From Rhizobium sp. 2MFCol3.1 (GTDB lineage: Bacteria > Pseudomonadota > Alphaproteobacteria > Rhizobiales > Rhizobiaceae): a DNA stretch of 64,000 bases. Positions 1 through 64,000 of this stretch are shown one piece after another. Every line of letters begins with the position of its first letter. The stretch's first letter is position 1. The translations under genes were made by a program, and so were the position numbers. Under the pieces are notes generated by a model. That model was not told where the DNA came from and searched no databases. It worked only from the letters and a program-made list of their open reading frames with translations. Location: positions 434,001 through 498,000 of the forward strand of contig NZ_KB898355.1 of assembly GCF_000377565.1 (NCBI RefSeq), in the 5' to 3' direction.

Positions 1-2
1 GC

Positions 3-317
3 GCCAGGGACGAGGTGGAACTGCGATGCGACTGGCTGGTCAATTGCACAGGCGTCGAGCGCGCCGGCATCGCGCATTCGCCCTTGCTGCAGCAGATGAT
101 GCGCCAGGGCCTGATTAAAGCCGATCCGCTGAGGCTCGGTATCGGCGTGGACAGCAACTCGGTTGTCCGCAGCGACAACCCGGGCGCCGTTTCGCTCTAC
201 GCAGTCGGGGCTTTGACGGCCGGGCAGTTCTGGGAGATCACGGCGGTGCCGGATATCCGTGCGCAGGCTCGCGCCGTCGCACAACGCATCAGCGACGCGG
301 GCGGACCGAACATTTGA
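3..317 (+). CDS. FAD/NAD(P)-binding oxidoreductase, C-terminal part
   Basis: The 5' end lies outside the window; the reading frame is open from base 3 to a TGA at 315-317, leaving about 104 residues. The visible segment carries LVNCTG, then a stretch on the 'pure' state of the product (IGVDSNSVV) and YAVGALTAGQFWEITAVPDIR near the end, which is the typical C-terminus of the COG4529-type FAD/NAD(P)-binding proteins, where this region closes over the flavin dinucleotide fold. The substrate cannot be told from the tail alone. It converges with the LuxR-type regulator gene, 31 bases away, so it belongs to an operon to the left of the window. The family call is from pattern memory. Confidence 0.6.
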   Translation, partial: ARDEVELRCDWLVNCTGVERAGIAHSPLLQQMMRQGLIKADPLRLGIGVDSNSVVRSDNPGAVSLYAVGALTAGQFWEITAVPDIRAQARAVAQRISDAGGPNI

Positions 318-348
318 CGCGCAATGCCGCCAGCGGGCAGCTTCCCGT

Positions 349-2703
349 TTAAATCCATCCAAGCGCCTTGGCGGCTCGGATCGCCTCGGCCCGGCGTGCG
401 CAGCCAAGTTTCCGCAAGAGGTTGCCGACATGGAATTTCACCGTCACCTCGGAGATGTTGAGCGTATGGGCGACTTTCTTGTTGGGCATGCCGGCGGCGA
501 TCAATTGCAGCATCTGTGCTTCGCGTTGGGAGAGGCCACCGTTCAGCGCCCGTGCGTGGGGTGAGTTCACGGAAGACGCGAAGATGGAGAGCGCCATGCG
601 TACGTCGGAGGATGTGTCGATATAGGCGCGGATGCGCTGGTTGTTCAGCAGCGGTGCGAGAAAGAGGCGCTCCTCGGAGAGCACGCCGTTGCACCCCAGC
701 CTCGTTGCGGTCTCCAGCGCCGACAGAAGCTGCGTTCGCGCAGCCGCATTGTCGCGGCGCTGATGCGAGACGTAGCTCTGCCACAGCTGCAGCGCGACCT
801 TCTCGCGGTTCGTGACCTTGGGATTTGCGATCATGGCCTCGATCTGCCGGTGCAGATAGGGGCGGGGTGTCGCGATGCGCACGGCATCCCTCAGCCAGGC
901 CATCGCATAGGCGATCTCGTCGCGCCGTGTCAGGCGGGTCAGCTCCTCGGTGGCGCTACCAACCCAGTTCTGGCCGATCGGCATTCGCACCGCCGTCAGC
1001 GTGGTGGCCGCATCGGCCCAGCGATTTGCGTTCTGGTAGGCGATTGCCGTGCGGATCTCCATCATCGCATGGAACTGCAAACCCTCGGAAAGATGGATCC
1101 ACAGGCCATCTAGGAAGCCCGGCCGGATCGTCATCGCGAAATGATCCCCCAGCACCTGCGAGGCATAGTGAAGCGCGAATTGCATCAGGCTCGGCCAGAT
1201 CTCTGCCGCGGCGAATGCCTCGAAATCATTATGGACGAAATCAAGCAGGTCACGAGGGCGGCCGGCTTCGTATGCGAGGCAGGCTTCCGCGAGCCGGAGC
1301 ATGCGGAACTCCTGCGTTGCCTCGTGCGGCACCTGCTCCAGCCGCTCACGGGCGTCGACGGCGGCGCGGCGCGCCAGCAGCGTATCGCCGCTCATCAGGC
1401 GCAGCACGGTCTGGTGGAGATGGATGAAGAATTCCAGCAGCGGCTGGCCGCCTCGCTTGCGCAGATAGATCAGCGCGCGCGTCGCGGCGGCCTCCGCCTC
1501 GCGAAAATTGCGCCGCCTTATCTCGAATTCCAGGATGGCGTTGTAGTAGCCCGACCATTTCGCGTAGTCGCCGAGCGGGTAGTCGGCCATGAACTCGCCA
1601 AGGCGCGTGATCATCGCGTCGCTCGGCGTCAGGTCTTCACTGATCATCAGGTTGAGCCTGAATGTGCGCGCCGCGAAGGAGAAGCGGGAATTCTGCACAA
1701 GCACCTTCAACGGATCGAGGTAATCATGCCCGAGATGGCGCGAGACTAAGTGCCGGACGCGCGACAGCTCTCCCTGCTTGAGCAGCGTGCGCCCCACCGC
1801 GAAAAGAACGGTCTCGTTCGCCGCCATCATCGGCTGCGAAAAACGCATCACGATCCGTTGGAACTCCTCGACGCTGCTGCGATAGATCAGTTCGCGACCA
1901 TGCGCCCGCTCGAGGCTCTGCGCGGCATGCTCCTCGTGACCATGGTCCAGAAGCAAATCGATCGCGGCCAGCGGTCGCCCCGCGCGTTCAAGCGCCGAGG
2001 CGACATCGATGACGGCGCCCGCGCTCAGAAGCAGTGACAGGCGCTCCTGGACCGCGATCTTGATAAGCCTCAGCAGCGCTTGGTGTTTCTCAGGCGCTTC
2101 GCTGATGGCGGGCGGCAGATAGGCGCGCCAGTCGCCGATGGTGCCGGCCGACGGTGTCTCGAGCCAGATCGAAAGATCGGCGGTCTGGCTTGGCGAGAGC
2201 GAGCTCAGAAGACTTTCCCTGATGTAGTCGATGCATACGGCATCATCCTGCTGCGCGGCGACGGGCAGGAGTGACGGCCAACCGCCATATCCCTCCAGCA
2301 GTTGCTGCCGGTGCTCCGCAGGCAGGGGGGCGAGTTCATTTCGGGTGAACGTCAGGTCGGCCGATGAGAATGTTGCGGCGCCGTCGTGCATGATCCGCCT
2401 TGCCAGGCCGCTGATGCGCTGTTCTGGGCGACAGGCGATCAGCACTTTTCGTGCCGTATCCAAGACCCGATTCGGTATGCGCGCAGAGCGCGCGGTGATC
2501 GGCACGTCCCAGATGAGCCAGCCGTTCTGCACGTCTTCCATTCGTGGCTGATGCGCAGAGATCCGCCGGCATCCGACATGATCGGCCACCATGCCAAGCA
2601 GCACCGATTTTCCCGCGCCAGCAGGCGCTCGCAGATAGATGATTTCAGCGGGTTCATCGGTGATGCGGCCGACAATGTCGGGGCGCGGAAGCATGGGCGT
2701 CAT
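349..2703 (-). CDS. MalT-like LuxR-family transcriptional regulator (STAND type)
   Basis: A 784-residue regulator. Near the N-terminus lies a P-loop, APAGAGKS (residues 26-33), then a long helical middle section rich in Ala/Leu/Arg that looks like the TPR-like sensor arm of MalT/AcoK proteins. The last 65 residues are a LuxR-type helix-turn-helix beginning LSQREAQMLQLIAAG and containing the recognition helix VTVKFHVGNLLRKL. This architecture fits an ATP-dependent activator that responds to a small inducer. It is transcribed away from the peptide-type ABC/hydantoinase operon, across a 136-base gap that holds two direct repeats, so that operon is its likely target. The ATG at 2703 has no clear ribosome binding site, so the start is only probable. 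Confidence 0.8.
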   Translation of the reverse strand: MTPMLPRPDIVGRITDEPAEIIYLRAPAGAGKSVLLGMVADHVGCRRISAHQPRMEDVQNGWLIWDVPITARSARIPNRVLDTARKVLIACRPEQRISGLARRIMHDGAATFSSADLTFTRNELAPLPAEHRQQLLEGYGGWPSLLPVAAQQDDAVCIDYIRESLLSSLSPSQTADLSIWLETPSAGTIGDWRAYLPPAISEAPEKHQALLRLIKIAVQERLSLLLSAGAVIDVASALERAGRPLAAIDLLLDHGHEEHAAQSLERAHGRELIYRSSVEEFQRIVMRFSQPMMAANETVLFAVGRTLLKQGELSRVRHLVSRHLGHDYLDPLKVLVQNSRFSFAARTFRLNLMISEDLTPSDAMITRLGEFMADYPLGDYAKWSGYYNAILEFEIRRRNFREAEAAATRALIYLRKRGGQPLLEFFIHLHQTVLRLMSGDTLLARRAAVDARERLEQVPHEATQEFRMLRLAEACLAYEAGRPRDLLDFVHNDFEAFAAAEIWPSLMQFALHYASQVLGDHFAMTIRPGFLDGLWIHLSEGLQFHAMMEIRTAIAYQNANRWADAATTLTAVRMPIGQNWVGSATEELTRLTRRDEIAYAMAWLRDAVRIATPRPYLHRQIEAMIANPKVTNREKVALQLWQSYVSHQRRDNAAARTQLLSALETATRLGCNGVLSEERLFLAPLLNNQRIRAYIDTSSDVRMALSIFASSVNSPHARALNGGLSQREAQMLQLIAAGMPNKKVAHTLNISEVTVKFHVGNLLRKLGCARRAEAIRAAKALGWI

Positions 2704-2730
2704 GGCGAACTGATATCGCAGGTCACGGCC

Positions 2731-2764
2731 AAAACCTATACCATGACGGAAAAAAACTATACCA
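2731..2764. promoter_or_regulatory. Pair of 13-bp direct repeats, 21-bp period
   Basis: The motif AAAANCTATACCA occurs at 2731-2743 and again at 2752-2764, exactly 21 bp apart, in the gap between the divergent MalT-like gene and the ABC operon. Two direct repeats on the same DNA face are what a MalT-like activator would be expected to bind; that assignment is inference. Confidence 0.5.
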
Positions 2765-2839
2765 GTTAGCGCTTGCCCGCTTTGCCTCGATCCGAAATGT
2801 TGCGTCCCAGTTCAGTGACGTGCGAGGGCAAATCCGCCG

Positions 2840-3868
2840 ATGCAGCAACATCCGTCGATCACAATTCTCACCAGGCTGGGAACGTTTGTTCTGGTGATGG
2901 TTGCCCTGTCGATCATGATCTTCGTGCTGGCACGGGTGGTGCCCGGCGATCCGGCGCGCATGGCGCTCGGTCCAGCCGCAGCGCCCGAGCAGGTCGAGGC
3001 GCTGCGCACGCAGATGGGGCTCGATAAGCCGCTCGTCGTTCAATATGTCGACTATATGGGCAAGGCATTGCGCGGCGATCTCGGCATGTCGCTGGTCTCG
3101 CAACGGCCTGTCACGACCGATCTTGCCGAGACCGTTCCGGCGACACTCGAGCTCGTGCTGGTCTCGGTCATCTTCATGTTCGCCGTGGCCATTCCGCTTG
3201 GCGTCGTGATGGCGCATTACCGCGATCGATCGATCGACCATATCGGCCGCATTCTATCGCTGACCGGCGTGACAATCCCGAGCTTCCTCTTCGCGATCAC
3301 CCTGCAGCTGCTTGCAGCACGTCTGTTGAATGGTTGGCCGATCATCGGCCGTCTCGATCATGGCCTTGACTGGAGCGGCGGCCCGACCGGCCTTCTGATC
3401 GTGGATGGACTGCTCATGGGGCGGCCCGATATCAGCCTCAACGCGCTACAGCATCTGGCGCTGCCGGCCTTCGCGCTCTCCATGGCCGGCATCGGCCAGA
3501 TCACCCGCATCACCCGATCGGCGATGATCGAAAACCAGCGCAAGGATCACGTCCTGACGCTGAAGAGCTTCGGCGTGCCGGAGCGGGTGATCATCTTCAA
3601 GTATCTGCTGAAGCTGTCCTCGATCGCTCCGTTGACGATAATGGGGCTCGAATTCGCCTCGTTGATCGGCAATGCCTTCGTCATCGAAATGGTCTTTGCC
3701 TGGGGCGGCTTTGCTTCCTACGGCCTGACCTCGATCCTCCAGAAGGATCTCAACGCCGTCACCGCCGTCGTTCTCGTGGCGGGTCTCTTCTTCATTGTCG
3801 CGAACCTGATCGTCGATGTCCTGATCACGATCATCGACCCGCGCCTGCGCCGCAAGGAGGCACGCTGA
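2840..3868 (+). CDS. Peptide/nickel-type ABC transporter permease (DppB-like)
   Basis: A 342-residue inner-membrane permease of the oligopeptide ABC class. It opens with an N-terminal membrane helix (LVMVALSIMIFVLARVVPGD, the usual DppB/OppB start with the PGDP motif) and continues with about five more hydrophobic segments. The cytoplasmic loop that docks to the ATPase is visible around TRSAMIENQRKDHVLTLKSF, ahead of the last helices. It is the first gene of a long plus-strand operon; its TGA shares one base with the ATG of the next permease (TGATG), so the two are probably translationally coupled. It should form a heterodimeric channel with the product of that gene. The imported substrate is unknown; neighbours suggest a cyclic amide, hydantoin-like compound or small peptide. 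Confidence 0.9.
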   Translation: MQQHPSITILTRLGTFVLVMVALSIMIFVLARVVPGDPARMALGPAAAPEQVEALRTQMGLDKPLVVQYVDYMGKALRGDLGMSLVSQRPVTTDLAETVPATLELVLVSVIFMFAVAIPLGVVMAHYRDRSIDHIGRILSLTGVTIPSFLFAITLQLLAARLLNGWPIIGRLDHGLDWSGGPTGLLIVDGLLMGRPDISLNALQHLALPAFALSMAGIGQITRITRSAMIENQRKDHVLTLKSFGVPERVIIFKYLLKLSSIAPLTIMGLEFASLIGNAFVIEMVFAWGGFASYGLTSILQKDLNAVTAVVLVAGLFFIVANLIVDVLITIIDPRLRRKEAR

Positions 3869-4749
3869 TGGCCGATCTGAATATGCTCAACACGTCCGAT
3901 CGCGGCCTCAGCAGTGGCTACATGATGTGGTACCGCTTCAGCCGCAACCCGGCTGCCGTCATCGGTACGCTGATCATCCTTTCGGTTCTCTTTCTGGCCA
4001 CTTTTGCGCCGTGGCTGACGCCCTATCCGAAGCACATCGGCGCAGTCGTCGATTTCCGCGCTCGCCATCTGCCTCCGGATGCGGCGCACTGGTTCGGCAC
4101 CGACAAGGCCGGTCGCGATATTTTCTCGCGCACCATCTTCGGTCTGCGCATCTCGCTTCTTCTGGTGATCGGAGTGCTCGGCATCTCTGTGCCTGTCGGC
4201 GCTGTGCTCGGCCTGATGGCCGGCTATTTCGGCGGATGGGTCGAAAAGCTGATCAGCGGCCTGACCAATGTCATGCTTGCCATGCCGCCCCTCGTCATGG
4301 CGCTCGCGGTCTCAAACCTGCTCGAACCGACGCTGATGAACGCGATGATCGCCATCACGCTCCTGTGGTGGACGTGGCATGCGCGGCTGATCTACGCGGT
4401 GTCGAAGCAGATCGCCTCGGAGGATTATATCGAGGCCGCGCGTCTGGCCGGGGCGGGCCCGATCCATATCCTGTTTCGCGAGATTCTGCCGAACTGCGTG
4501 CCCGTCATTTCGGTGAAGACCACGCTTGATGCCGCCTTCGTCATTCTCTTCGGCGCGACCCTCAGCTTCCTCGGCTTCGGCGTGAAGCCGCCGACGCCCG
4601 ACCTTGGCTCCATGGTCGCCGACGGCCGTCAGTTCATGCCCGATTTCTGGTGGGAAGTGCTCTGCCCTGGCGCCGCGGTTTTCTACGTCACGCTCGGCTT
4701 CAACCTCCTGGGCGATGGCTTGCGCGATATGTTCGATGTGGAGAGCTGA
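3868..4749 (+). CDS. Peptide/nickel-type ABC transporter permease (DppC-like)
   Basis: A 293-residue permease, second channel subunit of the importer. After a short cytoplasmic N-terminus comes a hydrophobic helix (IIILSVLFLATFAPWLTPY region), then the conserved FGTDKAGRDIFSR segment that marks the DppC/OppC class. Later there is the ATPase-docking loop EAARLAGAGPIHILFREILPN and a C-terminal block with FLGFGVKPPTPDLGSM, also typical. It overlaps the DppB-like gene by one base and is followed 3 bases later by the ATP-binding gene. The size is normal for the family and I see nothing broken. Confidence 0.9.
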   Translation: MADLNMLNTSDRGLSSGYMMWYRFSRNPAAVIGTLIILSVLFLATFAPWLTPYPKHIGAVVDFRARHLPPDAAHWFGTDKAGRDIFSRTIFGLRISLLLVIGVLGISVPVGAVLGLMAGYFGGWVEKLISGLTNVMLAMPPLVMALAVSNLLEPTLMNAMIAITLLWWTWHARLIYAVSKQIASEDYIEAARLAGAGPIHILFREILPNCVPVISVKTTLDAAFVILFGATLSFLGFGVKPPTPDLGSMVADGRQFMPDFWWEVLCPGAAVFYVTLGFNLLGDGLRDMFDVES

Positions 4750-4752
4750 GAT

Positions 4753-6399
4753 ATGACCGACGCATTCCTGAAGGTCGACAATCTCGACGTCTTCTTCACC
4801 ACATACGGTCGCACGCGCCAGGTTCTGCGCAATGTCAGCTTCTCCGTTGCCGCCGGCGAGCGCGTGGCGCTGATCGGCGAGACGGGCTCCGGCAAGTCGG
4901 TCACGGCCAAGGCGATCATCGGCACGCTGCCCAAGAACGCAGCCGTCCGTTCCGGCTCGATCACCGTCGGCGGTCAGGATGTGCTGAGCATGTCGCGCTC
5001 CGACCGCGAGGCGCTGAAGGGCACCGCGTTCTCGCTGATCATGCAGGACCCTCTGTCCTCGTTCAATCCGGTCTTCAAGATCGGCACGCATCTCGACGAC
5101 GTCATGCGCTTCGCCGACAAGCGCAACGGCATCAGTTCCTCGAAAGCCGAGCGGCGTGAGCGCATCGCCGCGGTGCTGCGACGCGTACAGCTCGCCGATA
5201 CCGAGCGCGTCATGAACGCCTATCCGTCCGAGCTTTCCGGCGGTATGCGCCAGCGCGTGCTGATCGGGCTGGCACTTCTGCACCGCCCGAAGTTGCTCAT
5301 TGCCGACGAGCCAGGCACCGCGCTCGATGTCACGACGCAAGACGAGATCCTCAACCTCATCAACCAGCTGGTTGTGGAGGAGGGCATGTCACTGCTGATG
5401 ATCACCCACAATCTCGGCGTCGTCCGCAAGGTCGCCGATCGGGTCGTCGTCATGCATCACGGCGATATCGTTGAGACGGGCGCCTGCGCCGAGATCCTTT
5501 CGGCGCCGCGAGAGGATTATACGAAATCGCTGCTGAGCGCCGTGCCGCCGCTTTATGGCTCCGGCGTGCTCGATCTTGCGGTCAGCGACCAAGAGCCGAT
5601 CGTTTCGATCCGGGAGCTCAACAAGATCTACGGACGCCGCCCGGGTTATCATGCGGTGCGTGATGTCGGCCTGACGTTGCGCAAGGGCGAGATTTTCGGT
5701 TTGGCCGGTGAATCCGGCTCGGGCAAGACGACGGTCGCCCGCATCATCATGGAGCTCACGCGGCCGACCAGCGGAAGCGTGACGATCGATGCTCCGTCGC
5801 CCGGCAAAGGCAAGCGCCTGACCCAGATCGTCTACCAGAACCCCGGCACCTCGCTCAATCCGAAGCGCACGGTGAAGCAGACACTGACCTTGCCGTTGAA
5901 ATCGATCGGCCTGGACGGAGCGGCGCGCGAGGCCCGCATGAACGAGCTGATGGGCTTGGTGCGCCTGCCGCAATCCTATCTCGGCAAGTATCCGCACGAG
6001 CTTTCCGGTGGCCAGAAGCAACGTGTGGCGATCGCCCGCGCGCTCGCGGCCGAGCCGAAAATCCTGATCCTCGACGAACCGACCGCGGCACTCGACGTGT
6101 CGGTTCAGAAGACGGTGATCGAGCTGCTGCTGCAGCTTCGCGATGAGCTTGGCCTGACCTACCTGATGATCAGCCACGACCTGTCGCTGATGCGCAATTT
6201 CTGTTCGCGCATCGCCATCATGCTGCGCGGCGAGATCATCGAGGAGGGCGGCACGTCCGCCGTGTTCGCCGAACCCAAACACCCCTACACCCGCGCTTTG
6301 ATCGCAGCGATCCCGGTCGTCAGCGATGAGGAGGAGCGCCAGAAACCTGTCGTGACCGAAGAAGAGCGCATGCGCTTTCTCGTCAAGACGACCGATTGA
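4753..6399 (+). CDS. Fused double ABC ATPase for peptide-type importer (DppD-DppF fusion)
   Basis: A 548-residue protein with two complete ATP-binding cassettes in one chain, corresponding to DppD and DppF. The first has Walker A GETGSGKS at residues 42-49 and signature LSGGMRQ at 161-167; the second has Walker A GESGSGKT at 319-326 and signature LSGGQKQR about 100 residues later, each followed by a Walker B with ILDEP or IADEP. Such fusions are common in rhizobia and power the two DppBC-like permeases encoded just upstream. The first Walker B region reads ADEPGTALD rather than the commoner DEPTTALD, a tolerated variation. The gene is followed 12 bases later by the first hydantoinase gene, whose ribosome binding site starts right after this stop codon. 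Confidence 0.92.
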   Translation: MTDAFLKVDNLDVFFTTYGRTRQVLRNVSFSVAAGERVALIGETGSGKSVTAKAIIGTLPKNAAVRSGSITVGGQDVLSMSRSDREALKGTAFSLIMQDPLSSFNPVFKIGTHLDDVMRFADKRNGISSSKAERRERIAAVLRRVQLADTERVMNAYPSELSGGMRQRVLIGLALLHRPKLLIADEPGTALDVTTQDEILNLINQLVVEEGMSLLMITHNLGVVRKVADRVVVMHHGDIVETGACAEILSAPREDYTKSLLSAVPPLYGSGVLDLAVSDQEPIVSIRELNKIYGRRPGYHAVRDVGLTLRKGEIFGLAGESGSGKTTVARIIMELTRPTSGSVTIDAPSPGKGKRLTQIVYQNPGTSLNPKRTVKQTLTLPLKSIGLDGAAREARMNELMGLVRLPQSYLGKYPHELSGGQKQRVAIARALAAEPKILILDEPTAALDVSVQKTVIELLLQLRDELGLTYLMISHDLSLMRNFCSRIAIMLRGEIIEEGGTSAVFAEPKHPYTRALIAAIPVVSDEEERQKPVVTEEERMRFLVKTTD

Positions 6400-6411
6400 G
6401 AGGAGCCTGAC

Positions 6412-7968
6412 GTGTATCGCGTTGGAATTGACGTTGGTGGCACCAATACGGATGCCGTCGTACTTGAAGGCAAGACGGTGCTTGCGGGCGTGAAAGCCTC
6501 GACCACGGAGGACGTGACCTCCGGCGTGATCGAAGCGCTCGAGAAGGTCATCGAGGCCTCGGGCATTGACCGAGCACGCATCGCCGCCGTCATGATCGGC
6601 ACCACGCATTTCACCAATGCGGTGATCGAGCGCCGTCACATGGATCAGGTGGCGGCGATCCGCCTCGGCCTGCCATCCGGCGCCGGCCTGCCGCCGATGG
6701 TCGATTGGCCCGATGATATTCGCGATGTCGTCGGAAACCACGGCTACCAGGTACGTGGCGGTTATGAATTCGACGGTCGCGAAATCTCGCCGCTCGACGA
6801 GGACGAGCTCGTCCGCATCGCTGGCGAGATCCGGGCCAAGGGCTTGAAGGCCGCAGCCGTCACCTGCGTGTTCAGCGGCATCAATGATGTGATGGAACTG
6901 CGCACCAAGGAAATTTTGCAGCAGCATTGCCCCGGCCTGCCTGTCGTCATGTCCAAGGATATCGGTCGTCATGGCCTGCTGGCGCGTGAGAGCGCTGCGA
7001 TCATGAACGCCAGCCTGCTGTCGCTGGCCGACCGCACGGTCGCGGCCTTCGGCAAGGCGCTGGAGACCGCGGGGATCAAGGCACCGTTCTATATCACCCA
7101 GAACGACGGAACGCTGATGGCGGCCGATGTCGTAAGGGCATTCCCGGTGCTCACCTTCGCATCCGGCCCCACCAATTCCATGCGCGGCGCGGCTTTTCTC
7201 ACCGGCATCAAGGATGCCGTCGTGGTCGATGTCGGCGGCACCACCTCCGATGTCGGTTCGCTCGCGCACGGTTTCCCCCGTCAGGCGTCGACGACCGTCG
7301 ATATCGGCGGCGTGCGCACCAATTTCCGCATGCCTGATGTATTCTCGATCGGCCTTGGCGGCGGTTCACTGGTCGTCGAAGGAGAGAAGGGGATCAGCAT
7401 CGGTCCGAAATCCGTCGGCTATCGCGTTCGCCAGGATGCGCTCTGCTTCGGCGGCTCGATCCTAACCGCAACCGATATCGCCGTTGCATCCGGCAAGGCC
7501 GATGTTGGCGACAAGAGGCTGGTCGCAGGCCTCGACAAGGCATTGGTGCAAGCAGCGGCGGCAAAGATCGACGCCATGCTGGAAGCCTGCGTCGAGCGCG
7601 GCCGAATCTCGTCAACTCCGGTTCCCGTCATCGCCGTCGGTGGTGGCTCGATCCTGATGCCGGAGAAGATTGGCGATCTCGACGTCATCCGGCCAGATAA
7701 CTTCGCCGTCGCCAACGCGGTAGGTGCTGCAATCGCCCAGATCAGCGGCGAGACCGATCGCGTCTTCTCGCTGATCGATGGCCGCACACGCGAAAGCGCG
7801 CTGGCGGAAGCGGAAGCCGAAGCCCGTGAAAAGGCGATTGCCGCGGGCGCTGTTGCCGAAACACTCGAAGTCATCGAACGCGAGGACACGCCGCTGGCCT
7901 ATCTGCCGGGTAATGCCACCCGCATTCATGTGAAGGTCGTTGGAGAAATGGGAGGCTACGATGGCTGA
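6412..7968 (+). CDS. Hydantoinase/oxoprolinase A-type protein, copy 1
   Basis: A 518-residue member of the HyuA/OplA (hydantoinase-oxoprolinase) family, which hydrolyses cyclic amides such as hydantoins or 5-oxoproline with ATP. The N-terminus RVGIDVGGTNTDAVVLEG is the family's phosphate-binding start; the middle carries the IGTTHFTNA block and later DVGGTTSDVGSL, the second actin-like phosphate loop. At about 518 residues it is the short form, without the long C-terminal part of classical 700-residue HyuA, and no HyuB partner is present. It starts with GTG at 6412 behind a strong GAGAGGAG ribosome binding site. Its stop overlaps the DUF917 gene by 8 bases, so the two products are probably made in step. 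A second copy with the same landmarks lies 5.5 kb downstream. Confidence 0.88.
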   Translation: MYRVGIDVGGTNTDAVVLEGKTVLAGVKASTTEDVTSGVIEALEKVIEASGIDRARIAAVMIGTTHFTNAVIERRHMDQVAAIRLGLPSGAGLPPMVDWPDDIRDVVGNHGYQVRGGYEFDGREISPLDEDELVRIAGEIRAKGLKAAAVTCVFSGINDVMELRTKEILQQHCPGLPVVMSKDIGRHGLLARESAAIMNASLLSLADRTVAAFGKALETAGIKAPFYITQNDGTLMAADVVRAFPVLTFASGPTNSMRGAAFLTGIKDAVVVDVGGTTSDVGSLAHGFPRQASTTVDIGGVRTNFRMPDVFSIGLGGGSLVVEGEKGISIGPKSVGYRVRQDALCFGGSILTATDIAVASGKADVGDKRLVAGLDKALVQAAAAKIDAMLEACVERGRISSTPVPVIAVGGGSILMPEKIGDLDVIRPDNFAVANAVGAAIAQISGETDRVFSLIDGRTRESALAEAEAEAREKAIAAGAVAETLEVIEREDTPLAYLPGNATRIHVKVVGEMGGYDG

Positions 7969-9094
7969 TGCGCGCAAGCTGAAATATGACGAGGCCAATC
8001 TGCGTACGCTGACGGTCGAGGATCTCGACGCGCTGGAAATCGGCGCCGGCATTCTCGGCACGGGCGGCGGTGGAAACCCTTATCAGGGTAAGCTTCTGGC
8101 GCTGGAAGCGATGAAGGCCGGCTACGAGCTGAAGATCCTCGCCACCGACCAGATCGAGCCGGATGCGCTGTGCATGTCGATCGGCGGTATCGGCGCGCCG
8201 GTCGTCGGCACCGAACGCCTACGTGAGGGCCGTGAGGGCCTGCGCTGCCTGCGCGCCATGGAAGACCTGATCCGCCAGCCGATCGATGCGATCGTCTGCG
8301 AGGAGATTGGCGGCGCAAACGCCATCAACCCGCTGGTGACGGCAGCACTCGGTGGTCTGCCGATCCTCGATTGCGACGGCATGGGCCGCGCCTTCCCGGA
8401 AATGCAGATGACCACCTTCTCGATCTATGGCCACAGCTCGACACCATCGGTCATGTGCGACCTGCATGGCAATGCCGTGATCTTCAGCCACGCGGTTTCC
8501 GAAGTCTGGCATGAACGCATGGCGCGGGCCTGCGTGGTGGCGCAGGGCGGCGGCGCGATGCTCGCGACCGCACCGATGCAGGCGCATTATGTCCATCGTT
8601 ATGGCATTCCGAAGAGCTACTCCAAGGCGATCGCGCTCGGTCAGGCCGTCATCGACGCCCGCAAGGCTCAGGAAGACCCGATCGCGGCGGTGTGTGCGCT
8701 CGAAGGTGGTCGTCGGATTTTCAACGGCAAGATCACCGATCTTAAGCGCCACCTGCGCGGTGGTTTCGCGGTCGGCGAGATGGAGCTTGCCGGCTTCGAC
8801 GACAGCAACGGCCAGACGGCCAGCGTCGCTATCCAAAACGAGTTCCTGATCTTCCGCCGCAACGGCAAGGTCGAAGTCACGGTTCCTGATCTGATCGTAC
8901 TGCTCGACGTCGATACCGGTTATCCGATCACCACCGAAATGCTGCGTTACGGCCAGCGTGTCGCGGTGCTGGCCATTCCCTGCCACGACCTTTTGCGCAG
9001 CGCCCAGGCGCTCGAGGTCGTCGGGCCGAAGGCTTTCGGCTACCCCGAGCTCACTTTCTCACCACTGCCGTCGATCTCGCGCCAGGCTGCCTAA
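7961..9094 (+). CDS. DUF917 / S-methyl-thiohydantoin desulfurase family protein, copy 1
   Basis: A 377-residue DUF917 protein (Pfam now names the two halves S-Me-THD, after a thiohydantoin desulfurase). The diagnostic glycine-rich segment GTGGGGNPYQGKLLALEAM is near the N-terminus, followed by GGIGAPVVGTERL, a block with GGANAINPL, and the C-terminal part YGQRVAVLAIPCHDLLR. I chose the ATG at 7961 because GGGAGG lies 5 bases upstream; a TTG at 7940 is less likely. The gene overlaps copy 1 of the HyuA-type gene. Family members act on thiohydantoin-like five-rings, so a step on the same ring that HyuA opens is plausible, but this is inference. Confidence 0.85.
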   Translation: MADARKLKYDEANLRTLTVEDLDALEIGAGILGTGGGGNPYQGKLLALEAMKAGYELKILATDQIEPDALCMSIGGIGAPVVGTERLREGREGLRCLRAMEDLIRQPIDAIVCEEIGGANAINPLVTAALGGLPILDCDGMGRAFPEMQMTTFSIYGHSSTPSVMCDLHGNAVIFSHAVSEVWHERMARACVVAQGGGAMLATAPMQAHYVHRYGIPKSYSKAIALGQAVIDARKAQEDPIAAVCALEGGRRIFNGKITDLKRHLRGGFAVGEMELAGFDDSNGQTASVAIQNEFLIFRRNGKVEVTVPDLIVLLDVDTGYPITTEMLRYGQRVAVLAIPCHDLLRSAQALEVVGPKAFGYPELTFSPLPSISRQAA

Positions 9095-9132
9095 CCATAA
9101 GCGGATGTTCCGCATCTAAGAGAGGAACTTGC

Positions 9133-10731
9133 ATGAAAACCACGTCCAGAATGTCCCGCATTACTGCGCTCGCGCTCGGCACCGGCCTTGCGCTGATGAT
9201 GCACTCGGCTTCGGCATCCGCCGCCGACGAGAAGGTGTCGATCGCCGTCAACACAATGCAGATCTTCTCGTCGCTAGATCCGGCCAAGGTGACCGATTAC
9301 ACCGGCTACATGGCGATCGTGAACATGTATGACGGTCTCACTACGGTCAGCCCATCAGGCGAAATCGTGCCGCATCTGGCAAAGTCCTGGGATGTGTCCG
9401 ACGACGGCCTGACCTACACGTTCCATCTGCGCGACGATGCGAAGTTTCAGGATGGCACCGCTGTCAAGGCATCCGACATCGCATGGTCGGTGCAGCGCCT
9501 GATCGGCATCAACAAGGGGCCTTCCAACCTCATCGTCGGCCTGATCAAGCCGGAAAACATCACGACGCCGGACGAGCAGACGGTGGTCTTCAAGCTGGAG
9601 CGCAAATTCTCGCCGTTCATGGCGGTGACGCCGATCTTCATGGCGATGAACCAGAAGCTGATCGAGGCCAACACCAAGCCTGAGGACAAGTGGGGCGAAG
9701 CCTATGTCGGCGAGCATTCCGCCGGCTCCGGCCCCTACAAGCTGGTTAGTTACAACCGGTCGGCCGACATGGTGATCGCCCGCAACGCCGACTATTTCCT
9801 CGGCTGGACCAAGGGCAAGCCGATCGACGAAGTCCGCTTCGTGCAGACGAGCGACGACGCCACCGTCAAGGCTCTGGCCGAAAAGGGCGAACTCGGTCTT
9901 ACCTCGCATGGCCTCGGCAACGACACCTATGAAGCGATCGGCAAGATGGACGGCTACAAGCTGATCCAGACCCGGACCGCCGGCGGTTTCGTCATCAAGC
10001 TCAACACAAAGGTCTACCCGACCGACGACGTGCATGTGCGCCGGGCGATTGCTTACGCGACCGACTACAAGACCATTCAGGAAGTGATCTATCCGGGCTT
10101 CGACATGAAGGGCCCGCTCTCGGATGCCTTCAAGGATGCCCATAACGACGGCATCGAGCCTGGTGTCTTCGATCTTGAGAAGGCCAAGGAAGAACTGGCG
10201 AAGTCCAAGTATGCCGGCCAGGAGATCACGCTGGTGAACAGCTACGTCGCGTCTCTCGCCTTCGAGGGCGAAGTGGCGCTGCTGATGCAAGCAAACCTCG
10301 AACAGATCGGTATCAAGCTCGACATCAAGCCGGAGCCGTGGAACCGCATCGTCGAACTCTCCGCCAAGCCGGAGACGACGCCGGCCTCGACCCAGGTCAA
10401 CGTTTCGCCGAGCTATCCTTCGCCGGATGCGATGTTCTACAACCAGTATCACTCCAAGGCATCGGGCACCTGGTGGTCGATGGAATGGTTGCAGGATCCA
10501 GAAGTCGACACGCTGATCGACAAGGCGCGCGGCGAAACCGACGTGGCTGCCCAGAACGCGACCTACAAGGAGCTGCAGACCAAGATCGCCGAGCTTCAGC
10601 CCGACATCTGGGCCGTCGCGCCGAACCGCCGTTACGGCGCCAGCAAGTGCCTGCAGGGCTATGCCTTCATCCCGATGCAGAGCTGGGATCTGAACTTCTC
10701 CAACTTCTATTGGGACTGCAAGGCGAACTGA
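9133..10731 (+). CDS. Peptide-type ABC transporter substrate-binding protein (SBP family 5)
   Basis: A 532-residue periplasmic binding protein of the dipeptide/oligopeptide class. A signal peptide occupies roughly residues 1-31, ending ASASAADEK. The family block around AKSWDVSDDGLTYTFHLRDDAKFQDG is clear, as is the later LVSYNRSADMVIARNADYF. It should capture the ligand for the DppBC-like channel encoded upstream. The start is supported by an AGAGAGGAAC ribosome binding site. A GC-rich hairpin follows the gene, which often stabilises the transcript of an abundant binding protein. The gene lies between the two hydantoinase/DUF917 pairs, which supports one shared substrate or substrate class. 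Confidence 0.9.
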   Translation: MKTTSRMSRITALALGTGLALMMHSASASAADEKVSIAVNTMQIFSSLDPAKVTDYTGYMAIVNMYDGLTTVSPSGEIVPHLAKSWDVSDDGLTYTFHLRDDAKFQDGTAVKASDIAWSVQRLIGINKGPSNLIVGLIKPENITTPDEQTVVFKLERKFSPFMAVTPIFMAMNQKLIEANTKPEDKWGEAYVGEHSAGSGPYKLVSYNRSADMVIARNADYFLGWTKGKPIDEVRFVQTSDDATVKALAEKGELGLTSHGLGNDTYEAIGKMDGYKLIQTRTAGGFVIKLNTKVYPTDDVHVRRAIAYATDYKTIQEVIYPGFDMKGPLSDAFKDAHNDGIEPGVFDLEKAKEELAKSKYAGQEITLVNSYVASLAFEGEVALLMQANLEQIGIKLDIKPEPWNRIVELSAKPETTPASTQVNVSPSYPSPDAMFYNQYHSKASGTWWSMEWLQDPEVDTLIDKARGETDVAAQNATYKELQTKIAELQPDIWAVAPNRRYGASKCLQGYAFIPMQSWDLNFSNFYWDCKAN

Positions 10732-10753
10732 TTTCGCCGCGTCACACGAATTT

Positions 10754-10777
10754 CCGGTCCGCAGCCATGCGGGCCGG
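10754..10777 (+). other. Intercistronic hairpin after binding-protein gene
   Basis: CCGGTCCGC (10754-10762) and GCGGGCCGG (10769-10777) form a nine-pair stem with one G-T pair and a six-base loop. There is only GCTTTG after it, so it is a poor terminator; partial attenuation or 3' end protection of the binding-protein message is more likely. Confidence 0.45.
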
Positions 10778-10794
10778 GCTTTGCCAGCGACTGC

Positions 10795-11883
10795 ATGGAT
10801 AACAAAATGCTTCAGGAATTCCCCGAGGAAAATATCGAACCGCTCGCCACGGGCGCCTGGATTCTGGGCACAGGCGGCGGTGGCAATCCCTATATCTCCA
10901 CGCTCAACCTGCGCCGGCTTTATGCCGAAGGCCGTCGCGTGCAGATCATGGACCCGATGGATCTTGAGGATGACGACATGGTTGCCGTCGTCTCCAAGAT
11001 GGGTGCGCCGCTGGTCGGCCAGGAACGCCTCAGCGATCCCGTCCATCTCGCCCGCGCCGTCGAGGTGATGGAGGATTATCTCGGGCGTCCGTTCCGCGCC
11101 ATCATGAGTGTCGAGATCGGCGGTTCCAACGCGCTCTCGTCCTTTCTCGCAGGCGCCATGCTCGACCGCCCTGTTGTCAATGCCGACGCGATGGGTCGCG
11201 CCTATCCCGAAGCGCAGATGACCTCGTTTGCGATCGGCAACCTGCCGATGTTCCCGCTGTCGTTGGTCGACATCCGCGACAACGAGGTGATCGTCACCCG
11301 CGCCGCGTCGTGGAAGTGGATGGAACGCATCTCGCGCAAGGTCTGCACCGAAGTCGGCTCCACCGCCGCCACCTGCAAGGCGCCCCGCACCGGCCGTGAG
11401 GTCAAGGACTGGGGCATTCATTACACCGTCACCAAGGCGACCGAACTCGGCCGTGCCGTCATCGAGGCGCGCGCGCGTCATGACGATCCGGTCAAGGCCG
11501 TGCTCGACCATGAAGGCGGCAAACAGCTGTTCCGCGGCAAGATCGTCGATGTGGTGCGCGAAACCACCGGCGGCTTCCTGCGCGGCAAGACCGTCATCGA
11601 GGGCATTGATGCCGACAAGGGTTCGCGCATGGAACTGGCCTTCCAGAACGAATGGGCGGTCGCCTTCCGCGATGGCCAGCCCGTTGCCATGACGCCTGAC
11701 CTGCTCTGCCTGCTCGACACCGTCTCGGGCGGCGCCATAGGCACAGAATCCGTGCGTTACGGCCAGCGTGTCACGGTCGTCGCACTGCCGGCACCCGAGC
11801 TTCTGACAACGCCTGCCGGCATCGCCGCCGTTGGCCCCCGCGCCTTCGGTTATGACATCGAATTTACATCGGTATTCCCATGA
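10795..11883 (+). CDS. DUF917 / S-methyl-thiohydantoin desulfurase family protein, copy 2
   Basis: A 362-residue second DUF917 protein. It shares the hallmark GTGGGGNPYISTLNLRRLY near the N-terminus, then KMGAPLVGQERL, EIGGSNALS, and the closing YGQRVTVVALPAPELL. It differs from copy 1 across most of the variable middle, so it is an old paralogue rather than a recent duplicate. It has no clear ribosome binding site before the ATG at 10795; the ATG at 10807 is an alternative. Its stop overlaps the ATG of the second HyuA-type gene (ATGA). The gene order here is DUF917 then HyuA, opposite to the first pair. Confidence 0.83.
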   Translation: MDNKMLQEFPEENIEPLATGAWILGTGGGGNPYISTLNLRRLYAEGRRVQIMDPMDLEDDDMVAVVSKMGAPLVGQERLSDPVHLARAVEVMEDYLGRPFRAIMSVEIGGSNALSSFLAGAMLDRPVVNADAMGRAYPEAQMTSFAIGNLPMFPLSLVDIRDNEVIVTRAASWKWMERISRKVCTEVGSTAATCKAPRTGREVKDWGIHYTVTKATELGRAVIEARARHDDPVKAVLDHEGGKQLFRGKIVDVVRETTGGFLRGKTVIEGIDADKGSRMELAFQNEWAVAFRDGQPVAMTPDLLCLLDTVSGGAIGTESVRYGQRVTVVALPAPELLTTPAGIAAVGPRAFGYDIEFTSVFP

Positions 11884-13418
11884 AACGCATCGGTATTGAC
11901 GTTGGCGGCACCAATACGGATGCCGTGCTGATCGACGGTGACACGATCCTCTCCTCGATCAAGGTTCCGACCACGCAGGACGTGATGTCCGGCGTCAAGT
12001 CGGCGCTCGCGCATGTGTCCGGCTCGATCGGCAACACACCGCGCCCGCTTGATGCAGTGATGATCGGCACCACCCACTTCACCAATGCCGTGGTCGAGCG
12101 CGCCCGGCTGGAACGTGTTGCGGCGATCCGCATCGCGCTGCCGAGTGGTTCCTCGCTGCCACCGATGTGCGACTGGCCGGAAGATCTGCGTGCTGCCGTT
12201 GATCCTTTGATCTTCATGGTGCATGGCGGTCATGAATATGACGGCAGCCCGATCGTACCGATGATCCCGGACGAGATCCGCGAAGCGGCAATGAAGATCC
12301 GTGATGCCGGCATTACCTCGATCGCGATCTCCGCGACCTTTTCGCCGCTGACGACGGAATGCGAGACGGTTGCGGCCGAGATCGTCCGTTCGATCATTCC
12401 GGAAGCCCGTATCACGCTGTCGCATACGCTGGGCCGCATCGGCCTTCTGGAGCGTGAAAACGTGGCGCTGCTGAACGCCGCCCTGCAATCGCTCGGCAAG
12501 ACCACCGTACAGGCGTTTTCCGACGCATTGCGTGAAGCCTCGATTGCCGCCCCGTTCTTCCTCACCCAGAACGACGGCACCGTGGCGCTGGCGGATGTGG
12601 CGGCAGCCAACCCGGTCCACAGCTTCGCCTCCGGCCCGACCAACTCGATGCGCGGCGCGGCTTTCCTCACCGGTCTCACTGATGCGATGGTCGTCGATGT
12701 CGGCGGCACCACGTCGGATATCGGCTGCCTCATCGGCGGCTTCCCGCGCGAGGCCAACAACATCGTGCATGTCGGCGGTGTGCGCACTCTGTTCCGGATG
12801 CCCGACCTTCTGCCGATCGCGCTTGGCGGCGGCACGATCATCGATCCCGAAACCGGCAAGATCGGCCCACGTTCGGTCGGTTACCGCATCCTCTCGGAAG
12901 CGCTTGTTTTTGGCGGCAATACGCTGACGACATCGGACGTTGCCGTTGCGGCCGGCCTGATCGAAATGGGCGACAAGGATCGAGTGAAGGGTCTCGATCC
13001 GGCCTTCGTCAAGGCCAGCCTTGAGCGCATCCGCGACATGGTCACCGACAGCTTTGACCAGATGAAGACCTCTGCCGAGGATGTGCCGCTCATCGCGGTT
13101 GGCGGCGGCGCTTTCCTGATCCCGGAAAAGGTTTTGGGCGCTTCGGAAGTGCTGCGTGTCGAAAATGCCGGTGTCGCCAATGCACTTGGTGCCGCCATGG
13201 CGCAGGTCTCGGGCGAAGTGGATCAGGTGTTTTCCGGCATCAGCCGCGACGAGGCTCTCGCTACCGCGGAGGCGGAAGCGCAGGCGGCGGCCGTTGCTTC
13301 CGGCGCAAGTCGCGACAGCCTGAAGACGCTCGAAGTCGAGGATATCCCGATCGCCTATCTGCCGGGCGGTGCGCGGCGTGTGCGCGTGCGAGTCATCGGT
13401 GATATCGAACTCGCCTGA
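11880..13418 (+). CDS. Hydantoinase/oxoprolinase A-type protein, copy 2
   Basis: A 512-residue HyuA/OplA-family protein, paralogous to copy 1. It starts RIGIDVGGTNTDAVLIDG and keeps the IGTTHFTNAVVERARLERV block, FLTQNDGT, FASGPTNSMRGAAFLTG and DVGGTTSDIG, all of which have near-identical counterparts in copy 1. Residues outside these motifs have diverged widely. As in copy 1 the long C-terminal domain of classical HyuA and a HyuB subunit are missing. It is coupled to DUF917 copy 2 through an ATGA overlap. Two HyuA/DUF917 pairs in one operon suggest two successive ring-opening steps or two related substrates. Confidence 0.87.
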   Translation: MKRIGIDVGGTNTDAVLIDGDTILSSIKVPTTQDVMSGVKSALAHVSGSIGNTPRPLDAVMIGTTHFTNAVVERARLERVAAIRIALPSGSSLPPMCDWPEDLRAAVDPLIFMVHGGHEYDGSPIVPMIPDEIREAAMKIRDAGITSIAISATFSPLTTECETVAAEIVRSIIPEARITLSHTLGRIGLLERENVALLNAALQSLGKTTVQAFSDALREASIAAPFFLTQNDGTVALADVAAANPVHSFASGPTNSMRGAAFLTGLTDAMVVDVGGTTSDIGCLIGGFPREANNIVHVGGVRTLFRMPDLLPIALGGGTIIDPETGKIGPRSVGYRILSEALVFGGNTLTTSDVAVAAGLIEMGDKDRVKGLDPAFVKASLERIRDMVTDSFDQMKTSAEDVPLIAVGGGAFLIPEKVLGASEVLRVENAGVANALGAAMAQVSGEVDQVFSGISRDEALATAEAEAQAAAVASGASRDSLKTLEVEDIPIAYLPGGARRVRVRVIGDIELA

Positions 13419-13441
13419 TTGCGCGTGAGATCAAGTTTTGC

Positions 13442-13461
13442 ACCCCGCGTAGCCGCGGGGT
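13442..13461 (+). other. Perfect 8-bp hairpin before asparaginase gene
   Basis: ACCCCGCG (13442-13449), loop TAGC, CGCGGGGT (13454-13461). The stem is perfect but no T-run follows, so it probably tunes expression or RNA stability between the second HyuA-type gene and the peptidase gene. Confidence 0.45.
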
Positions 13462-13511
13462 AGCGCCTGGGACGCGAACCGATCCCGCCACGTAACAAAG
13501 GGAGATGCTCC

Positions 13512-14468
13512 ATGAGCAAGATTGCACTCGCCATCCACGGTGGTTGTGGCGTTATGCCCAAACAGGATCTGAGCGAAGCGGAATGGGCGGCGGCGCGCGT
13601 CGATCTTCACCGATCGCTACAAGCCGGCTGGGCGATCCTTAATGCTGGCGGAACAGCGCTGGATGCGGTCGAGGCCGCGGTCGTGGTGATGGAAGACAGC
13701 CCGCATTTCAACGCCGGTCATGGCGCCGCGCTGAATACCGATAGCGAACACGAGCTTGATGCTTCGATCATGGATGGACGCACGCTTGAGGCTGGTGCGG
13801 TGACGCTTGTCAAACGCATCCGTAATCCGGTGAAGGCCGCGCGGCGTGTCATGGAGAAGGGCGACGCCGTGTTGCTGGGCGGTGCCGCCGCCGATGAATT
13901 CGCCAAGGTCGAAGGTCTCGATATCGTTGCGCCCGCTTACTTCACCACCGAACGACGCGTGGAGGCTCTGGCTGCGATGAAGGCACATGCCGCCGCAGGC
14001 ACCGCAGCCAAGGCCAGCGAGTCGGAAAAACACGGCACGGTCGGCGCGGTCGCGCTCGATGCGGCCGGACACCTTGCCGCGGCAACCTCGACCGGCGGCT
14101 ACAACAACAAGCCTTCAGGCCGCATCGGCGACACACCGATCCCGGGCGCTGGGACCTATGCGCGCGACGGGATTTGCGCGGTGTCGGGGACGGGCAAGGG
14201 CGAATATTTTATCCGCTACGCTGTCGGCCACGAAGTCGCGAGCCGGGTGCGATACCTCAAGGAAAGCGTCGACCAGTCGGCCACATCAGTCATCATGGAG
14301 GAGCTGAAACCCCATGATATCGGCGCCGGCCTTGTCGCGGTTGGCGCGGACGGATCAGTGAGCGCGCCCTACAATACCGACGGCATGTTTCGCGGCTGGG
14401 TCGAGGATGACGGCAAGTTCTTTGTCGCGACGCACGAAGACGTCTTCGTCTTGTCGGACCGCGACTAG
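13512..14468 (+). CDS. Isoaspartyl peptidase / plant-type L-asparaginase (Ntn hydrolase)
   Basis: A 318-residue threonine-nucleophile hydrolase that removes beta-aspartyl residues from peptides and can deamidate asparagine. The N-terminus ALAIHGGCG and the block FNAGHGAALNTDSEHELDASIMDG are typical. Autocleavage should occur in KHGTVGAVALD before Thr176, which becomes the nucleophile, and the substrate-binding stretch TSTGGYNNKPSGRIGDTPIPGAGTYA follows. It matches the family's usual length. It has a GGGAGA ribosome binding site and ends the plus-strand operon, 45 bases before the convergent LacI gene. It could split the N-carbamoyl or beta-linked amide product made by the ring-opening enzymes; that role is inferred from position. 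Confidence 0.9.
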   Translation: MSKIALAIHGGCGVMPKQDLSEAEWAAARVDLHRSLQAGWAILNAGGTALDAVEAAVVVMEDSPHFNAGHGAALNTDSEHELDASIMDGRTLEAGAVTLVKRIRNPVKAARRVMEKGDAVLLGGAAADEFAKVEGLDIVAPAYFTTERRVEALAAMKAHAAAGTAAKASESEKHGTVGAVALDAAGHLAAATSTGGYNNKPSGRIGDTPIPGAGTYARDGICAVSGTGKGEYFIRYAVGHEVASRVRYLKESVDQSATSVIMEELKPHDIGAGLVAVGADGSVSAPYNTDGMFRGWVEDDGKFFVATHEDVFVLSDRD

Positions 14469-14487
14469 AATATACAAATTGCCTGGC

Positions 14488-14510
14488 GGCCGGCGCGGGA
14501 AGCACCGGCC
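14488..14510. terminator. GC-rich stem between convergent genes
   Basis: GGCCGG (14488-14493) pairs with CCGGCC (14505-14510) in the 45-base gap between the peptidase gene and the convergent LacI gene. No strong T-run is visible, so it is at best a weak bidirectional terminator. Confidence 0.3.
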
Positions 14511-14513
14511 GGA

Positions 14514-15551
14514 TCAGGCCGATTGCCTCAGAATGATCTCGGCATTCAACAGCACCTGCTCAGGGACATCTGACGACGCGCCTTCACTTTCCTGATCCAT
14601 CTTGTGGAGCAGGAGCTGCATGGCGATGCGGCCGATATCGTTGTAGCTCTGCGCAACCGTCGTGATCGGTGGGCAGGCGTAGCGCGATAGCGGGTGGTCG
14701 TCGTGGCCGGCGATCCTGAGGCTGCAGTCGGGCGCACGGCCGATTTTCACGCCCGCCTGATAGGCGGCCGCGATGGCGCCGAACGCCACGCGGTCATTAG
14801 CGCAGAGCACGGTCGAGGTCGGGAAGCCGCCCTGTTCGAGGATGCGCTTGGTTTCATCGTAGCCGAACTTCTCGAAATCCCAGCCGGCGGCCTTTTCGAT
14901 CGGCAGCACGATCGGCTCCATCCTCAGCTCCGTCATCGCCTCGATATAGGCCATTTCGCGTGTCGATGCGTTCGTGTTGACGGGCGGCATGCCGAGATAG
15001 CATGGCGGCTCGCCGGAGCGGCAGAGATAATCGACAATCAGGCGAAAGCTCTGGCGGTTGTTGGTGCCGACAAAAGGCGAGACATCATCGAGCGGCGAAT
15101 CGACGAAGATCAACGGGATCGAGGCCGACAGCGCCAGAAGGGTTTCGTGGTGCGACTGCACGCCAAGCGGCGCGATGATCGCCCCGGCGACATTCATCGA
15201 TTTGAGTGTCTCGATCGCGCGTGCTTCCATCGAAGCATTGCCGTCCGACGATAGCACGAAGGCAAGCAGACCGGCGTCGTTGGCGATGAGTTCGACGCGG
15301 CGCGTCAGCGCCATGTAGAACGGGTCCGTCGAGTTGGGAATGATGATCCCGATGATGTTGCTGCGCCGGCGGTTGAGATTGACGGCGAACATGTTCGGCC
15401 GAAAACCGCTCTCCTTGAGGGCCGCTTCGATGATATCGCGGGTCTTGCGCCGCACGGAGCTCGGGTCGTTGAAGTACTTCGAGACGGTCGGCCGCGACAG
15501 GCCGACATATTCGGAAAAGTCCTCCATCGTTCTGATCGGCCTGTCTGACAA
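14514..15551 (-). CDS. LacI-family transcriptional regulator
   Basis: A 345-residue LacI/GalR repressor. The N-terminal helix-turn-helix covers about residues 9-35 (DFSEYVGLSRPTVSKYFNDP), followed by the hinge region ending RRSNIIGIIIPN and a periplasmic-binding-protein-like sugar sensor domain with FVLSSDGNASMEARAIETL and CANDRVAFGAI. It is the last gene of the minus-strand sugar cluster, 86 bases after the GatZ-like gene, and probably controls that cluster in response to the sugar or its phosphate. Inverted repeats in the 86-base gap suggest autoregulation. The convergent operon on its other side is less likely to be its target because its own regulator lies next to it. Confidence 0.87.
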   Translation of the reverse strand: MSDRPIRTMEDFSEYVGLSRPTVSKYFNDPSSVRRKTRDIIEAALKESGFRPNMFAVNLNRRRSNIIGIIIPNSTDPFYMALTRRVELIANDAGLLAFVLSSDGNASMEARAIETLKSMNVAGAIIAPLGVQSHHETLLALSASIPLIFVDSPLDDVSPFVGTNNRQSFRLIVDYLCRSGEPPCYLGMPPVNTNASTREMAYIEAMTELRMEPIVLPIEKAAGWDFEKFGYDETKRILEQGGFPTSTVLCANDRVAFGAIAAAYQAGVKIGRAPDCSLRIAGHDDHPLSRYACPPITTVAQSYNDIGRIAMQLLLHKMDQESEGASSDVPEQVLLNAEIILRQSA

Positions 15552-15580
15552 ACGCGCGTCCCACTCATTTTTTATTTAAT

Positions 15581-15610
15581 CGATTGAAATCGTTGATACA
15601 GTTCAATCAA
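15581..15610. promoter_or_regulatory. Candidate LacI-type operators upstream of the regulator
   Basis: CGATTGAAATCG (15581-15592) is an inverted repeat of CGATT with a two-base spacer, and TTGAT (15593-15597) with ATCAA (15606-15610) forms a second one. Both lie just upstream of the LacI start at 15551, where an autoregulatory site would sit. Confidence 0.35.
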
Positions 15611-15637
15611 AACTTTTGCGCCGGTGCAAGCCGCGCC

Positions 15638-16918
15638 TTAGGCGCGGCAGGCTTCGAAGTAATCTTCCAGCACGCGGTCGACGGCCGCAAGCGCCAGCGA
15701 ACGGGCATCCGGTTTGACCTTGCCGTCGCGCACACCGACATAGGCGCCGGTCAGGTACTGGTTGATCAGGGTCTCCGGGATCTGCACGCCATCCAGCAAT
15801 GAGAACAGCGTCTTCACGGCCGCGTCGATCTCCGGCTGCGGCCAGTAGTAGCGGATACGGTCGCTATAGCTGAAGTGGCGCTGGATGTGCTTATCGGCGT
15901 CCGTTCCGTGATAATACTTGTCCCAGTTCTTCGGATCGGCAGTCAGCACGCGCTCGATGGTGGCAACCAGCGTTTCCTTGCGCTTGTCTGGAAACAGGAA
16001 CGCGGCGATCTGGTCGAGCCCGTAATAGGCTTCGCGCAGCGCGAATGTCAGGCCGGGGCCGACCTTCAGGATGGCGAAGCCGTCCATGACCAGCTGCCGC
16101 AGCATGTCGCGGGTCTGGTAGTCGGTGGAGTGAGCTTCGAAGACCATGCCTGGCATGTCCGAAAGCGTGGCGCTCAATGCCGCCGCTTTTTCCGGGGCGT
16201 AGGCGATGACGTTCTCGTTGCCGAACTCAACACCCGGCTGGACCACGGCGCCGACCACACGGGAGAACGCGTCCGACACGCCGGCGGCCTCGAAGGCCTG
16301 GCGGTGGATGGCAATGGTTTCGCGCGCAGCGTCCGGCTTGGTCACCTCAAGCTCTTCGATCTCTTCCATGGCGCCGCCGGGGATCGGCACTTCGGTGCCG
16401 ACGATATAAACAGGCTTGATGCCATCCGAGCCCTTCAACGCGGCCTCGGCCACTGAGGCGAGCTTTGCGGCGCGCTCAGCGGTGATCGCGTCGGGCAGGG
16501 CGACCGGCTCGCCGGCGCAGCCCATGCTGGTATCGAGATGCAGCTTTGTGAAGCCAGCCTTGGCGAAAGCCTCGATCATCACGCAGGCCTTGGCCATCGC
16601 CTCGTCGGCGGGCAGGCTCTTCCATGGATTGGGTCCGAGATGGTCGCCACCGAGGATCAGCTTTTCAAGCGGAAAGCTGGTCTCGGCCGCTATCTTCTCC
16701 ACGAAGGCACGAAAGTCGGCCGGCGTCATGCCGGTATAGCCGCCGTCCTGGTTCACCTGGTTGCAGGTGGCCTCGACGAGCAGGTGGGTATCTTGCTTCA
16801 GGGCATGCAGCATCGACGCCTCGATGACGAGGGGATGGGCCGAGCAGATCGAGGGAATGCCTTTCACGCCGGTGCCGTGGCGCCATTGTGCGATTTCCGT
16901 GAGGTAGCTCTTCTGCAT
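15638..16918 (-). CDS. gatZ: GatZ/KbaZ-like tagatose-6-phosphate protein, probable 4-epimerase
   Basis: A 426-residue member of the GatZ/KbaZ family. I start it at the ATG at 16918, MQKSYLTEIAQWRHG, because it lies one base after the stop of the kinase gene; the longer upstream frame gives an unlikely proline-rich N-terminus. Visible blocks include ICSAHPLVIEA, LILGGDHLGPNPW, LDTSMGCAGEP and the later EAHSTDYQT, all with the His/Asp/Glu residues of a metal-dependent TIM barrel. In E. coli this protein is a non-catalytic helper of tagatose-bisphosphate aldolase, but in Agrobacterium a homologue next to a tagatose kinase was shown to be a tagatose-6-phosphate 4-epimerase. No aldolase gene is present here, so the epimerase role fits better. 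Confidence 0.82.
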   Translation of the reverse strand: MQKSYLTEIAQWRHGTGVKGIPSICSAHPLVIEASMLHALKQDTHLLVEATCNQVNQDGGYTGMTPADFRAFVEKIAAETSFPLEKLILGGDHLGPNPWKSLPADEAMAKACVMIEAFAKAGFTKLHLDTSMGCAGEPVALPDAITAERAAKLASVAEAALKGSDGIKPVYIVGTEVPIPGGAMEEIEELEVTKPDAARETIAIHRQAFEAAGVSDAFSRVVGAVVQPGVEFGNENVIAYAPEKAAALSATLSDMPGMVFEAHSTDYQTRDMLRQLVMDGFAILKVGPGLTFALREAYYGLDQIAAFLFPDKRKETLVATIERVLTADPKNWDKYYHGTDADKHIQRHFSYSDRIRYYWPQPEIDAAVKTLFSLLDGVQIPETLINQYLTGAYVGVRDGKVKPDARSLALAAVDRVLEDYFEACRA

Positions 16919-16919
16919 G

Positions 16920-17864
16920 TCAGGCTTGTCCTTGCACTTTGATGAGGGCGTCGAGTTCGGCTTGCGTGGATGCGCCTTCCATCGGGCCGGCCTTGGTGAC
17001 GGCGCGGGCACCGGATGCGTTGGCGTAGCGCAGCGCTTCGGCCGGGTGCATTCCCTTCAGCCAGAAGGTGACGAAGGTCGCGCCGAAGCAGTCGCCGGCA
17101 CCGGTCGGGTCGACTTCCTCGACCTTGTAGCCCGCGAGATCGATCTGGTTAGCCTTGTCGAAATAGCTGGAGCCCTTCTCGCCGCGTTTAATGACGATGG
17201 CCTTGATGCCCTTTGCGAGCAGCTCGGCAACGGCTTCCTTCTCCGTTTTTGCCTCGGCGAACAGGAACAGCTCCTCGCCGCTCGGCATGAAGAGATCGGT
17301 AACGGCGAGAACGGTCTGCAACGCCTCGCGCATGCCGGGGCTGTCGAGGATTTCGGGGCGCAGGTTCGGGTCGAAGGACACGGTGCCGCCGGCGGCCTTG
17401 ATTCGTTCGACGGCGGTGAGGATGCTCTTCACCACGCTCGGAGCGTAGAGGGCGGTGCCCATGACGTGCATGTGTGTGCAGCCGTCGATCAGCGCCAGCG
17501 TCTTGTCCGAAAGCTCGATCTCACCGCAGGCGCTGTGGCGGATGTTGAAGACGAAGGCGCGGCTGCCATCTTCGCGGTAGCGCACGAAGGCGCTGCCGGT
17601 CGTGCCCTGCGGGACAACCTCGATGCCGGAGACATCGACACCGTCCTCGGTCAGGCGATTGATGTTGACCCAGCCGAAATCGTCATCGCCGACGCGGGAG
17701 ATGATCGCGCAATCCTGGCCGAGCTTGCCGACCTGATCGATGAAGATGGCTGGCGCGCCCGACGGGAAGGGGCCGATCAGCGGCACGGCTTCCCGAAAAC
17801 CATTACCGCGATTGGTGGCGACGATTTCGACCAGGATTTCGCCGATGGTGAGGATTTTCGACAT
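16920..17864 (-). CDS. PfkB-family sugar kinase, probable tagatose/fructose kinase
   Basis: A 314-residue ribokinase-fold kinase. The N-terminus KILTIGEILVEIVAT and the block GPFPSGAPAIFIDQVGKLG are typical of PfkB proteins, and the second signature DPTGAGD at residues 252-258 supplies the catalytic Asp258 and anion hole. It should phosphorylate the imported hexose in the cytoplasm. The gene lies between the permease and the GatZ-like gene, with stop and next start almost touching. By analogy with the Agrobacterium pair, a tagatose kinase is the best guess; fructose or another ketose cannot be excluded from the sequence. Confidence 0.82.
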   Translation of the reverse strand: MSKILTIGEILVEIVATNRGNGFREAVPLIGPFPSGAPAIFIDQVGKLGQDCAIISRVGDDDFGWVNINRLTEDGVDVSGIEVVPQGTTGSAFVRYREDGSRAFVFNIRHSACGEIELSDKTLALIDGCTHMHVMGTALYAPSVVKSILTAVERIKAAGGTVSFDPNLRPEILDSPGMREALQTVLAVTDLFMPSGEELFLFAEAKTEKEAVAELLAKGIKAIVIKRGEKGSSYFDKANQIDLAGYKVEEVDPTGAGDCFGATFVTFWLKGMHPAEALRYANASGARAVTKAGPMEGASTQAELDALIKVQGQA

Positions 17865-17883
17865 GGCTGCTTGCTCTTGAAGT

Positions 17884-18846
17884 TTACTGCTTGGCGCGCT
17901 TCGAGCGCACGTCGAGATAGACGGCGACGAGGATGACGAGGCCCTTGACGATCAGCTGGTAGAAGTAAGGCACCGACAGCATGTTCATGCCGTTGTTGAG
18001 CACGCCGATGATGAGCGCGCCGATCAGCGTGCCGATCATGGTGCCGACCCCACCGGCAAGGCTCGTGCCGCCGAGAACGGCCGCGGCGATGGCGTCGAGT
18101 TCGTAGCTCATGCCGGCGTTGGTCTGGGCCGAGAACAGGCGCGAGGAAAGCAGGATGCCGCTGATCGCCGCCATGATGCCTGATATCATGAAGATGATGA
18201 TCTTCAGGCGATCGACCTTGATGCCGGAATAGAGCGCAGCCTCGCGGTTGCCACCGGTAAGATAGGCGCGGCGGCCGAACTTGGTCTTGCTGAGCAGGAT
18301 GTGGTTGAACAGGAAGAGCACGGCCACGACCCAGATCACGATCGGGATGCCGATGAAGCTCTGGGTGCCGATGGCCGTCCAGGTCGGCTCCATGATCATG
18401 GCAGGCGCGCCGTTCGTCGGCAGGCTGACCATGCCGCGATAGATACCCATCGTCGCCACGGTGACGATGAAGGAGGGCAGCAGAAACTTCGCGGTCAGGA
18501 CGCCGTTGGCGAGACCCAAAAGCGCGCCGGCTGCGAGCGTTAGGACGAGTGCAGGAACGAAGCCCATACCGAACGCGAAACACTGTGCTCCGACCATGCC
18601 GGCGACTGCGATGATCGAGCCGATCGACAGGTCGATCTCACCGAGCAGGATGACCCAGGTCATGCCGAAGGCGGCGATCGCGATGACCGAGACCTGCTGC
18701 AGTACGTTCAGGAAGTTGGCAACGGACATGAACCGCTGGTTGGTGATCGAGAAGATCACGCAAAGGACGATCAGCGATAGGAAAATACCGCCATACTGCT
18801 TCATTACCTGCCGGAATGCGGCATTGGCTGCGTGTCTGTCGCTCAT
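17884..18846 (-). CDS. Ribose-type sugar ABC transporter permease (RbsC-like)
   Basis: A 320-residue multi-spanning permease of the ribose/xylose (CUT2) class. About eight to ten hydrophobic segments are seen, with LLGEIDLSIGSIIAVAGMV, the family motif, in the first third and GTSLAGGVGTMIGTLIGALIIGVLNNGMNML near the end. It works as a homodimer with the neighbouring double ATPase. The start overlaps the end of that gene by four bases (ATGA). The size and motifs are normal. It brings in a monosaccharide or polyol for the kinase encoded directly downstream. Confidence 0.9.
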   Translation of the reverse strand: MSDRHAANAAFRQVMKQYGGIFLSLIVLCVIFSITNQRFMSVANFLNVLQQVSVIAIAAFGMTWVILLGEIDLSIGSIIAVAGMVGAQCFAFGMGFVPALVLTLAAGALLGLANGVLTAKFLLPSFIVTVATMGIYRGMVSLPTNGAPAMIMEPTWTAIGTQSFIGIPIVIWVVAVLFLFNHILLSKTKFGRRAYLTGGNREAALYSGIKVDRLKIIIFMISGIMAAISGILLSSRLFSAQTNAGMSYELDAIAAAVLGGTSLAGGVGTMIGTLIGALIIGVLNNGMNMLSVPYFYQLIVKGLVILVAVYLDVRSKRAKQ

Positions 18847-20360
18847 GATACAAATCCCGTAGCAAAGCTCATGATCTTCTCCGGTGTCATCTGATCGCCG
18901 GCAACGATGGCGGTGGCCCGCCCTTCGCTCATGACGACGGCGCGGTCGCTCATGCCGATGACTTCGGGGAGTTCGGAGGACACCAGCAGGATTGCCGTGC
19001 CTTCCGCCGCCAGTTGGCGGATGATCTTGTAGATTTCAAACTTGGCGCCGACATCGACGCCGCGTGTCGGCTCGTCGAGGATGAGGATCCTCGGCTTGGT
19101 CAGCAGCCACTTGGCCAGCACGATCTTCTGCTGGTTGCCGCCGGACAGCGATCCCGCCGAGGTCTCGAGCGACGCCGTCTTGATGGCGAGCCGGCCGACT
19201 TCCACCTTTGCGTCGTCGCGTTCGCGGCGGCGCCTGAGGAAGCCGAAGGGGCTGGAATAGTTGTCGAGCGCCACCATCGAGATGTTGCTCTCGACACTGT
19301 GGCTGAGCACCAGCCCTTCTTCCTTGCGGTTCTCGGTGACGAAGCCGATACGCCGGTTAATGGCATCGACGGGGGAGGTGATCGTTACCGCGCTGCCGTC
19401 GATCGAGATGGTGCCCGAAGTCGGCTGCGTCATGCCGAAGAGGGTCTTCATCACCTCCGAACGGCCGGAACCGATCAGGCCGAAGAAGCCGAGGATCTCG
19501 CCCGGGCGGACATCGAAGGAGATGCCCTCGAACTCGTCATGGCTGGAAAGCCCGCTCACCGCCAGCACCGGCTTTTCGGTAAGCGCTGGAGCCGGCACGT
19601 CGCGCGGCGGGTAAATCTCGTTCATGTCGCGGCCGACCATTAGCGCGATCAGCTCATCGATCGTGGCCTCGGACTTGTCGCGCGTGATGATGTAGCTGCC
19701 GTCGCGCACGACGGTGATGTCGTCGCTGAGCCGCATGATCTCTTCCATGCGGTGCGAGATGTAGATCACGGCGACGCCGCGCGCTTTCAGCTGCGCGATG
19801 ATCTCGAACAGGATTTCGGCTTCGCTGTCGCTGAGCGAGGATGTCGGTTCGTCGAGGATGACGACCTTGGCGTCGATGCTGAGGCCCTTGGCGATCTCGA
19901 CCAGCTGGCGCTGGGCGATCGACAGGTCGCCGACGCGCTCCTGGACGGATATCGGCAGCTTCAGATCGGCGACGATCGCCGCGGCCTGGCGCACGAGTGC
20001 CTTGTCGTTGATGAAGCCGGCCCTTGTCGGCTCGCGGGTCGCGAGAATATTCTCGGCGACGCTCAAATTGTTGCAGAGGCTGAGTTCCTGGAAGACGATC
20101 GTCAGGCCCGCTGCCGCCGCATCCTGCGGGTTGGCCGGCGCATAGGGCTTGCCGTCGAGAAGGATCGAGCCCGATGTCGGCTGGTAGACACCGGCGAGGA
20201 TCTTCATCAGCGTCGATTTTCCGGCGCCGTTTTCACCGAGGATCGTGTGAACCCTGCCGGGCCGAACCTTCAGCTGCATGTTCTTCAACGCGGTCACCGC
20301 GCCGAAGACTTTCGTAATGTCCTTGATCTCGAGGATCGCGTTGTCGCCGGAGGTTTCCAT
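18843..20360 (-). CDS. Sugar ABC transporter double ATPase (RbsA-like)
   Basis: A 505-residue CUT2 ATPase with two cassettes. The first has Walker A LGENGAGKST and signature LSIAQRQLVEIAKGLS; the second, as in all RbsA proteins, is degenerate at Walker A (FFGLIGSGRSEVMKTLFG) but keeps LSGGNQQKIVLAKWL and ILDEPTRGVDVGAK. I chose the ATG at 20360 because AAGGTG lies six bases upstream; an alternative TTG at 20378 gives six more residues. It follows the binding-protein gene after a 172-base gap holding two strong hairpins and overlaps the permease gene by four bases. Confidence 0.9.
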   Translation of the reverse strand: METSGDNAILEIKDITKVFGAVTALKNMQLKVRPGRVHTILGENGAGKSTLMKILAGVYQPTSGSILLDGKPYAPANPQDAAAAGLTIVFQELSLCNNLSVAENILATREPTRAGFINDKALVRQAAAIVADLKLPISVQERVGDLSIAQRQLVEIAKGLSIDAKVVILDEPTSSLSDSEAEILFEIIAQLKARGVAVIYISHRMEEIMRLSDDITVVRDGSYIITRDKSEATIDELIALMVGRDMNEIYPPRDVPAPALTEKPVLAVSGLSSHDEFEGISFDVRPGEILGFFGLIGSGRSEVMKTLFGMTQPTSGTISIDGSAVTITSPVDAINRRIGFVTENRKEEGLVLSHSVESNISMVALDNYSSPFGFLRRRRERDDAKVEVGRLAIKTASLETSAGSLSGGNQQKIVLAKWLLTKPRILILDEPTRGVDVGAKFEIYKIIRQLAAEGTAILLVSSELPEVIGMSDRAVVMSEGRATAIVAGDQMTPEKIMSFATGFVS

Positions 20361-20439
20361 GGCGTCACCTTTCACCAAGAGCCGCAGGCATCGGATGGAT
20401 GCGTGGGGCGCTCTGATTTGTCGCGGAGATGTCGCTACT

Positions 20440-20518
20440 TTCCGGCGGCCAGCCCCTCAAAGAACCCGGCCGCCGGAAGGAGCGGTCACTGTGCGATACT
20501 TGGGACCTTCGCACAGTG
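20440..20518 (-). other. Two tandem perfect hairpins between binding-protein and ATPase genes
   Basis: TTCCGGCGGCC (20440-20450) pairs with GGCCGCCGGAA (20468-20478), an 11-bp stem; CACTGTGCGA (20487-20496) pairs with TCGCACAGTG (20509-20518), a 10-bp stem. The transcript runs on the minus strand from the binding protein into the ATPase gene. Neither stem has a T-run, so they more likely shield the 3' end of the binding-protein message or cause partial stopping, giving more binding protein than ATPase. Confidence 0.6.
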
Positions 20519-20532
20519 CGCCTTGGGAGGAC

Positions 20533-21426
20533 TTACTGCTTCTTGACGTAGACGCCGGGAACGATCGGCTGCTCGGCGGGCACGTCCTTGCCGGCCTTGA
20601 GGTCCAGCGCGGTATCGACGGCGAGCTTGCCCATCTGGTCCGGGAACTGCTGGATCACGCCAACCATGTCGGGATCGCTGTCGACCGCCTTGATCGCCTC
20701 AGGCATGCCGTCGAAGCCGATGACCTTGACCTTGCCAGTCAGGCCGGAAGACTTGACCGCAACGGCTGCGGCCAGTGCCGCGTCGTCACCGAAGCCGAAG
20801 ATGCCGTTGATATCTGGGTTTGCCTGCAGCATGTTCTGCGCGACGGCCAGCGCCTCGGCGCGGGTGATGCCGGTCTGGATCGAAACGATCTTGATGTCGG
20901 GATGCTTGGCAATGGCTTCCTTGAAGCCGTTGACGCGGTTCACGACCGACTGGACCAGCGGATAGTCGATGATAGCGACATTGCCCTTGCCGCCAAGCTG
21001 CTCGGCCATAAGTTCGCCAGCCTTGACGCCGCCGGCATAGTTATCGGTGCCGATGTAGGACGAAACCTTGGCGCCCTCGACCGGAACGTCGACGGTGATG
21101 ACCTTGATGCCGGCTGCCTCAGCGCGGGCGACGGCCGCGAGCGCGCCCTTGCTGTCAACAGGCGACATGATGATGACGTCGACGCCCTTGACGATAAAGT
21201 CTTCGATGTCGGCGAGCTGCTTGTTCAGGTCCTGATTGGCAATCGCGATCTCGACGGAGACGTTCTTGGCCTTTGCTTCAGCGGTGATCGCCTTTGCGAG
21301 CTCGTTATAGAAAGGATGCTGCTGCGTCAGCAGCGACGCGCCAATGCCTTCGGCCTGCGCGGTGAACGCGGCGAGCGAGAAAGCGGCGGAAACGAGCAGC
21401 GACTTCGCGATGCGAGAAATGGTCAA
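20533..21426 (-). CDS. Sugar ABC transporter substrate-binding protein (RbsB-like)
   Basis: A 297-residue periplasmic binding protein of the ribose/galactose class (SBP_bac_4 or peripla_BP_4). A signal peptide covers about residues 1-25 (SLLVSAAFSLAAFTAQAEG). The mature part shows SLLTQQHPFYNELAKAI, DVIIMSPVDSKGALAAVARA, VPVEGAKVSSYIGTDN and GFGDDAALAAAVAVKSSG, which are the ligand-cleft segments of this family. It starts with TTG at 21426 behind GGGAGG, a strong site. It is the first gene of the sugar operon and followed by stable hairpins. The ligand could be tagatose, galactitol, or a related hexose or polyol. Confidence 0.9.
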   Translation of the reverse strand: MTISRIAKSLLVSAAFSLAAFTAQAEGIGASLLTQQHPFYNELAKAITAEAKAKNVSVEIAIANQDLNKQLADIEDFIVKGVDVIIMSPVDSKGALAAVARAEAAGIKVITVDVPVEGAKVSSYIGTDNYAGGVKAGELMAEQLGGKGNVAIIDYPLVQSVVNRVNGFKEAIAKHPDIKIVSIQTGITRAEALAVAQNMLQANPDINGIFGFGDDAALAAAVAVKSSGLTGKVKVIGFDGMPEAIKAVDSDPDMVGVIQQFPDQMGKLAVDTALDLKAGKDVPAEQPIVPGVYVKKQ

Positions 21427-21505
21427 TTTTTCCTCCCGGAAACGTATCGAGGCCTGTGCTTGGGACCGTCGGATATGGCCGCCTCCTGAGCCAACCGACG
21501 CCGCC

Positions 21506-21534
21506 TATTCACCATTAAACTTTGCGCGCGTCAA
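21506..21534 (-). promoter_or_regulatory. Putative sigma-70 promoter of the sugar operon
   Basis: On the minus strand TTGACG (21529-21534) and TGAATA (21506-21511) are separated by 17 bases, ahead of the TTG start at 21426. The gap 21427-21800 holds this promoter, AT-rich flanks, and the hairpin at 21602-21619; I see no gene in it. Confidence 0.4.
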
Positions 21535-21601
21535 CTTTAAAATCTATATGCGTTAAATTAATTTTGATGCGAGAACATATCGCCATGCGCAGAAAGACAA
21601 C

Positions 21602-21619
21602 GCCGGCAAGCCCGCCGGC
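21602..21619 (-). terminator. Probable terminator of the fds operon
   Basis: GCCGGC (21602-21607) and GCCGGC (21614-21619) form a stem with a six-base loop. Read on the minus strand it is followed by GTTGTCTTTC, a loose T-rich tail. It lies about 180 bases beyond the fdsD stop. Confidence 0.4.
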
Positions 21620-21800
21620 GGCGTGCAAGCAGCAGTGAAGACCGCTCGATCTTGCTGTGAAGGAGGGAGTGAGAGAAGCAGTCCGGCATGGCAGCCGCTT
21701 GACGCAATGAAGCGACCTCGGATCGATGCCACGACCAAGGAACCTAAAGGCCTGTACCGCTCACAATGCTACGATCAGTGAGCGCGGACACACCGTGCCT

Positions 21801-22058
21801 TCAGCCGATCGTCTCGGGATTGGGCGGCGCTACCGGCGCCGGCCGTTTGATCAGCGGCACAGCCTGCAGCACCAGCGGACTGAGCGTATCCGTCTCGAGC
21901 TCGACGATCTCGAACAGTTGCTTGCGCATGCGCGGCTCCCAGAACTTGTTGATGTGCGCGGCCACGCCTTGCGCGGCCTCGGCTTCCGGCTGGGTCGCGA
22001 AGAATCCAGCGATCTGGTTCGCCATATAGACAAGCTTGTCGTGGGTGCCGTGTGACAT
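21801..22058 (-). CDS. fdsD: Formate dehydrogenase delta subunit
   Basis: An 85-residue protein matching FdsD, the small accessory subunit of NAD-dependent formate dehydrogenase, needed for maturation or assembly of the molybdenum subunit. Typical features are MANQIAGFFATQPEAEAAQGVAAHINKFWEPRMRKQL in outline: a short helical protein with a conserved FW and basic RMRKQL patch. It begins four bases after the fdsA stop and is the last gene of the operon. In several relatives fdsC stands between fdsA and fdsD; here it is absent. Confidence 0.9.
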   Translation of the reverse strand: MSHGTHDKLVYMANQIAGFFATQPEAEAAQGVAAHINKFWEPRMRKQLFEIVELETDTLSPLVLQAVPLIKRPAPVAPPNPETIG

Positions 22059-22062
22059 CGCC

Positions 22063-24942
22063 TTACTCCGCCGCCTCGAGCTTGCCCGAAATCCGTCGGC
22101 TCTGCCGCGCCTGCTCGTCGTACTCGACCTGCCAATCCGTCGGGCCGTTGGACGGCGAGACCTGGACAGCAGTCACCTTGTACTCCGGACAGTTGGTCGC
22201 CCAGTCGGAGAAGTCGGTGGTGATGACGTTCGCCTGCGTGTCCGGATGGTGGAAGGTCGTGTACACCACGCCGGGCGAGACTCGATCGGTGATGAGCGCA
22301 CGCAGCGTCGTATCGCCCGATCGGCTCATCAGCTTCACCCAGTCGCCATCGCGGATGCCGCGCTGTTCGGCATCATGTGGGTGGACCTCCAGCCGGTCCT
22401 CGGAGTGCCAGACGACATTCTCCGTGCGCCGCGTCTGCGCCCCGACATTATATTGGCTGAGAATGCGCCCCGTCGTCAAAAGCAGCGGGAAGCGTGGTCC
22501 CGTGCGTTCGTCGGTCGCGATATATTCGGTGCGGATGAACTTGCCCTTGCCGCGCACGAAGCCGTCGACATGCATGATCGGCGATCCCTGAGGATGCGCT
22601 TCATTGCACGGCCACTGCACGGAGCCCATCTTTTCCAGATAGTCGTAGGAGACCATGGCGAAGCTCGGTGTCGTTACCGCGATCTCATCCATGATCTGAG
22701 ACGGGTGCTGGTAATTCCAGGCAAGGCCCATGGCCTGCGCCAGCTTTTGCGTCACTTCCCAGTCGGCATAGCCGTTCTTCGGGCTCATCACCTTGCGCAC
22801 GCGGTTGATGCGCCGCTCAGCATTGGTGAAGGTGCCGTCCTTCTCGAGGAAGCTCGAGCCCGGCAGGAAGATGTGGGCGTAGTTCGCCGTCTCGTTCAGG
22901 AAGAGATCGTGAACGACCACGCACTCCATAGCCGCCAGCCCCGCCGCCACATGCTTGGTGTCTGGGTCGGACTGCAGGATATCCTCACCCTGGACGTAGA
23001 GCCCCTTGAAGGAGCCATCGACGGCGGCGTCCAGCATGTTGGGGATGCGTAGGCCCGGCTCGTCGCTGATCTTCACGCCCCAGAGCTTCTCGAAGATATC
23101 GCGCGTCGCATCGTCGGAGACGTGGCGATAGCCCGGAAGTTCGTGCGGGAAGGAGCCCATGTCGCAGGAGCCCTGCACATTGTTCTGGCCGCGCAGCGGG
23201 TTCACGCCGACGCCGGGACGGCCGATATTGCCGGTTACCATCGCCAGGTTGGCGATCGCCATAACCGTCGTCGAACCCTGGCTGTGCTCGGTCACGCCAA
23301 GCCCGTAGTAGATCGCGCCATTGCCGCCTGTGGCATAGAGACGGGCCGCACCCCGCAGCATCTCCGCCGGCACGCCGGTCAGCGCTTCCGTCGCCTCCGG
23401 GCTATGGTGCGGCTCTGCGACGAAGGCCGCCCAGTCCTCGAACTCCGACCAATCGCAGCGCTCGCGGATAAAGCGCTCATCGAACAGGCCCTCGGTTACG
23501 ATCACATGCGCCAGCGAGGTCATGACCGCGACGTTGGTGCCCGGCTTCAGCGGCAGATGATAGGCCGCCTCGACATGCGGCGAGCGGACGATATCGGTAC
23601 GGCGCGGATCGATGACGATCAGCTTGGCGCCCTGGCGCAGGCGCTTCTTCAGGCGCGAGCCGAAGACCGGGTGACCATCCGTCGGGTTGGCGCCGATGAT
23701 GACGACGACATCGCTCTTCTCGACGCTGTCGAAATTCTGGGTGCCCGCCGAGGTGCCGAAGGCCTGGCCTAGGCCATAGCCTGTCGGCGAATGGCAGACA
23801 CGTGCGCAGGTGTCGACATTGTTGTTGCGGAAACCGGCGCGCACCAGCTTCTGCACCAGATAGGTTTCCTCGTTGGTGCAGCGCGAGGAGGTGATGCCGC
23901 CGATCGAATCGCGCCCATACTGATACTGGATGCGCCGGAACTCGGACGCTACATGCGCAAAGGCCTCGTCCCAGGTCACCTCGCGCCAGGGATCGGTGAT
24001 CTTCTCGCGCACCATCGGGTTCAAGATGCGGTCCTTGTGGCTGGAATAGCCGTAGGCGAAGCGGCCCTTGACGCAGGAATGCCCGCGGTTCGCCTGCCCA
24101 TCCTTCCACGGCACCATGCGCACCAGCTCCTCGCCGCGCATCTCCGCCTTGAACGAACAGCCGACGCCGCAATAGGCGCAAGTGGTCACGACCGAATGCT
24201 CCGGCTGGCCGATTTCGATCACCGACTTCTCGATCAGCGTCGCCGTCGGACAGGCCTGTACGCAGGCGCCGCAGGAGACGCACTCCGACGAGACGAAATC
24301 CTCGTGCATGCCGGCCGAAACCCGGGAATCGAAGCCGCGCCCCTCGATGGTCAGTGCAAACGTGCCCTGAACCTCCTCGCAGGCCCGCACGCAGCGCGAA
24401 CAGACGATGCATTTGGCCGGATCGAAGGTGAAATAGGGGTTGCTCTCATCCTTCGGCGCCCATTTGGCGTTGAGCCCGCCATTGTCGCGCGCCTTGACGT
24501 GGTTGTCGCCCTCATAGCCGTAGCGCACATCGCGCAAGCCAACGGCGCCCGCCATGTCCTGCAGCTCGCAATCGCCATTGGCCGCACAGGTGAGACAGTC
24601 GAGCGGATGGTCGGAGATATAGAGCTCCATCACGCCGCGGCGGACGTCCTTGAGCCGGTTCGTCTGCGTCGACACCACCATGCCCGCTGCAACCGGCGTG
24701 GTGCATGACGCCGGCAGGCCGTTGCGTCCCTGGATTTCGACCAGACAGAGCCGGCAGGAGCCGAAGGCGTCGATCATGTCGGTGGCGCAGAGTTTGGGGA
24801 TCTCGATGCCTGCATCCATCGACGCGCGCATGATGGACGTGCCCTCGGGCACGGTCACCTGGTTGCCGTCGATGGTGAGCGTCACCATGGTCTCGGAGGC
24901 GGAGGCCGGCGTGCCGTAGTCGATTTCATGAACGAGGGACAT
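22063..24942 (-). CDS. fdsA: NAD-dependent formate dehydrogenase alpha subunit (molybdenum)
   Basis: A 959-residue catalytic subunit that oxidises formate to CO2 at a bis-MGD molybdenum centre. I use the ATG at 24942 (MSLVHEIDYG); the frame is open further upstream only through the palindromic repeat. In order the protein shows a [2Fe-2S] domain with CATDMIDAFGSCRLC, a His-Cys cluster region, two ferredoxin-type [4Fe-4S] sets (CIVCSRCVRACEE, CVSCGACVQACPT), a further cluster site CAYCGVGC, and the molybdopterin domain. The active-site Cys lies in the segment CARVCHSPTGYGLG. It pairs with the FdsB/FdsG diaphorase units to reduce NAD in the cytoplasm. Confidence 0.95.
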   Translation of the reverse strand: MSLVHEIDYGTPASASETMVTLTIDGNQVTVPEGTSIMRASMDAGIEIPKLCATDMIDAFGSCRLCLVEIQGRNGLPASCTTPVAAGMVVSTQTNRLKDVRRGVMELYISDHPLDCLTCAANGDCELQDMAGAVGLRDVRYGYEGDNHVKARDNGGLNAKWAPKDESNPYFTFDPAKCIVCSRCVRACEEVQGTFALTIEGRGFDSRVSAGMHEDFVSSECVSCGACVQACPTATLIEKSVIEIGQPEHSVVTTCAYCGVGCSFKAEMRGEELVRMVPWKDGQANRGHSCVKGRFAYGYSSHKDRILNPMVREKITDPWREVTWDEAFAHVASEFRRIQYQYGRDSIGGITSSRCTNEETYLVQKLVRAGFRNNNVDTCARVCHSPTGYGLGQAFGTSAGTQNFDSVEKSDVVVIIGANPTDGHPVFGSRLKKRLRQGAKLIVIDPRRTDIVRSPHVEAAYHLPLKPGTNVAVMTSLAHVIVTEGLFDERFIRERCDWSEFEDWAAFVAEPHHSPEATEALTGVPAEMLRGAARLYATGGNGAIYYGLGVTEHSQGSTTVMAIANLAMVTGNIGRPGVGVNPLRGQNNVQGSCDMGSFPHELPGYRHVSDDATRDIFEKLWGVKISDEPGLRIPNMLDAAVDGSFKGLYVQGEDILQSDPDTKHVAAGLAAMECVVVHDLFLNETANYAHIFLPGSSFLEKDGTFTNAERRINRVRKVMSPKNGYADWEVTQKLAQAMGLAWNYQHPSQIMDEIAVTTPSFAMVSYDYLEKMGSVQWPCNEAHPQGSPIMHVDGFVRGKGKFIRTEYIATDERTGPRFPLLLTTGRILSQYNVGAQTRRTENVVWHSEDRLEVHPHDAEQRGIRDGDWVKLMSRSGDTTLRALITDRVSPGVVYTTFHHPDTQANVITTDFSDWATNCPEYKVTAVQVSPSNGPTDWQVEYDEQARQSRRISGKLEAAE

Positions 24943-24990
24943 GGTGTGCCTCCGTAAGAGAATGATCTGCTGTCGTGGATGGCGCGAAGA

Positions 24991-25146
24991 CCCCTCCCCA
25001 ACCCCTCCCCACAAGGGGGAGGGGCTTCGGATGTCGCGCTCTTCCCATTCTCGTCTCAACGTTTTCACATGCGCGAGGGTCATCTTGATGTGACGAGCGT
25101 GCCGCAGTTAAGCCCCTCCCCCTTGTGGGGAGGGGTTGGGGAGGGG
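24991..25146. repeat. REPIN-like pair of inverted palindromes
   Basis: A 37-base arm at 24991-25027 recurs as its exact reverse complement at 25110-25146, with an 82-base spacer. Each arm itself folds: CCCCTCCCC and GGGGAGGGG around ACAAG. Two REP-type palindromes facing each other is the layout of a REPIN. It sits in the 228-base gap between fdsB and fdsA. Repeats with a CCCCTCCCC...GGGGAGGGG core are, to my memory, frequent in Rhizobiales intergenic DNA. Confidence 0.75.
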
Positions 25147-25170
25147 AATAGACGTTAGATGCAGCGTTGA

Positions 25171-26727
25171 TCATTCCGCAGCCTCCACCATCGGCCCCGG
25201 CGCGAAATCGTCAGGAAAATGCGCCATCGCGCTCAACACGGGATAAGGCGTGAACCCACCCAGCGCGCAGAGCGAACCGAATTTCATGGTGTTGCAGAGA
25301 TCGGCAAGCAGCGCCCGGTTCTTCTCCGGCTCGATACCGCTGGCGATCTTGTCGGCCGTTTCCAACCCGCGCGTCGAACCGATACGACAGGGCGTACACT
25401 TGCCGCAACTCTCGACAGCGCAGAACTCCATCGCAAACCGCGCCTGCTTCAGCATGTCGGCGCTATCGTCGAAGACGACGATCCCGGCATGGCCGATAAG
25501 CCCGTCCCTGGCCGCAAAGGCCTCATAATCGAACGGCGTGTCGAACAGCGCACGCGGAAAATAAGCCCCCAGCGGCCCGCCCACCTGCACCGCCTTGACC
25601 GGCCGCCCCGATGCCGTACCGCCAGCGATCTCATCGACGATCTCGCCCAGCGTCAGCCCGAAGGCCACCTCGTGCAGACCGGGATGCTTCACATTGCCGG
25701 CGATCTGCAGCGGGATCGTGCCGCGCGAGCGGCCGATGCCGAAATCGCGATAATGGACGGCGCCCTTGTCCATGATGACGGGGACGGACGCGAGCGAGAT
25801 CACGTTGTTGATGACAGTGGGACAGTCGAACAGACCCTTGTGCGCCGGCAGCGGCGGCTTGGCGCGCACGATGCCGCGCTTGCCTTCCAGGCTGTTCAAC
25901 AACGCCGTTTCCTCGCCGCAGACATAGGCGCCGGCGCCGGTGCGGATCTCGATCTCGAATGCCTTGCCCGAGCCGAGCACCGACGGACCGAGCACGCCAG
26001 CGCGTACCGCGATCTCGACCGCCTCGGTCATTGTAGCGATCGCATGCGGATATTCCGAGCGGATGTAGACGAAGCCCTTGGTCGCCCCGGTCGCCAGCCC
26101 CGCGATCGCCATACCCTCGATCAGCACGAAGGGATCGCCCTCCATGATCATCCGGTCGGCGAATGTACCGCTGTCGCCCTCGTCGGCATTGCAGACGATG
26201 TATTTGCGCGCACCCGGCGCATCGAGCACGGTCTTCCACTTGATGCCGGTCGGGAACCCCGCGCCGCCGCGCCCGCGCAGACCGGAATCGGTGACGTCCT
26301 TGACGATATCGGCCGGCTGCATGGCGACGGCGCGACGCAGACCGGCGAGGCCGCCATGCGCCTCGTAATCGGCAAGCGAGAGCGGATCGATCACGCCACA
26401 GCGCGCGAAGGTCAGTCGTGTCTGTCGCTTGAGAAACGCGATCTCCTCGACCGCGCCAAGACAGAGCCGGTGATCGCCGCCCGAGATCAGCCCGGCATCG
26501 AACAATCCCGCGACATCCCGCGCTTTGACGGGGCCGTAGCCGATCCGCTCGCCGCCCACCTCGACCTCGATCAGCGGCTCCAGCCAGTGCATGCCGCGCG
26601 AACCGTTGCGTACGATCACGGCATCGATACCGCGATCGGCGATCTCCCTGGCAATCGCAGCCGCCACCTTGTCGGCGTCTAGCGCCAGTGCGGCCGCATC
26701 GCGCGGAATATAGATGCGGACACTCAT
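25171..26727 (-). CDS. fdsB: NAD-dependent formate dehydrogenase beta subunit
   Basis: A 518-residue diaphorase subunit homologous to NuoF. An N-terminal thioredoxin-like segment covers roughly the first 110 residues; the NADH/FMN domain follows, with the glycine-rich loop SGLRGRGGAGFPTGIKW and ICNADEGDSGTFADR. The [4Fe-4S] ligands are in ESCGKCTPCR near residue 440. It passes electrons from FdsA to NAD. Its start overlaps the fdsG stop by four bases (ATGA). The gap after it, to fdsA, holds the palindromic repeat. Confidence 0.94.
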   Translation of the reverse strand: MSVRIYIPRDAAALALDADKVAAAIAREIADRGIDAVIVRNGSRGMHWLEPLIEVEVGGERIGYGPVKARDVAGLFDAGLISGGDHRLCLGAVEEIAFLKRQTRLTFARCGVIDPLSLADYEAHGGLAGLRRAVAMQPADIVKDVTDSGLRGRGGAGFPTGIKWKTVLDAPGARKYIVCNADEGDSGTFADRMIMEGDPFVLIEGMAIAGLATGATKGFVYIRSEYPHAIATMTEAVEIAVRAGVLGPSVLGSGKAFEIEIRTGAGAYVCGEETALLNSLEGKRGIVRAKPPLPAHKGLFDCPTVINNVISLASVPVIMDKGAVHYRDFGIGRSRGTIPLQIAGNVKHPGLHEVAFGLTLGEIVDEIAGGTASGRPVKAVQVGGPLGAYFPRALFDTPFDYEAFAARDGLIGHAGIVVFDDSADMLKQARFAMEFCAVESCGKCTPCRIGSTRGLETADKIASGIEPEKNRALLADLCNTMKFGSLCALGGFTPYPVLSAMAHFPDDFAPGPMVEAAE

Positions 26728-27203
26728 CGGCGTGCCTCCGCGATCATCTCCTCGATATCGGCAACATCGACCCGGCCATGAACCTCTCCATCAAGCATCA
26801 CTGATGGAGAGCACGAACAGAGCCCGAGACAGAAGACCGGCTCCAGCGTGATCGCCCCGTCCGGCGTCGTGCCGTGCCAATCGATCCCAAGCATCGCTTT
26901 CACCCGCTCGGCCAGACGGTCTCCCCCCATCGACTGACAAGATTCGGCGCGACAGAGCTTCAGCACATGGCGGCCAGCAGGGTGGTTGCGATAATCGTGA
27001 TAGAAGGTGACGACGCCGTGCACTTCCGCACGCGACAGGTTGAGCCCATGCGCGATGACGGGAAGCGCCTCCTGCGGGACGTAACCGAACACGTCCTGGA
27101 TTTCGTGAAGAATCGGCAACATCGGCCCTTCGAGCGTCTTCAGACGATCGACGATCTCACGCACCTGGTCGGAAATATCGCCGTTGGCGACACGAATATT
27201 CAT
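26724..27203 (-). CDS. fdsG: NAD-dependent formate dehydrogenase gamma subunit
   Basis: A 159-residue thioredoxin-fold [2Fe-2S] protein homologous to NuoE. Cluster ligands are seen in CRAESCQSMGG and, 36 residues on, CLGLCSCSPSVML; the helical N-terminal part contains ILHEIQDVFGYVPQEALPVIA. The start is set at the ATG at 27203 (MNIRVANGD) because GGGAGGG lies six bases before it; an upstream ATG at 27236 would add 11 unlikely residues. It is the first gene of the operon and is coupled to fdsB. Confidence 0.93.
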   Translation of the reverse strand: MNIRVANGDISDQVREIVDRLKTLEGPMLPILHEIQDVFGYVPQEALPVIAHGLNLSRAEVHGVVTFYHDYRNHPAGRHVLKLCRAESCQSMGGDRLAERVKAMLGIDWHGTTPDGAITLEPVFCLGLCSCSPSVMLDGEVHGRVDVADIEEMIAEARR

Positions 27204-27294
27204 CAGCGGCCCTCCCAGACCAGCAGCGACGCTCACGGACGTTCGGCAAGCCTCCTCCAGAAGCCGTTGGCCGACGATACGGGACCGTCAAATC

Positions 27295-27366
27295 ATTATA
27301 GAACTTTCTCAGGGAAGGACGAAGCGATCAATAAAGCTGTCTCGTCAGTCGATAGGAATTTCCTAT
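27295..27366 (-). promoter_or_regulatory. Putative fds promoter with LysR-type operator
   Basis: On the minus strand a perfect TATAAT (27295-27300) is preceded by no good -35, as expected for an activated promoter. A 15-bp palindrome ATAGGAATTTCCTAT (27352-27366) is centred about 71 bases upstream of the implied start site, the usual place of a LysR recognition site. It overlaps the last codon of the LysR gene. Confidence 0.55.
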
Positions 27367-28259
27367 TGAAGGTCCGGCTTCTCTATGAGGATGCGCGCCT
27401 CGTGCAGGAGCGCCGAGACCAGCGGCGTGAAGGGCTCACGGTGGGTCGCGACCAAGCCGACGACATGATGCGCCTGCGGCTCTACAATCGGGATCATCCG
27501 GATTTCGGCCGGAAAGCCGAATGATTTCGCGACATTGCGCGGCATGATGCTGGCCCAGCGGCCAGTGCGCACGTGCGAGAACAGCACGATCATCGAATTG
27601 GATTCGAGCGTCGGCTGCGCCGTCACTCCAGCTTCCGAAAGCAACTGATTGATAATACGCCGATTTTGCATGTCGGCCGTCAACAGACAGAGCCTGATAT
27701 CGCCGACCTCCTTCCAGGTGACGCTTTCGCGATCGGACAGCGGGCTGCCGGCCGCGGTGATGAGATTATACTGTTCTGCATACAGCGGAACGCTGGTCAC
27801 GCGCCCGAGCGGCTCGTTCTCGAGATAGGTGATGCCGGCGTCGATTTCGAGATTCTCAAGCATGCTCAGCACTTGCAGAGAATTGCGCGAGACAATTGAG
27901 AAGGTGACGTCGGGATGGCGCTCCTGAAAGGGTGCGGTCAGCTGCGGCAGCATCGACAATGCGGTCGGGATGGCAGCGATCCTGATATGGCCGGCAAGGC
28001 CAGCGCGGGCCGCGCGCATTTCCTGGCGCATGGTGCGCGCGTCTCCAACGATCCGGCGCGCCCATTCCAGCACACGTTGTCCTTCAGGCGTCAGACCCTG
28101 AAAGCGCGAGCCACGCTGCACGAGGATGACGCCGAGCTGGTCTTCCAGCTGGCGAATGGCGGCGGAGAGGGAGGGTTGGGATATGCCGCATTCCTGGGCG
28201 GCGCGGCCGAAGTGCTTTTCGTTGGCGACGGCGATGAAGAATTCCAGTTTGTCGATCAT
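27363..28259 (-). CDS. LysR-family transcriptional regulator (putative fds regulator)
   Basis: A 298-residue LysR regulator. The N-terminal winged helix reads DKLEFFIAVANEKHFGRAA then ECGISQPSLSAAIRQLE, the classical recognition helix; the rest is a periplasmic-binding-like effector domain (RIAAIPTALSMLPQLTAPF and following). It lies directly upstream of fdsGBAD and in the same direction, separated by 159 bases with a palindrome and a TATAAT. In Cupriavidus a LysR protein, FdsR, controls the homologous operon, so regulation by formate or a metabolite is likely here too. Whether it belongs to the same subfamily is inference from position. Confidence 0.87.
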   Translation of the reverse strand: MIDKLEFFIAVANEKHFGRAAQECGISQPSLSAAIRQLEDQLGVILVQRGSRFQGLTPEGQRVLEWARRIVGDARTMRQEMRAARAGLAGHIRIAAIPTALSMLPQLTAPFQERHPDVTFSIVSRNSLQVLSMLENLEIDAGITYLENEPLGRVTSVPLYAEQYNLITAAGSPLSDRESVTWKEVGDIRLCLLTADMQNRRIINQLLSEAGVTAQPTLESNSMIVLFSHVRTGRWASIMPRNVAKSFGFPAEIRMIPIVEPQAHHVVGLVATHREPFTPLVSALLHEARILIEKPDLQ

Positions 28260-28316
28260 GCGGCCTCCCTGCCGGGTGCCACATTACCGCCACCGCCGCG
28301 AATGTGAAGAGCGCCG

Positions 28317-28622
28317 CTAGATGCCTGAACCGTCGAGCTGCAGCGCGTCATCGACTTCCCAGGGTAGGGGCATGGAGGCTCGGTCGAGATTGGCCGAGGG
28401 CATCGGCATCCAACACTTCAGCTCTGGCTCCGCATATTCGATCACACGCCCGGGCGAAGAATCCGATGCGCGCCATCCTTCGGCGCCGTAGCGATCGCCG
28501 CTTGACCAATAGGCAAGATCGACTTCCCCGGGACCCTGTTCGGACGGATAGATCGTCACAAGGATACGGCTTCCGTCCTTGGGCGCGCTCTCCATGTGGC
28601 GCCAGCGGTCTGCTTCTTCCAT
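28317..28622 (-). CDS. Small conserved hypothetical protein
   Basis: A 101-residue cytoplasmic protein, no signal peptide or membrane helix. I start it at the ATG at 28622 (MEEADRWRHMES) because GAGGAGG lies six bases upstream; a start at 28667 would add 15 basic residues. It contains HMESAPKDGSRILVTI and a Trp-rich section, WMPMPSANLD near the end, which resembles small rhizobial proteins with the opening 'APKDG..ILV'. I do not know its function. It lies 57 bases after the LysR start and reads the same way, but no shared job is evident. Confidence 0.65.
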   Translation of the reverse strand: MEEADRWRHMESAPKDGSRILVTIYPSEQGPGEVDLAYWSSGDRYGAEGWRASDSSPGRVIEYAEPELKCWMPMPSANLDRASMPLPWEVDDALQLDGSGI

Positions 28623-28788
28623 CGCGTCCTCCTCGCGTTTTCGGATGTGTGATTGTCGCCTTGCCACACGAGGCGGTCAACTCACACTTTGCGGTGAGTT
28701 CTGCCTGAGAGACTTTTGCGGGAGCCTGGGCGGGAGGTTTATCTATGCGGAGCGGTTGCCCCGCATAGAGAGATCATGGTTGGGGATG

Positions 28789-29076
28789 CTAGTTGCAGAC
28801 ACGCACCGACTCGACATGAGATCCTCCGTCATAGGCATTCTGGACCTCGCGATCTTCATACCAGCAACGCGGGCGCGGCGGCGGCGGGTCGACGTAGCGC
28901 GGCTGCGAATTGGCGATTGCGCCACCGACCAATCCGCCGATGACACCAGCCGCAACACCGCCGGCAATTACCCGTCCGGTGTTGTCATGATGATGGTGAT
29001 CGCGAGCCATGGCCGGGCTGAGACCGCCCGCGATGACGAAGACTGCGGCCATTGCCGCGGTGAAAGTTCTCTTCAT
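28789..29076 (-). CDS. Small secreted glycine-zipper protein
   Basis: A 95-residue protein with a signal peptide (VFVIAGGLSPAMARD, cut near residue 24), then a His cluster DHHHHD, a glycine-zipper stretch GRVIAGGVAAGVIGGLVGGA, and a Pro-rich tail with two Cys (CWYED and VRVCN). Glycine zippers of this form insert in or next to membranes and are common in rhizobial envelope proteins of unknown role. The His run could bind metal. It is divergent from the transporter gene at 29353; the 276-base gap between them holds no gene I can see. Confidence 0.75.
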   Translation of the reverse strand: MKRTFTAAMAAVFVIAGGLSPAMARDHHHHDNTGRVIAGGVAAGVIGGLVGGAIANSQPRYVDPPPPRPRCWYEDREVQNAYDGGSHVESVRVCN

Positions 29077-29352
29077 CGGATTGCTCCTTTTCGAAAAATC
29101 CTATCAGATCAACGTCTCAGCCGTCATTTGGTTCGCGACGATGTCGTCGCAGCACCACGCAGCCGCTCGTTTCGGCCCGCGATCAAGCCTTCCGGCGAAA
29201 GCCCGCACCGCTGCCGTTTATGGGTAACGGGCGAATTTACAGATCTCGGCTGGAGCGTATAAAAGCGAGATGGCGCGGGCCATTTCAGTGGAGCGTCAAA
29301 GCGTCGGCAACGGCCACTTCCGGCGGTTCGCCGCGAAAGTGGGGAGGTTGGG

Positions 29353-30366
29353 ATGACGGTGGATCTGCCTGTGACGAAAAGTGAGGTGGCGATGGTACGT
29401 GTGAGCCGGCTCCCGCCCGTTCCCGCCGCGTTTTTCGGCATCGTCCTGGGCCTCGCCGGCCTCGGAAATAGCTGGCGTGCCGCCACCGCCGTATGGGGTC
29501 TGCCATCCGCCATTGGCGAGGCGATCAACGTGGCTGCGGTGATCGTCTGGTTGATCCTCGTCACGCTCTATGCAGCCAAATGGATCGTCGCGCGCCCAGC
29601 GGCGCTCTTGGAAGCCGAGAATCCGGTGCAGTGCTGCTTCATCGGCCTTGCCGGCGTGTCGACGATGCTGATCGCCCTGGCTGTTCTGCCCTATACGCGC
29701 ACCGTCGCGATCCTTCTGTTTACCTGCGGTGCCATCTTCACGCTTGCCTTCGCGCTCTGGCGAACGGGAATTTTGTGGCGCGGCGAACGCGACCCGGCAA
29801 CCACGACGGCGGTCCTCTATCTGCCGACGGTGGCAGGCTCCTTCGTCACCGCGATCGTCGCGGGTGCGCTCGGCTACGGAGACTGGGGGCAATATGCGTT
29901 CGGCGCCGGTTTCTTTTCCTGGCTTGCGATCGAGTCCGTCCTCTTGAACCGCTTGCTGACGGGACCGAGCCTAGCCGATCCGCTTCGACCGACGCTGGGC
30001 ATCCAGCTTGCGCCGCCCGCGGTTGGGGCGGTGGCCTATCTCAGCGTCACCGTGGGCGCACCGGATATGATTGTCCGTTTGATGCTTGGCTATGCGCTTC
30101 TGCAGGCGCTTCTGCTTTGCCGCATGCTTCCCTGGATCTCAAGGCAGCCCTTCGCAGCTTCCTATTGGGCATTTACCTTCGGCGTTACGGCACTCTCCAC
30201 CGCGGCGATCAGAATGGTGGCGCGTGGCGATGCCGGGCCGGTCGAGACATTGGCGCCCGTGCTCTTCATTATTGCGAACCTCGTGGTCTTCGCCGTCGCC
30301 ATCGGGACCATCATGCTGATCGCTCGTGGCCGGCTCTTGCCGGCAGCGCCTGTCGCGAAGAACTGA
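29353..30366 (+). CDS. TDT/SLAC1-family membrane transporter
   Basis: A 337-residue membrane protein with about ten hydrophobic helices, matching the tellurite-resistance/dicarboxylate transporter (TehA/SLAC1) family of anion channels. The N-terminal block VPAAFFGIVLGLAGLGNSWRAA is the typical first helix. The start at 29353 is supported by GGGGAGG five bases upstream. It stands alone and its ion is unknown; nitrate, chloride or malate-like anions are known for relatives. No neighbouring gene helps to decide. Confidence 0.8.
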   Translation: MTVDLPVTKSEVAMVRVSRLPPVPAAFFGIVLGLAGLGNSWRAATAVWGLPSAIGEAINVAAVIVWLILVTLYAAKWIVARPAALLEAENPVQCCFIGLAGVSTMLIALAVLPYTRTVAILLFTCGAIFTLAFALWRTGILWRGERDPATTTAVLYLPTVAGSFVTAIVAGALGYGDWGQYAFGAGFFSWLAIESVLLNRLLTGPSLADPLRPTLGIQLAPPAVGAVAYLSVTVGAPDMIVRLMLGYALLQALLLCRMLPWISRQPFAASYWAFTFGVTALSTAAIRMVARGDAGPVETLAPVLFIIANLVVFAVAIGTIMLIARGRLLPAAPVAKN

Positions 30367-30533
30367 ACAATAGTCGAAAACATCCGGCTAAGATATTGCT
30401 CCGTCTTACAGATAACTGTCACCCCCACTGACATCGGTGATTGCCGCAACGGCACGAACCGCTTGATTAGTATCGGAATTTTGCCTAGCCAGAGCGCAAC
30501 TCGCTTCGCCGTTTCCGCAGCCAACCAAATTGG

Positions 30534-31358
30534 ATGACCATGAGCAACCGCCCGTTTCGCTTGATCACATCGCAAGGCCGCATCGGCGACCGGACACCGC
30601 ATGCTATCGCTGGTGCACGGGCCTGCTCCGACATGCTGGCCGATCGGCTGTCCATTGAGGCTCACATTGTCGGAAGCGAGAGCGGGCATCAGGTGGACGA
30701 CTGGAGCGTCAGTCTGCCGGCAGCCAACGAGACCTTGAGCGGCCTTGCCCGCGAGGTCACCAGAGCAATAGAAGCAGGCGACATTCCCCTGCTCAGCGTC
30801 AACACCTGCTCGGCTGGGATTGCCACGCTGCCGGCGGCGGCACGCTCCATTCCGGGCATCAAGGTGCTGTGGATCGATGCGCATGGCGACTTCAACACAC
30901 CAGAGACGACCGGCTCAGGCTATCTCGGAGGAATGGCCTTGGCCGGCGCTTGCGGCCTCTGGCGGACGGGGCACGGTTCTGAGGTCGTTGCGTCGGATGT
31001 TGCCATCATCGGTATCCGCGATATCGACAGCGCGGAGCAAACACTGCTGGAAGGCGCCGGCGTAACGCTGATGCCGGGACCGATCGATCTAGAGGCCTTG
31101 CTTTCCTTCATCGGTAACGCGTCGGTTTGGATACATATCGATTGGGACGTGCTCGAGCCCAATCACGTTCCAGCCGCCTACCAGATCGCGGATGGCCTGC
31201 TACCCGATCAGCTTCGCGCGGTGCTGGAGGCGATATCTGCCGAGCAGATCGCCGGCATCGAGCTTGCCGAATTCGAGGCGCCGGAGGATGCGGCCGAACG
31301 GGAAAAGGCATTGGCTGTAATCGGCGACATCGTTGAGCCGCTCATTGCATCCCGCTAG
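30534..31358 (+). CDS. Arginase-fold protein (ureohydrolase superfamily), atypical metal motif
   Basis: A 274-residue protein of the arginase/agmatinase fold. The second metal motif DAHGDFNT (residues 115-122) and the third, HIDWDVLEP (201-209), are present. The first motif, GGDHS in arginases, is replaced by VNTCSAG around residue 89-95, so one Mn ligand His is missing. A clade of arginase-family proteins has this form with 'FNTPETT' after the second motif, and its substrate is not known to me. It is convergent with the ABC exporter gene, overlapping it by four bases, and is not linked to arginine genes. I would not call it an arginase. Confidence 0.75.
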   Translation: MTMSNRPFRLITSQGRIGDRTPHAIAGARACSDMLADRLSIEAHIVGSESGHQVDDWSVSLPAANETLSGLAREVTRAIEAGDIPLLSVNTCSAGIATLPAAARSIPGIKVLWIDAHGDFNTPETTGSGYLGGMALAGACGLWRTGHGSEVVASDVAIIGIRDIDSAEQTLLEGAGVTLMPGPIDLEALLSFIGNASVWIHIDWDVLEPNHVPAAYQIADGLLPDQLRAVLEAISAEQIAGIELAEFEAPEDAAEREKALAVIGDIVEPLIASR

Positions 31359-33382
31359 CTTGCCGGTTTTGCACGATGGCGATGTCGGTGCTTCAGGATG
31401 CGCGAGATCACGTTGCGGTTTTTCTTGCGCGGTACAAGATCGACGTCGCTGACGAGCCGGGCGCCGCCATTACGTTTTTCAAGCGTGATCTTGCGACTGT
31501 GGAAAGCCTCCAGTTCCGCCCGATGGCCGACGCTGAGAATGGTGACCGTCGGCAGTTCGCGAACCAGCAACTCCATGAGCTGGTCTTGGCTCTTCTCATC
31601 GAGCGCCGAGGTCGCCTCGTCAAGCACGATGATATCGGGATCGTGCAATAGAAGCCGTGCGAAAGCGAGCCTCTGACGCTCGCCGCCCGATAGCGTCTGA
31701 TCCCATGGCGCCTCTTCCTCGATCTTGTCCTTGAGGTGCCCGAGACCGACCTTGTCGAGAGCGTCATTAATGTCATCGAGCTCCCAGCTGTCGGCGGCTC
31801 GCGGATAGGCGACGGCGCGCCGCAGAGTTCCTGACGGGATGTACGGACGCTGCGGCAGCATGAACATCCGCTTGTCCGCATGAAAATCGACGCTGCCCGT
31901 CCCCCACGGCCAGAGGCCGGCGATCGCCCGCACGAGCGTGCTTTTGCCCGAGCCGGATTCGCCTGCCACCAGAACCCGCTCGCCTTGCTCGATCTCCACT
32001 TCGGTCTCCTTCACGACAGCGGTGCCATCGCCGAGCGAGACGGACAGATTGTGCAGGCTCAGCATCACGTCGCCATTGGTTTCGCCGTGTTCGATACGTC
32101 CCAGCGTGTCGCTCTGTTCGGCGCGCTGCAAACCGTCGATCGACATCATCAGCGATGCGACACGCCGCGCACTGGCGTTCCAATCGGCAAGGCGAGGGTA
32201 GTTATCCACCAGCCATCCGAATGCGCCCTGCACGATCGTGAAAGCGGACGCCGCCTGCATGACCTGTCCCAGCGTCATGCTGCCATCGAGGAATTTTGGC
32301 GCGCAGAGCAGCACCGGCACGACGGGCGCGATCAGCATGGAACCGTGCGACACGAGCGTGGTGCGCATATATTGCCGCGCCAGCAGCGCCCATTGGTGAA
32401 GCACATTGCCGAAGGTCCGGCCAAGATCGTTGCGCTCCTCCTCTTCGCCGCCGAGCAGCGCGATGCTCTCGCCGTTTTCGCGAACGCGGGTGAGCGTATA
32501 GCGAAACTCCGCCTCCACCTGGTTCTTCGCTTCGGAGACCTGAACGAAATTCCGGCCGATGAATGCGATCGCGCTGGATGTCGTGATTGCGTAGAGAATG
32601 GCGGTAACAACAAGGAATCCCGGGATGGTGATCACCATGCCGCCGATCGGAAGCGAGAGCGCCCCGCCGATCATCCACAGAACGACGATGAAAGTGGAAG
32701 CCGACACGAAGGCCGCGATCACGCCGGCAACGAAATCGACCGGGGATTCGGTAGCGATGCGCAGGTCCTCGGATAGACGAGCCTCGGGGTTCTTGTGGTC
32801 GCCGTCTATCAGGTTCAGCTGATAGTAGCGGCCATTGTCGAGCCAGCGGGCGATGAGCGCCGAGGTCAGCCACGATCGCCAATGGCGCTGGATCATCATG
32901 CGAACGTAGACCTGAATGGTGACCAGCATGACGCTTCCGAGAACCAGCGGCGGGAAGAGGGCGCCGAGGAAATAGACCGTCGGGGCGTTACGCTGTTCGA
33001 TGGCGTCGAAAAGTTCGCGGTTCCAGACGTTGATGCCGTACTGAAACCCGACATTCATTCCGATGAGGACAAGCAGCCCAAGGCAGCACAGCCAGGCGAA
33101 CCGGTCGCCATTGCGGCCCCAGAAGCCGCGCGCGCTGATCCAGAACCGCTTCAGAAGGTAAGACTTCCGGGCGCGCTCGAATTCCTCCGGTGTCAGTTTT
33201 TCGTCCGGCTCTTCCGGGGCAGGGGGCGCTTCCTCGAAATCGATAGACGCTGCCCCCGCGTCGGACTTGCCTGTGGCATCCGGTTCATTGTTGTCAGGCA
33301 GCGCTCTTTTTGTCGTAACTTCCCTCATGGCCGAAATAACGATCAGGAGAGCAGAAAGTTCGGGCTCCGTGATGGAAGGCAT
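31355..33382 (-). CDS. Fused ABC transporter, YddA/BclA-like (permease plus ATPase)
   Basis: A 675-residue half-transporter. An N-terminal acidic tail of about 100 residues leads into a membrane domain of about six helices (KRFWISARGFWGR, then FAWLCCLGLLVLIGMNVGF and further spans) followed by an ATPase domain with Walker A GESGSGKSTL, signature LSGGERQRLA and ILDEATSALDE. This architecture fits the COG4178 YddA group, to which BclA-like peptide transporters of rhizobia are related. Start is unsure: ATG at 33382 or 33328 both lack a clear ribosome binding site. It follows the PtsN-like gene by 30 bases in the same direction. Confidence 0.82.
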   Translation of the reverse strand: MPSITEPELSALLIVISAMREVTTKRALPDNNEPDATGKSDAGAASIDFEEAPPAPEEPDEKLTPEEFERARKSYLLKRFWISARGFWGRNGDRFAWLCCLGLLVLIGMNVGFQYGINVWNRELFDAIEQRNAPTVYFLGALFPPLVLGSVMLVTIQVYVRMMIQRHWRSWLTSALIARWLDNGRYYQLNLIDGDHKNPEARLSEDLRIATESPVDFVAGVIAAFVSASTFIVVLWMIGGALSLPIGGMVITIPGFLVVTAILYAITTSSAIAFIGRNFVQVSEAKNQVEAEFRYTLTRVRENGESIALLGGEEEERNDLGRTFGNVLHQWALLARQYMRTTLVSHGSMLIAPVVPVLLCAPKFLDGSMTLGQVMQAASAFTIVQGAFGWLVDNYPRLADWNASARRVASLMMSIDGLQRAEQSDTLGRIEHGETNGDVMLSLHNLSVSLGDGTAVVKETEVEIEQGERVLVAGESGSGKSTLVRAIAGLWPWGTGSVDFHADKRMFMLPQRPYIPSGTLRRAVAYPRAADSWELDDINDALDKVGLGHLKDKIEEEAPWDQTLSGGERQRLAFARLLLHDPDIIVLDEATSALDEKSQDQLMELLVRELPTVTILSVGHRAELEAFHSRKITLEKRNGGARLVSDVDLVPRKKNRNVISRILKHRHRHRAKPAS

Positions 33383-33412
33383 GACGCTGGTCTCGTCATG
33401 TCTTTGCGATCG

Positions 33413-33886
33413 TCACCGCGCAACGGCTGATGGCTCTGCGCCGGCAAATCGCCGGTAAAGATCGTCGGCGCTGGCCGCGCTGCGCATGGCATCCAGTACC
33501 GCGCTGTGGTGCACCTTCCTGGCGATCGTTGCCAGCACCTTCAGATATTCAGATCGCCACTGCTCGCCAAAAACAAGCAGGAAGACCAGATCGACCGGCT
33601 GTTCGTCGATCGCGTCGAAATCCAGCGGCCGCGCCAGTTTCAGGATGAAACCGCGTGGAGGTCCGAGATTGGAGACCGCTGCGTGCGGCACGGCGATGCC
33701 GCGGCCGATGCCCGTCGAACCAAGCAATTCGCGCGCTTCGAGCACGGCAAGCAGCGCGGCCGCGTCTACGCCCAACGTCTGCGATGCCCTTGTCGCGGCA
33801 AAGCGCAGGACGTTCGACTTGTTTTGCTGGGACACGTCGAAGAGAACGTCGTCGGGAAGGAATATGGTCGCAAGGTTCATTGTCAT
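33413..33886 (-). CDS. PTS EIIA-Ntr (PtsN)-like regulatory protein
   Basis: A 157-residue EIIA domain of the nitrogen phosphotransferase type. The phosphorylation site is in GIAVPHAAVSN with His68 (counting from 33886), and the C-terminal half has VDLVFLLVFGEQWRSEYLKVL, the usual helix-strand pair. I start it at 33886 or 33880 (MTMNLATIF); a longer frame to 34141 runs through kdpE in another frame and is not coding. It lies 10 bases after kdpE, so it is probably in the kdp transcript. In E. coli unphosphorylated PtsN binds KdpD and stimulates it, so a kdp-linked paralogue makes sense. Confidence 0.85.
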   Translation of the reverse strand: MTMNLATIFLPDDVLFDVSQQNKSNVLRFAATRASQTLGVDAAALLAVLEARELLGSTGIGRGIAVPHAAVSNLGPPRGFILKLARPLDFDAIDEQPVDLVFLLVFGEQWRSEYLKVLATIARKVHHSAVLDAMRSAASADDLYRRFAGAEPSAVAR

Positions 33887-33896
33887 CTCGGTCCGA

Positions 33897-34625
33897 TCAA
33901 ACCTTGCCCTGGTCGCGCGACGTGTCGGTGATCTCGTCCGGTTCGCGCAGCCGGTAGCCAACGCCGGTCTCGGTCGTAATGTAGAAGGGCTGGTCGGGAA
34001 TGCGCTCGATCTTCTGGCGCAACTGCCTGACATAGACGCGCAGATACTGTACGTCGGCCGCCGGTCCCCATATGTGCCGGAGCACGAACTGGTGTGTGAG
34101 GACCTTGCCCGCATGCTGCGCCAGAACCCGCAGGATCTCATATTCCTTGGGTGACAGCTTCACCTCGTTGCCATCCACTTTCACGATCCGCTTGACGAGA
34201 TCGATCGACAGGCCGCCGGTCTGGAAAAGCCCGCGCTCGCCCTGTTGCTGCAGCCGATGGCGCAGCGCCACGCGGATGCGTGCGCCGAGCTCATTCATGC
34301 CGAACGGCTTGGTGATGTAGTCGTCAGCACCTGTTTCGAGCGCCCGGACGATGCCCGTCTCGTCGGTCCGGCTGGAGAGAATAACCACGGGCGTGACAAT
34401 CCCGGCCTGGCGCCATTCCTGCAGCAGGTCGTAGCCATGTTGGTCGGGCAGGCCGAGATCGAGGATGATCAGGTCGGGCATCTGATGGCGCGTATACTCT
34501 TTGGCCGAGTAGGCATCGGCTGCTTCGGCGACCGAGTATCCCTGCGCCGTCAAGCCCACCCGCAGAAGCTTACGGATCGGCGGCTCGTCGTCGACGACAA
34601 GAATTGTAATGGCCATGCCTGTCAT
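33897..34625 (-). CDS. kdpE: Kdp response regulator
   Basis: A 242-residue OmpR-type response regulator. The receiver domain starts [15 protein letters not shown], with the phosphoacceptor Asp56 in ILDLGLPD and the conserved Lys in [10 protein letters not shown]. The C-terminal winged helix has [20 protein letters not shown] and ends in a wing and recognition helix, [14 protein letters not shown]. It is the partner of KdpD and activates the kdp operon in low potassium. Its start overlaps the kdpD stop by four bases (ATGA). The first in-frame Met (34625) is used. Confidence 0.93.
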
Positions 34626-37333
34626 TTGAGATCATCCAGTTTGGGAATGTCGTTTGCGATCGGCAGCTGCACGGTGAAGCGCGCGCCGCGTCGATCGCTG
34701 CGGTTTTCGGCGGAGATCGTCCCGCCCATGGCTTCGACGAAGCCGCGGCAGATCGATAGGCCGAGACCCGTTCCCGCCCGCACCTGGTCGCCCTTGCGCA
34801 CGCGATAGAAGCTGTCGAATATGCGCTCGAGATCGGCTGGCGGAATGCCCTGGCCGTCGTCGGAGACCTGAACGAACACGTTATAGGCGTTTGCCCAGCC
34901 GGTGATCGTGATCGTCGAATTCTCGGGCGAGTATTTCGCTGCATTGTCGAGCAGATTGAACAGCACCTGTTCAAGCAGGACGGCATCCACCCGCACCATC
35001 GGCAGGTCGGACGCGACCGTCATTTCCGTCTTGTGGTGCGCGAGGATTTTTGCCCCACGCCGAAGCGCGCCGCCGGCGATGTCGCCGACGAAGTGCGGCG
35101 TCGCGTTCGGCTCCATGGCGCCGGATTCCAGCCGCGTCATGTCGAGCAGGTTGGCGATGAAGCGATGCAGGCGTTCAGACTCGTCGACGACGGTTGCGAG
35201 AAGATCGAGCCGGTCGTCCGGGGTCATCGAATCGAGGTAGTCGCGTAAAGTACCCGCCGCACCCAGTATCGCGGCGAGCGGTGTCTTCAAATCATGTGAG
35301 ATGGAGGTCAGCAGGGCCGAGCGCAGCCGGTCCGCTTCCGCCGCGAGTTTCGCCCGGTCCACATCGGCAACCAGCTGGATGCGCTCGATCGCCAGCGCTG
35401 CCTGGTCGGCCAGCGCATCGAGCAGGCGTTGCTGCTCTGGCGTCAGCAGCGGTCCGTCCCGGCGGTCGCTGTCTAGGCCGATCACGCCGACGGCAGCGCG
35501 GCCGGTGCGCAGTGGAACATAGAGGCGCTTGGCGCCCGGCAGGGTATCGGCGCCACGCCCCGCGGCGTGATTGTGCTCCCAGGCCCACCGGGCGGCAGCG
35601 ATATCGGCATCGTCAAGCGTGTCATCCGGCGGATAGCCCGCCTTGACAGCGATCGTGCCCTGCTCGGGCAAGAGCAGGACCGCGCGCACCTTGAGCATCG
35701 AGGCAAGCTGAAACGCCGTTGCCCACAGGACGTCGTCGAGCGTGCCGGTGCCGGCGAGCTTCTTCGAAAACAGGTAGAGATCCTCGGTGGTGCGGGCACG
35801 GCGCCTCGCCGCAGCGGCCTGGCGCTGCACGGTCGCCGTGAGATTGCTGGCGATGATCGCCACGCCGAGGAAGAAAAACAGCGCGAGCACGCTTTCCGGA
35901 TCGCTGATCGTCAGTGTGTATCGCGGCGGCAGGAAGAAGAAGTTGAAGGCGAGCGCGCCGAGCAGCGATGAGTAGAGCGCGGGGCGCAGGCCATGCAGGA
36001 CCGCCGATGTCAGGACCGACATCAGGAACACCAGGGCGAGATTCCTGACATCGAGAACCTGATCAAGGACGACCCCGACGAGAAGCGCCACCGCAACGTA
36101 AACGGTCGCCAGAGCATAGGCCCTGAGATCCAGCGAGCGGGCGGGCGGGGCGCTACGAACGCCTGACGGCGCGGTTTTGCTGTCGCGCTCGCTGCCCGAG
36201 ATGACGTGGACGCTGATCTCGCCGGCCTGGCGAATCAGCGTGTCCGCCTCGGCTCGCTCCCACCATTTCCACCACGAGGTTTTTCCGGGCGCGCCGACGA
36301 CGATGTGGGTGACGTTATTGGCCGCCGCGTAGCGAAGCAGCTCCTCGGAGCATTCGCGGCCGGGCAGCGTGACGGCCTCACCACCGAGTTGCTCGGCCAA
36401 ACGCAACGTCGCGGCGACGCTGTCGGCCTGCGCCTCGGTCAGCCTAACGGCATGGTTCGTCTCGACATAGACGGCCGCCCAGGGGGAGCGCAGGCGCGAC
36501 GCCATGCGCGAGGCGTATCGGACCAGAGCGGTCGAACGCGGCTGATGGTCGATGGACACCAGCACGCGATCGCTTGCCGCCCAGGGGCCGGAGATTGCAT
36601 TCGCCTGCATATGGGTGAGCAGCTGGTCGTCGACGCGCTGCGCGGTCTTGCGCAGCGCCAGTTCGCGCAGCGCCGTCAGATTGCCGGGCGTAAAATAATT
36701 GGTCAGCGCGCGTGCCGCCGTGCCGGGCATGTAGACCTTGCCGTCATGCAGGCGCTTGATGAGATCGTCAGGCGTCAGGTCGATGATCTCGATGTCGTCA
36801 GCAAGGTCGATGACGGAATCCGGAACCGTCTCGCGCACGCGCACGCGGGTGATCTGCGAGACGACGTCGTTCAGGCTTTCGACGTGCTGAATGTTCAAGG
36901 TCGAGTAGACATCGATACCACGGTCGAGCAGTTCCTTGACGTCGAGGTATCGCTTCGGATGCCGGCTACCCTCCGCGTTGGTATGGGCAAGTTCGTCGAC
37001 CAGCACCAAATCCGGCTTCCGCGCCAGGATGGCGTCGATATCCATCTCATCGAGTGACCGGCCCTTGTAGTCGATCACGACACGCGGAATGATCTCGTAT
37101 CCGGCCAGGAGCGCCTGCGTCTCCTTGCGCCCATGCGTCTCCACCACGCCGATGACGACATCGACGCCATCGGCGATCTTCGCATGTCCTGAGACCAGCA
37201 TCTCATAGGTCTTGCCGACCCCGGGTGCTGCGCCCAGGAATATCTTCAGGCGACCGCGCGTCTCTGAGCGAACCCTCTCGAGCAAGGCGTCGGGAGAAGG
37301 TCTGATCGTCGGGTCGCGGTCGCCGATGGACAT
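34622..37333 (-). CDS. kdpD: Kdp sensor histidine kinase
   Basis: A 903-residue sensor kinase. The N-terminal KdpD domain has Walker [10 protein letters not shown] (residues 34-42) and VDELAHTN; then comes a universal-stress-protein-like domain (around residue 250-370), four membrane helices between about 405 and 500, a GAF-like region and the histidine kinase core. The kinase shows [13 protein letters not shown] with the phosphorylated His, then the ATP lid GAGLGLSIC. It senses low potassium and turgor. It follows kdpC after 46 bases. Length and domain order match the E. coli protein of about 890 residues. Confidence 0.95.
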
Positions 37334-37379
37334 GCTCTTTTCTTTCGCAGGCTGTTCGACTGGACGTGGCGCTGGCCAC

Positions 37380-37949
37380 CTACTGTGTCGAGGTTGCGTC
37401 CAGGGTCATATTGAGCGCCAGCACATTGACCACCGGCTCCCCAAGCAGCCCAAGTTCCCGACCTTCGACGGCGGCATCGACGAGACCCTTGACCTTCGTC
37501 TCATCGAGATTGCGGGCCTTGGCGACACGCGCGACCTGGAAATAGGCTGCTTCCGGCGAGATGTGCGGATCAAGGCCACTGCCGGATGCCGTGACGAGGT
37601 CGACTGGCACGTCGGCGTTGGGATTGGTCGCCTTGGCGGCCTCGTAGTCGGCTTTGACGCGATCGATCAGCTTCTGGCTTGTCGGGCCGAGGTTGGAGCC
37701 GCTGGAGGCGGCCGCGTTGTAGCCGTCGCCGGCGGCTGATGGACGCCCGTGGAAATACTTGTCGCTGGTAAAGGCCTGGCCGATCAGGGCCGATCCGACG
37801 ACCGTACCGTTGCTCTCGATCAGGCTGCCATTGGCCTGTTTCGGGAAAAGCGCCTGAGCCGCGCCGGTCATGGCAAGGGGATAGACGAGGCCGGTGATTG
37901 CGGTGGTTGCAACGATCATCACGATGGCTGGGCGAAGCTGGTTCAACAT
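37380..37949 (-). CDS. kdpC: Potassium-transporting ATPase C subunit
   Basis: A 189-residue KdpC, the single-span accessory subunit that assists KdpB in ATP use. The start is the ATG at 37949 ([13 protein letters not shown]) with CAGGAG nine bases upstream; a longer frame to 38036 overlaps kdpB's end and is not needed. After the N-terminal helix come the conserved [19 protein letters not shown] and [24 protein letters not shown]. The last part has [20 protein letters not shown], as in other KdpC proteins. It lies 64 bases after kdpB. Confidence 0.93.
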
Positions 37950-38013
37950 GGTCGTGAACTCCTGGAATTCGAATGAGCGGGTTGGGCCGGGCGCCTGGCG
38001 TCCGGCCGTGGAA

Positions 38014-40101
38014 TTATGCGAGGCCGAGCGAGGCAACGATCATGTCGATCGCCTTGATGCCGATGAACGGTACGATGATGCCGCCGACGCCGTAGATCAA
38101 AAGGTTGCGTGACAGCAGCGCGCCGGCGCCGATCGGCCGGTAGCGCACGCCCTTCAGAGACAGCGGGATCAGGGCAATGATGATCAGCGCATTGAAGATG
38201 ATCGCCGACAGGATAGCGCTTTGCGGCGTCGACAGGCCCATGATGTTCAGGACGCCAAGCTGCGGATAGAACGTCAGGAACATGGCCGGGATGATCGCGA
38301 AATACTTCGCGATATCGTTGGCGATCGAGAAGGTGGTGAGCGCGCCGCGCGTCATCAGGAGCTGCTTGCCGATCTCCACGATCTCGATCAGCTTCGTCGG
38401 GTCGCTGTCGAGATCGACCATGTTGCCGGCTTCGCGGGCTGCGACAGTACCGGTATTCATGGCGACGCCGACATCGGCCTGAGCGAGCGCTGGGGCATCG
38501 TTGGTGCCGTCGCCGCACATGGCGACAAGCTTGCCCTTGGCCTGCTCCTCGCGCATCAGCGCCAGCTTCATCTCCGGCGTTGCCTGCGCCAGGAAGTCGT
38601 CGACGCCGGCTTCGGCTGCGATGGCCGCGGCGGTCAGCGGATTGTCGCCGGTGATCATCACGGTGCGGATACCCATGCGCCGCAGTTCGGCAAACCGCTC
38701 GCGAATGCCGCCTTTGACGATGTCCTTCAGCTGCACCACGCCGAGCAGCTTCCCGTCGCGGGCGACCGCAAGCGGGGTGCCGCCGCTCTTGGCCACTTCG
38801 TCGGCGATCGACTGTAGCTCGCGCGCGGTATCGTTGTTCACGTGCAGAGCAACGGCGGCATTGCCGGTGGCAATCGCGGGAGAGCCATTCACATAGGCCA
38901 GCATCGAATCGACGGCGCCCTTGCGGATCGACGATCCTTCGATATCCACGCCGCTCATGCGGGTCTGCGCGGTGAACGGCACGAAGTTCGCCTTGAGATT
39001 GCTCATGTCGCGGCCACGGATTGCGTATTTTTCCTTGGCAAGGACCACGATCGACCGGCCTTCCGGGGTTTCGTCGGCGAGCGAGGCCAGCTGTGCGGCA
39101 TCGGCAAGTTCCTGCTCGCTGACGCCACGCACGGGATGGAACGCGGTCGCCTGGCGGTTGCCGAGGGTGATCGTGCCCGTCTTGTCGAGCAGCAGCGTAT
39201 CGATATCACCGGCGGCTTCCACCGCGCGGCCAGACATGGCGAGCACGTTGAAGCGGACCAGGCGGTCCATGCCGGCAATGCCGATCGCCGAGAGAAGTGC
39301 GCCGATGGTGGTCGGAATGAGCGTCACGAACAAGGCGACGAGCACGATGATCGGGATCGAGCCGCCGGCATAGGCCGCAAAGCTCGGAATGGTCGCGGTG
39401 GCCAGCACGAAGATCAGCGTCATGCCCGCAAGCAGAATGTTGAGCGCAATCTCGTTAGGCGTCTTCTGCCGTTCCGCACCTTCCACCAGCGCAATCATCC
39501 GATCGATGAAGGTCGAGCCGGCCGCCGCCGTGATGCGCACGCGAATTTCGTCGGAGAGCACCTGCGTACCGCCGGTGACGGCCGAGCGATCGCCGCCGGA
39601 TTCGCGGATGACGGGCGCGGATTCGCCGGTGATGGCGGCCTCGTTGACGGAAGCAACGCCCTCGATCACTTCACCATCGGACGGGATGATGTCGCCGGCT
39701 TCGACCAGCACGATATCGCCGACCTTCAGGCTGGTGCCCGGCACCATCTTGTAGCTGGTCCTGTTCTCGCCGGTCAAAAGCTTGGCCTGGGTTTCGGTAC
39801 GCGATTTGCGCAGCGATTCCGCCTGCGCCTTGCCGCGCCCTTCCGCGACGGCCTCGGCGAAGTTGGCGAAGAGCACGGTGAACCAGAGCCACAGGTTGAC
39901 CTGGAAGGAGAAACCGAGATCGCCACCGCCCGAGACCAGATCGCGAAGGAAGAGCACTGTTGTCAGAACGGAAACCGTGGCGACGACGAACATCACGGGG
40001 TTGCGGGCAAGCGTGCGTGGGTCCAGCTTTTTGAAGGCAGCACCCACGGCGGGAATGAGAATGCGAGCATCCAGGATGCTCGCGGATTTTGCCTGGCTCA
40101 T
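38014..40101 (-). CDS. kdpB: Potassium-transporting P-type ATPase B subunit
   Basis: A 695-residue P-type ATPase that hydrolyses ATP to drive K+ import. The phosphorylated residue is Asp306 in DKTGT, the actuator motif is TGES at 158-161, and the hinge [18 protein letters not shown] is near residue 525. Seven hydrophobic segments are arranged as expected. The start at 40101 has GGAG eight bases upstream. The gap back to the kdpA stop, 209 bases, is unusually long for a kdp operon and encloses a small ORF. Confidence 0.95.
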
Positions 40102-40149
40102 AAGAGACTCCAGCTTTCGAAAGAGAACGAGGCGACCGGACCTGCCCGA

Positions 40150-40305
40150 TCAGCCAATTAGAATTTTGAAGGCACAGGCCAGCACGAGGAGGATGGCCAT
40201 CATGACGATGATGATGTCGGTGCCTCTTGCCTGCGGCTGCCGCTCACGCCCCGATCTCCTGGGGCGTGACGTGTGTTTTCGTCTGATGTGACGGAGGATC
40301 ATCAT
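40150..40305 (-). CDS. Small membrane protein ORF between kdpA and kdpB
   Basis: A 51-codon ORF read codon by codon from 40305 to a TGA at 40150-40152, starting with two ATGs six bases after the kdpA stop. The first half is very basic (Arg/Lys cluster between residues 5 and 27), and the second half forms one hydrophobic helix, DIIIVMMAILLVLACAF, before the end. A GGTGGG lies just before the first ATG, with spacing suited to the second. A hairpin (40244-40252 with 40261-40269) lies inside it. I know no family for it. Its place in the kdp transcript suggests a small Kdp partner, but this is inference. Confidence 0.5.
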   Translation of the reverse strand: MMILRHIRRKHTSRPRRSGRERQPQARGTDIIIVMMAILLVLACAFKILIG

Positions 40306-40310
40306 CCCAC

Positions 40311-42014
40311 CTAGAAGGTTTGCCCTGTCATCATGGACAGGTGTTCGACGACGGGGCCGAGCGCCAGTGCCGGGAGGAAGGTCAGGCCACCGACGATGAC
40401 GATGGTGCCGACCAGCATGCCGACGAAGAGAGGGCCGTCTGTCGGAAACGTTCCTGCCGATGCCGGCACGGTCTTCTTTCGGATCAGTGATCCGGCAATG
40501 GCAAGTGCCGGGATGATAACCAGGAAGCGTCCCATCAGCATGCCGAGGCCGAGTGTGATGTTGTACCAGGGCGTGTTGCCGGTGAGGCCGCCGAAGGCAG
40601 AGCCGTTATTGGCGGCGGCCGACGTGTAGGCGTAGAGGATCTCGGAGAAGCCGTGCGGTCCCGCTGTTCCCACCGATGCGACGGCGGAGGGAAGCACGCT
40701 TGCGATTGCGGTGAACACCAGCATGGCAAGCGGCAGGCACAGGATGGCGAGCACGGCCATCTTCATCTCTTTCGCCTCGATCTTCTTGCCGAGATATTCC
40801 GGCGTACGGCCGACCATGAGACCCGCCACGAAGACGGCGACGATGATGAAGAGAACGATGCCATAGAAGCCCGCGCCGACGCCGCCGACAATCACTTCGC
40901 CGAGCTGCATGTTGATGAGGGGTATGAGACCGCCAATCGCCGTGAAACTGCCATGCATGGCATTGACCGCGCCGCAGGATGCCGCCGTGGTGATGACAGC
41001 GAAGAGCGATGACATCACGATGCCGAAGCGCACTTCCTTGCCTTCCATGTTGCCGCCGCCAAGCCCGAAGGCATGCATCAGCGGATTGCCGGCGGCTTCC
41101 GCCCAGTAAGTCACGCCGACGCCGATGATAAAGAGCAGGCCCATGGCGGCGAGGATCGCCCAGCCCTGACGCTGGTTGCCGACCATGCGTCCGAAGACGT
41201 TGGTGAAGGCCGCGCCGATCACGAAAATCGACAGCATCTGCAGCATGTTCGAGTAGTTGTCCGGGTTTTCGAACGGGTGCGCGGAGTTGGCGTTGAAGAA
41301 GCCGCCACCGTTGGTGCCCAGCATCTTGATGGCGAGCTGCGAAGCGACAGGGCCAACGGCGATCGTCTGCTGCGCGCCCTCGAGCGTCGTTGCGTTGATA
41401 TAGGGACCAAGCGTCTGCGGGACACCGAGATAGACGTATACCAATGTGAGAATGATGCAGAAGGGCAGCAGCACATAGAGCGTGGCGCGGATCATATCGA
41501 CCCAGAAATTGCCGATCGCCTTGCCAGACGCGCGTGCGAATGCGCGGATCAAGGCGACCGCGATCGCCATGCCGGTCGCCGCCGAGACGAAGTTCTGGAC
41601 CGTCAGGCCCATCATCTGCGTGAGATACGACATGGTGCTTTCGCCGCCGTAGTTCTGCCAATTGGTATTGGCGACGAAGCTGGTGGCGGTGTTGAAGGAG
41701 AGCTCCGGTCCGACCGCTGCCATGCCTGCCGGATTATAGGGAAGCACGCCCTGGAAACGCAGCAGCAGATAGAGCACCAGCACGCCGAGCAGATTGAACA
41801 TCAGCATGGAGAACGCATAGGACGTCCAATGCTGCTCCTCGCGGTCGCTGGTGCCGGCAATGCGGTAAAGTCCCCGTTCAATCGGAACGAGGACGGGGGA
41901 GAGCAGGGTGCGCTCGCCGCCAAACACGCGGGTCATATAGCCACCCAGCGGTTTGACGAGCGCAATAAGGATCCCGCAAAACAGCAGGATCTGTAACCAT
42001 CCAATGAGGGTCAT
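40311..42014 (-). CDS. kdpA: Potassium-transporting ATPase A subunit
   Basis: A 567-residue K+ channel-like subunit with about ten helices. The four pore loops are visible: [38 protein letters not shown], the [16 protein letters not shown] region, and the last around [17 protein letters not shown]. These carry the selectivity-filter glycines. It starts at the ATG at 42014, about 30 bases after the kdpF stop, and ends TAG at 40311-40313. Length agrees with the family. It forms the KdpFABC pump with the genes on both sides. Confidence 0.95.
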
Positions 42015-42045
42015 GAGACGAAACTTTCAATACGAGCGGCGACGA

Positions 42046-42135
42046 TCAGAAGCGCTCGGGGCGAATGAGGGCGTAGGTGAGGTAGACGGCGAGGAACACC
42101 GTCACCGCACCGCTGAGCACGTAGTCAAAAATCAT
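42046..42135 (-). CDS. kdpF: Potassium-transporting ATPase F subunit
   Basis: A 29-residue one-helix peptide, read from the ATG at 42135 to TGA at 42046-42048: MIFDYVLSGAVTVFLAVYLT then YALIRPERF. This matches the KdpF family closely (a single span, then Y-A-L-I-x-P-E-x-F at the C-terminus). KdpF stabilises the KdpABC complex. It is too short to be seen by most gene finders. It sits in the expected place, 31 bases before kdpA. Confidence 0.92.
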   Translation of the reverse strand: MIFDYVLSGAVTVFLAVYLTYALIRPERF

Positions 42136-42151
42136 GGCGTATGGCCTCGGT

Positions 42152-42235
42152 TCAGAGCGCGTCGCATGCCTTGACGTAGGCAAAGCAGAGCGCGAAAAAA
42201 ATAACGGCGGTGCCGATCAGAACGATGTCCATCAT
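42152..42235 (-). CDS. 27-residue membrane peptide ORF upstream of kdpF
   Basis: An ORF from the ATG at 42235 (a second ATG at 42232) to TGA at 42152-42154, encoding a one-helix peptide MMDIVLIGTAVIFFALCFAY then VKACDAL. GGAAGG lies eleven bases upstream. It ends 16 bases before the kdpF start. Peptides of similar form (hydrophobic, ending in A-C-D/E-x-L) occur before kdpF in many proteobacteria to my memory, usually as hypothetical proteins. It is likely translated, but its role is not known. Confidence 0.6.
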   Translation of the reverse strand: MMDIVLIGTAVIFFALCFAYVKACDAL

Positions 42236-42370
42236 CGGTCGCATTTCCTTCCAGATGTTTCGAAGCGGCGCGGCTATCGAGGTGCCTGCAGCCGGCGGAC
42301 GATGCTGGTCCGCATCGCTGTTATGCTGCCGATCCGCATAAAGGGTCGAGACGGACGCTCGGCGTCGCAA

Positions 42371-42387
42371 ATAAAAAAGCTATAAAG
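42371..42387 (-). promoter_or_regulatory. Candidate KdpE binding box
   Basis: On the minus strand CTTTATAGCTTTTTTAT (42371-42387) lies 136 bases before the first kdp ORF. It resembles the E. coli KdpE site TTTATACTTTTTTTA. The fit is by eye. Confidence 0.45.
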
Positions 42388-42476
42388 ATTTCGGGCCTCT
42401 ATCGGCCGCGAAGCGTTGGGCCGGATGGTTGAACAGTGCGTTCGCCCGGCGCCCATAGTTTGGGTCGTCATACCAC

Positions 42477-42506
42477 TTGCCGAATGCGCCGATGTTCGCC
42501 TATGGT
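42477..42506 (+). promoter_or_regulatory. Putative sigma-70 promoter of the FMN riboswitch transcript
   Basis: TTGCCG (42477-42482), an 18-base spacer and TATGGT (42501-42506) are directly followed by the riboswitch, so transcription would begin near 42513, where the aptamer starts. Confidence 0.5.
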
Positions 42507-42655
42507 CACATTGTTCTCAGGGCGGGGTGCAATTCCCCACCGGCGGTATCGAGGAAACTCGGAGCCCGCGAGCGCCTTCGCCCACAAGCGAAGGGTCAGC
42601 AGATCCGGTGAGATGCCGGAGCCGACGGTCATAGTCCGGATGAAAGAGAGCATGC
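42507..42655 (+). ncRNA. FMN riboswitch (RFN element)
   Basis: The consensus blocks of the FMN aptamer appear in order: TTCTCAGGGCGGGGTG, AATTCCCCACCGGCGGTA, AGCCCGCGAGCG, GGTCAGCAGATCCGGTGAGA, CCGGAGCCGACGGTCATAGT and CCGGATGAAAGAGAG. It controls the ribB gene that follows. After the aptamer, GTCGCA (42663-42668) and TGCGAC (42673-42678) form a small stem, and CCTTGAAAGG surrounds the start region, so translational control is possible. No clear intrinsic terminator is seen. Confidence 0.95.
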
Positions 42656-42759
42656 AGCGGACGTCGCATCCTTGCGACATGTCCCATGTTTGTTCGCCCA
42701 AGGGATGATTGTGGCCTCACGGCCATGCGCGCTGCGCAAGCAGCTAACCCTTGAAAGGC

Positions 42760-43392
42760 ATGACGTTGACTATTTCCAGGATTGAAGATGCGGTTGCCGC
42801 GATGTCGCGCGGCGAAATCGTCGTGGTCGTCGATGACCGTGATCGCGAAAACGAAGGCGACCTTGTGATCGCCTCCGAAGCGGTGACCCCTCAGGCGATC
42901 GCATTCATGATGAACCACGCCCGCGGATTGATCTGCGTGGCGATGGAAGGCGAGCGGCTCGACGCGCTTGAGATTCCGCTGATGGTTCCGCGCAACACCG
43001 AGATGCTGAAGACGGCGTTCACCGTCTCGGTCGACTACATCTCCGAGACGACCACCGGCATCTCGGCCGCCGATCGCGCGGCCACCGTTCGCGCCTTGGT
43101 TGGCGCAGCGGCTAAGCCGGACGATTTCGCGCGGCCTGGCCATATCTTCCCCCTTCGCGCGCATCCCGATGGCGTTCTATCGCGACCAGGGCATACGGAA
43201 GCAGCGGTCGATCTTGCCAAACTGGCCGGTCTGTCGGCCTCGGGCGTGATCTGCGAGGTCGCAAACGACGACGGCACGATGGCCCGTCTGCCGGAGCTTG
43301 AACGTTTCGCGGAGCACCACTGCCTGCACTTGATCACCATCGAGGACCTGATCGCCTACAGGCGGGGCCAACTGCCGGTAAAGGCGGCGTAA
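42760..43392 (+). CDS. ribB: 3,4-dihydroxy-2-butanone-4-phosphate synthase
   Basis: A 210-residue RibB, making the four-carbon precursor of riboflavin from ribulose-5-phosphate. Signature blocks are VVVDDRDRENEGDLVIASE (acidic loop with Mg ligands), MMNHARGLICVAM, TAFTVSVDY, HIFPLRAHPDGVLSRPGHTEA and AGLSASGVICEV. It is a stand-alone form without the GTP cyclohydrolase domain. I prefer the ATG at 42760 (MTLTISRIED); a TTG at 42751 is possible. It is the only gene after the FMN riboswitch, so it is probably switched off when flavin is abundant. Confidence 0.94.
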   Translation: MTLTISRIEDAVAAMSRGEIVVVVDDRDRENEGDLVIASEAVTPQAIAFMMNHARGLICVAMEGERLDALEIPLMVPRNTEMLKTAFTVSVDYISETTTGISAADRAATVRALVGAAAKPDDFARPGHIFPLRAHPDGVLSRPGHTEAAVDLAKLAGLSASGVICEVANDDGTMARLPELERFAEHHCLHLITIEDLIAYRRGQLPVKAA

Positions 43393-43549
43393 CGCCGCCG
43401 CGAACGCTTAGGCTACATCCGCAGATATTCCCGCCAACTCCTCTCTCTCGGCATGCGAGCGAGAGGAAAGCCGATCTCGGGATCGCTCAAAACGAAAACG
43501 CATTGGGAGCCACTGCCCCGATTGAATCTATCGAAAATTCTGATATGTA

Positions 43550-43577
43550 ACGTAGGTCTTCATTCTCTTACCTACGT
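43550..43577. promoter_or_regulatory. Inverted repeat upstream of the ArsR-type gene
   Basis: ACGTAGGT (43550-43557) and ACCTACGT (43570-43577) are exact inverted repeats with a 12-base spacer, just 14 bases before the ATG at 43592. An autoregulatory operator or leader stem is possible. Confidence 0.4.
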
Positions 43578-43591
43578 GCGATCGGAAACCC

Positions 43592-44518
43592 ATGAGCCGC
43601 AATTTTCTTGTCGTCGATCCCGAGGAGGGCATGCCCATTCTGAAGGGGCTGGCATCGCCGGCAAGGGTTTCCGTATTGAAGCTCCTGCATGAAAAGGGGC
43701 CGCTGAATGTCAACGAAATCGCTGATATCCTTGAGTTACCGCAGTCCAGTGTCTCGACCAACGTGCAGATGCTGGAAGAGGCGGGGCTGATCCGCACCGA
43801 GACGCAGAAGGCGCGCAAGGGCAACCAGAAGGTCTGTCACAGCGTCTATGATGAGATCCTCGTCGTCTTCAAGAATGAAATCAAGGAAACTGAACCAGAT
43901 GCGATCGAGGTGGCGATGCCGCTTGGTCTCTACACCAGCTACGATGTGACCGCGCCCTGCGGTCTCTGCTCGGTAGATGGTATCATCGGCCTGCTCGACG
44001 TGCCCAACACTTTCCTTGATCCGGATCGCATGAAGACGGCGCTGATCTGGTTCACGCGCGGGCATGTCGAATACCAGTTTCCCAACAATGCCAGGCTGAC
44101 CAACACCCGCATCCGCGAGATCGAGTTCGTCATGGAACTGAGCTCGGAAGTACCCGGCACCAGCGCCGACTGGCCCTCCGATATCACGCTGACGGTCAAT
44201 GGCATCGACATCGGCACCTGGACGTCTCCCGGCGATTTCGGCGACAAACGCGGGGTTTTCACACCGGATTGGTGGAAATTGAAGGGCTCGCAGTACGGCA
44301 AGCTGAAGAGCTTCCGCATCAATGACGAAGGCGCCTTCGTTGACGGGCTGCGCATCTCCGACGTGGCGCTTTCGGACCTGAAGCTCGATGAGCATCACTC
44401 GATTCGCCTGCGCATCGGCGTGCGCGACGACGCCAAGCACCCTGGCGGGATCAATATTTTCGGTCGTGGCTTCGGCAATTACGACCAGGACATCCTGCTG
44501 CGTATCAGAACACGCTAG
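43592..44518 (+). CDS. ArsR-type transcriptional regulator with large C-terminal domain
   Basis: A 308-residue protein. Residues about 12-85 are an ArsR winged helix: GLASPARVSVLKLLHEKG, then EIADILELPQSSVSTNVQMLEEAGLI. The other 220 residues have no metal-site Cys/His pattern of ArsR; they are rich in strands (HVEYQFPNNARLTNTRIREIEF, later DITLTVNGIDIGTWTSPGDFG) and contain a CGLCSVDG turn. This may be a sugar-sensing domain. It is divergent to nothing and lies 107 bases before the arabinofuranosidase gene, so it probably controls arabinose-polymer use. I know this size class only as rhizobial 'ArsR family' proteins. Confidence 0.78.
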   Translation: MSRNFLVVDPEEGMPILKGLASPARVSVLKLLHEKGPLNVNEIADILELPQSSVSTNVQMLEEAGLIRTETQKARKGNQKVCHSVYDEILVVFKNEIKETEPDAIEVAMPLGLYTSYDVTAPCGLCSVDGIIGLLDVPNTFLDPDRMKTALIWFTRGHVEYQFPNNARLTNTRIREIEFVMELSSEVPGTSADWPSDITLTVNGIDIGTWTSPGDFGDKRGVFTPDWWKLKGSQYGKLKSFRINDEGAFVDGLRISDVALSDLKLDEHHSIRLRIGVRDDAKHPGGINIFGRGFGNYDQDILLRIRTR

Positions 44519-44584
44519 ACTGTACCCGATTTTCTGAATTTTGCCCTTGACCCCGGCCGAGGCTTCCGCTTTATTCACCTCAAA

Positions 44585-44602
44585 TTGTGATATAGATCAC
44601 AA
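44585..44602. promoter_or_regulatory. CRP-like palindrome before the arabinofuranosidase gene
   Basis: TTGTGATATAGATCACAA (44585-44602) is a perfect 18-bp palindrome containing TGTGA-N6-TCACA, the CRP/FNR-type consensus. It lies 23 bases before the ATG at 44626 and nearly touches the ribosome binding site, so repression or autoregulation by the neighbouring regulator is as likely as activation. Confidence 0.55.
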
Positions 44603-44625
44603 AAAATGATATAGTGGAGGATATC

Positions 44626-46137
44626 ATGAAGGCTGCGGTCACCGCGCACAGCAAATACACGATCTCGGACATCGACCCGCGCCTGTACGGCTCGTTCATC
44701 GAGCACTTGGGCCGCGCCGTCTATACCGGCATCTACGAACCCGACCATGCGACCGCCGACGAAAACGGCATGCGCAAGGACGTGATCGATCTCGTCAAGG
44801 AACTCAACGTTCCGATCGTGCGCTATCCCGGCGGCAACTTCGTCTCGGCCTATAACTGGGAGGACGGCATCGGCCCCAAGGAAAGCCGCCCGACGCGTCT
44901 CGACCTTGCCTGGCACACCTCCGAGAGCAACCAGGTCGGCATGCACGAGTTCGCCGAATGGTGCGTCTCGGCCAAGACCGAGATGATGCTGGCCGTCAAC
45001 CTCGGCTCCCGCGGCCTTGATGAAGCCCGCAACTTCCTCGAATATGTCAACCATCCCGGCGGCAGCGAGTGGAGCGACAAGCGCATCGCCAACGGCCGCT
45101 CCGAGCCATGGGACGTCAAGCTCTGGTGCCTCGGCAACGAGATGGATGGCCCCTGGCAGATCGGCCACAAGACGGCCGACGAATATGGCCGCCTGGCGCA
45201 TGAAACCGCCAAGGCCATGCGCGCCTTCGACAGCTCGCTCGAGCTCGTCGTCTGCGGCTCGTCCAACGCCCACATGCCGACCTATCCCGAATGGGAAGCG
45301 ACCGTTCTCGACCACACCTACAACGAGGTCGATTACATCTCGCTGCACATGTATTTCGAGAACCGCGCCAAGAACACGGCCAATTATCTGGCCCGCAGCA
45401 TCGAGCTCGACAACTACATCGGCACGGTTGCCGGCGTGATCGACTATATCAAGGCGAAGAAGCGTTCGACCAAGGACGTCTACATCTCCTTCGACGAATG
45501 GAACGTCTGGTACCACTCGAAGGAGCGCGACAAGGCAACGCTCGCCGGCGCCAATGGCTGGCCGCACGCCCCGGCGCTGCTCGAGGACGATTATAACTTC
45601 GAGGATGTGCTGCAGGTCGGCTGCATTCTGAACACCTTCATCAACCGCGCCGATGTCGTGAAAATCGCCTGCCTGGCGCAGCTGGTCAACGTCATCGCTC
45701 CGATCATGACGACGCCGGGCGGTGCCGCATGGCGCCAGACGATCTTCTATCCCTACTACTTCGCTTCGGTCTATGGCCGCGGCACGGCGCTGAAGCTGAT
45801 GGTCGACAGCCCGGCTTACGAGGTCGAGGATGTCGGCAGCGTGCCCTATCTCGACGTCTCGGCCGTCCACGACAAGGACGCCAAGACCGTCACGTTCTTC
45901 ATCGTCAACCGCCACGGCACGGAAGCGCTCGACCTCGACGCCAGCCTGCTTGAATTCGGCAACCTCAAGGTCATCGACGACCAAGTCGTCGCCCATTCGG
46001 ATCTCACCATCACCAACACGGCCGAAAAGCCAGACAATGTGGTGCCGGTGAAGGCCAACGGCTCGACTTTCGCCGATGGAAAGCTGACGGCGAAGATTGC
46101 GCCTTTGTCTTATCGCGTGATCCGGCTGCAGGCCTGA
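44626..46137 (+). CDS. abfA: GH51 alpha-L-arabinofuranosidase, cytoplasmic
   Basis: A 503-residue GH51 hydrolase that removes terminal arabinofuranose from arabino-oligosaccharides. The N-terminal strand region IDPRLYGSFIEHLGRAVYTGIY is characteristic. The acid/base Glu is in WCLGNEMDGPW and the nucleophile Glu in SFDEWNVWY. No signal peptide is present, so it acts in the cytoplasm on imported oligosaccharides, which fits the CUT1 importer that follows. The start at 44626 has GTGGAGG six bases upstream. The stop is followed by a 247-base region with operators and a small ORF. Confidence 0.94.
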   Translation: MKAAVTAHSKYTISDIDPRLYGSFIEHLGRAVYTGIYEPDHATADENGMRKDVIDLVKELNVPIVRYPGGNFVSAYNWEDGIGPKESRPTRLDLAWHTSESNQVGMHEFAEWCVSAKTEMMLAVNLGSRGLDEARNFLEYVNHPGGSEWSDKRIANGRSEPWDVKLWCLGNEMDGPWQIGHKTADEYGRLAHETAKAMRAFDSSLELVVCGSSNAHMPTYPEWEATVLDHTYNEVDYISLHMYFENRAKNTANYLARSIELDNYIGTVAGVIDYIKAKKRSTKDVYISFDEWNVWYHSKERDKATLAGANGWPHAPALLEDDYNFEDVLQVGCILNTFINRADVVKIACLAQLVNVIAPIMTTPGGAAWRQTIFYPYYFASVYGRGTALKLMVDSPAYEVEDVGSVPYLDVSAVHDKDAKTVTFFIVNRHGTEALDLDASLLEFGNLKVIDDQVVAHSDLTITNTAEKPDNVVPVKANGSTFADGKLTAKIAPLSYRVIRLQA

Positions 46138-46160
46138 TACATTAAATCACGATAGCTGAT

Positions 46161-46177
46161 ACATATCGAAGATATGT
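46161..46177. promoter_or_regulatory. 17-bp palindrome in the abfA-importer gap
   Basis: ACATATCGAAGATATGT (46161-46177) is a perfect palindrome around GAA. A looser TTAAATCA (46142-46149) / TGATTTAA (46194-46201) pair surrounds it. TTGACA (46177-46182) directly follows as a possible -35. TATCGAA and GATATGT also occur close together before the ArsR-type gene at 43529-43548. Confidence 0.45.
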
Positions 46178-46241
46178 TGACATCGTAATTGTATGATTTA
46201 ACGTCAGCGCACCAGATTTGACGTGCCACTGGGAGGAGAAG

Positions 46242-46388
46242 ATGGGAGTAACCGCTTCTGTTTTGGCACCATCATGGACGGAAGGCGGCCTGCTTCTAGA
46301 AGCAGGCGCCATTCGCGCCGTTTCGTGCCAGCCATGTGTTCATATCGGATTTTCGGATTCTGACTGCAGCTTGGGAGCAGCCGGATGA
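46242..46388 (+). CDS. 48-codon leader ORF coupled to the importer ATPase gene
   Basis: An ORF from the ATG at 46242 to the TGA at 46386-46388, whose TGA overlaps the ATG of the ATPase gene (ATGA). GGGAGGAGAAG lies right before the ATG, one of the strongest ribosome binding sites in the window. The codons for residues 17-22 (GLLLEA) form a 20-bp perfect palindrome, GCCTGCTTCTAGAAGCAGGC (46288-46307). The peptide has no hydrophobic helix and ends with a Cys-rich part (CQPCVHIGF, SDCSLG). I know no homologue. A regulatory leader peptide is the leading guess. Confidence 0.45.
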   Translation: MGVTASVLAPSWTEGGLLLEAGAIRAVSCQPCVHIGFSDSDCSLGAAG

Positions 46389-47485
46389 CGGCGAATATCG
46401 AAATCAGCAATGTCAGCAAGCGCTACGGTTCGATGACCGTGCTCGACGGCCTGTCGCTGTCGATCAAGGCCAACGAATTCATGGTCTTTCTCGGGCCCTC
46501 CGGCTGCGGAAAGTCCACGCTTCTGAGAATGATCGCCGGGCTCGAGAGTGTCGATGAAGGCACGATCTCGATCAACGGCGAGCGTATCGACACACTCCCA
46601 CCCGGCCAACGCGACATCGCCATGGTGTTCCAGAGCTACGCGCTCTATCCGCACATGACGGTCGCCGACAACATGGCCTTCGGGCTGCGCAACATCGCGG
46701 TCCCCTCGGACGTGATCACGGCACGCGTGGCGGAAGCCGCCCGCATGCTGGAGATCGGCCATCTTCTGGAGCGCAAGCCCGGTCAGTTGTCCGGTGGCCA
46801 GCGTCAGCGCGTCGCGATCGGTCGCGCCATCGTCAAGGAGCCGAAGGCGTTCCTGTTCGACGAACCGCTGTCGAACCTCGATGCGGCGCTGCGCGTGCGC
46901 ACCCGCGTTGAGCTCGCGCAGCTTCGCAACCGCGTGAAGTCGACGATGATCTTCGTGACCCACGACCAGATCGAGGCGATGACGCTCGCCGATCGCATCG
47001 TCGTCATGAACAACCGCAAGATCGAGCAGATCGGCTCGCCGATGGAGATCTACTCCCGCCCGGCCAGCCGCTTCGTCGCCACTTTCGTCGGCTCGCCGAC
47101 GATGAACTTCCTTGATGTTGGGATCTCCCAACAAAATGGTTTCGTCAGCGCCAAGCTGCCTGACGGCACGCAGCTCAAGACCTCCATCCGCGCCGCAGGC
47201 CTGAATGGCGGCCCCCATGCACTTGGCATCCGTGCCGAGGCGGTGAAGCTCGCAAATGGCGTTCCGGCCACCACGACGGGCAAGGTCGATGTGCTCGAGC
47301 GCCTGGGCGACCGTACGCTGCTCTACACCAGGCTCACGGACGGAAGCGTCATCGTCGCCGAGGATATCGGCAACAGCCGTGTCGCGATCGGCGACGAGGT
47401 GGGGCTGACGCTCGATGGCAGCAGAACGCATCTCTTCGATGCCGAGGGTCGCGCCTGGCACAATGAGGAGCCGGGCCATGGCTGA
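46385..47485 (+). CDS. CUT1 sugar ABC transporter ATPase (MalK/UgpC-like)
   Basis: A 366-residue ATPase of the MalK family. Walker A FLGPSGCGKSTLLRM, the Q-loop MVFQSYALYPHMTV, signature LSGGQRQRVAIGRAIV and Walker B FLFDEPLSNLDA are all present, followed by the C-terminal OB-fold regulatory part (from about residue 240, NNRKIEQIGSPMEIYSRP). It powers uptake of a di- or oligosaccharide, likely arabino-oligosaccharides given the GH51 neighbour. It overlaps the leader ORF stop. Its own GGGAG lies eight bases upstream. The ATPase-last-permease overlap is eight bases. Confidence 0.93.
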   Translation: MTANIEISNVSKRYGSMTVLDGLSLSIKANEFMVFLGPSGCGKSTLLRMIAGLESVDEGTISINGERIDTLPPGQRDIAMVFQSYALYPHMTVADNMAFGLRNIAVPSDVITARVAEAARMLEIGHLLERKPGQLSGGQRQRVAIGRAIVKEPKAFLFDEPLSNLDAALRVRTRVELAQLRNRVKSTMIFVTHDQIEAMTLADRIVVMNNRKIEQIGSPMEIYSRPASRFVATFVGSPTMNFLDVGISQQNGFVSAKLPDGTQLKTSIRAAGLNGGPHALGIRAEAVKLANGVPATTTGKVDVLERLGDRTLLYTRLTDGSVIVAEDIGNSRVAIGDEVGLTLDGSRTHLFDAEGRAWHNEEPGHG

Positions 47486-48413
47486 GACCACTCTCTCCGG
47501 CACCGGAACGCCCGCCAAGGCTTCCGCGCGCCTGAAGGTGCAGAACATCAATGCGCCGCTTTGGCGCAATGCGGTCTTCGTTCTGCCCTATCTCTTCTTC
47601 TTCGTGACATTGCTGGTCGTGCCGCTGTTCTGGGGCATCTGGCTCAGTCTGCATAAGGCGGATGCCTTCGGCGTCGGCCGCTTCGTGGGCATCGACAACT
47701 ACTTCAGGCTGTTCCGCGACAAGATCTTCATCCAGGCGATCGGCAACACCTTCTACTTCGTGCTGCTCACCGTGCCTGCGCTCGCCATCATCGGCCTGAT
47801 GCTGGCGCTCGCCTTGAACCGCAAGACGCGGACGGCAGCAGCACTGCGCACGATCTATTTCTCCTCGTCGGTCTTGTCGGTCACCATCGTCACACTGATC
47901 TGGCGTATCGTCTTCATCGGCAATTTCGGCCTGCTCGCCACCATCTACGGCTGGTTCGGCGCCACGCCGCCAGCGTTTTTGTCCGATCCAAAGCTGGCGA
48001 TGATCGGCATCGCCATCGCGACCATCTGGTGGTGCATCGGTCTGCCGATGATGCTGTTCCTCTCCGCCTTGCAGCAAATCCCGGGCGATATCTACGAAGC
48101 GGCGGCGCTCGACAATGCCAGCCGCTGGCGCACGCTCTGGTACATCACGCTGCCGTCCATCCGCCGCACCTTCGCGCTGGTCGTGATCATCCAGATCGTC
48201 CTGCAGTTCCAGCTGTTCGGCCAGGCCAAGCTGATGACCATGGGCGGACCGAACAACGTCTCCAAGCCGATCGTCTTCTATATCTACGAGGCGGCCTTCA
48301 CCAAATGGGATCTCGGGCTGGGTGCTGCTGCCTCTGAAATCCTCTTCATGCTGATCCTCATCGCTGCCATGGCGCAGTACGTCATTTCGCGTCGGAAGGG
48401 AGAAGAAGGATGA
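47478..48413 (+). CDS. CUT1 sugar ABC transporter permease (MalF-like)
   Basis: A 311-residue inner-membrane permease with six helices. The first hydrophobic span is AVFVLPYLFFFVTLLVVPLFW; the EAA loop EAAALDNASRWRTLWYITLPSI, which contacts the ATPase, lies near residue 215. I start it at 47478 (MAETTLSGTGTPAK), an ATG inside the overlap with the ATPase gene; the frame is open further back but only in another reading of that gene. It pairs with the MalG-like permease encoded next, which it overlaps by four bases (ATGA). Confidence 0.92.
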   Translation: MAETTLSGTGTPAKASARLKVQNINAPLWRNAVFVLPYLFFFVTLLVVPLFWGIWLSLHKADAFGVGRFVGIDNYFRLFRDKIFIQAIGNTFYFVLLTVPALAIIGLMLALALNRKTRTAAALRTIYFSSSVLSVTIVTLIWRIVFIGNFGLLATIYGWFGATPPAFLSDPKLAMIGIAIATIWWCIGLPMMLFLSALQQIPGDIYEAAALDNASRWRTLWYITLPSIRRTFALVVIIQIVLQFQLFGQAKLMTMGGPNNVSKPIVFYIYEAAFTKWDLGLGAAASEILFMLILIAAMAQYVISRRKGEEG

Positions 48414-49261
48414 GTGTCGCAACAGGTGGCAACATGGTCGGCCGTTCGCTGGGCGACCGCGTGATCCTTTTCCTCGCCATCCTCTGCGCGCTGGTGATGC
48501 TTGCGCCGGTGCTGTGGGTGATCGGCCTGTCGCTGAAGGAAAACAAGGAACTGATGGCGGATATGAACTCCGTCTTCAACGCACCTTACACGATCAACAA
48601 CTATATCAACATCTTGGCGACCTCGTCTGTGTTCCGCTGGGTGCTGAACAGCGTGGTCGTCGCTGGCGGGCTTACCATCGGCACGCTGGTGCTCTCGTCG
48701 CTCGCAGGCTACGGTTTCGCGCGGCTGAACTTTCCCTATCGCAACACGCTGTTCATCATCGTGCTCCTGGGGTTGGCGGTTCCGGAACAGGCAGTGCTGA
48801 TCGCCCGCCACCAGCTGTTCAGCTGGCTGAAGTTCCACAACACCTATCACGGGCTGATCCTGCCCGGCCTGTCGGCGCCCTTCGGCGTGTTCCTGATGAC
48901 GCAGTATTTCCGCGCTATCCCCAAGGAGCTCGACGAGGCGGCACTGCTCGACAATGCGAGCCGCTTCAAGATCTTCTGGAAAGTGCTTCTGCCGCTGACG
49001 GTTCCCGCACAGGCGACGCTCGGCATATTCACCTTCCTCGGCGCCTGGAACGATTACTTCTGGCCGCTGATCTCGGGCACCAAGAAGGAAATGTATACGC
49101 TGACGGTCGGCATCGCCTCGACACAGACCAACTTCGCGCAGTCGGAAGGCCTCGGCTTCCTGATGTCGCAGGCGGTCTTTGCCAGCGCGCCGATTCTCGT
49201 TCTCTACCTGTTTTTCCAGAAATACATCGTGACGGCAGTCTCCGGCGCCGCTGTGCGCTGA
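48410..49261 (+). CDS. CUT1 sugar ABC transporter permease (MalG-like)
   Basis: A 283-residue second channel subunit with six helices, beginning with VILFLAILCALVMLAPVLWVI. The ATPase-docking EAA motif is seen in DEAALLDNASRFKIFWKVLLPLTVPA. The end, PILVLYLFFQKYIVTAVSGAAVR, is the typical MalG-class C-terminus. The stop is followed by 82 bases with a GGGGC-AAA-GCCCC stem before the binding-protein gene. The size is normal for the family. Confidence 0.92.
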   Translation: MSVATGGNMVGRSLGDRVILFLAILCALVMLAPVLWVIGLSLKENKELMADMNSVFNAPYTINNYINILATSSVFRWVLNSVVVAGGLTIGTLVLSSLAGYGFARLNFPYRNTLFIIVLLGLAVPEQAVLIARHQLFSWLKFHNTYHGLILPGLSAPFGVFLMTQYFRAIPKELDEAALLDNASRFKIFWKVLLPLTVPAQATLGIFTFLGAWNDYFWPLISGTKKEMYTLTVGIASTQTNFAQSEGLGFLMSQAVFASAPILVLYLFFQKYIVTAVSGAAVR

Positions 49262-49343
49262 GAGTTGAAGCGATGACGTCGCAACCGGCTTCCGGGGAGG
49301 AGGCCAGCCAAAGGGGCAAAGCCCCAAAGAGGAGGAGAAGGGC

Positions 49344-50669
49344 ATGACACATCACTTCAGGAAATACATGCTGGCGGCGGCGTCCGTGATCGCGCTCGTC
49401 GGCGCGTCGCCGGCATTCGCCGCAACCGAGCTCACGGTGCAGCGCTTCTTCGGCGCCTGCGATGCCGATTGGGGCAAGAACACCGATGTCAGCAAGGCGG
49501 TCGGCGAGTGCGGCATCATCACCTCGCTGATCAATAAGTTCAACGCCGACAATCCCGATGTGCACGTTACAGTGACCACGGTCGAATGGCCGGGCTATGA
49601 CCAGCTGACCGCGCAGTTCGCCGCTGGCGATCCGCCCGATATCGTCACCATCCACCAGTCGGTTCTCGCGGATTACCAGAGCAAGGGCCTGATCATGCCG
49701 CTCGACGACGTGCTGAAGTCCGTGGGCGTCGCACCGACCGATTTCACCGATGCCAGCCTCGGCGGCGTGACCAAGGACGGCAAGATTTACGGCCTGCCGA
49801 TCGACAACTGGACAATGCTCTACCACATCAACATGGACCTCTTCAAAAAGGCTGAACTGGTCAACGCCGACGGCACGCCGAAGCTGCCGACCAGCCCGGA
49901 AGAGTTGCTCGCTCAGGCCAAGCAGTTCAAGGAAAAGACCGGCAAGCCTTACTTTGTTCAGAATCTCGCCAACGAGGTCGCGCTCTACACGCGCAACCTC
50001 TACACCTATCTCTTCCAGCAGGATTCCGCCTTCTTCGCGGATCCGAAGCAGGTGAAGATCAATACGCCCGAGGCCAAGAAGGTGCTCGAGATGTACAAGG
50101 CGATCTACGACAATGGCGACACGGTCAAGGATCTCGACTACGCCGCCAGCATCAATGCCTTCCTCGCCGGCGAAGGCGGCGTGCATCTGAACGGCACCTG
50201 GGTGATCGGCGATTACAACGCCTCATCCGAAACGGCAGGCACGGCGCTCAACAAGGGCGGCTACGCTGTCTACCCGTATCCGCAGCTCTTCGCCGGCAAG
50301 AAGGCGCAGTACGCGGATGGCCACAGCTGGGCCGTGTCTACCAAGGACCGTTCCGATGAGGAAAACGCCGCGATTGGCAAGTTCCTGAAGTTCTTCCACG
50401 ACAATGATTTCGACTGGTCGCGCACCGGTCATCTGCCGGCGGTCAAGGCTGTTCTCGACTCCAAGGAGTTCAAGGCTCTGCCGCATCGCGACACGATCGC
50501 CTCGATCGCAACGCTCGGCACCGCATTGCCCTCGACCGTCCAGCGTCAGTTCGCGATCCAGGACATCATCGGCCAGGAAATGAGCGCCGCAATCACCGGT
50601 CAGAAGGATGTCGATGCAGCGCTTACCGACATGGAGTCGCGCATCAACGAGTTGCTTGCCAACATCTAA
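49344..50669 (+). CDS. CUT1 ABC transporter substrate-binding protein
   Basis: A 441-residue periplasmic binding protein of family 1 (MalE class). Signal peptide is roughly residues 1-27 (MLAAASVIALVGASPAFAA). Cleft segments include VEWPGYDQLTAQFAAGDPPDIVTIH, GKIYGLPIDNWTMLYHINMDLF and GEGGVHLNGTWVIGDY. Two Cys near residues 38 and 53 could form a disulfide. It should deliver the sugar to the MalF/MalG-like channel. It is followed by a strong terminator, so it ends the operon. Unlike many systems, the binding protein comes last here. Confidence 0.92.
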   Translation: MTHHFRKYMLAAASVIALVGASPAFAATELTVQRFFGACDADWGKNTDVSKAVGECGIITSLINKFNADNPDVHVTVTTVEWPGYDQLTAQFAAGDPPDIVTIHQSVLADYQSKGLIMPLDDVLKSVGVAPTDFTDASLGGVTKDGKIYGLPIDNWTMLYHINMDLFKKAELVNADGTPKLPTSPEELLAQAKQFKEKTGKPYFVQNLANEVALYTRNLYTYLFQQDSAFFADPKQVKINTPEAKKVLEMYKAIYDNGDTVKDLDYAASINAFLAGEGGVHLNGTWVIGDYNASSETAGTALNKGGYAVYPYPQLFAGKKAQYADGHSWAVSTKDRSDEENAAIGKFLKFFHDNDFDWSRTGHLPAVKAVLDSKEFKALPHRDTIASIATLGTALPSTVQRQFAIQDIIGQEMSAAITGQKDVDAALTDMESRINELLANI

Positions 50670-50698
50670 GGCTCACTCTCTCCCGAGCCGAAGAGCAG

Positions 50699-50741
50699 AT
50701 GCCCGCCGCAGGTCTCGCGGCGGGCATTTTCGTTTTTGTTT
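50699..50741 (+). terminator. Rho-independent terminator of the CUT1 operon
   Basis: ATGCCCGCCGC (50699-50709) and GCGGCGGGCAT (50717-50727) form an 11-bp stem with a seven-base loop, followed by TTTCGTTTTTGTTT. It is oriented for the plus-strand importer operon. The HAD gene runs into it from the other side. Confidence 0.92.
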
Positions 50742-51531
50742 ACTTGCCGAGGCCGATTTTGCCGTCCTCGTAGATCCGGACCTTAACGTCCTCGTAGGAA
50801 TGAAGTGTCGGATGCGAGGTCTCGAGGTCGTGGTGCTGCGTCGCCGTGATGACCAGAACATCGGAGCCGGCGGCTTCGCCCGCCAGGATGCCCGCCTGCA
50901 CATCTTCGAACACTAGGCATTCGCTCGGGCTGAAGCCCAGACGCTCGGCGCCCAGGATGTAGCATTGCGGATTGGGCTTGCCGATCTCGACATCGTCGGC
51001 AGTCACGATGAATTTCGGTATCGGCAGGCCGGCGGCTTCCAGGCGCTTATGCGCAAGCCGAAGCGGCGACGAGGTCACGATTGCCCAGCGATCAACCGGC
51101 AGCGCGGCCAGGAACGCGGCAGCGCCAGGCAGCGCGAAAACGCCTTCGACATCGTTGATCTCGGCTTCGGTGATGGCGGCTGCTTCCGCGACCGGATCGA
51201 CGCCCGGCAGGTTCAGCTTGGCGATGGTGTCGACACCACGCGCGCCGTGCATGGTCGGAAGGAATGCCTCGACATCAAGCCCCTGCCGTGCGGCCCATGC
51301 TCCCCAGACGCGCTCGGCGGCGAGAAGAGAGCTCAGGATCGTGCCGTCCATGTCGAAAAGGAAGGCGGAGTAGGGGCGGTCGAAGCAGGAAGGCGTGGTA
51401 TCCGACAATGGACGAGCTTTCTCATCTGTGACGGACAAACGTACTCGCCCGTCTTCGTTTTCTCGCCAGCGGGGATACCTGATCCGCCCCGACATTGAAA
51501 CCGCCCAGAAGGAGAAAACCTGCCACCGCAA
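50740..51531 (-). CDS. HAD-superfamily sugar-phosphatase-like hydrolase
   Basis: A HAD phosphatase with the first motif FLFDMDGTIL (Asp60 and Asp62 counting from 51531), motif II VTSSP, the Lys-containing stretch and motif IV FEDVQAGILAGEAAGSDVL. It resembles the YfbT/beta-phosphoglucomutase subgroup acting on sugar phosphates. The first 50 residues before the core look non-native (basic and Trp-rich), so the real start may be further in; a TTG at 51438 is one candidate. It is convergent with the importer operon and may act on phosphates from that pathway, which is inference. Confidence 0.8.
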   Translation of the reverse strand: MRWQVFSFWAVSMSGRIRYPRWRENEDGRVRLSVTDEKARPLSDTTPSCFDRPYSAFLFDMDGTILSSLLAAERVWGAWAARQGLDVEAFLPTMHGARGVDTIAKLNLPGVDPVAEAAAITEAEINDVEGVFALPGAAAFLAALPVDRWAIVTSSPLRLAHKRLEAAGLPIPKFIVTADDVEIGKPNPQCYILGAERLGFSPSECLVFEDVQAGILAGEAAGSDVLVITATQHHDLETSHPTLHSYEDVKVRIYEDGKIGLGK

Positions 51532-51537
51532 GGCAGA

Positions 51538-51705
51538 TCAGTGGAGATCCAGGCTGAGCTGCTGCCCCTTGATCTTGGGGAGCGGCAGTCCGATTTCGAT
51601 CTTGCCGAAGACGCGGCGGCGGCGTTCGGCATCGCGCTCTCGCTCCGCCCGCGACGCGGCCACGACCGCCAATGCGTTTGCTATGACTTCCTCAGTTCTT
51701 GTCAT
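51538..51705 (-). CDS. 55-residue small ORF upstream of the HAD gene
   Basis: An ORF from the ATG at 51705 to TGA at 51538-51540, checked codon by codon. GAGG lies seven bases before the ATG. The product is strongly charged in the middle (Arg/Glu from residue 19 to 31) and ends KIKGQQLSLDLH, with no membrane helix. It lies 6 bases before the longest HAD frame and reads the same way. I do not recognise it. It could be a short conserved rhizobial protein or, less likely, a chance frame. Confidence 0.45.
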   Translation of the reverse strand: MTRTEEVIANALAVVAASRAERERDAERRRRVFGKIEIGLPLPKIKGQQLSLDLH

Positions 51706-51835
51706 ACGCTTACCTCGCTATTTGTTCTTGTTATGTTCTATTTTTAGAAGAACGTCAAGAGCAGTTAGCTACAGCGCGCTTTGCTAGGGATTGGCTGCGG
51801 AGACACGCCATGCGCATCACCGGGATTTACAGGGA

Positions 51836-54214
51836 TTATTGTTTGCCTTCGGGATGCGTCGCATCCTTCAGATCCGCGAGGCCACGGTATCCATCCTTGC
51901 TGCCGACCGCTGCGGCGGCATTGAAGATGCGCTCGGCGTCTCCGTACATCTGCAGGTTCATGTAGCTATAGCCCCTGAGAACCATCAGATCGATGCGTTC
52001 CTGCTGCAACTGCGCGCGCTGGTCCAGATAGACAAGCGCCTCGCGGTAGCGCTTCGCCGTGAAAGCGGCGAGCGCTCGATCGGCGAGGATGGAAACCTGT
52101 AGTTCCGCTGCCCGCTGGCGGGTCTGCGGCGCTTTGGTTGCCGCGACGGCGGCATTGTTGGAGAGCCCGGCGCGCAGATAGGCAAGGCTTTGTCCATAGG
52201 CCGCGTCCTCGCGCACCTTGCGGGTGGGGCTGGCGAGCGCCGCCTCGAAAGCCTCTACTGCTTCCATCGGGCGGTTCAGGTCCATCAGGCACCAGCCGCG
52301 GTTCAGCGCGCTTTGGGGATCGAGCAGCCGCGCATCGACCGTCGTCGAGCATCCACGGATCTGGCGTGCGCCACGCGTGGCAGGGGCGGGTCGCGATGCC
52401 TGCTGAATTGGCTCCGCCTGTCGCGGCATCGGGCGTTCGGCCGGCGCAGCCGCAGCCACAACGGGAGCGGGCTCGGCGATCACTTGCGGCTGGTAGGTCT
52501 GCGCCTGCGGCGCCTGGACCTGTTGCGGCTGAACTTGCTGAAGCTGCGGAGCCTGACCGGGTCCGGGAAGGGGCGCGCGCACTTGCGGCGTCAGGGCCGA
52601 GGTCTCGCCGAGTTGCGCGATGCGCGCCGAGCGTCCCGCCCACAGGCGCTGCACTTCCGCGACGCCTCGGTGGTCGTTCAGTTGCTCGCGCGTGATCACC
52701 AGGCCATAGGCAGACGGTTCGTCATCGGGCTTCCAACGCAAAGCCGTTTCAAACCAGCGCGCGGCGGTCTGCGGCTGATTGAGCGAGCGTGCGTACCAGC
52801 CGAATTGCTGCGCCGTCGGCACGTATTTCTGCGCGATGATCTCGGTCGCGATACGGCTCAACACTTCCTCGGGAATATTCGCCGGCGGCTGCAGCGCCAT
52901 GAGGTTGGCGGTGGCGGCGAGATAGGTCGCGGTGGCGTCCTTGGAATCGCCGCGCCACTTGTACATGACGTCTTCGGCTTCCTGTTCCTTCTTCTCCGCG
53001 ATCAGCGCCAAGGCGAGGCCTTGCGAAGCGCTGGCGGAATCTTCCTTTGTACGCGCGGCACGGAACCACTTTTCCGCGTCGGCGTAATTCTCGCGGCGCA
53101 GGTGATACCAGCCGAGCAGGAGGTTGTCGGAGGCGAGCCCCTGTGTTTCGGCCAGTCGCTGCACCAGCGTCAGGTAGTCGGGCGATACGGCGAGGTCGGG
53201 ATTGGCATTGCCGGCGGCGACGAAATTGCGCGCGAGGTCGTTGCGGATGCTGTCGAATTCACGGCCGCCGTTTCCATCCGGTCGCTCAAGGCCGAGCAGC
53301 ACCTGCATCGGCGCATATGGCAACAGGCCGGACGCCTTTTGCATGGTCGCCAGACGCTCCTGCGGATTGGTGCAGGCCTTCAAAATGTAGGTATAGGCAT
53401 CCTGCGCCCGCTGCGTGCGGTCGGTGCGGGCGAAGGCTTCCGCCACGCGCCACAGCACGTCGATATCGGCGCAGGTGAGCAGGCTCGGCGTCGCCGCGCC
53501 AATCTGTACGACGGTCGTATATTGCTTCAGGTCGGAGGCGTTCACCAGGCGGGCACGTGCTTCCGCCACGTCCAACCTGTCGAGCAGATCGGCCGGCGGT
53601 TGCCAGCCCGCTTCGGCTCCCTGCCGGTCAGCTATCGACTTGCGAAGCTCGGCATAGCGGCCCTCGGAATAAAGCTGCCACATGGCCTCGAGCTGCTTGT
53701 CGCCGCTCTGCGGAATGGCGAGCGGATCAGCCGGCGGCACCCAGTTCGGATAGAGCGCCTGCAGCCGTGATATCTCTGCCTGCAGTCTCGCCTTGTCGCC
53801 GCGGCTCGCAAAATAGCGAAGCGCGCTCTCGTCGACCTTCGGTGCGGCGGGCTGGGCACTTGAGGAGGTCGCGGCTGGTCGCTGCGCTGCCGGTTGTTGT
53901 GGCTGCTGTTGCTGTGCCTGGGCGACGGCGTCTGACTGTGGGGTCGCCGCGTCACCTTGCGGCTGTGCGTTGGGCGTGGTCTGGCCGCCTGCTGCTGCCT
54001 GTATCTGCTCGGCGATCGACTGCATGTCGGTCGCCGGCTGCTTGGCTGGGCCGTCAGGCCCGCTGATCCTGCCCATCAGCATCAGCTGAGGCGCTTCTGT
54101 CGGATGGCCGAGGCCGAGCATATCCTGAATGGCGGCGCGGTCCTTCAGAGCGGTGACAAGACCTGCCACCACCACTGCGACCGACACTGCGACAAGCGAG
54201 GATTTCAAAGGCAC
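51836..54214 (-). CDS. TPR-repeat protein of the cellulose operon (BcsK-like)
   Basis: A 792-residue protein starting with GTG, with an N-terminal membrane helix (KSSLVAVSVAVVVAGLVTAL) and then a Pro/Gln-rich linker. The main part is built of helical repeats in two blocks: about residues 160-560 and 640-792, with a low-complexity Gln/Pro/Ala spacer between. It shows no catalytic motif. In type III cellulose operons the last gene codes for such a TPR protein instead of the BcsC outer-membrane pore, perhaps to organise the complex in the periplasm. It overlaps bcsZ by ten bases. Confidence 0.78.
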   Translation of the reverse strand: MPLKSSLVAVSVAVVVAGLVTALKDRAAIQDMLGLGHPTEAPQLMLMGRISGPDGPAKQPATDMQSIAEQIQAAAGGQTTPNAQPQGDAATPQSDAVAQAQQQQPQQPAAQRPAATSSSAQPAAPKVDESALRYFASRGDKARLQAEISRLQALYPNWVPPADPLAIPQSGDKQLEAMWQLYSEGRYAELRKSIADRQGAEAGWQPPADLLDRLDVAEARARLVNASDLKQYTTVVQIGAATPSLLTCADIDVLWRVAEAFARTDRTQRAQDAYTYILKACTNPQERLATMQKASGLLPYAPMQVLLGLERPDGNGGREFDSIRNDLARNFVAAGNANPDLAVSPDYLTLVQRLAETQGLASDNLLLGWYHLRRENYADAEKWFRAARTKEDSASASQGLALALIAEKKEQEAEDVMYKWRGDSKDATATYLAATANLMALQPPANIPEEVLSRIATEIIAQKYVPTAQQFGWYARSLNQPQTAARWFETALRWKPDDEPSAYGLVITREQLNDHRGVAEVQRLWAGRSARIAQLGETSALTPQVRAPLPGPGQAPQLQQVQPQQVQAPQAQTYQPQVIAEPAPVVAAAAPAERPMPRQAEPIQQASRPAPATRGARQIRGCSTTVDARLLDPQSALNRGWCLMDLNRPMEAVEAFEAALASPTRKVREDAAYGQSLAYLRAGLSNNAAVAATKAPQTRQRAAELQVSILADRALAAFTAKRYREALVYLDQRAQLQQERIDLMVLRGYSYMNLQMYGDAERIFNAAAAVGSKDGYRGLADLKDATHPEGKQ

Positions 54215-55257
54215 TCTGGATGTTTCTCCGCGACGAAGGCCAACCCCAGGAGTTGAAGGGTCGATGGATAATAAAGCGATGGCGCGAACTGCCGGGACGA
54301 TTCAGGTAGCTTCGTCCCTTGTGCTACACAGGCCACAACATCGTTAACAATTCGATAACCAGCGTCATCAAGTGATTGTTTCGGCTGGCCGTCCTTCAGG
54401 TTGATCGTTGCCGGCGCGCCATTGCCGGCGGTCATTCCCGACGATAATCGTAAGAGCAGTTCCTTGTCCGAAACTCCCGCCCGGGCGAGGTAAAGCGGGA
54501 TGCGGATGGCGTTGTAGCCGAACTCCGCATCAAAACCCTCGGCCGGCTGCGGCTGACGGTGAAGGCTCACCCAATCTGCCGGCAGCTTGCGCGGTCCGAA
54601 TTGCATCGAGCGCAGCAATGCCAATCCGTCCTCGGTCAGCGCACCCCACGCGTCGGAGGGGGCGAGCAGGGCCATGACGGGAATGGCCTCGTAAATCCAA
54701 TAGGACGGGTTGATGACCGGGCCGTCCTTGCGGCCGGGAGCATTGAAACCCTCGACACCGGGAAGCAGGATCGTGCGCCCGCCCGACTTGACGACAGCGT
54801 TGGCCAGAAGCGCGTTTGCGATCTTGGCGGCGGCTTCGAGATAGTCGGTGTTTTTCCAGGCAGAGCCTGCCAGCGCCAGCGCATAGGCAATCAGCATGTC
54901 GCCATCGGATGCGTTGTTTGCATCGGTCACATGCGGCTTGGCCGATGGGTCCCATTTCCAGACCGCAAGTCCGTCGTCGCGCAGCAGCAACTCGGTCCGG
55001 GTAAAATACCAGATCTGCTCGAAATCGGCCTGGTCGTTTGCGAGATAGGCGAGCCACATGCCGTAGCCCTGTCCCTCGCTATGGCTGATGTTGCCGTTCG
55101 CATTGTCGATGATGCGACCGCTCGGGTCGAGGAACTTCGCCTTGTAGGCGCTCCACGAGGCGGCATCGATTTTCGCCGTCTGCGCGGATGCGGGCTGCTG
55201 CAAGCCAAGCAGCGATGCGAGCGCCACAGCCACCATTATCGTCAGCCACCCTCTCAT
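54205..55257 (-). CDS. bcsZ: Cellulose-operon endoglucanase, GH8
   Basis: A 350-residue GH8 beta-1,4-glucanase. A signal peptide covers about residues 1-25 (VALASLLGLQQPASAQ). The proton donor Glu lies in ISHSEGQGYGMWLAYL, and the catalytic-site Asp region is NNASDGDMLIAYALAL. It trims or quality-controls cellulose in the periplasm. Its start overlaps the bcsB stop by four bases (ATGA). The size is typical of BcsZ (about 340-370 residues). It corresponds to celC in Agrobacterium naming. Confidence 0.93.
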   Translation of the reverse strand: MRGWLTIMVAVALASLLGLQQPASAQTAKIDAASWSAYKAKFLDPSGRIIDNANGNISHSEGQGYGMWLAYLANDQADFEQIWYFTRTELLLRDDGLAVWKWDPSAKPHVTDANNASDGDMLIAYALALAGSAWKNTDYLEAAAKIANALLANAVVKSGGRTILLPGVEGFNAPGRKDGPVINPSYWIYEAIPVMALLAPSDAWGALTEDGLALLRSMQFGPRKLPADWVSLHRQPQPAEGFDAEFGYNAIRIPLYLARAGVSDKELLLRLSSGMTAGNGAPATINLKDGQPKQSLDDAGYRIVNDVVACVAQGTKLPESSRQFAPSLYYPSTLQLLGLAFVAEKHPECL

Positions 55258-57845
55258 TGGCGGCGGCCCAGTCTTCCAAGCATGCCGGCGGTGGCAACGC
55301 CGATCAGCAGCGACAGTACGACGAGCAGGACAGCATAGGACAGGACGTTGGTCGACAGCCAGTTCGCTGCAATCAGTCGATAATTGGCGAACGTCCAGTT
55401 CTCCGTCGCAATGAAATCGAAACGGCTGACCGGGACAGTATCGATCTTGCCGGTCGCGGCCGAATAGGTCGTCACGTGCCCCTCGATCTCGGGCCAGTTC
55501 AGCTGTGACGTCATGGCATCAGCACCTTCCCTGAGATCTTTGGCGGATGGCGCGGTCACGATCGTCCAGGTCCCGTTGCCGGCTGTATTCGCGCCCTGTG
55601 CGATCATGAAGCTGTTCGTGTTCGAGGGCGCAAAAACCTGCTCGGCACCGGGTATGAATTGTAGCGTGCTCAGCGAAATATCGAAGTTGCGACGCAGCCA
55701 CTCCTGGAAGGAAGTGATCTGTCCCTGCCAGACGCCGCCGCTCACCTTGGAGCGCCATTCGTCGAACATCACGTTGGTCTCGCTGGGAGTCGTCTGTGTC
55801 GCGGCGAGCGGCCGCCATGTCGCCTGGCTGGTCGTCGCGATGTTGAGCTGCGACAGCACCGCCTGCGGCATCTGCGAAATGGAGCCTACGAAGATTGCGT
55901 CGCGTTCGCCGATCGCGCCCGGCGAGGCGGCGGGTTCGACGTCGATCGGCCGACCTGCCATCAAGGCCATCTGGCCGAGCACGGTTGCCGTGGCGGAGAG
56001 CGTGTCGGGGTCTACGCGGTCGATGAAGAGTGGGGTTGGAGATGCATCGCGGCTGTAGGGGTAACCCGTTCCGGCGAGTGCCGCCAAATTGGGGCGTTGG
56101 CCGACCCGGGCGAAGTCGGGCATGTGAAACTCGCTGGTGTCGAACAGCGCGAAGCGCGGTCCCGCGCCGGCCGCCGTTCCCGGCACGCACACATTGTCCT
56201 CATCCGTCTGCAAGATCGTCTCGATCGATACCGAGTTCAAACCGGGCTTGAAGTGTCGCATCGTCACGCGGATTGGCAGATGACGATAGATGCCGCCGCC
56301 TTTCGTGGTGATTGGTAGCGTCGAGGCGATGTTGCCGTTGACGTAGACATCGATATGGCTGCCCGGCAGCACATTCTGCGTATAGGCGGCATCGAGCAGC
56401 ACCGTCGCCTCGCCATAGGCATTGGCGTAAAAATCGGCCGGTACGGCGATGTTGAAGGTCGTGCGGAAGCGCCTTCCCGAGAACTCGGTCGATTTGACAC
56501 CCAATTGCGAGAAGGCGATCGTCCTGTCCGAGAATATCAACGGCGCATCGGGCGCGGTCCACCGCTGCGTGGCGAGCGCGTCTCGGCGCACCGTGACGGC
56601 GCGGTCGGTGGTGGAGACGATCGTCTCGATTGCTGTCGCGATCGCCGGCCAGGATGGTCCGGTGATCAGAAGCACGGTCTGGCCGGAGCGCGGATCGGTC
56701 GCGAAGGTCGCGAGCGGTGCCGTCTGCGCGGCGACCGGTACGGCAAACAGCGGCTGCAACTCGCTGGGCGTGCCGACCACGACCGTCATCCGCCCCGGAG
56801 ACGAAGCGGGCAGGGAGCCGCTTGTAAACGACATGGTCTGGTTCGGCATGCCGCTCAGGATCGAGAGACCTTGCACCAGCCTCAGGAGCGGCTTCGTGGT
56901 TCCCGGCTGATCGAGCGCGGGAACGACGAAATTGAACGCGGTCTGGCCGGCGCCGTCGACGCCGATCGCGCGGATGGCGTCGGTGCTGGAAAACTTGGCA
57001 GCCTCTTCGCCGACGAAGGTCAGATAGGTCTGCGAGGGGTCGATATCCGACCAGAGTTCGTAGGTCGACTGCACGGTGCAATCGGTGCGGTGGCGTTGCT
57101 TTGCTTCGATCGTGAGCAGGTTAGCGCCCGGCTGCAGCAGGCGCGGCTGGATGCTCAAGGAGACGGTGGACGCTCCATCCGACGAGCCGACGGGCTGCTC
57201 TCCGATGACCCTGTTGTTGATCAGGATCGTGAATTGCGAGCTCTCCGGCGCGACGACGATGGCGTTCTGGTAGGTGAAGTTGAAGGTCGCCTGTGCCGCG
57301 GCCTGCTCTGGCGTCAGGTAGACAGACCACGATTTGCGGTCATATTCGCCGTCCAGCCCAAGCTTTGCGAAAGGCACGACGTAGCGGCGCGATGTGCCGG
57401 GAGGCAGCGGAGCAGACGCTGTTGCGGCCGCTGATTTCTGCGGTGGCTGTGCTGCTGGTGTTGCAGTCTGCGCGGCCGGCGTCGGCGGCGATGCTAGCCC
57501 TGGCAGCGTGGCGGGTGCATCCGCCTGCGCTGGTGGAGATGCCGGCTGTTGCGCGGTCGGTGTCGCGGGAGTGACGGCGAAAGGCTGCAGAGGCGTCACG
57601 GCTGCCGGCGGGGCGGCAAGTGCGGGTGTCGCGGGCGGTTGTGTTGCGGGCGGCTGTGTTGCGACCGCCGGCGCCGGCGTTGTTGTTGGAGCGGAAGCAG
57701 GGGGTGTCGCCGGAAGCGTCAAGCGCGGTACGGCGGGAATCGCCTCCGGCGGACGTTCGCCCGTCATGTCGAAGGGCGACGTCTGCGCGTAGGCCAGCGC
57801 CGTGGCGGCAAGCAGGAAGCCGAGGGATGTGGCGATCTTGCGCAT
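55254..57845 (-). CDS. bcsB: Cellulose synthase regulatory/periplasmic subunit B
   Basis: An 863-residue periplasmic protein anchored at the C-terminus by a hydrophobic helix (YAVLLVVLSLLIGVATAGML). After a signal peptide comes a long Pro/Ala/Thr-rich stretch up to about residue 160, then the BcsB carbohydrate-binding and flavodoxin-like repeats (segments such as VPFAKLGLDGEYDRKSW and the later mirrored FRTTFNIAVPADFY). It guides the glucan from BcsA. It overlaps bcsA by one base (TGATG) and bcsZ by four. The low-complexity N-terminal region is longer than in most BcsB proteins. Confidence 0.9.
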   Translation of the reverse strand: MRKIATSLGFLLAATALAYAQTSPFDMTGERPPEAIPAVPRLTLPATPPASAPTTTPAPAVATQPPATQPPATPALAAPPAAVTPLQPFAVTPATPTAQQPASPPAQADAPATLPGLASPPTPAAQTATPAAQPPQKSAAATASAPLPPGTSRRYVVPFAKLGLDGEYDRKSWSVYLTPEQAAAQATFNFTYQNAIVVAPESSQFTILINNRVIGEQPVGSSDGASTVSLSIQPRLLQPGANLLTIEAKQRHRTDCTVQSTYELWSDIDPSQTYLTFVGEEAAKFSSTDAIRAIGVDGAGQTAFNFVVPALDQPGTTKPLLRLVQGLSILSGMPNQTMSFTSGSLPASSPGRMTVVVGTPSELQPLFAVPVAAQTAPLATFATDPRSGQTVLLITGPSWPAIATAIETIVSTTDRAVTVRRDALATQRWTAPDAPLIFSDRTIAFSQLGVKSTEFSGRRFRTTFNIAVPADFYANAYGEATVLLDAAYTQNVLPGSHIDVYVNGNIASTLPITTKGGGIYRHLPIRVTMRHFKPGLNSVSIETILQTDEDNVCVPGTAAGAGPRFALFDTSEFHMPDFARVGQRPNLAALAGTGYPYSRDASPTPLFIDRVDPDTLSATATVLGQMALMAGRPIDVEPAASPGAIGERDAIFVGSISQMPQAVLSQLNIATTSQATWRPLAATQTTPSETNVMFDEWRSKVSGGVWQGQITSFQEWLRRNFDISLSTLQFIPGAEQVFAPSNTNSFMIAQGANTAGNGTWTIVTAPSAKDLREGADAMTSQLNWPEIEGHVTTYSAATGKIDTVPVSRFDFIATENWTFANYRLIAANWLSTNVLSYAVLLVVLSLLIGVATAGMLGRLGRRQ

Positions 57846-60034
57846 CAGCCATTCACCTTCGAGACTTGCCGCTGCTCTTCACGCTCAGGCCGCATGCTGC
57901 GGAAGAAATAGACCAGGCCGCGGCTCGTTTGGTAGAACGCAAGACCGACAAACCAGATCGTTCCTCGGATCAGACCGGGGTTGCGGCGACGACCTTCCTG
58001 GAATTGCGTCCACTGTGCCGAGTTCGCAAACATCAGGTCGGCGATAAGCCGGTGGTCCAGCGCGCTCTTCGGGACATACTGGCAGCCCACCGCAAGCAGT
58101 CCGTCCGTCGGCTGGATGTTGCGCACCACGAGCGGTAGCGTTTCGAGATCGGCGCCGCTGAACGGACGGAAGCGAACTTCGCCTTCGACGCCGACCAAAG
58201 ACTGCTCCAGCTGCTTGTCGAACACATGCAGGCGGGCGCCGTGCACCGACACGTCCTCGATGGACGCCGTGTACCACTTGCCGTTGATGCCGAACTCCGC
58301 GCGACGGTTGACGCGCACGCGGCGCGACGAAGCGCGTTCGCCGCGTTCCGACACGACGCCGAGCGCACAGCCGGCCATGATCAGGTTGATCAGGTTCCAG
58401 CCGCCGACGACGAGCGTGACGTCCGCCTTATAGGGCTCGGTGTAGATGCGGTAGATGGTGACGATCAGCGCGATGATCTGCACCGCGAAGATGACGAAGA
58501 AGGGGCGGCTGATTTCCGACAGTCGGCTGACGGCGATCGACTCGTCCTTGGCGGTCACCTTGAAGGTGGGCTTCCTCGGGTTGAGCATGACGGAGATTAC
58601 CGCCGGTAGCAGATGGACCGTCTGCACATATTCGTAGAGCTCGGAAATCCACGGCCAGCGGAACGAACCGTAGAGGTAGTTCTGCATGATGAGGTTCACG
58701 AGCATGTAGGCGAGCGTATAGGCCAGGAACTCGCCGCCGGAGGCGGTGAAGATCTCGAGGTCGAAGAACAGGTAGCACAGCGGCGCGAACAGGAAGACCG
58801 TGCGCGGGAAGGGGAACAGCCAGAACAGCGTGGACGACATGTAGCAGAAGCGCTGCGGGATGGTCAGGCCGCGCTTGAGCAAGGGGAAGCGGAATCTGAG
58901 GATCTGCATCATGCCCTGCGCCCAACGGCTGCGCTGGCCGATGAAGCTCGCGAACGTTGCAGGCTGCAGGCCGGCAATCAGCGGCTTGTCGACATAGATG
59001 CTGTTCCAGCCGCTTCCATGAAGTGCCAGCGCGGTCTCGCAGTCCTCGGTGATGCTGATGCCGCTGAAACCGTTTTGCGATTCCAGCGCCTTGCGGCTCA
59101 GAACCGCCGCAGAGCCGCAGAAGAAGGCCGCGTTCCACTTGTCGAGCCCGCGCTGGATGATGCCGTAGAACATCTCGTTCTCGCTCGGCATGCTGTCGAA
59201 GGTGCGCAGATTGCGTTCCAGCGGATCGGGATTGATGAAGAAGTGCGGCGTCTGCACCAGGAAAAGCTTCGGATCGTCGTCGAAATAGCCGACGGTTTCG
59301 AGCAGGAAGTCGCGCGCCGGCGCGTGGTCGGCATCGAACACCGCGATCAGCTCGCCGGTCGAGTGCTGCATGCCATTGTTGAGATTGCCGGCCTTGGCAT
59401 GCTCGTTACGCTCGCGCGTCAGATAGCGGACGCCGATTTCCTCGCAGAGCTGCTTCAGCTCGTTGTGGCGCGCGACGGCGGCCTGCGCCTCAAGCAGCTT
59501 GTTCGAATTGCGCTTCTGCACCGTCCCGCCGTCGTCAAGCAGCCAGACGGTCAGCTTGTCCGCCGGATAGTCCATCGCCTTGGCGGCCGAGAGCGTGTTG
59601 GCGAGAAGGTGGGAGTCCTCGTTATAGGTCGGCACGAAGACGTCGACATGCGGGAAACGCTGGAGTTTGCCTACGCGCGAAGGGCGTGGCGGCAAGGGGG
59701 TGGCGACGATGAAGAGGCTGAGCGCCAGCATGGCGACGCTGTACATCTCGGCGAGATAGAGCAGCAGGCCGGGAATGAAATTTTCCGGCTGGTTGACCGG
59801 CGGCAATGTGTTCGTCGTTCGCCAATAGACATAGCGCATGACGATCGCGGTACCGAAGGCGAGCGCGATCAGGCGCCATGTGCCTTCACCCTTCAGGCCC
59901 TTGATGATCGCCATCACGGCAACCACGGTGATGCTGGCGATCAACTGCGCCTGCAAATTCACCGGCAGGGTCACCAGCGCGACCACACAGATCGCAACCA
60001 CTGCCCAGATCAAGATGCTGCGGGCCTTATGCAT
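57845..60034 (-). CDS. bcsA: Cellulose synthase catalytic subunit with PilZ domain
   Basis: A 729-residue GT2 glycosyltransferase that polymerises UDP-glucose. Catalytic motifs are in order: DDGG (167-170), DAD (234-236), TED (329-331) and QRSRW (367-371). Multiple membrane helices flank the GT core. The C-terminal PilZ domain has RRVRVNRR (571-578) and DVSVHG (594-599), so cyclic-di-GMP should activate it. It is the celA of Agrobacterium naming. Its start, 60034, comes 59 bases after the bcsN stop. No frameshift is seen. Confidence 0.95.
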   Translation of the reverse strand: MHKARSILIWAVVAICVVALVTLPVNLQAQLIASITVVAVMAIIKGLKGEGTWRLIALAFGTAIVMRYVYWRTTNTLPPVNQPENFIPGLLLYLAEMYSVAMLALSLFIVATPLPPRPSRVGKLQRFPHVDVFVPTYNEDSHLLANTLSAAKAMDYPADKLTVWLLDDGGTVQKRNSNKLLEAQAAVARHNELKQLCEEIGVRYLTRERNEHAKAGNLNNGMQHSTGELIAVFDADHAPARDFLLETVGYFDDDPKLFLVQTPHFFINPDPLERNLRTFDSMPSENEMFYGIIQRGLDKWNAAFFCGSAAVLSRKALESQNGFSGISITEDCETALALHGSGWNSIYVDKPLIAGLQPATFASFIGQRSRWAQGMMQILRFRFPLLKRGLTIPQRFCYMSSTLFWLFPFPRTVFLFAPLCYLFFDLEIFTASGGEFLAYTLAYMLVNLIMQNYLYGSFRWPWISELYEYVQTVHLLPAVISVMLNPRKPTFKVTAKDESIAVSRLSEISRPFFVIFAVQIIALIVTIYRIYTEPYKADVTLVVGGWNLINLIMAGCALGVVSERGERASSRRVRVNRRAEFGINGKWYTASIEDVSVHGARLHVFDKQLEQSLVGVEGEVRFRPFSGADLETLPLVVRNIQPTDGLLAVGCQYVPKSALDHRLIADLMFANSAQWTQFQEGRRRNPGLIRGTIWFVGLAFYQTSRGLVYFFRSMRPEREEQRQVSKVNG

Positions 60035-60093
60035 CGGCGTTCCTTCAAAGGCATTGTGCCGCGCATCGTTCCCGGTGCCGGCCTAGCTGATCG

Positions 60094-61152
60094 TCATCTC
60101 TGGCAGGCGGCACTCGCCGCATTGCCGATGCATTCGGGCGATGGCACGTTCACTCCGCTCGCTGTCATCGTCTGTTGCGGGGCTTGCTGGCGCGCGGAAG
60201 CACTTGGCAATGCGGGTGCATCCATCGGCGCCTGTGGCACGTTTCCGGAAAGGTCAGGTCCCGGCACGCGGGGGCCGATGGCTGGCGGCAAGGCCGGCGC
60301 CACAGGCGCACTGGCGGCCGGGCGAACGGCTGCGCGTCGCACTGGAGCGGGGCGTGAGAAAGTTTGCGTCGGGGCCGGTTCGTAGCCGATCGGCATCGGC
60401 GTCGAGCGATAGCCGCCCTCGTCGGGATAAATAGGGTTTCCTGGGCGTCCAAGGGTCGGGTCGCCCCCTTGCGTCATGCCGTAGGGGTTCCAGATTTCGC
60501 CGTTGAACGTGCCGATGACCGTATAGCCGTACATCACGCCCAGCAATTGCCGCTCGGTCGCGCGCGCATCGCACAGGCGCAGGCGAACCTGAATCATGCC
60601 GAAGTTGCGGGCTTGCGTCTGGTCCGAACGGCTGGAGCGGATCTGCTGCCATCCGTAGACGCAGGTATCGCCGCTGCGGCTGGTGCCTGAGGCATAACCG
60701 AAGGGGCCATAGCTGTTTTGAAGGAACGTCGCGGAACGCGCCATCCGCACACCGGGGACAGACGCAGCCATCTCGCGCGCAATGGCGCTCTCATTGACCA
60801 TCTTGTAGGACGAGTTGCCGGCGCCTGGGTTTTCGCCGCGCCCACCAAGAAACTGCACCTTGAGGAAGTTCTGGCCGGGAACCGAGGACGATGTGAACAG
60901 CGAAATGGATTGATCGACGCCATTGCCGCGCTTCTGCTCCACGACACTCACGATCGACGGCCCACCGGGTGGCGGCAGGACAAGCGCCTTCTCGCTCGCG
61001 ATTGTTTCAGCGGCGCTCGGTTGTCTGATATTTCCAGTCGATGTGCAGCCGGCGGCAAGACCAGCCAACCCAGCAAGGGCCATCAATCTTAGCAAACCCA
61101 TGTTTCCGATCGCCGCAATCGTATTTCCATGTATCCGGCGCAATTTTGACAC
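60094..61152 (-). CDS. bcsN: Cellulose biosynthesis lipoprotein BcsN
   Basis: A 352-residue protein from the GTG at 61152, which has GAGGG five bases upstream; the ATG at 61101 (MGLLRLMALAG) is an alternative giving a compact lipoprotein signal. The lipobox LAAGC has Cys36 as the lipid site. The mature part is a conserved domain of about 190 residues (from KALVLPPPGGPSIVSVVEQ to YTVIGTFNGEIWNPYG), then a Pro/Ala-rich tail. It matches the BcsN family found in front of rhizobial and Agrobacterium bcsAB. Its exact role is not settled. Confidence 0.85.
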   Translation of the reverse strand: MSKLRRIHGNTIAAIGNMGLLRLMALAGLAGLAAGCTSTGNIRQPSAAETIASEKALVLPPPGGPSIVSVVEQKRGNGVDQSISLFTSSSVPGQNFLKVQFLGGRGENPGAGNSSYKMVNESAIAREMAASVPGVRMARSATFLQNSYGPFGYASGTSRSGDTCVYGWQQIRSSRSDQTQARNFGMIQVRLRLCDARATERQLLGVMYGYTVIGTFNGEIWNPYGMTQGGDPTLGRPGNPIYPDEGGYRSTPMPIGYEPAPTQTFSRPAPVRRAAVRPAASAPVAPALPPAIGPRVPGPDLSGNVPQAPMDAPALPSASARQQAPQQTMTASGVNVPSPECIGNAASAACQR

Positions 61153-61802
61153 CGGACCCTCGAATCAACGACCTGACGGCCGCTAAGTCATTGTAAACGA
61201 CGGGCATGGTTAACCAATCGTTAATTTGCCGATCGTCAGGCCGGTAGCGGCAGGCTTCGTGAACACAAAAAGTTGCTTGCGTCGATACGTCGCCATGCGG
61301 GCGATACTGTTCGGGCATCCGCTTTGTTGGCGATGCGCAATTAGATAGACCTAATAATAAAGGCAGAAAAATACTTTAGAGCAATTTCATGGTGCCGAAT
61401 GTTCGCCTCGACCAAGCCTGGCGTCCGCATTGAAATCCGCCGCCGCGGTCAATCCACCGGCATTCATGAACGTCCTTCATGGCCTTATGCGGATTCCGGC
61501 ATCTTAACATGGTTCGGCCGAACTGTTACCTAAATGCCAAGACGGGGCTCAGGCTCCGGTCGGGTGTTAAACACGGGATATAAAACAAAAAACCGGAAGC
61601 AGAGGCGAAATGCGCAGCTGTTTCCTCATAGACGTGCGCAGGTTCTTCGAGACAGGCAAGCGGCAAGCGAACCTCGCTTCGGCCGCTTACGGGTGGAGTC
61701 TCTAAGGCCGATTTTCACAATGGAATACAGTCTGGCGGAGGGCCAGGGGAGGAGGAAACGAAGGCTGCTCGGTTAAATCGAGCCCAAGTAAAGGCGAATA
61801 TA
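61153..61802. other. 650-base divergent intergenic region
   Basis: No convincing gene. It should hold the promoters of bcsN (minus) and of the RND operon (plus). A perfect 12-bp palindrome GTTCGGCCGAAC lies at 61512-61523, as a possible operator. A short frame at 61534-61776 has a strongly basic composition and no ribosome binding site, so I leave it out. Confidence 0.6.
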
Positions 61803-62987
61803 GTGCAAAACAAAAATCAGCGGCATTTTTCCACCGTTCGTAGCGGCGTGCTTGTAGCGGCTGTTTCGATATTCATGTCCTCCGCGGCAATGGCCCAGCA
61901 GGCCGCAGCCCCACCGCCCCCATCCGTCACAACCGTCAATGTTTCCGCGAGCTCGGTCCCGCTCAGCTATGAATACGCCGCTCGTGTCTCGGCGTTTCGC
62001 CAGACGGAAGTGCGCGCCCGCGTCAGCGGCATCCTGTTGAAGCGCAATTTCGTCGAAGGCGCCCAGGTCAAGGCCGGCGACGTGCTGTTTCTCCTCGATC
62101 CCGCACCCTATGAAGCCGCGCTGATGCAGGCTCAGGCAGGGCTCAAGCAGGCACAGGCACAGCTCAGCCAGGGTATCCGCGAAGAAAAGCGCAACATCAG
62201 CCTCTTCGACCAGAAGGTCGGCAGCCAGAAAAGCCGCGACGATGCGGTTTCTGCGCGCGAACTTGCCGAAGCAGCCGTCGCTTCCGCCGAAGCGCAGGTC
62301 AAGACCGCCGAGCTCAATCTCGGCTACACCAAGGTAACCGCTCCGATCAGCGGCATCACCAGCCTCGAGCAAATGTCCGAAGGCAGCCTGATCAGCACCG
62401 ATTCAAGCTTGCTGACCAACATCACCCAGCTGGACCCCGTTTACGTCAACTTTTCATTCTCGGATTCCGAGGCGCGCGAAGTCCGCCATCTGATTGATTT
62501 GATGAAAGCGAAGGGCCAGGAGCAGAAGCTGCGCGTCAAGCTCACCTTCGGCGATGGTTCGACCTATGACCACGAAGGCGTCGTCGATTTCACCTCGGCG
62601 ACCGTCGACGTCAACACGGGCACCATCCAGGCCCGCGCGATCATCGACAATCCGGATCGTCAGCTCATCCCCGGCCAGTTCGTGCGCGCGACGGTGAGTG
62701 GTGTGACCGCAGATGACGCGATCGTCATTCCAGAGGTGGCACTGCTGCAGGGGCCGCAGGGTCAGTTCGTCTACACCGTCGGCAAGGACGGTAAGGCGAA
62801 GATCAATGCGGTCACGCTTGGCCAGAAGGTCGGCGGCAACTGGATCGTCAATTCGGGCCTCGAGGCTGGCGACCAGCTGATCACCGAAGGCGTCATCAAG
62901 GTACGCCCGGGCTCGGCCGTCAACGCAACGGCTGAAGCGGCCGCGGCCGATGCCGGCAAGGGCACGAAAGAGACGGCGGCCAACTGA
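61803..62987 (+). CDS. RND efflux periplasmic adaptor (MFP, AcrA-like)
   Basis: A 394-residue membrane-fusion protein. It has an N-terminal signal ([16 protein letters not shown]), no lipobox Cys, and the usual layout: a barrel-sandwich lipoyl part ([31 protein letters not shown]), a helical hairpin rich in Gln/Ala between residues about 105 and 165, the second lipoyl half ([20 protein letters not shown]) and a beta-barrel part. It begins with GTG at 61803 behind a weak AAGG. Its TGA shares a base with the ATG of the pump gene. Substrates are unknown. Confidence 0.9.
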
Positions 62988-64000
62988 TGGGTAACAGGTT
63001 CTTTATCGACCGTCCGGTCTTCGCGGCGGTCATTTCCATTGTCATCGTTCTGGCGGGCCTTTTGGCCCTGCGGGCGCTGCCGATCGCGCAGTATCCGGAA
63101 CTGGTGCCGCCTCAGGTCGTCGTGACCGCTAGCTATCCCGGCGCCAGCGCCGAGACGGTCGCACAGACGGTCGCGGCTCCGCTGGAACAGCAGATCAACG
63201 GCGTCGAAAACATGCTCTACATGCAATCGACGAACTCCAACAGCGGCACCATGCAGATCACGGTGACGTTCGCGCTTGGCACCGACCCGGACCAGGCCGC
63301 GATCAACGTCAACAACCGTGTTCAGCGTGCAACCTCCACCCTGCCGCAGGAAGTCACCCGTCAGGGTGTCGTTGTCGCCAAGCGCTCGAACTCCATTCTG
63401 GCGTTCGTGGCGATGTTCTCCAACAACACGCAGTATGACCGCGCCTATGTCGGCAACTATGCGCTTCTGAACGTCATCGACGATCTCAAGCGCCTTCCCG
63501 GCATCGGCGACGTCAATGTGTTGGGTGATATCGACTACTCAATGCGTGTCTGGCTGCGGCCCGACAAGATGGCCCAGTACGGCCTGACGCCGAGCGACGT
63601 GTCGACAGCCATCCAGGAGCAGAACTCCCAGTTTGCGGCAGGCCGTTTCGGCGATCAGCCGAGCGCAACCGGCCAGCCCTTCACCTACAGCGTCTCGACA
63701 CAGGGTCGTCTGACGGATCCAGAAGCGTTCGGAAACATCATCCTGCGCTCGACCAGCAACGCGGCGACGCTGCGGCTGAAGGATGTCGCGCGCATCGAGC
63801 TTGGCACCAAGAGCTACGCGGTGCAGAGCAGCCTCAATGGCACTCCGGCCGTTCCGATCGCGATCTACCTGCAGCCGGGCGCCAACGCGCTGAACACCAT
63901 GGAAGCGCTTTCGACGCGCTTGGCTGAGCTGAAGAAGTCGTTCCCTGATGGTATCGACTATCGTATCCCCTACGATACGACGAAGTTCATCCAGGTCTCG
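62987..64000 (+). CDS. RND efflux pump inner-membrane protein (AcrB-like), N-terminal part
   Basis: The first 338 codons of a HAE1-type RND pump; the rest lies beyond the window. The N-terminus [20 protein letters not shown] is the standard opening, followed by [40 protein letters not shown] and [12 protein letters not shown]. The porter domain starts as expected, with [19 protein letters not shown] and [21 protein letters not shown]. It pumps drugs or other hydrophobic compounds with the adaptor encoded upstream. The TGATG overlap shows coupling. No TetR-type regulator is seen next to it in the window. Confidence 0.93.

Follow-up and report, generated by a model that had tools for sequence, protein, structure and literature searches.

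Our analysis indicates that the kdp operon of Rhizobium sp. 2MFCol3.1 contains, between kdpA and kdpB, a small membrane protein gene, here called X. As judged from the way its sequence has changed, X is a real gene that evolves as a protein in Rhizobium. With a probability of about 0.55, we regard it as an accessory subunit of KdpFABC, or a modulator of that pump, restricted to one lineage, with an intercistronic mRNA hairpin also carried in its coding region. A sequence-only reading of this DNA had proposed an extra subunit or inhibitor of the Kdp pump together with a hairpin acting at the RNA level. Coding selection, linkage to kdpA, a ribosome-binding signal, one confidently predicted helix and hairpin covariation point to a real gene and a real structured element, and the role at the pump stands as a candidate.

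Organisation of the kdp locus

The window, a stretch of 64,000 nucleotides, carries a kdp operon on its minus strand in the order 27-aa ORF, kdpF, kdpA, X and kdpB. The kdpF gene (42046-42135; 29 aa, PF09604 and NF011342) lies upstream of kdpA (40311-42014; PF03814), and kdpB (38014-40101) encodes P-type ATPase domains, all three on the minus strand. The gap between kdpA and kdpB measures 209 nt, and most of it is taken up by X. This gap had been called unusually large for kdp, which is true in comparison with other Kdp lineages, but such a length is normal in the Kdp clade that bears X.

The hydrophobic ORF seen between the two genes in the sequence-only reading is present at 40150-40305 (minus strand) as a form of 51 codons that begins at the first ATG, with 5 bases separating it from the kdpA stop codon. 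That stop codon and the Shine-Dalgarno-like AGGTGG of X overlap and together occupy 40307-40313 (minus strand). The Shine-Dalgarno energy is −5.2 kcal/mol for the second ATG (40302), as against −2.1 kcal/mol for the first. Because of this better fit, and of its alignment with the start of the relatives, the second ATG is the likelier start of X, which would make it a single-span membrane protein gene of probably 50 codons (40150-40302, minus strand; 50 aa). The same reading had described the ORF as unannotated. Among the 60 of the 74 matching plasmid records that appear in our gene table, which is incomplete, this holds for 28, which show no gene at the site, whereas 25 name a 'hypothetical protein'; X is misnamed phosphoenolpyruvate carboxylase in five, and annotation is absent altogether in two. 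Records H85-H89, from R. beringeri and R. leguminosarum, carry the name 'phosphoenolpyruvate carboxylase', an evident misnaming.

Coding evidence for X

In the Rhizobium-type alignment, the pN/pS of X in frame was 0.42, compared with 0.88 for shuffled columns, and none of 200 shuffles was as low (55 of the 62 distinct Rhizobium-type sequences, seven rows being dropped, and 400 sampled pairs at 75-99% identity). The value was weaker, 0.58, when all pairs of the 62 sequences were taken. The other forward frames gave 1.05 and 1.72, and one reverse frame was likewise low (0.477). In the N-terminal half, pN/pS was 0.446, with 1/200 shuffles as low, and in the helix half it was 0.386 against a null of 0.952, with 0/200. 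No internal stop interrupts the frame in any of the 55 sequences, while the other forward frames are interrupted in 55/55 and 22/55. The comparison among relatives that the sequence-only reading had suggested was run in this way, and it shows the frame to be maintained by purifying selection in most of them.

When the gap of the window was shuffled 1000 times with its dinucleotides preserved, one ORF was hydrophobic enough and none also matched X in position and length. Of the 146 distinct gaps that are 90 nt or longer, 137 contain a hydrophobic ORF, compared with 1.3 expected, these gaps being mutually related. The Shine-Dalgarno energy before X averaged −5.94 kcal/mol at 144 loci (related, and some of them repeated), as against −2.17 kcal/mol at control positions, and a threshold of −5 kcal/mol was passed by 109 of the 144 loci and by 16% of the control positions.

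Properties of the predicted protein

X is predicted to have a disordered start followed by one hydrophobic helix at residues 24-49, with a pLDDT of 93-96 over residues 31-50. Lys and Arg number 6.9 before the helix and 0.8 after it, with an excess before the helix in 142 of 144 X proteins. Since the N-terminal side is the richer in these residues, the tail should be cytoplasmic, and the N-terminus is predicted to be inside.

No Pfam or NCBIfam family fits X. For the window protein, Pfam gave only melan-A (E 0.017), below the cut-off, and NCBIfam gave 0 matches; among 47 members of X, no phospholamban-type Pfam family was found at E up to 0.1, and a comparison with PDB sequences returned only a designed protein (E 0.12). 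The possibility that X is a translocated or duplicated KdpF was rejected, given the separate kdpF at 42046-42135 and a value of 0.2% in the KdpF profile comparison (hhalign). Similarity to the upstream 27-aa ORF was weak (4.9% in profile comparison). A fused KdpF-KdpA-X model, from which docking of the helix was sought, had a mean pLDDT of 53.7, too low to be used.

Distribution and loss of X

The X profile matched in 121 of 148 genus genomes, a number that includes frame-broken copies and one copy with an in-frame stop (G342), and 145 of the 148 have kdpA. All 122 matches in the genus lie within 120 nt behind kdpA. A search of 120 relatives turned up similar ORFs, and all 30 best-match loci are situated between kdpA and kdpB. 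A hydrophobic ORF occupies the kdpA-kdpB gap at 144 of 265 junctions; apart from the census of 148 genus genomes, such junction counts carry a selection bias, because loci L002-L031 were picked for matching X and L174-L233 mostly for not having been fetched before. Five loci lacking kdpB or a usable kdpA (L059, L098, L222, L233 and L257) were dropped, some genomes are counted twice (L034 and L193, for example, share an identical gap), and L239 and L246 satisfy the ORF rule but are doubtful members of X.

Divergent relatives of X, 25-85 residues long, occupy the same gap in other Hyphomicrobiales. X has 47-59 aa in Rhizobium, 54 aa in Agrobacterium, 55 aa in Sinorhizobium/Ensifer, 44 aa in Microvirga, 59-73 aa in Methylobacterium and Methylorubrum, 25-28 aa in Ochrobactrum/Brucella and 68-85 aa in Mesorhizobium, where it ends 4 nt inside kdpB. 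By hhalign, Rhizobium X matches a bridge group at 97.9%, and the bridge group matches the Mesorhizobium and Methylobacterium forms at 90.9% and 88.0%, respectively; the direct comparison of Rhizobium with Mesorhizobium X gave only 4.1%. A profile made from the bridge alignment had 11 matches in 297 genomes of the order, eight of them adjoining kdpA; it is no census, because it missed X-bearing genomes, such as those of the Methylobacterium type. The three weakest matches (E 1.9e-4 to 3.5e-4), away from kdpA, are taken as chance.

The KdpA tree has 198 rows; X is confined to one clade of 148, where 91 rows have it, and is found in 0 of the 50 rows outside that clade, 46 of which have gaps of 7-73 nt. 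This distribution requires 11-12 gains or losses. X probably arose once, in the ancestor of a single Kdp clade within the Hyphomicrobiales. At one locus (L137, genome G201), a kdpA-kdpB gap of 426 nt contains two tandem hydrophobic ORFs, as if X had been duplicated.

The X match is absent in 24 of the 145 kdpA-bearing genus genomes. Ten of these 24 were examined, and they have gaps of 49-65 nt with neither X nor the 12-bp hairpin described below; all ten belong to a single clade of 14 rows, the other four of which bear X. Five frame-broken copies of X were found on five separate tips of the tree, the hairpin being intact in three (L193, L206 and L214) and altered as well in two (L195 and L230). 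X was also absent at every Bradyrhizobium locus examined, and those within the X clade have short gaps. The X-less genus genomes, the broken copies and the X-less Bradyrhizobium suggest that Kdp works without X, and on this comparative evidence X is useful yet dispensable. Frame disruption in close relatives, which the sequence-only reading had named as evidence against the gene, occurs in a minority only, namely the five broken copies and one X-less sub-clade. We read these breaks as dispensability and not as the absence of a gene, since in most relatives purifying selection maintains the frame.

A hairpin inside the coding sequence

A hairpin with a 9-bp stem and an 8-nt loop, noticed in the sequence-only reading, lies inside X at 40244-40269 (minus strand; codons 12-20). 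It is the counterpart of a 12-bp hairpin in the relatives, which covaries. In 54 aligned segments of 45 nt (46 distinct), taken from 60 of which six of other length, the window's own included, were left out, 93.7% of cells are paired along the 12-bp stem, and compensatory double changes occur at 7/12 pairs (37 cells). None of 500 shuffles reached any of five covariation measures, and pairing falls to 27-47% when the partner is slid. Among the deviations at the inner ten pairs, G-U was found 18 times and A-C five times, in related cells whose counts are not independent events; this excess of G-U favours a sense RNA over a DNA palindrome. When synonymous codons were redrawn, the average real segment had a more stable fold than its redrawn versions (mean z −1.62), with 19 of 52 at or below the 5% level, 33 not, and the window at 2%. 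Taken whole, the gap of the window folds no better than its shuffles (z −0.06).

Hairpins of unrelated sequence occur at about the same place in Agrobacterium, Sinorhizobium, the R. freirei group and most Mesorhizobium loci. The X gaps of Ochrobactrum/Brucella have no strong hairpin though the frame is kept, and the gap folds no better than controls in Microvirga, Methylobacterium and some others (L130, L138, L147 and L148). The best 40-nt fold averaged −22.7 in 137 X-bearing gaps and −18.3 in neighbouring coding segments, 98 of the 137 gaps folding below all their controls. For X-less gaps the same comparison, made on 31 of 45 nt or longer, gave −15.7 and −14.3, with 12/31 below all controls. 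Ten X-less gaps of at least 72 nt are not broken X; seven of these have folds of −25 to −32 (L061, L118, L149, L169, L173, L250 and L260), and the remaining three (L111, L164 and L272) lack such a stable fold. Since there are X gaps without a strong hairpin and X-less gaps with stable ones, the frame and the hairpin are, on comparative grounds, separable features.

An intrinsic terminator was rejected, because the terminator-like pattern at the X hairpin is on the opposite strand only. A repeat element was likewise rejected, as the hairpin arms have no second copy at fewer than two mismatches in their own genome, and the hairpin had no Rfam match at the gathering score. A second strong hairpin, at 40063-40083 (minus strand), lies in the first kdpB codons and has a terminator-like score on both strands; between 39900 and 42800, five terminator-like sites were found against 2.3 expected.

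Discussion

Kdp is a textbook example of a pump, and its structures have been solved. It is described as a four-subunit complex in passages of two papers (PMC10654040, PMC6255902). For the translation of X, its binding to Kdp and its effect, and for the role of the hairpin, we infer the following picture. X would be translated as a single-helix protein of the inner membrane, with its basic disordered N-terminus in the cytoplasm and little outside, and it is probably made from the KdpA/KdpB message by way of the ribosome site that overlaps the kdpA stop codon. Three things lead us to place X most likely next to KdpFABC in the membrane: its genus-wide linkage to kdpA alone, a distribution that goes with one KdpA clade, and the small helices already described on P-type ATPases. 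There it would serve as an optional accessory subunit, stabilising the pump or tuning it in the manner of KdpF and the small peptides of P-type ATPases. The direction of its action may be stabilising, activating or inhibiting. The mRNA hairpin inside X is under selection in its own right; its probable role is that of an intercistronic element acting on RNA stability, gene dosage or the balance of KdpA to KdpB.

Stabilising or REP-like hairpins occur between the cistrons of bacterial operons. The X hairpin is like them in being strong, in lying between cistrons and in that the kdp strand of the window shows no terminator-like U-run there, but it differs in being inside a conserved coding frame and in having no close second copy in the genome. 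MgtR is a single-helix peptide of a bacterial Mg pump. Further precedents, KdpF included, are given for P-type ATPases in PMC10925321, PMC10654040 and PMC6255902, and a passage of the first states that KdpF stabilises the Kdp complex. KdpF (29-30 aa; PF09604, TIGR02115, NF011342) is, like X, a one-helix peptide encoded in the kdp operon. However, X lies between kdpA and kdpB and not before kdpA, in an operon that already has KdpF, and it has a long basic tail and no PERF end. Phospholamban, sarcolipin, other SERCA peptides and MgtS of a bacterial Mg pump are single-helix peptides by which a P-type ATPase is tuned or stabilised (PMC10925321, PMC10654040), and the comparison of X with them is of the works-like kind only. 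The phospholamban-type regulators share with X a basic cytoplasmic tail and one helix (in X by prediction, the Ochrobactrum/Brucella forms being tail-less), whereas X is encoded within the operon of the pump and has no Pfam match to a family of SERCA or Mg pump peptides.

X might be a reversible inhibitor or regulator of Kdp that resembles phospholamban, its tail sensing charge, K+ or phosphorylation and its helix slowing KdpB. The layout of 50 residues, with a basic N-terminal tail and one helix, is alike, and single-helix peptides are described on P-type ATPases in PMC10925321 and PMC10654040. We consider this unlikely, as a tail that is poorly conserved between genera, and nearly gone in the 25-28 aa forms of Ochrobactrum/Brucella, ill suits a regulator that depends on it, and the Pfam phospholamban match is absent. 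It has also to be considered that selection acts on the hairpin and that the frame mainly serves as its carrier, translation exposing or melting the hairpin and so coupling kdpB to kdpA, with a peptide of little function. The very stable hairpins in 7 of the 10 long X-less gaps, the intact hairpin in 3 of the 5 broken copies and the variation across genera of the residues encoded under the hairpin would fit such a carrier. The helix half, however, is under protein selection (0.386 against 0.952, 0/200), Ochrobactrum/Brucella retain the frame without a strong hairpin, the hairpin is altered as well in two of the broken copies (L195, L230), and a hydrophobic ORF is retained in 137 of 146 long gaps, so that we rate this explanation as rather unlikely.

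It is improbable that X is an ordinary small membrane protein whose gene merely travels with the operon while the product works elsewhere, for instance on another K+ system or in membrane stress. Its repeated, tolerated loss would be expected of such a protein, and contact with Kdp is a proposal only; against this, all 122 genus matches adjoin kdpA, and the distribution of X tracks one KdpA clade. The five frame-broken copies and the X-less close relatives might even suggest a spurious ORF in a structured spacer, which is contradicted by the coding test, the genus-wide profile matches, the Shine-Dalgarno signal and the result of shuffling the gap, and is very improbable.

With a conserved extra operon gene in many soil and plant-associated bacteria, the E. 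coli Kdp complex may not represent all. X is a candidate accessory peptide of a bacterial P-type ATPase, and the species with, without and with a broken X form a natural experiment. The locus is also a clear case in which one short stretch is under selection both for a protein and for an RNA hairpin. A bolder version, unlikely to hold as a whole, is a hyphomicrobial Kdp of five parts, or six with the upstream 27-aa ORF. In it, X would be a new subunit that regulates the pump in the way of phospholamban, and its gene would at the same time act in the RNA to set the KdpA:KdpB ratio; if true, a single stretch of 200 nt would exert control through protein and mRNA alike.

A search of the open-access literature found no account of the X gene or the X hairpin. 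In a Ribo-seq paper on S. meliloti, in which the medium had 5 g/l K2HPO4, the word 'kdp' is absent from the main text (PMC10117765). A co-transcription result for S. fredii (PMC9239096) was left out of the case for X, since that strain may lack X.

Other features of the operon and its surroundings

KdpF was recognised by pattern at nearly all loci listed, although for a few of them the 'other' column alone shows it; it was not seen in L032 and L035. Before kdpF, the window has a single-helix ORF of 27 aa (MMDIVLIG...CDAL) at 42152-42235 (minus strand). ORFs like it precede kdpF in operons with and without X, and the site carries no annotation in two records examined. The X-less operons of Bradyrhizobium have a different hydrophobic ORF, of 28-47 aa, between kdpF and kdpA (L068, L070-L075, L078, L081-L084 and L086-L088), which mostly ends about 4 nt before the start of kdpA if a kdpA of 567 codons is assumed. 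Divergent from kdp, an FMN riboswitch (Rfam RF00050, 116 bits) lies at 42509-42655 on the plus strand, and behind it is an ORF at 42751 that we take to be ribB-like.
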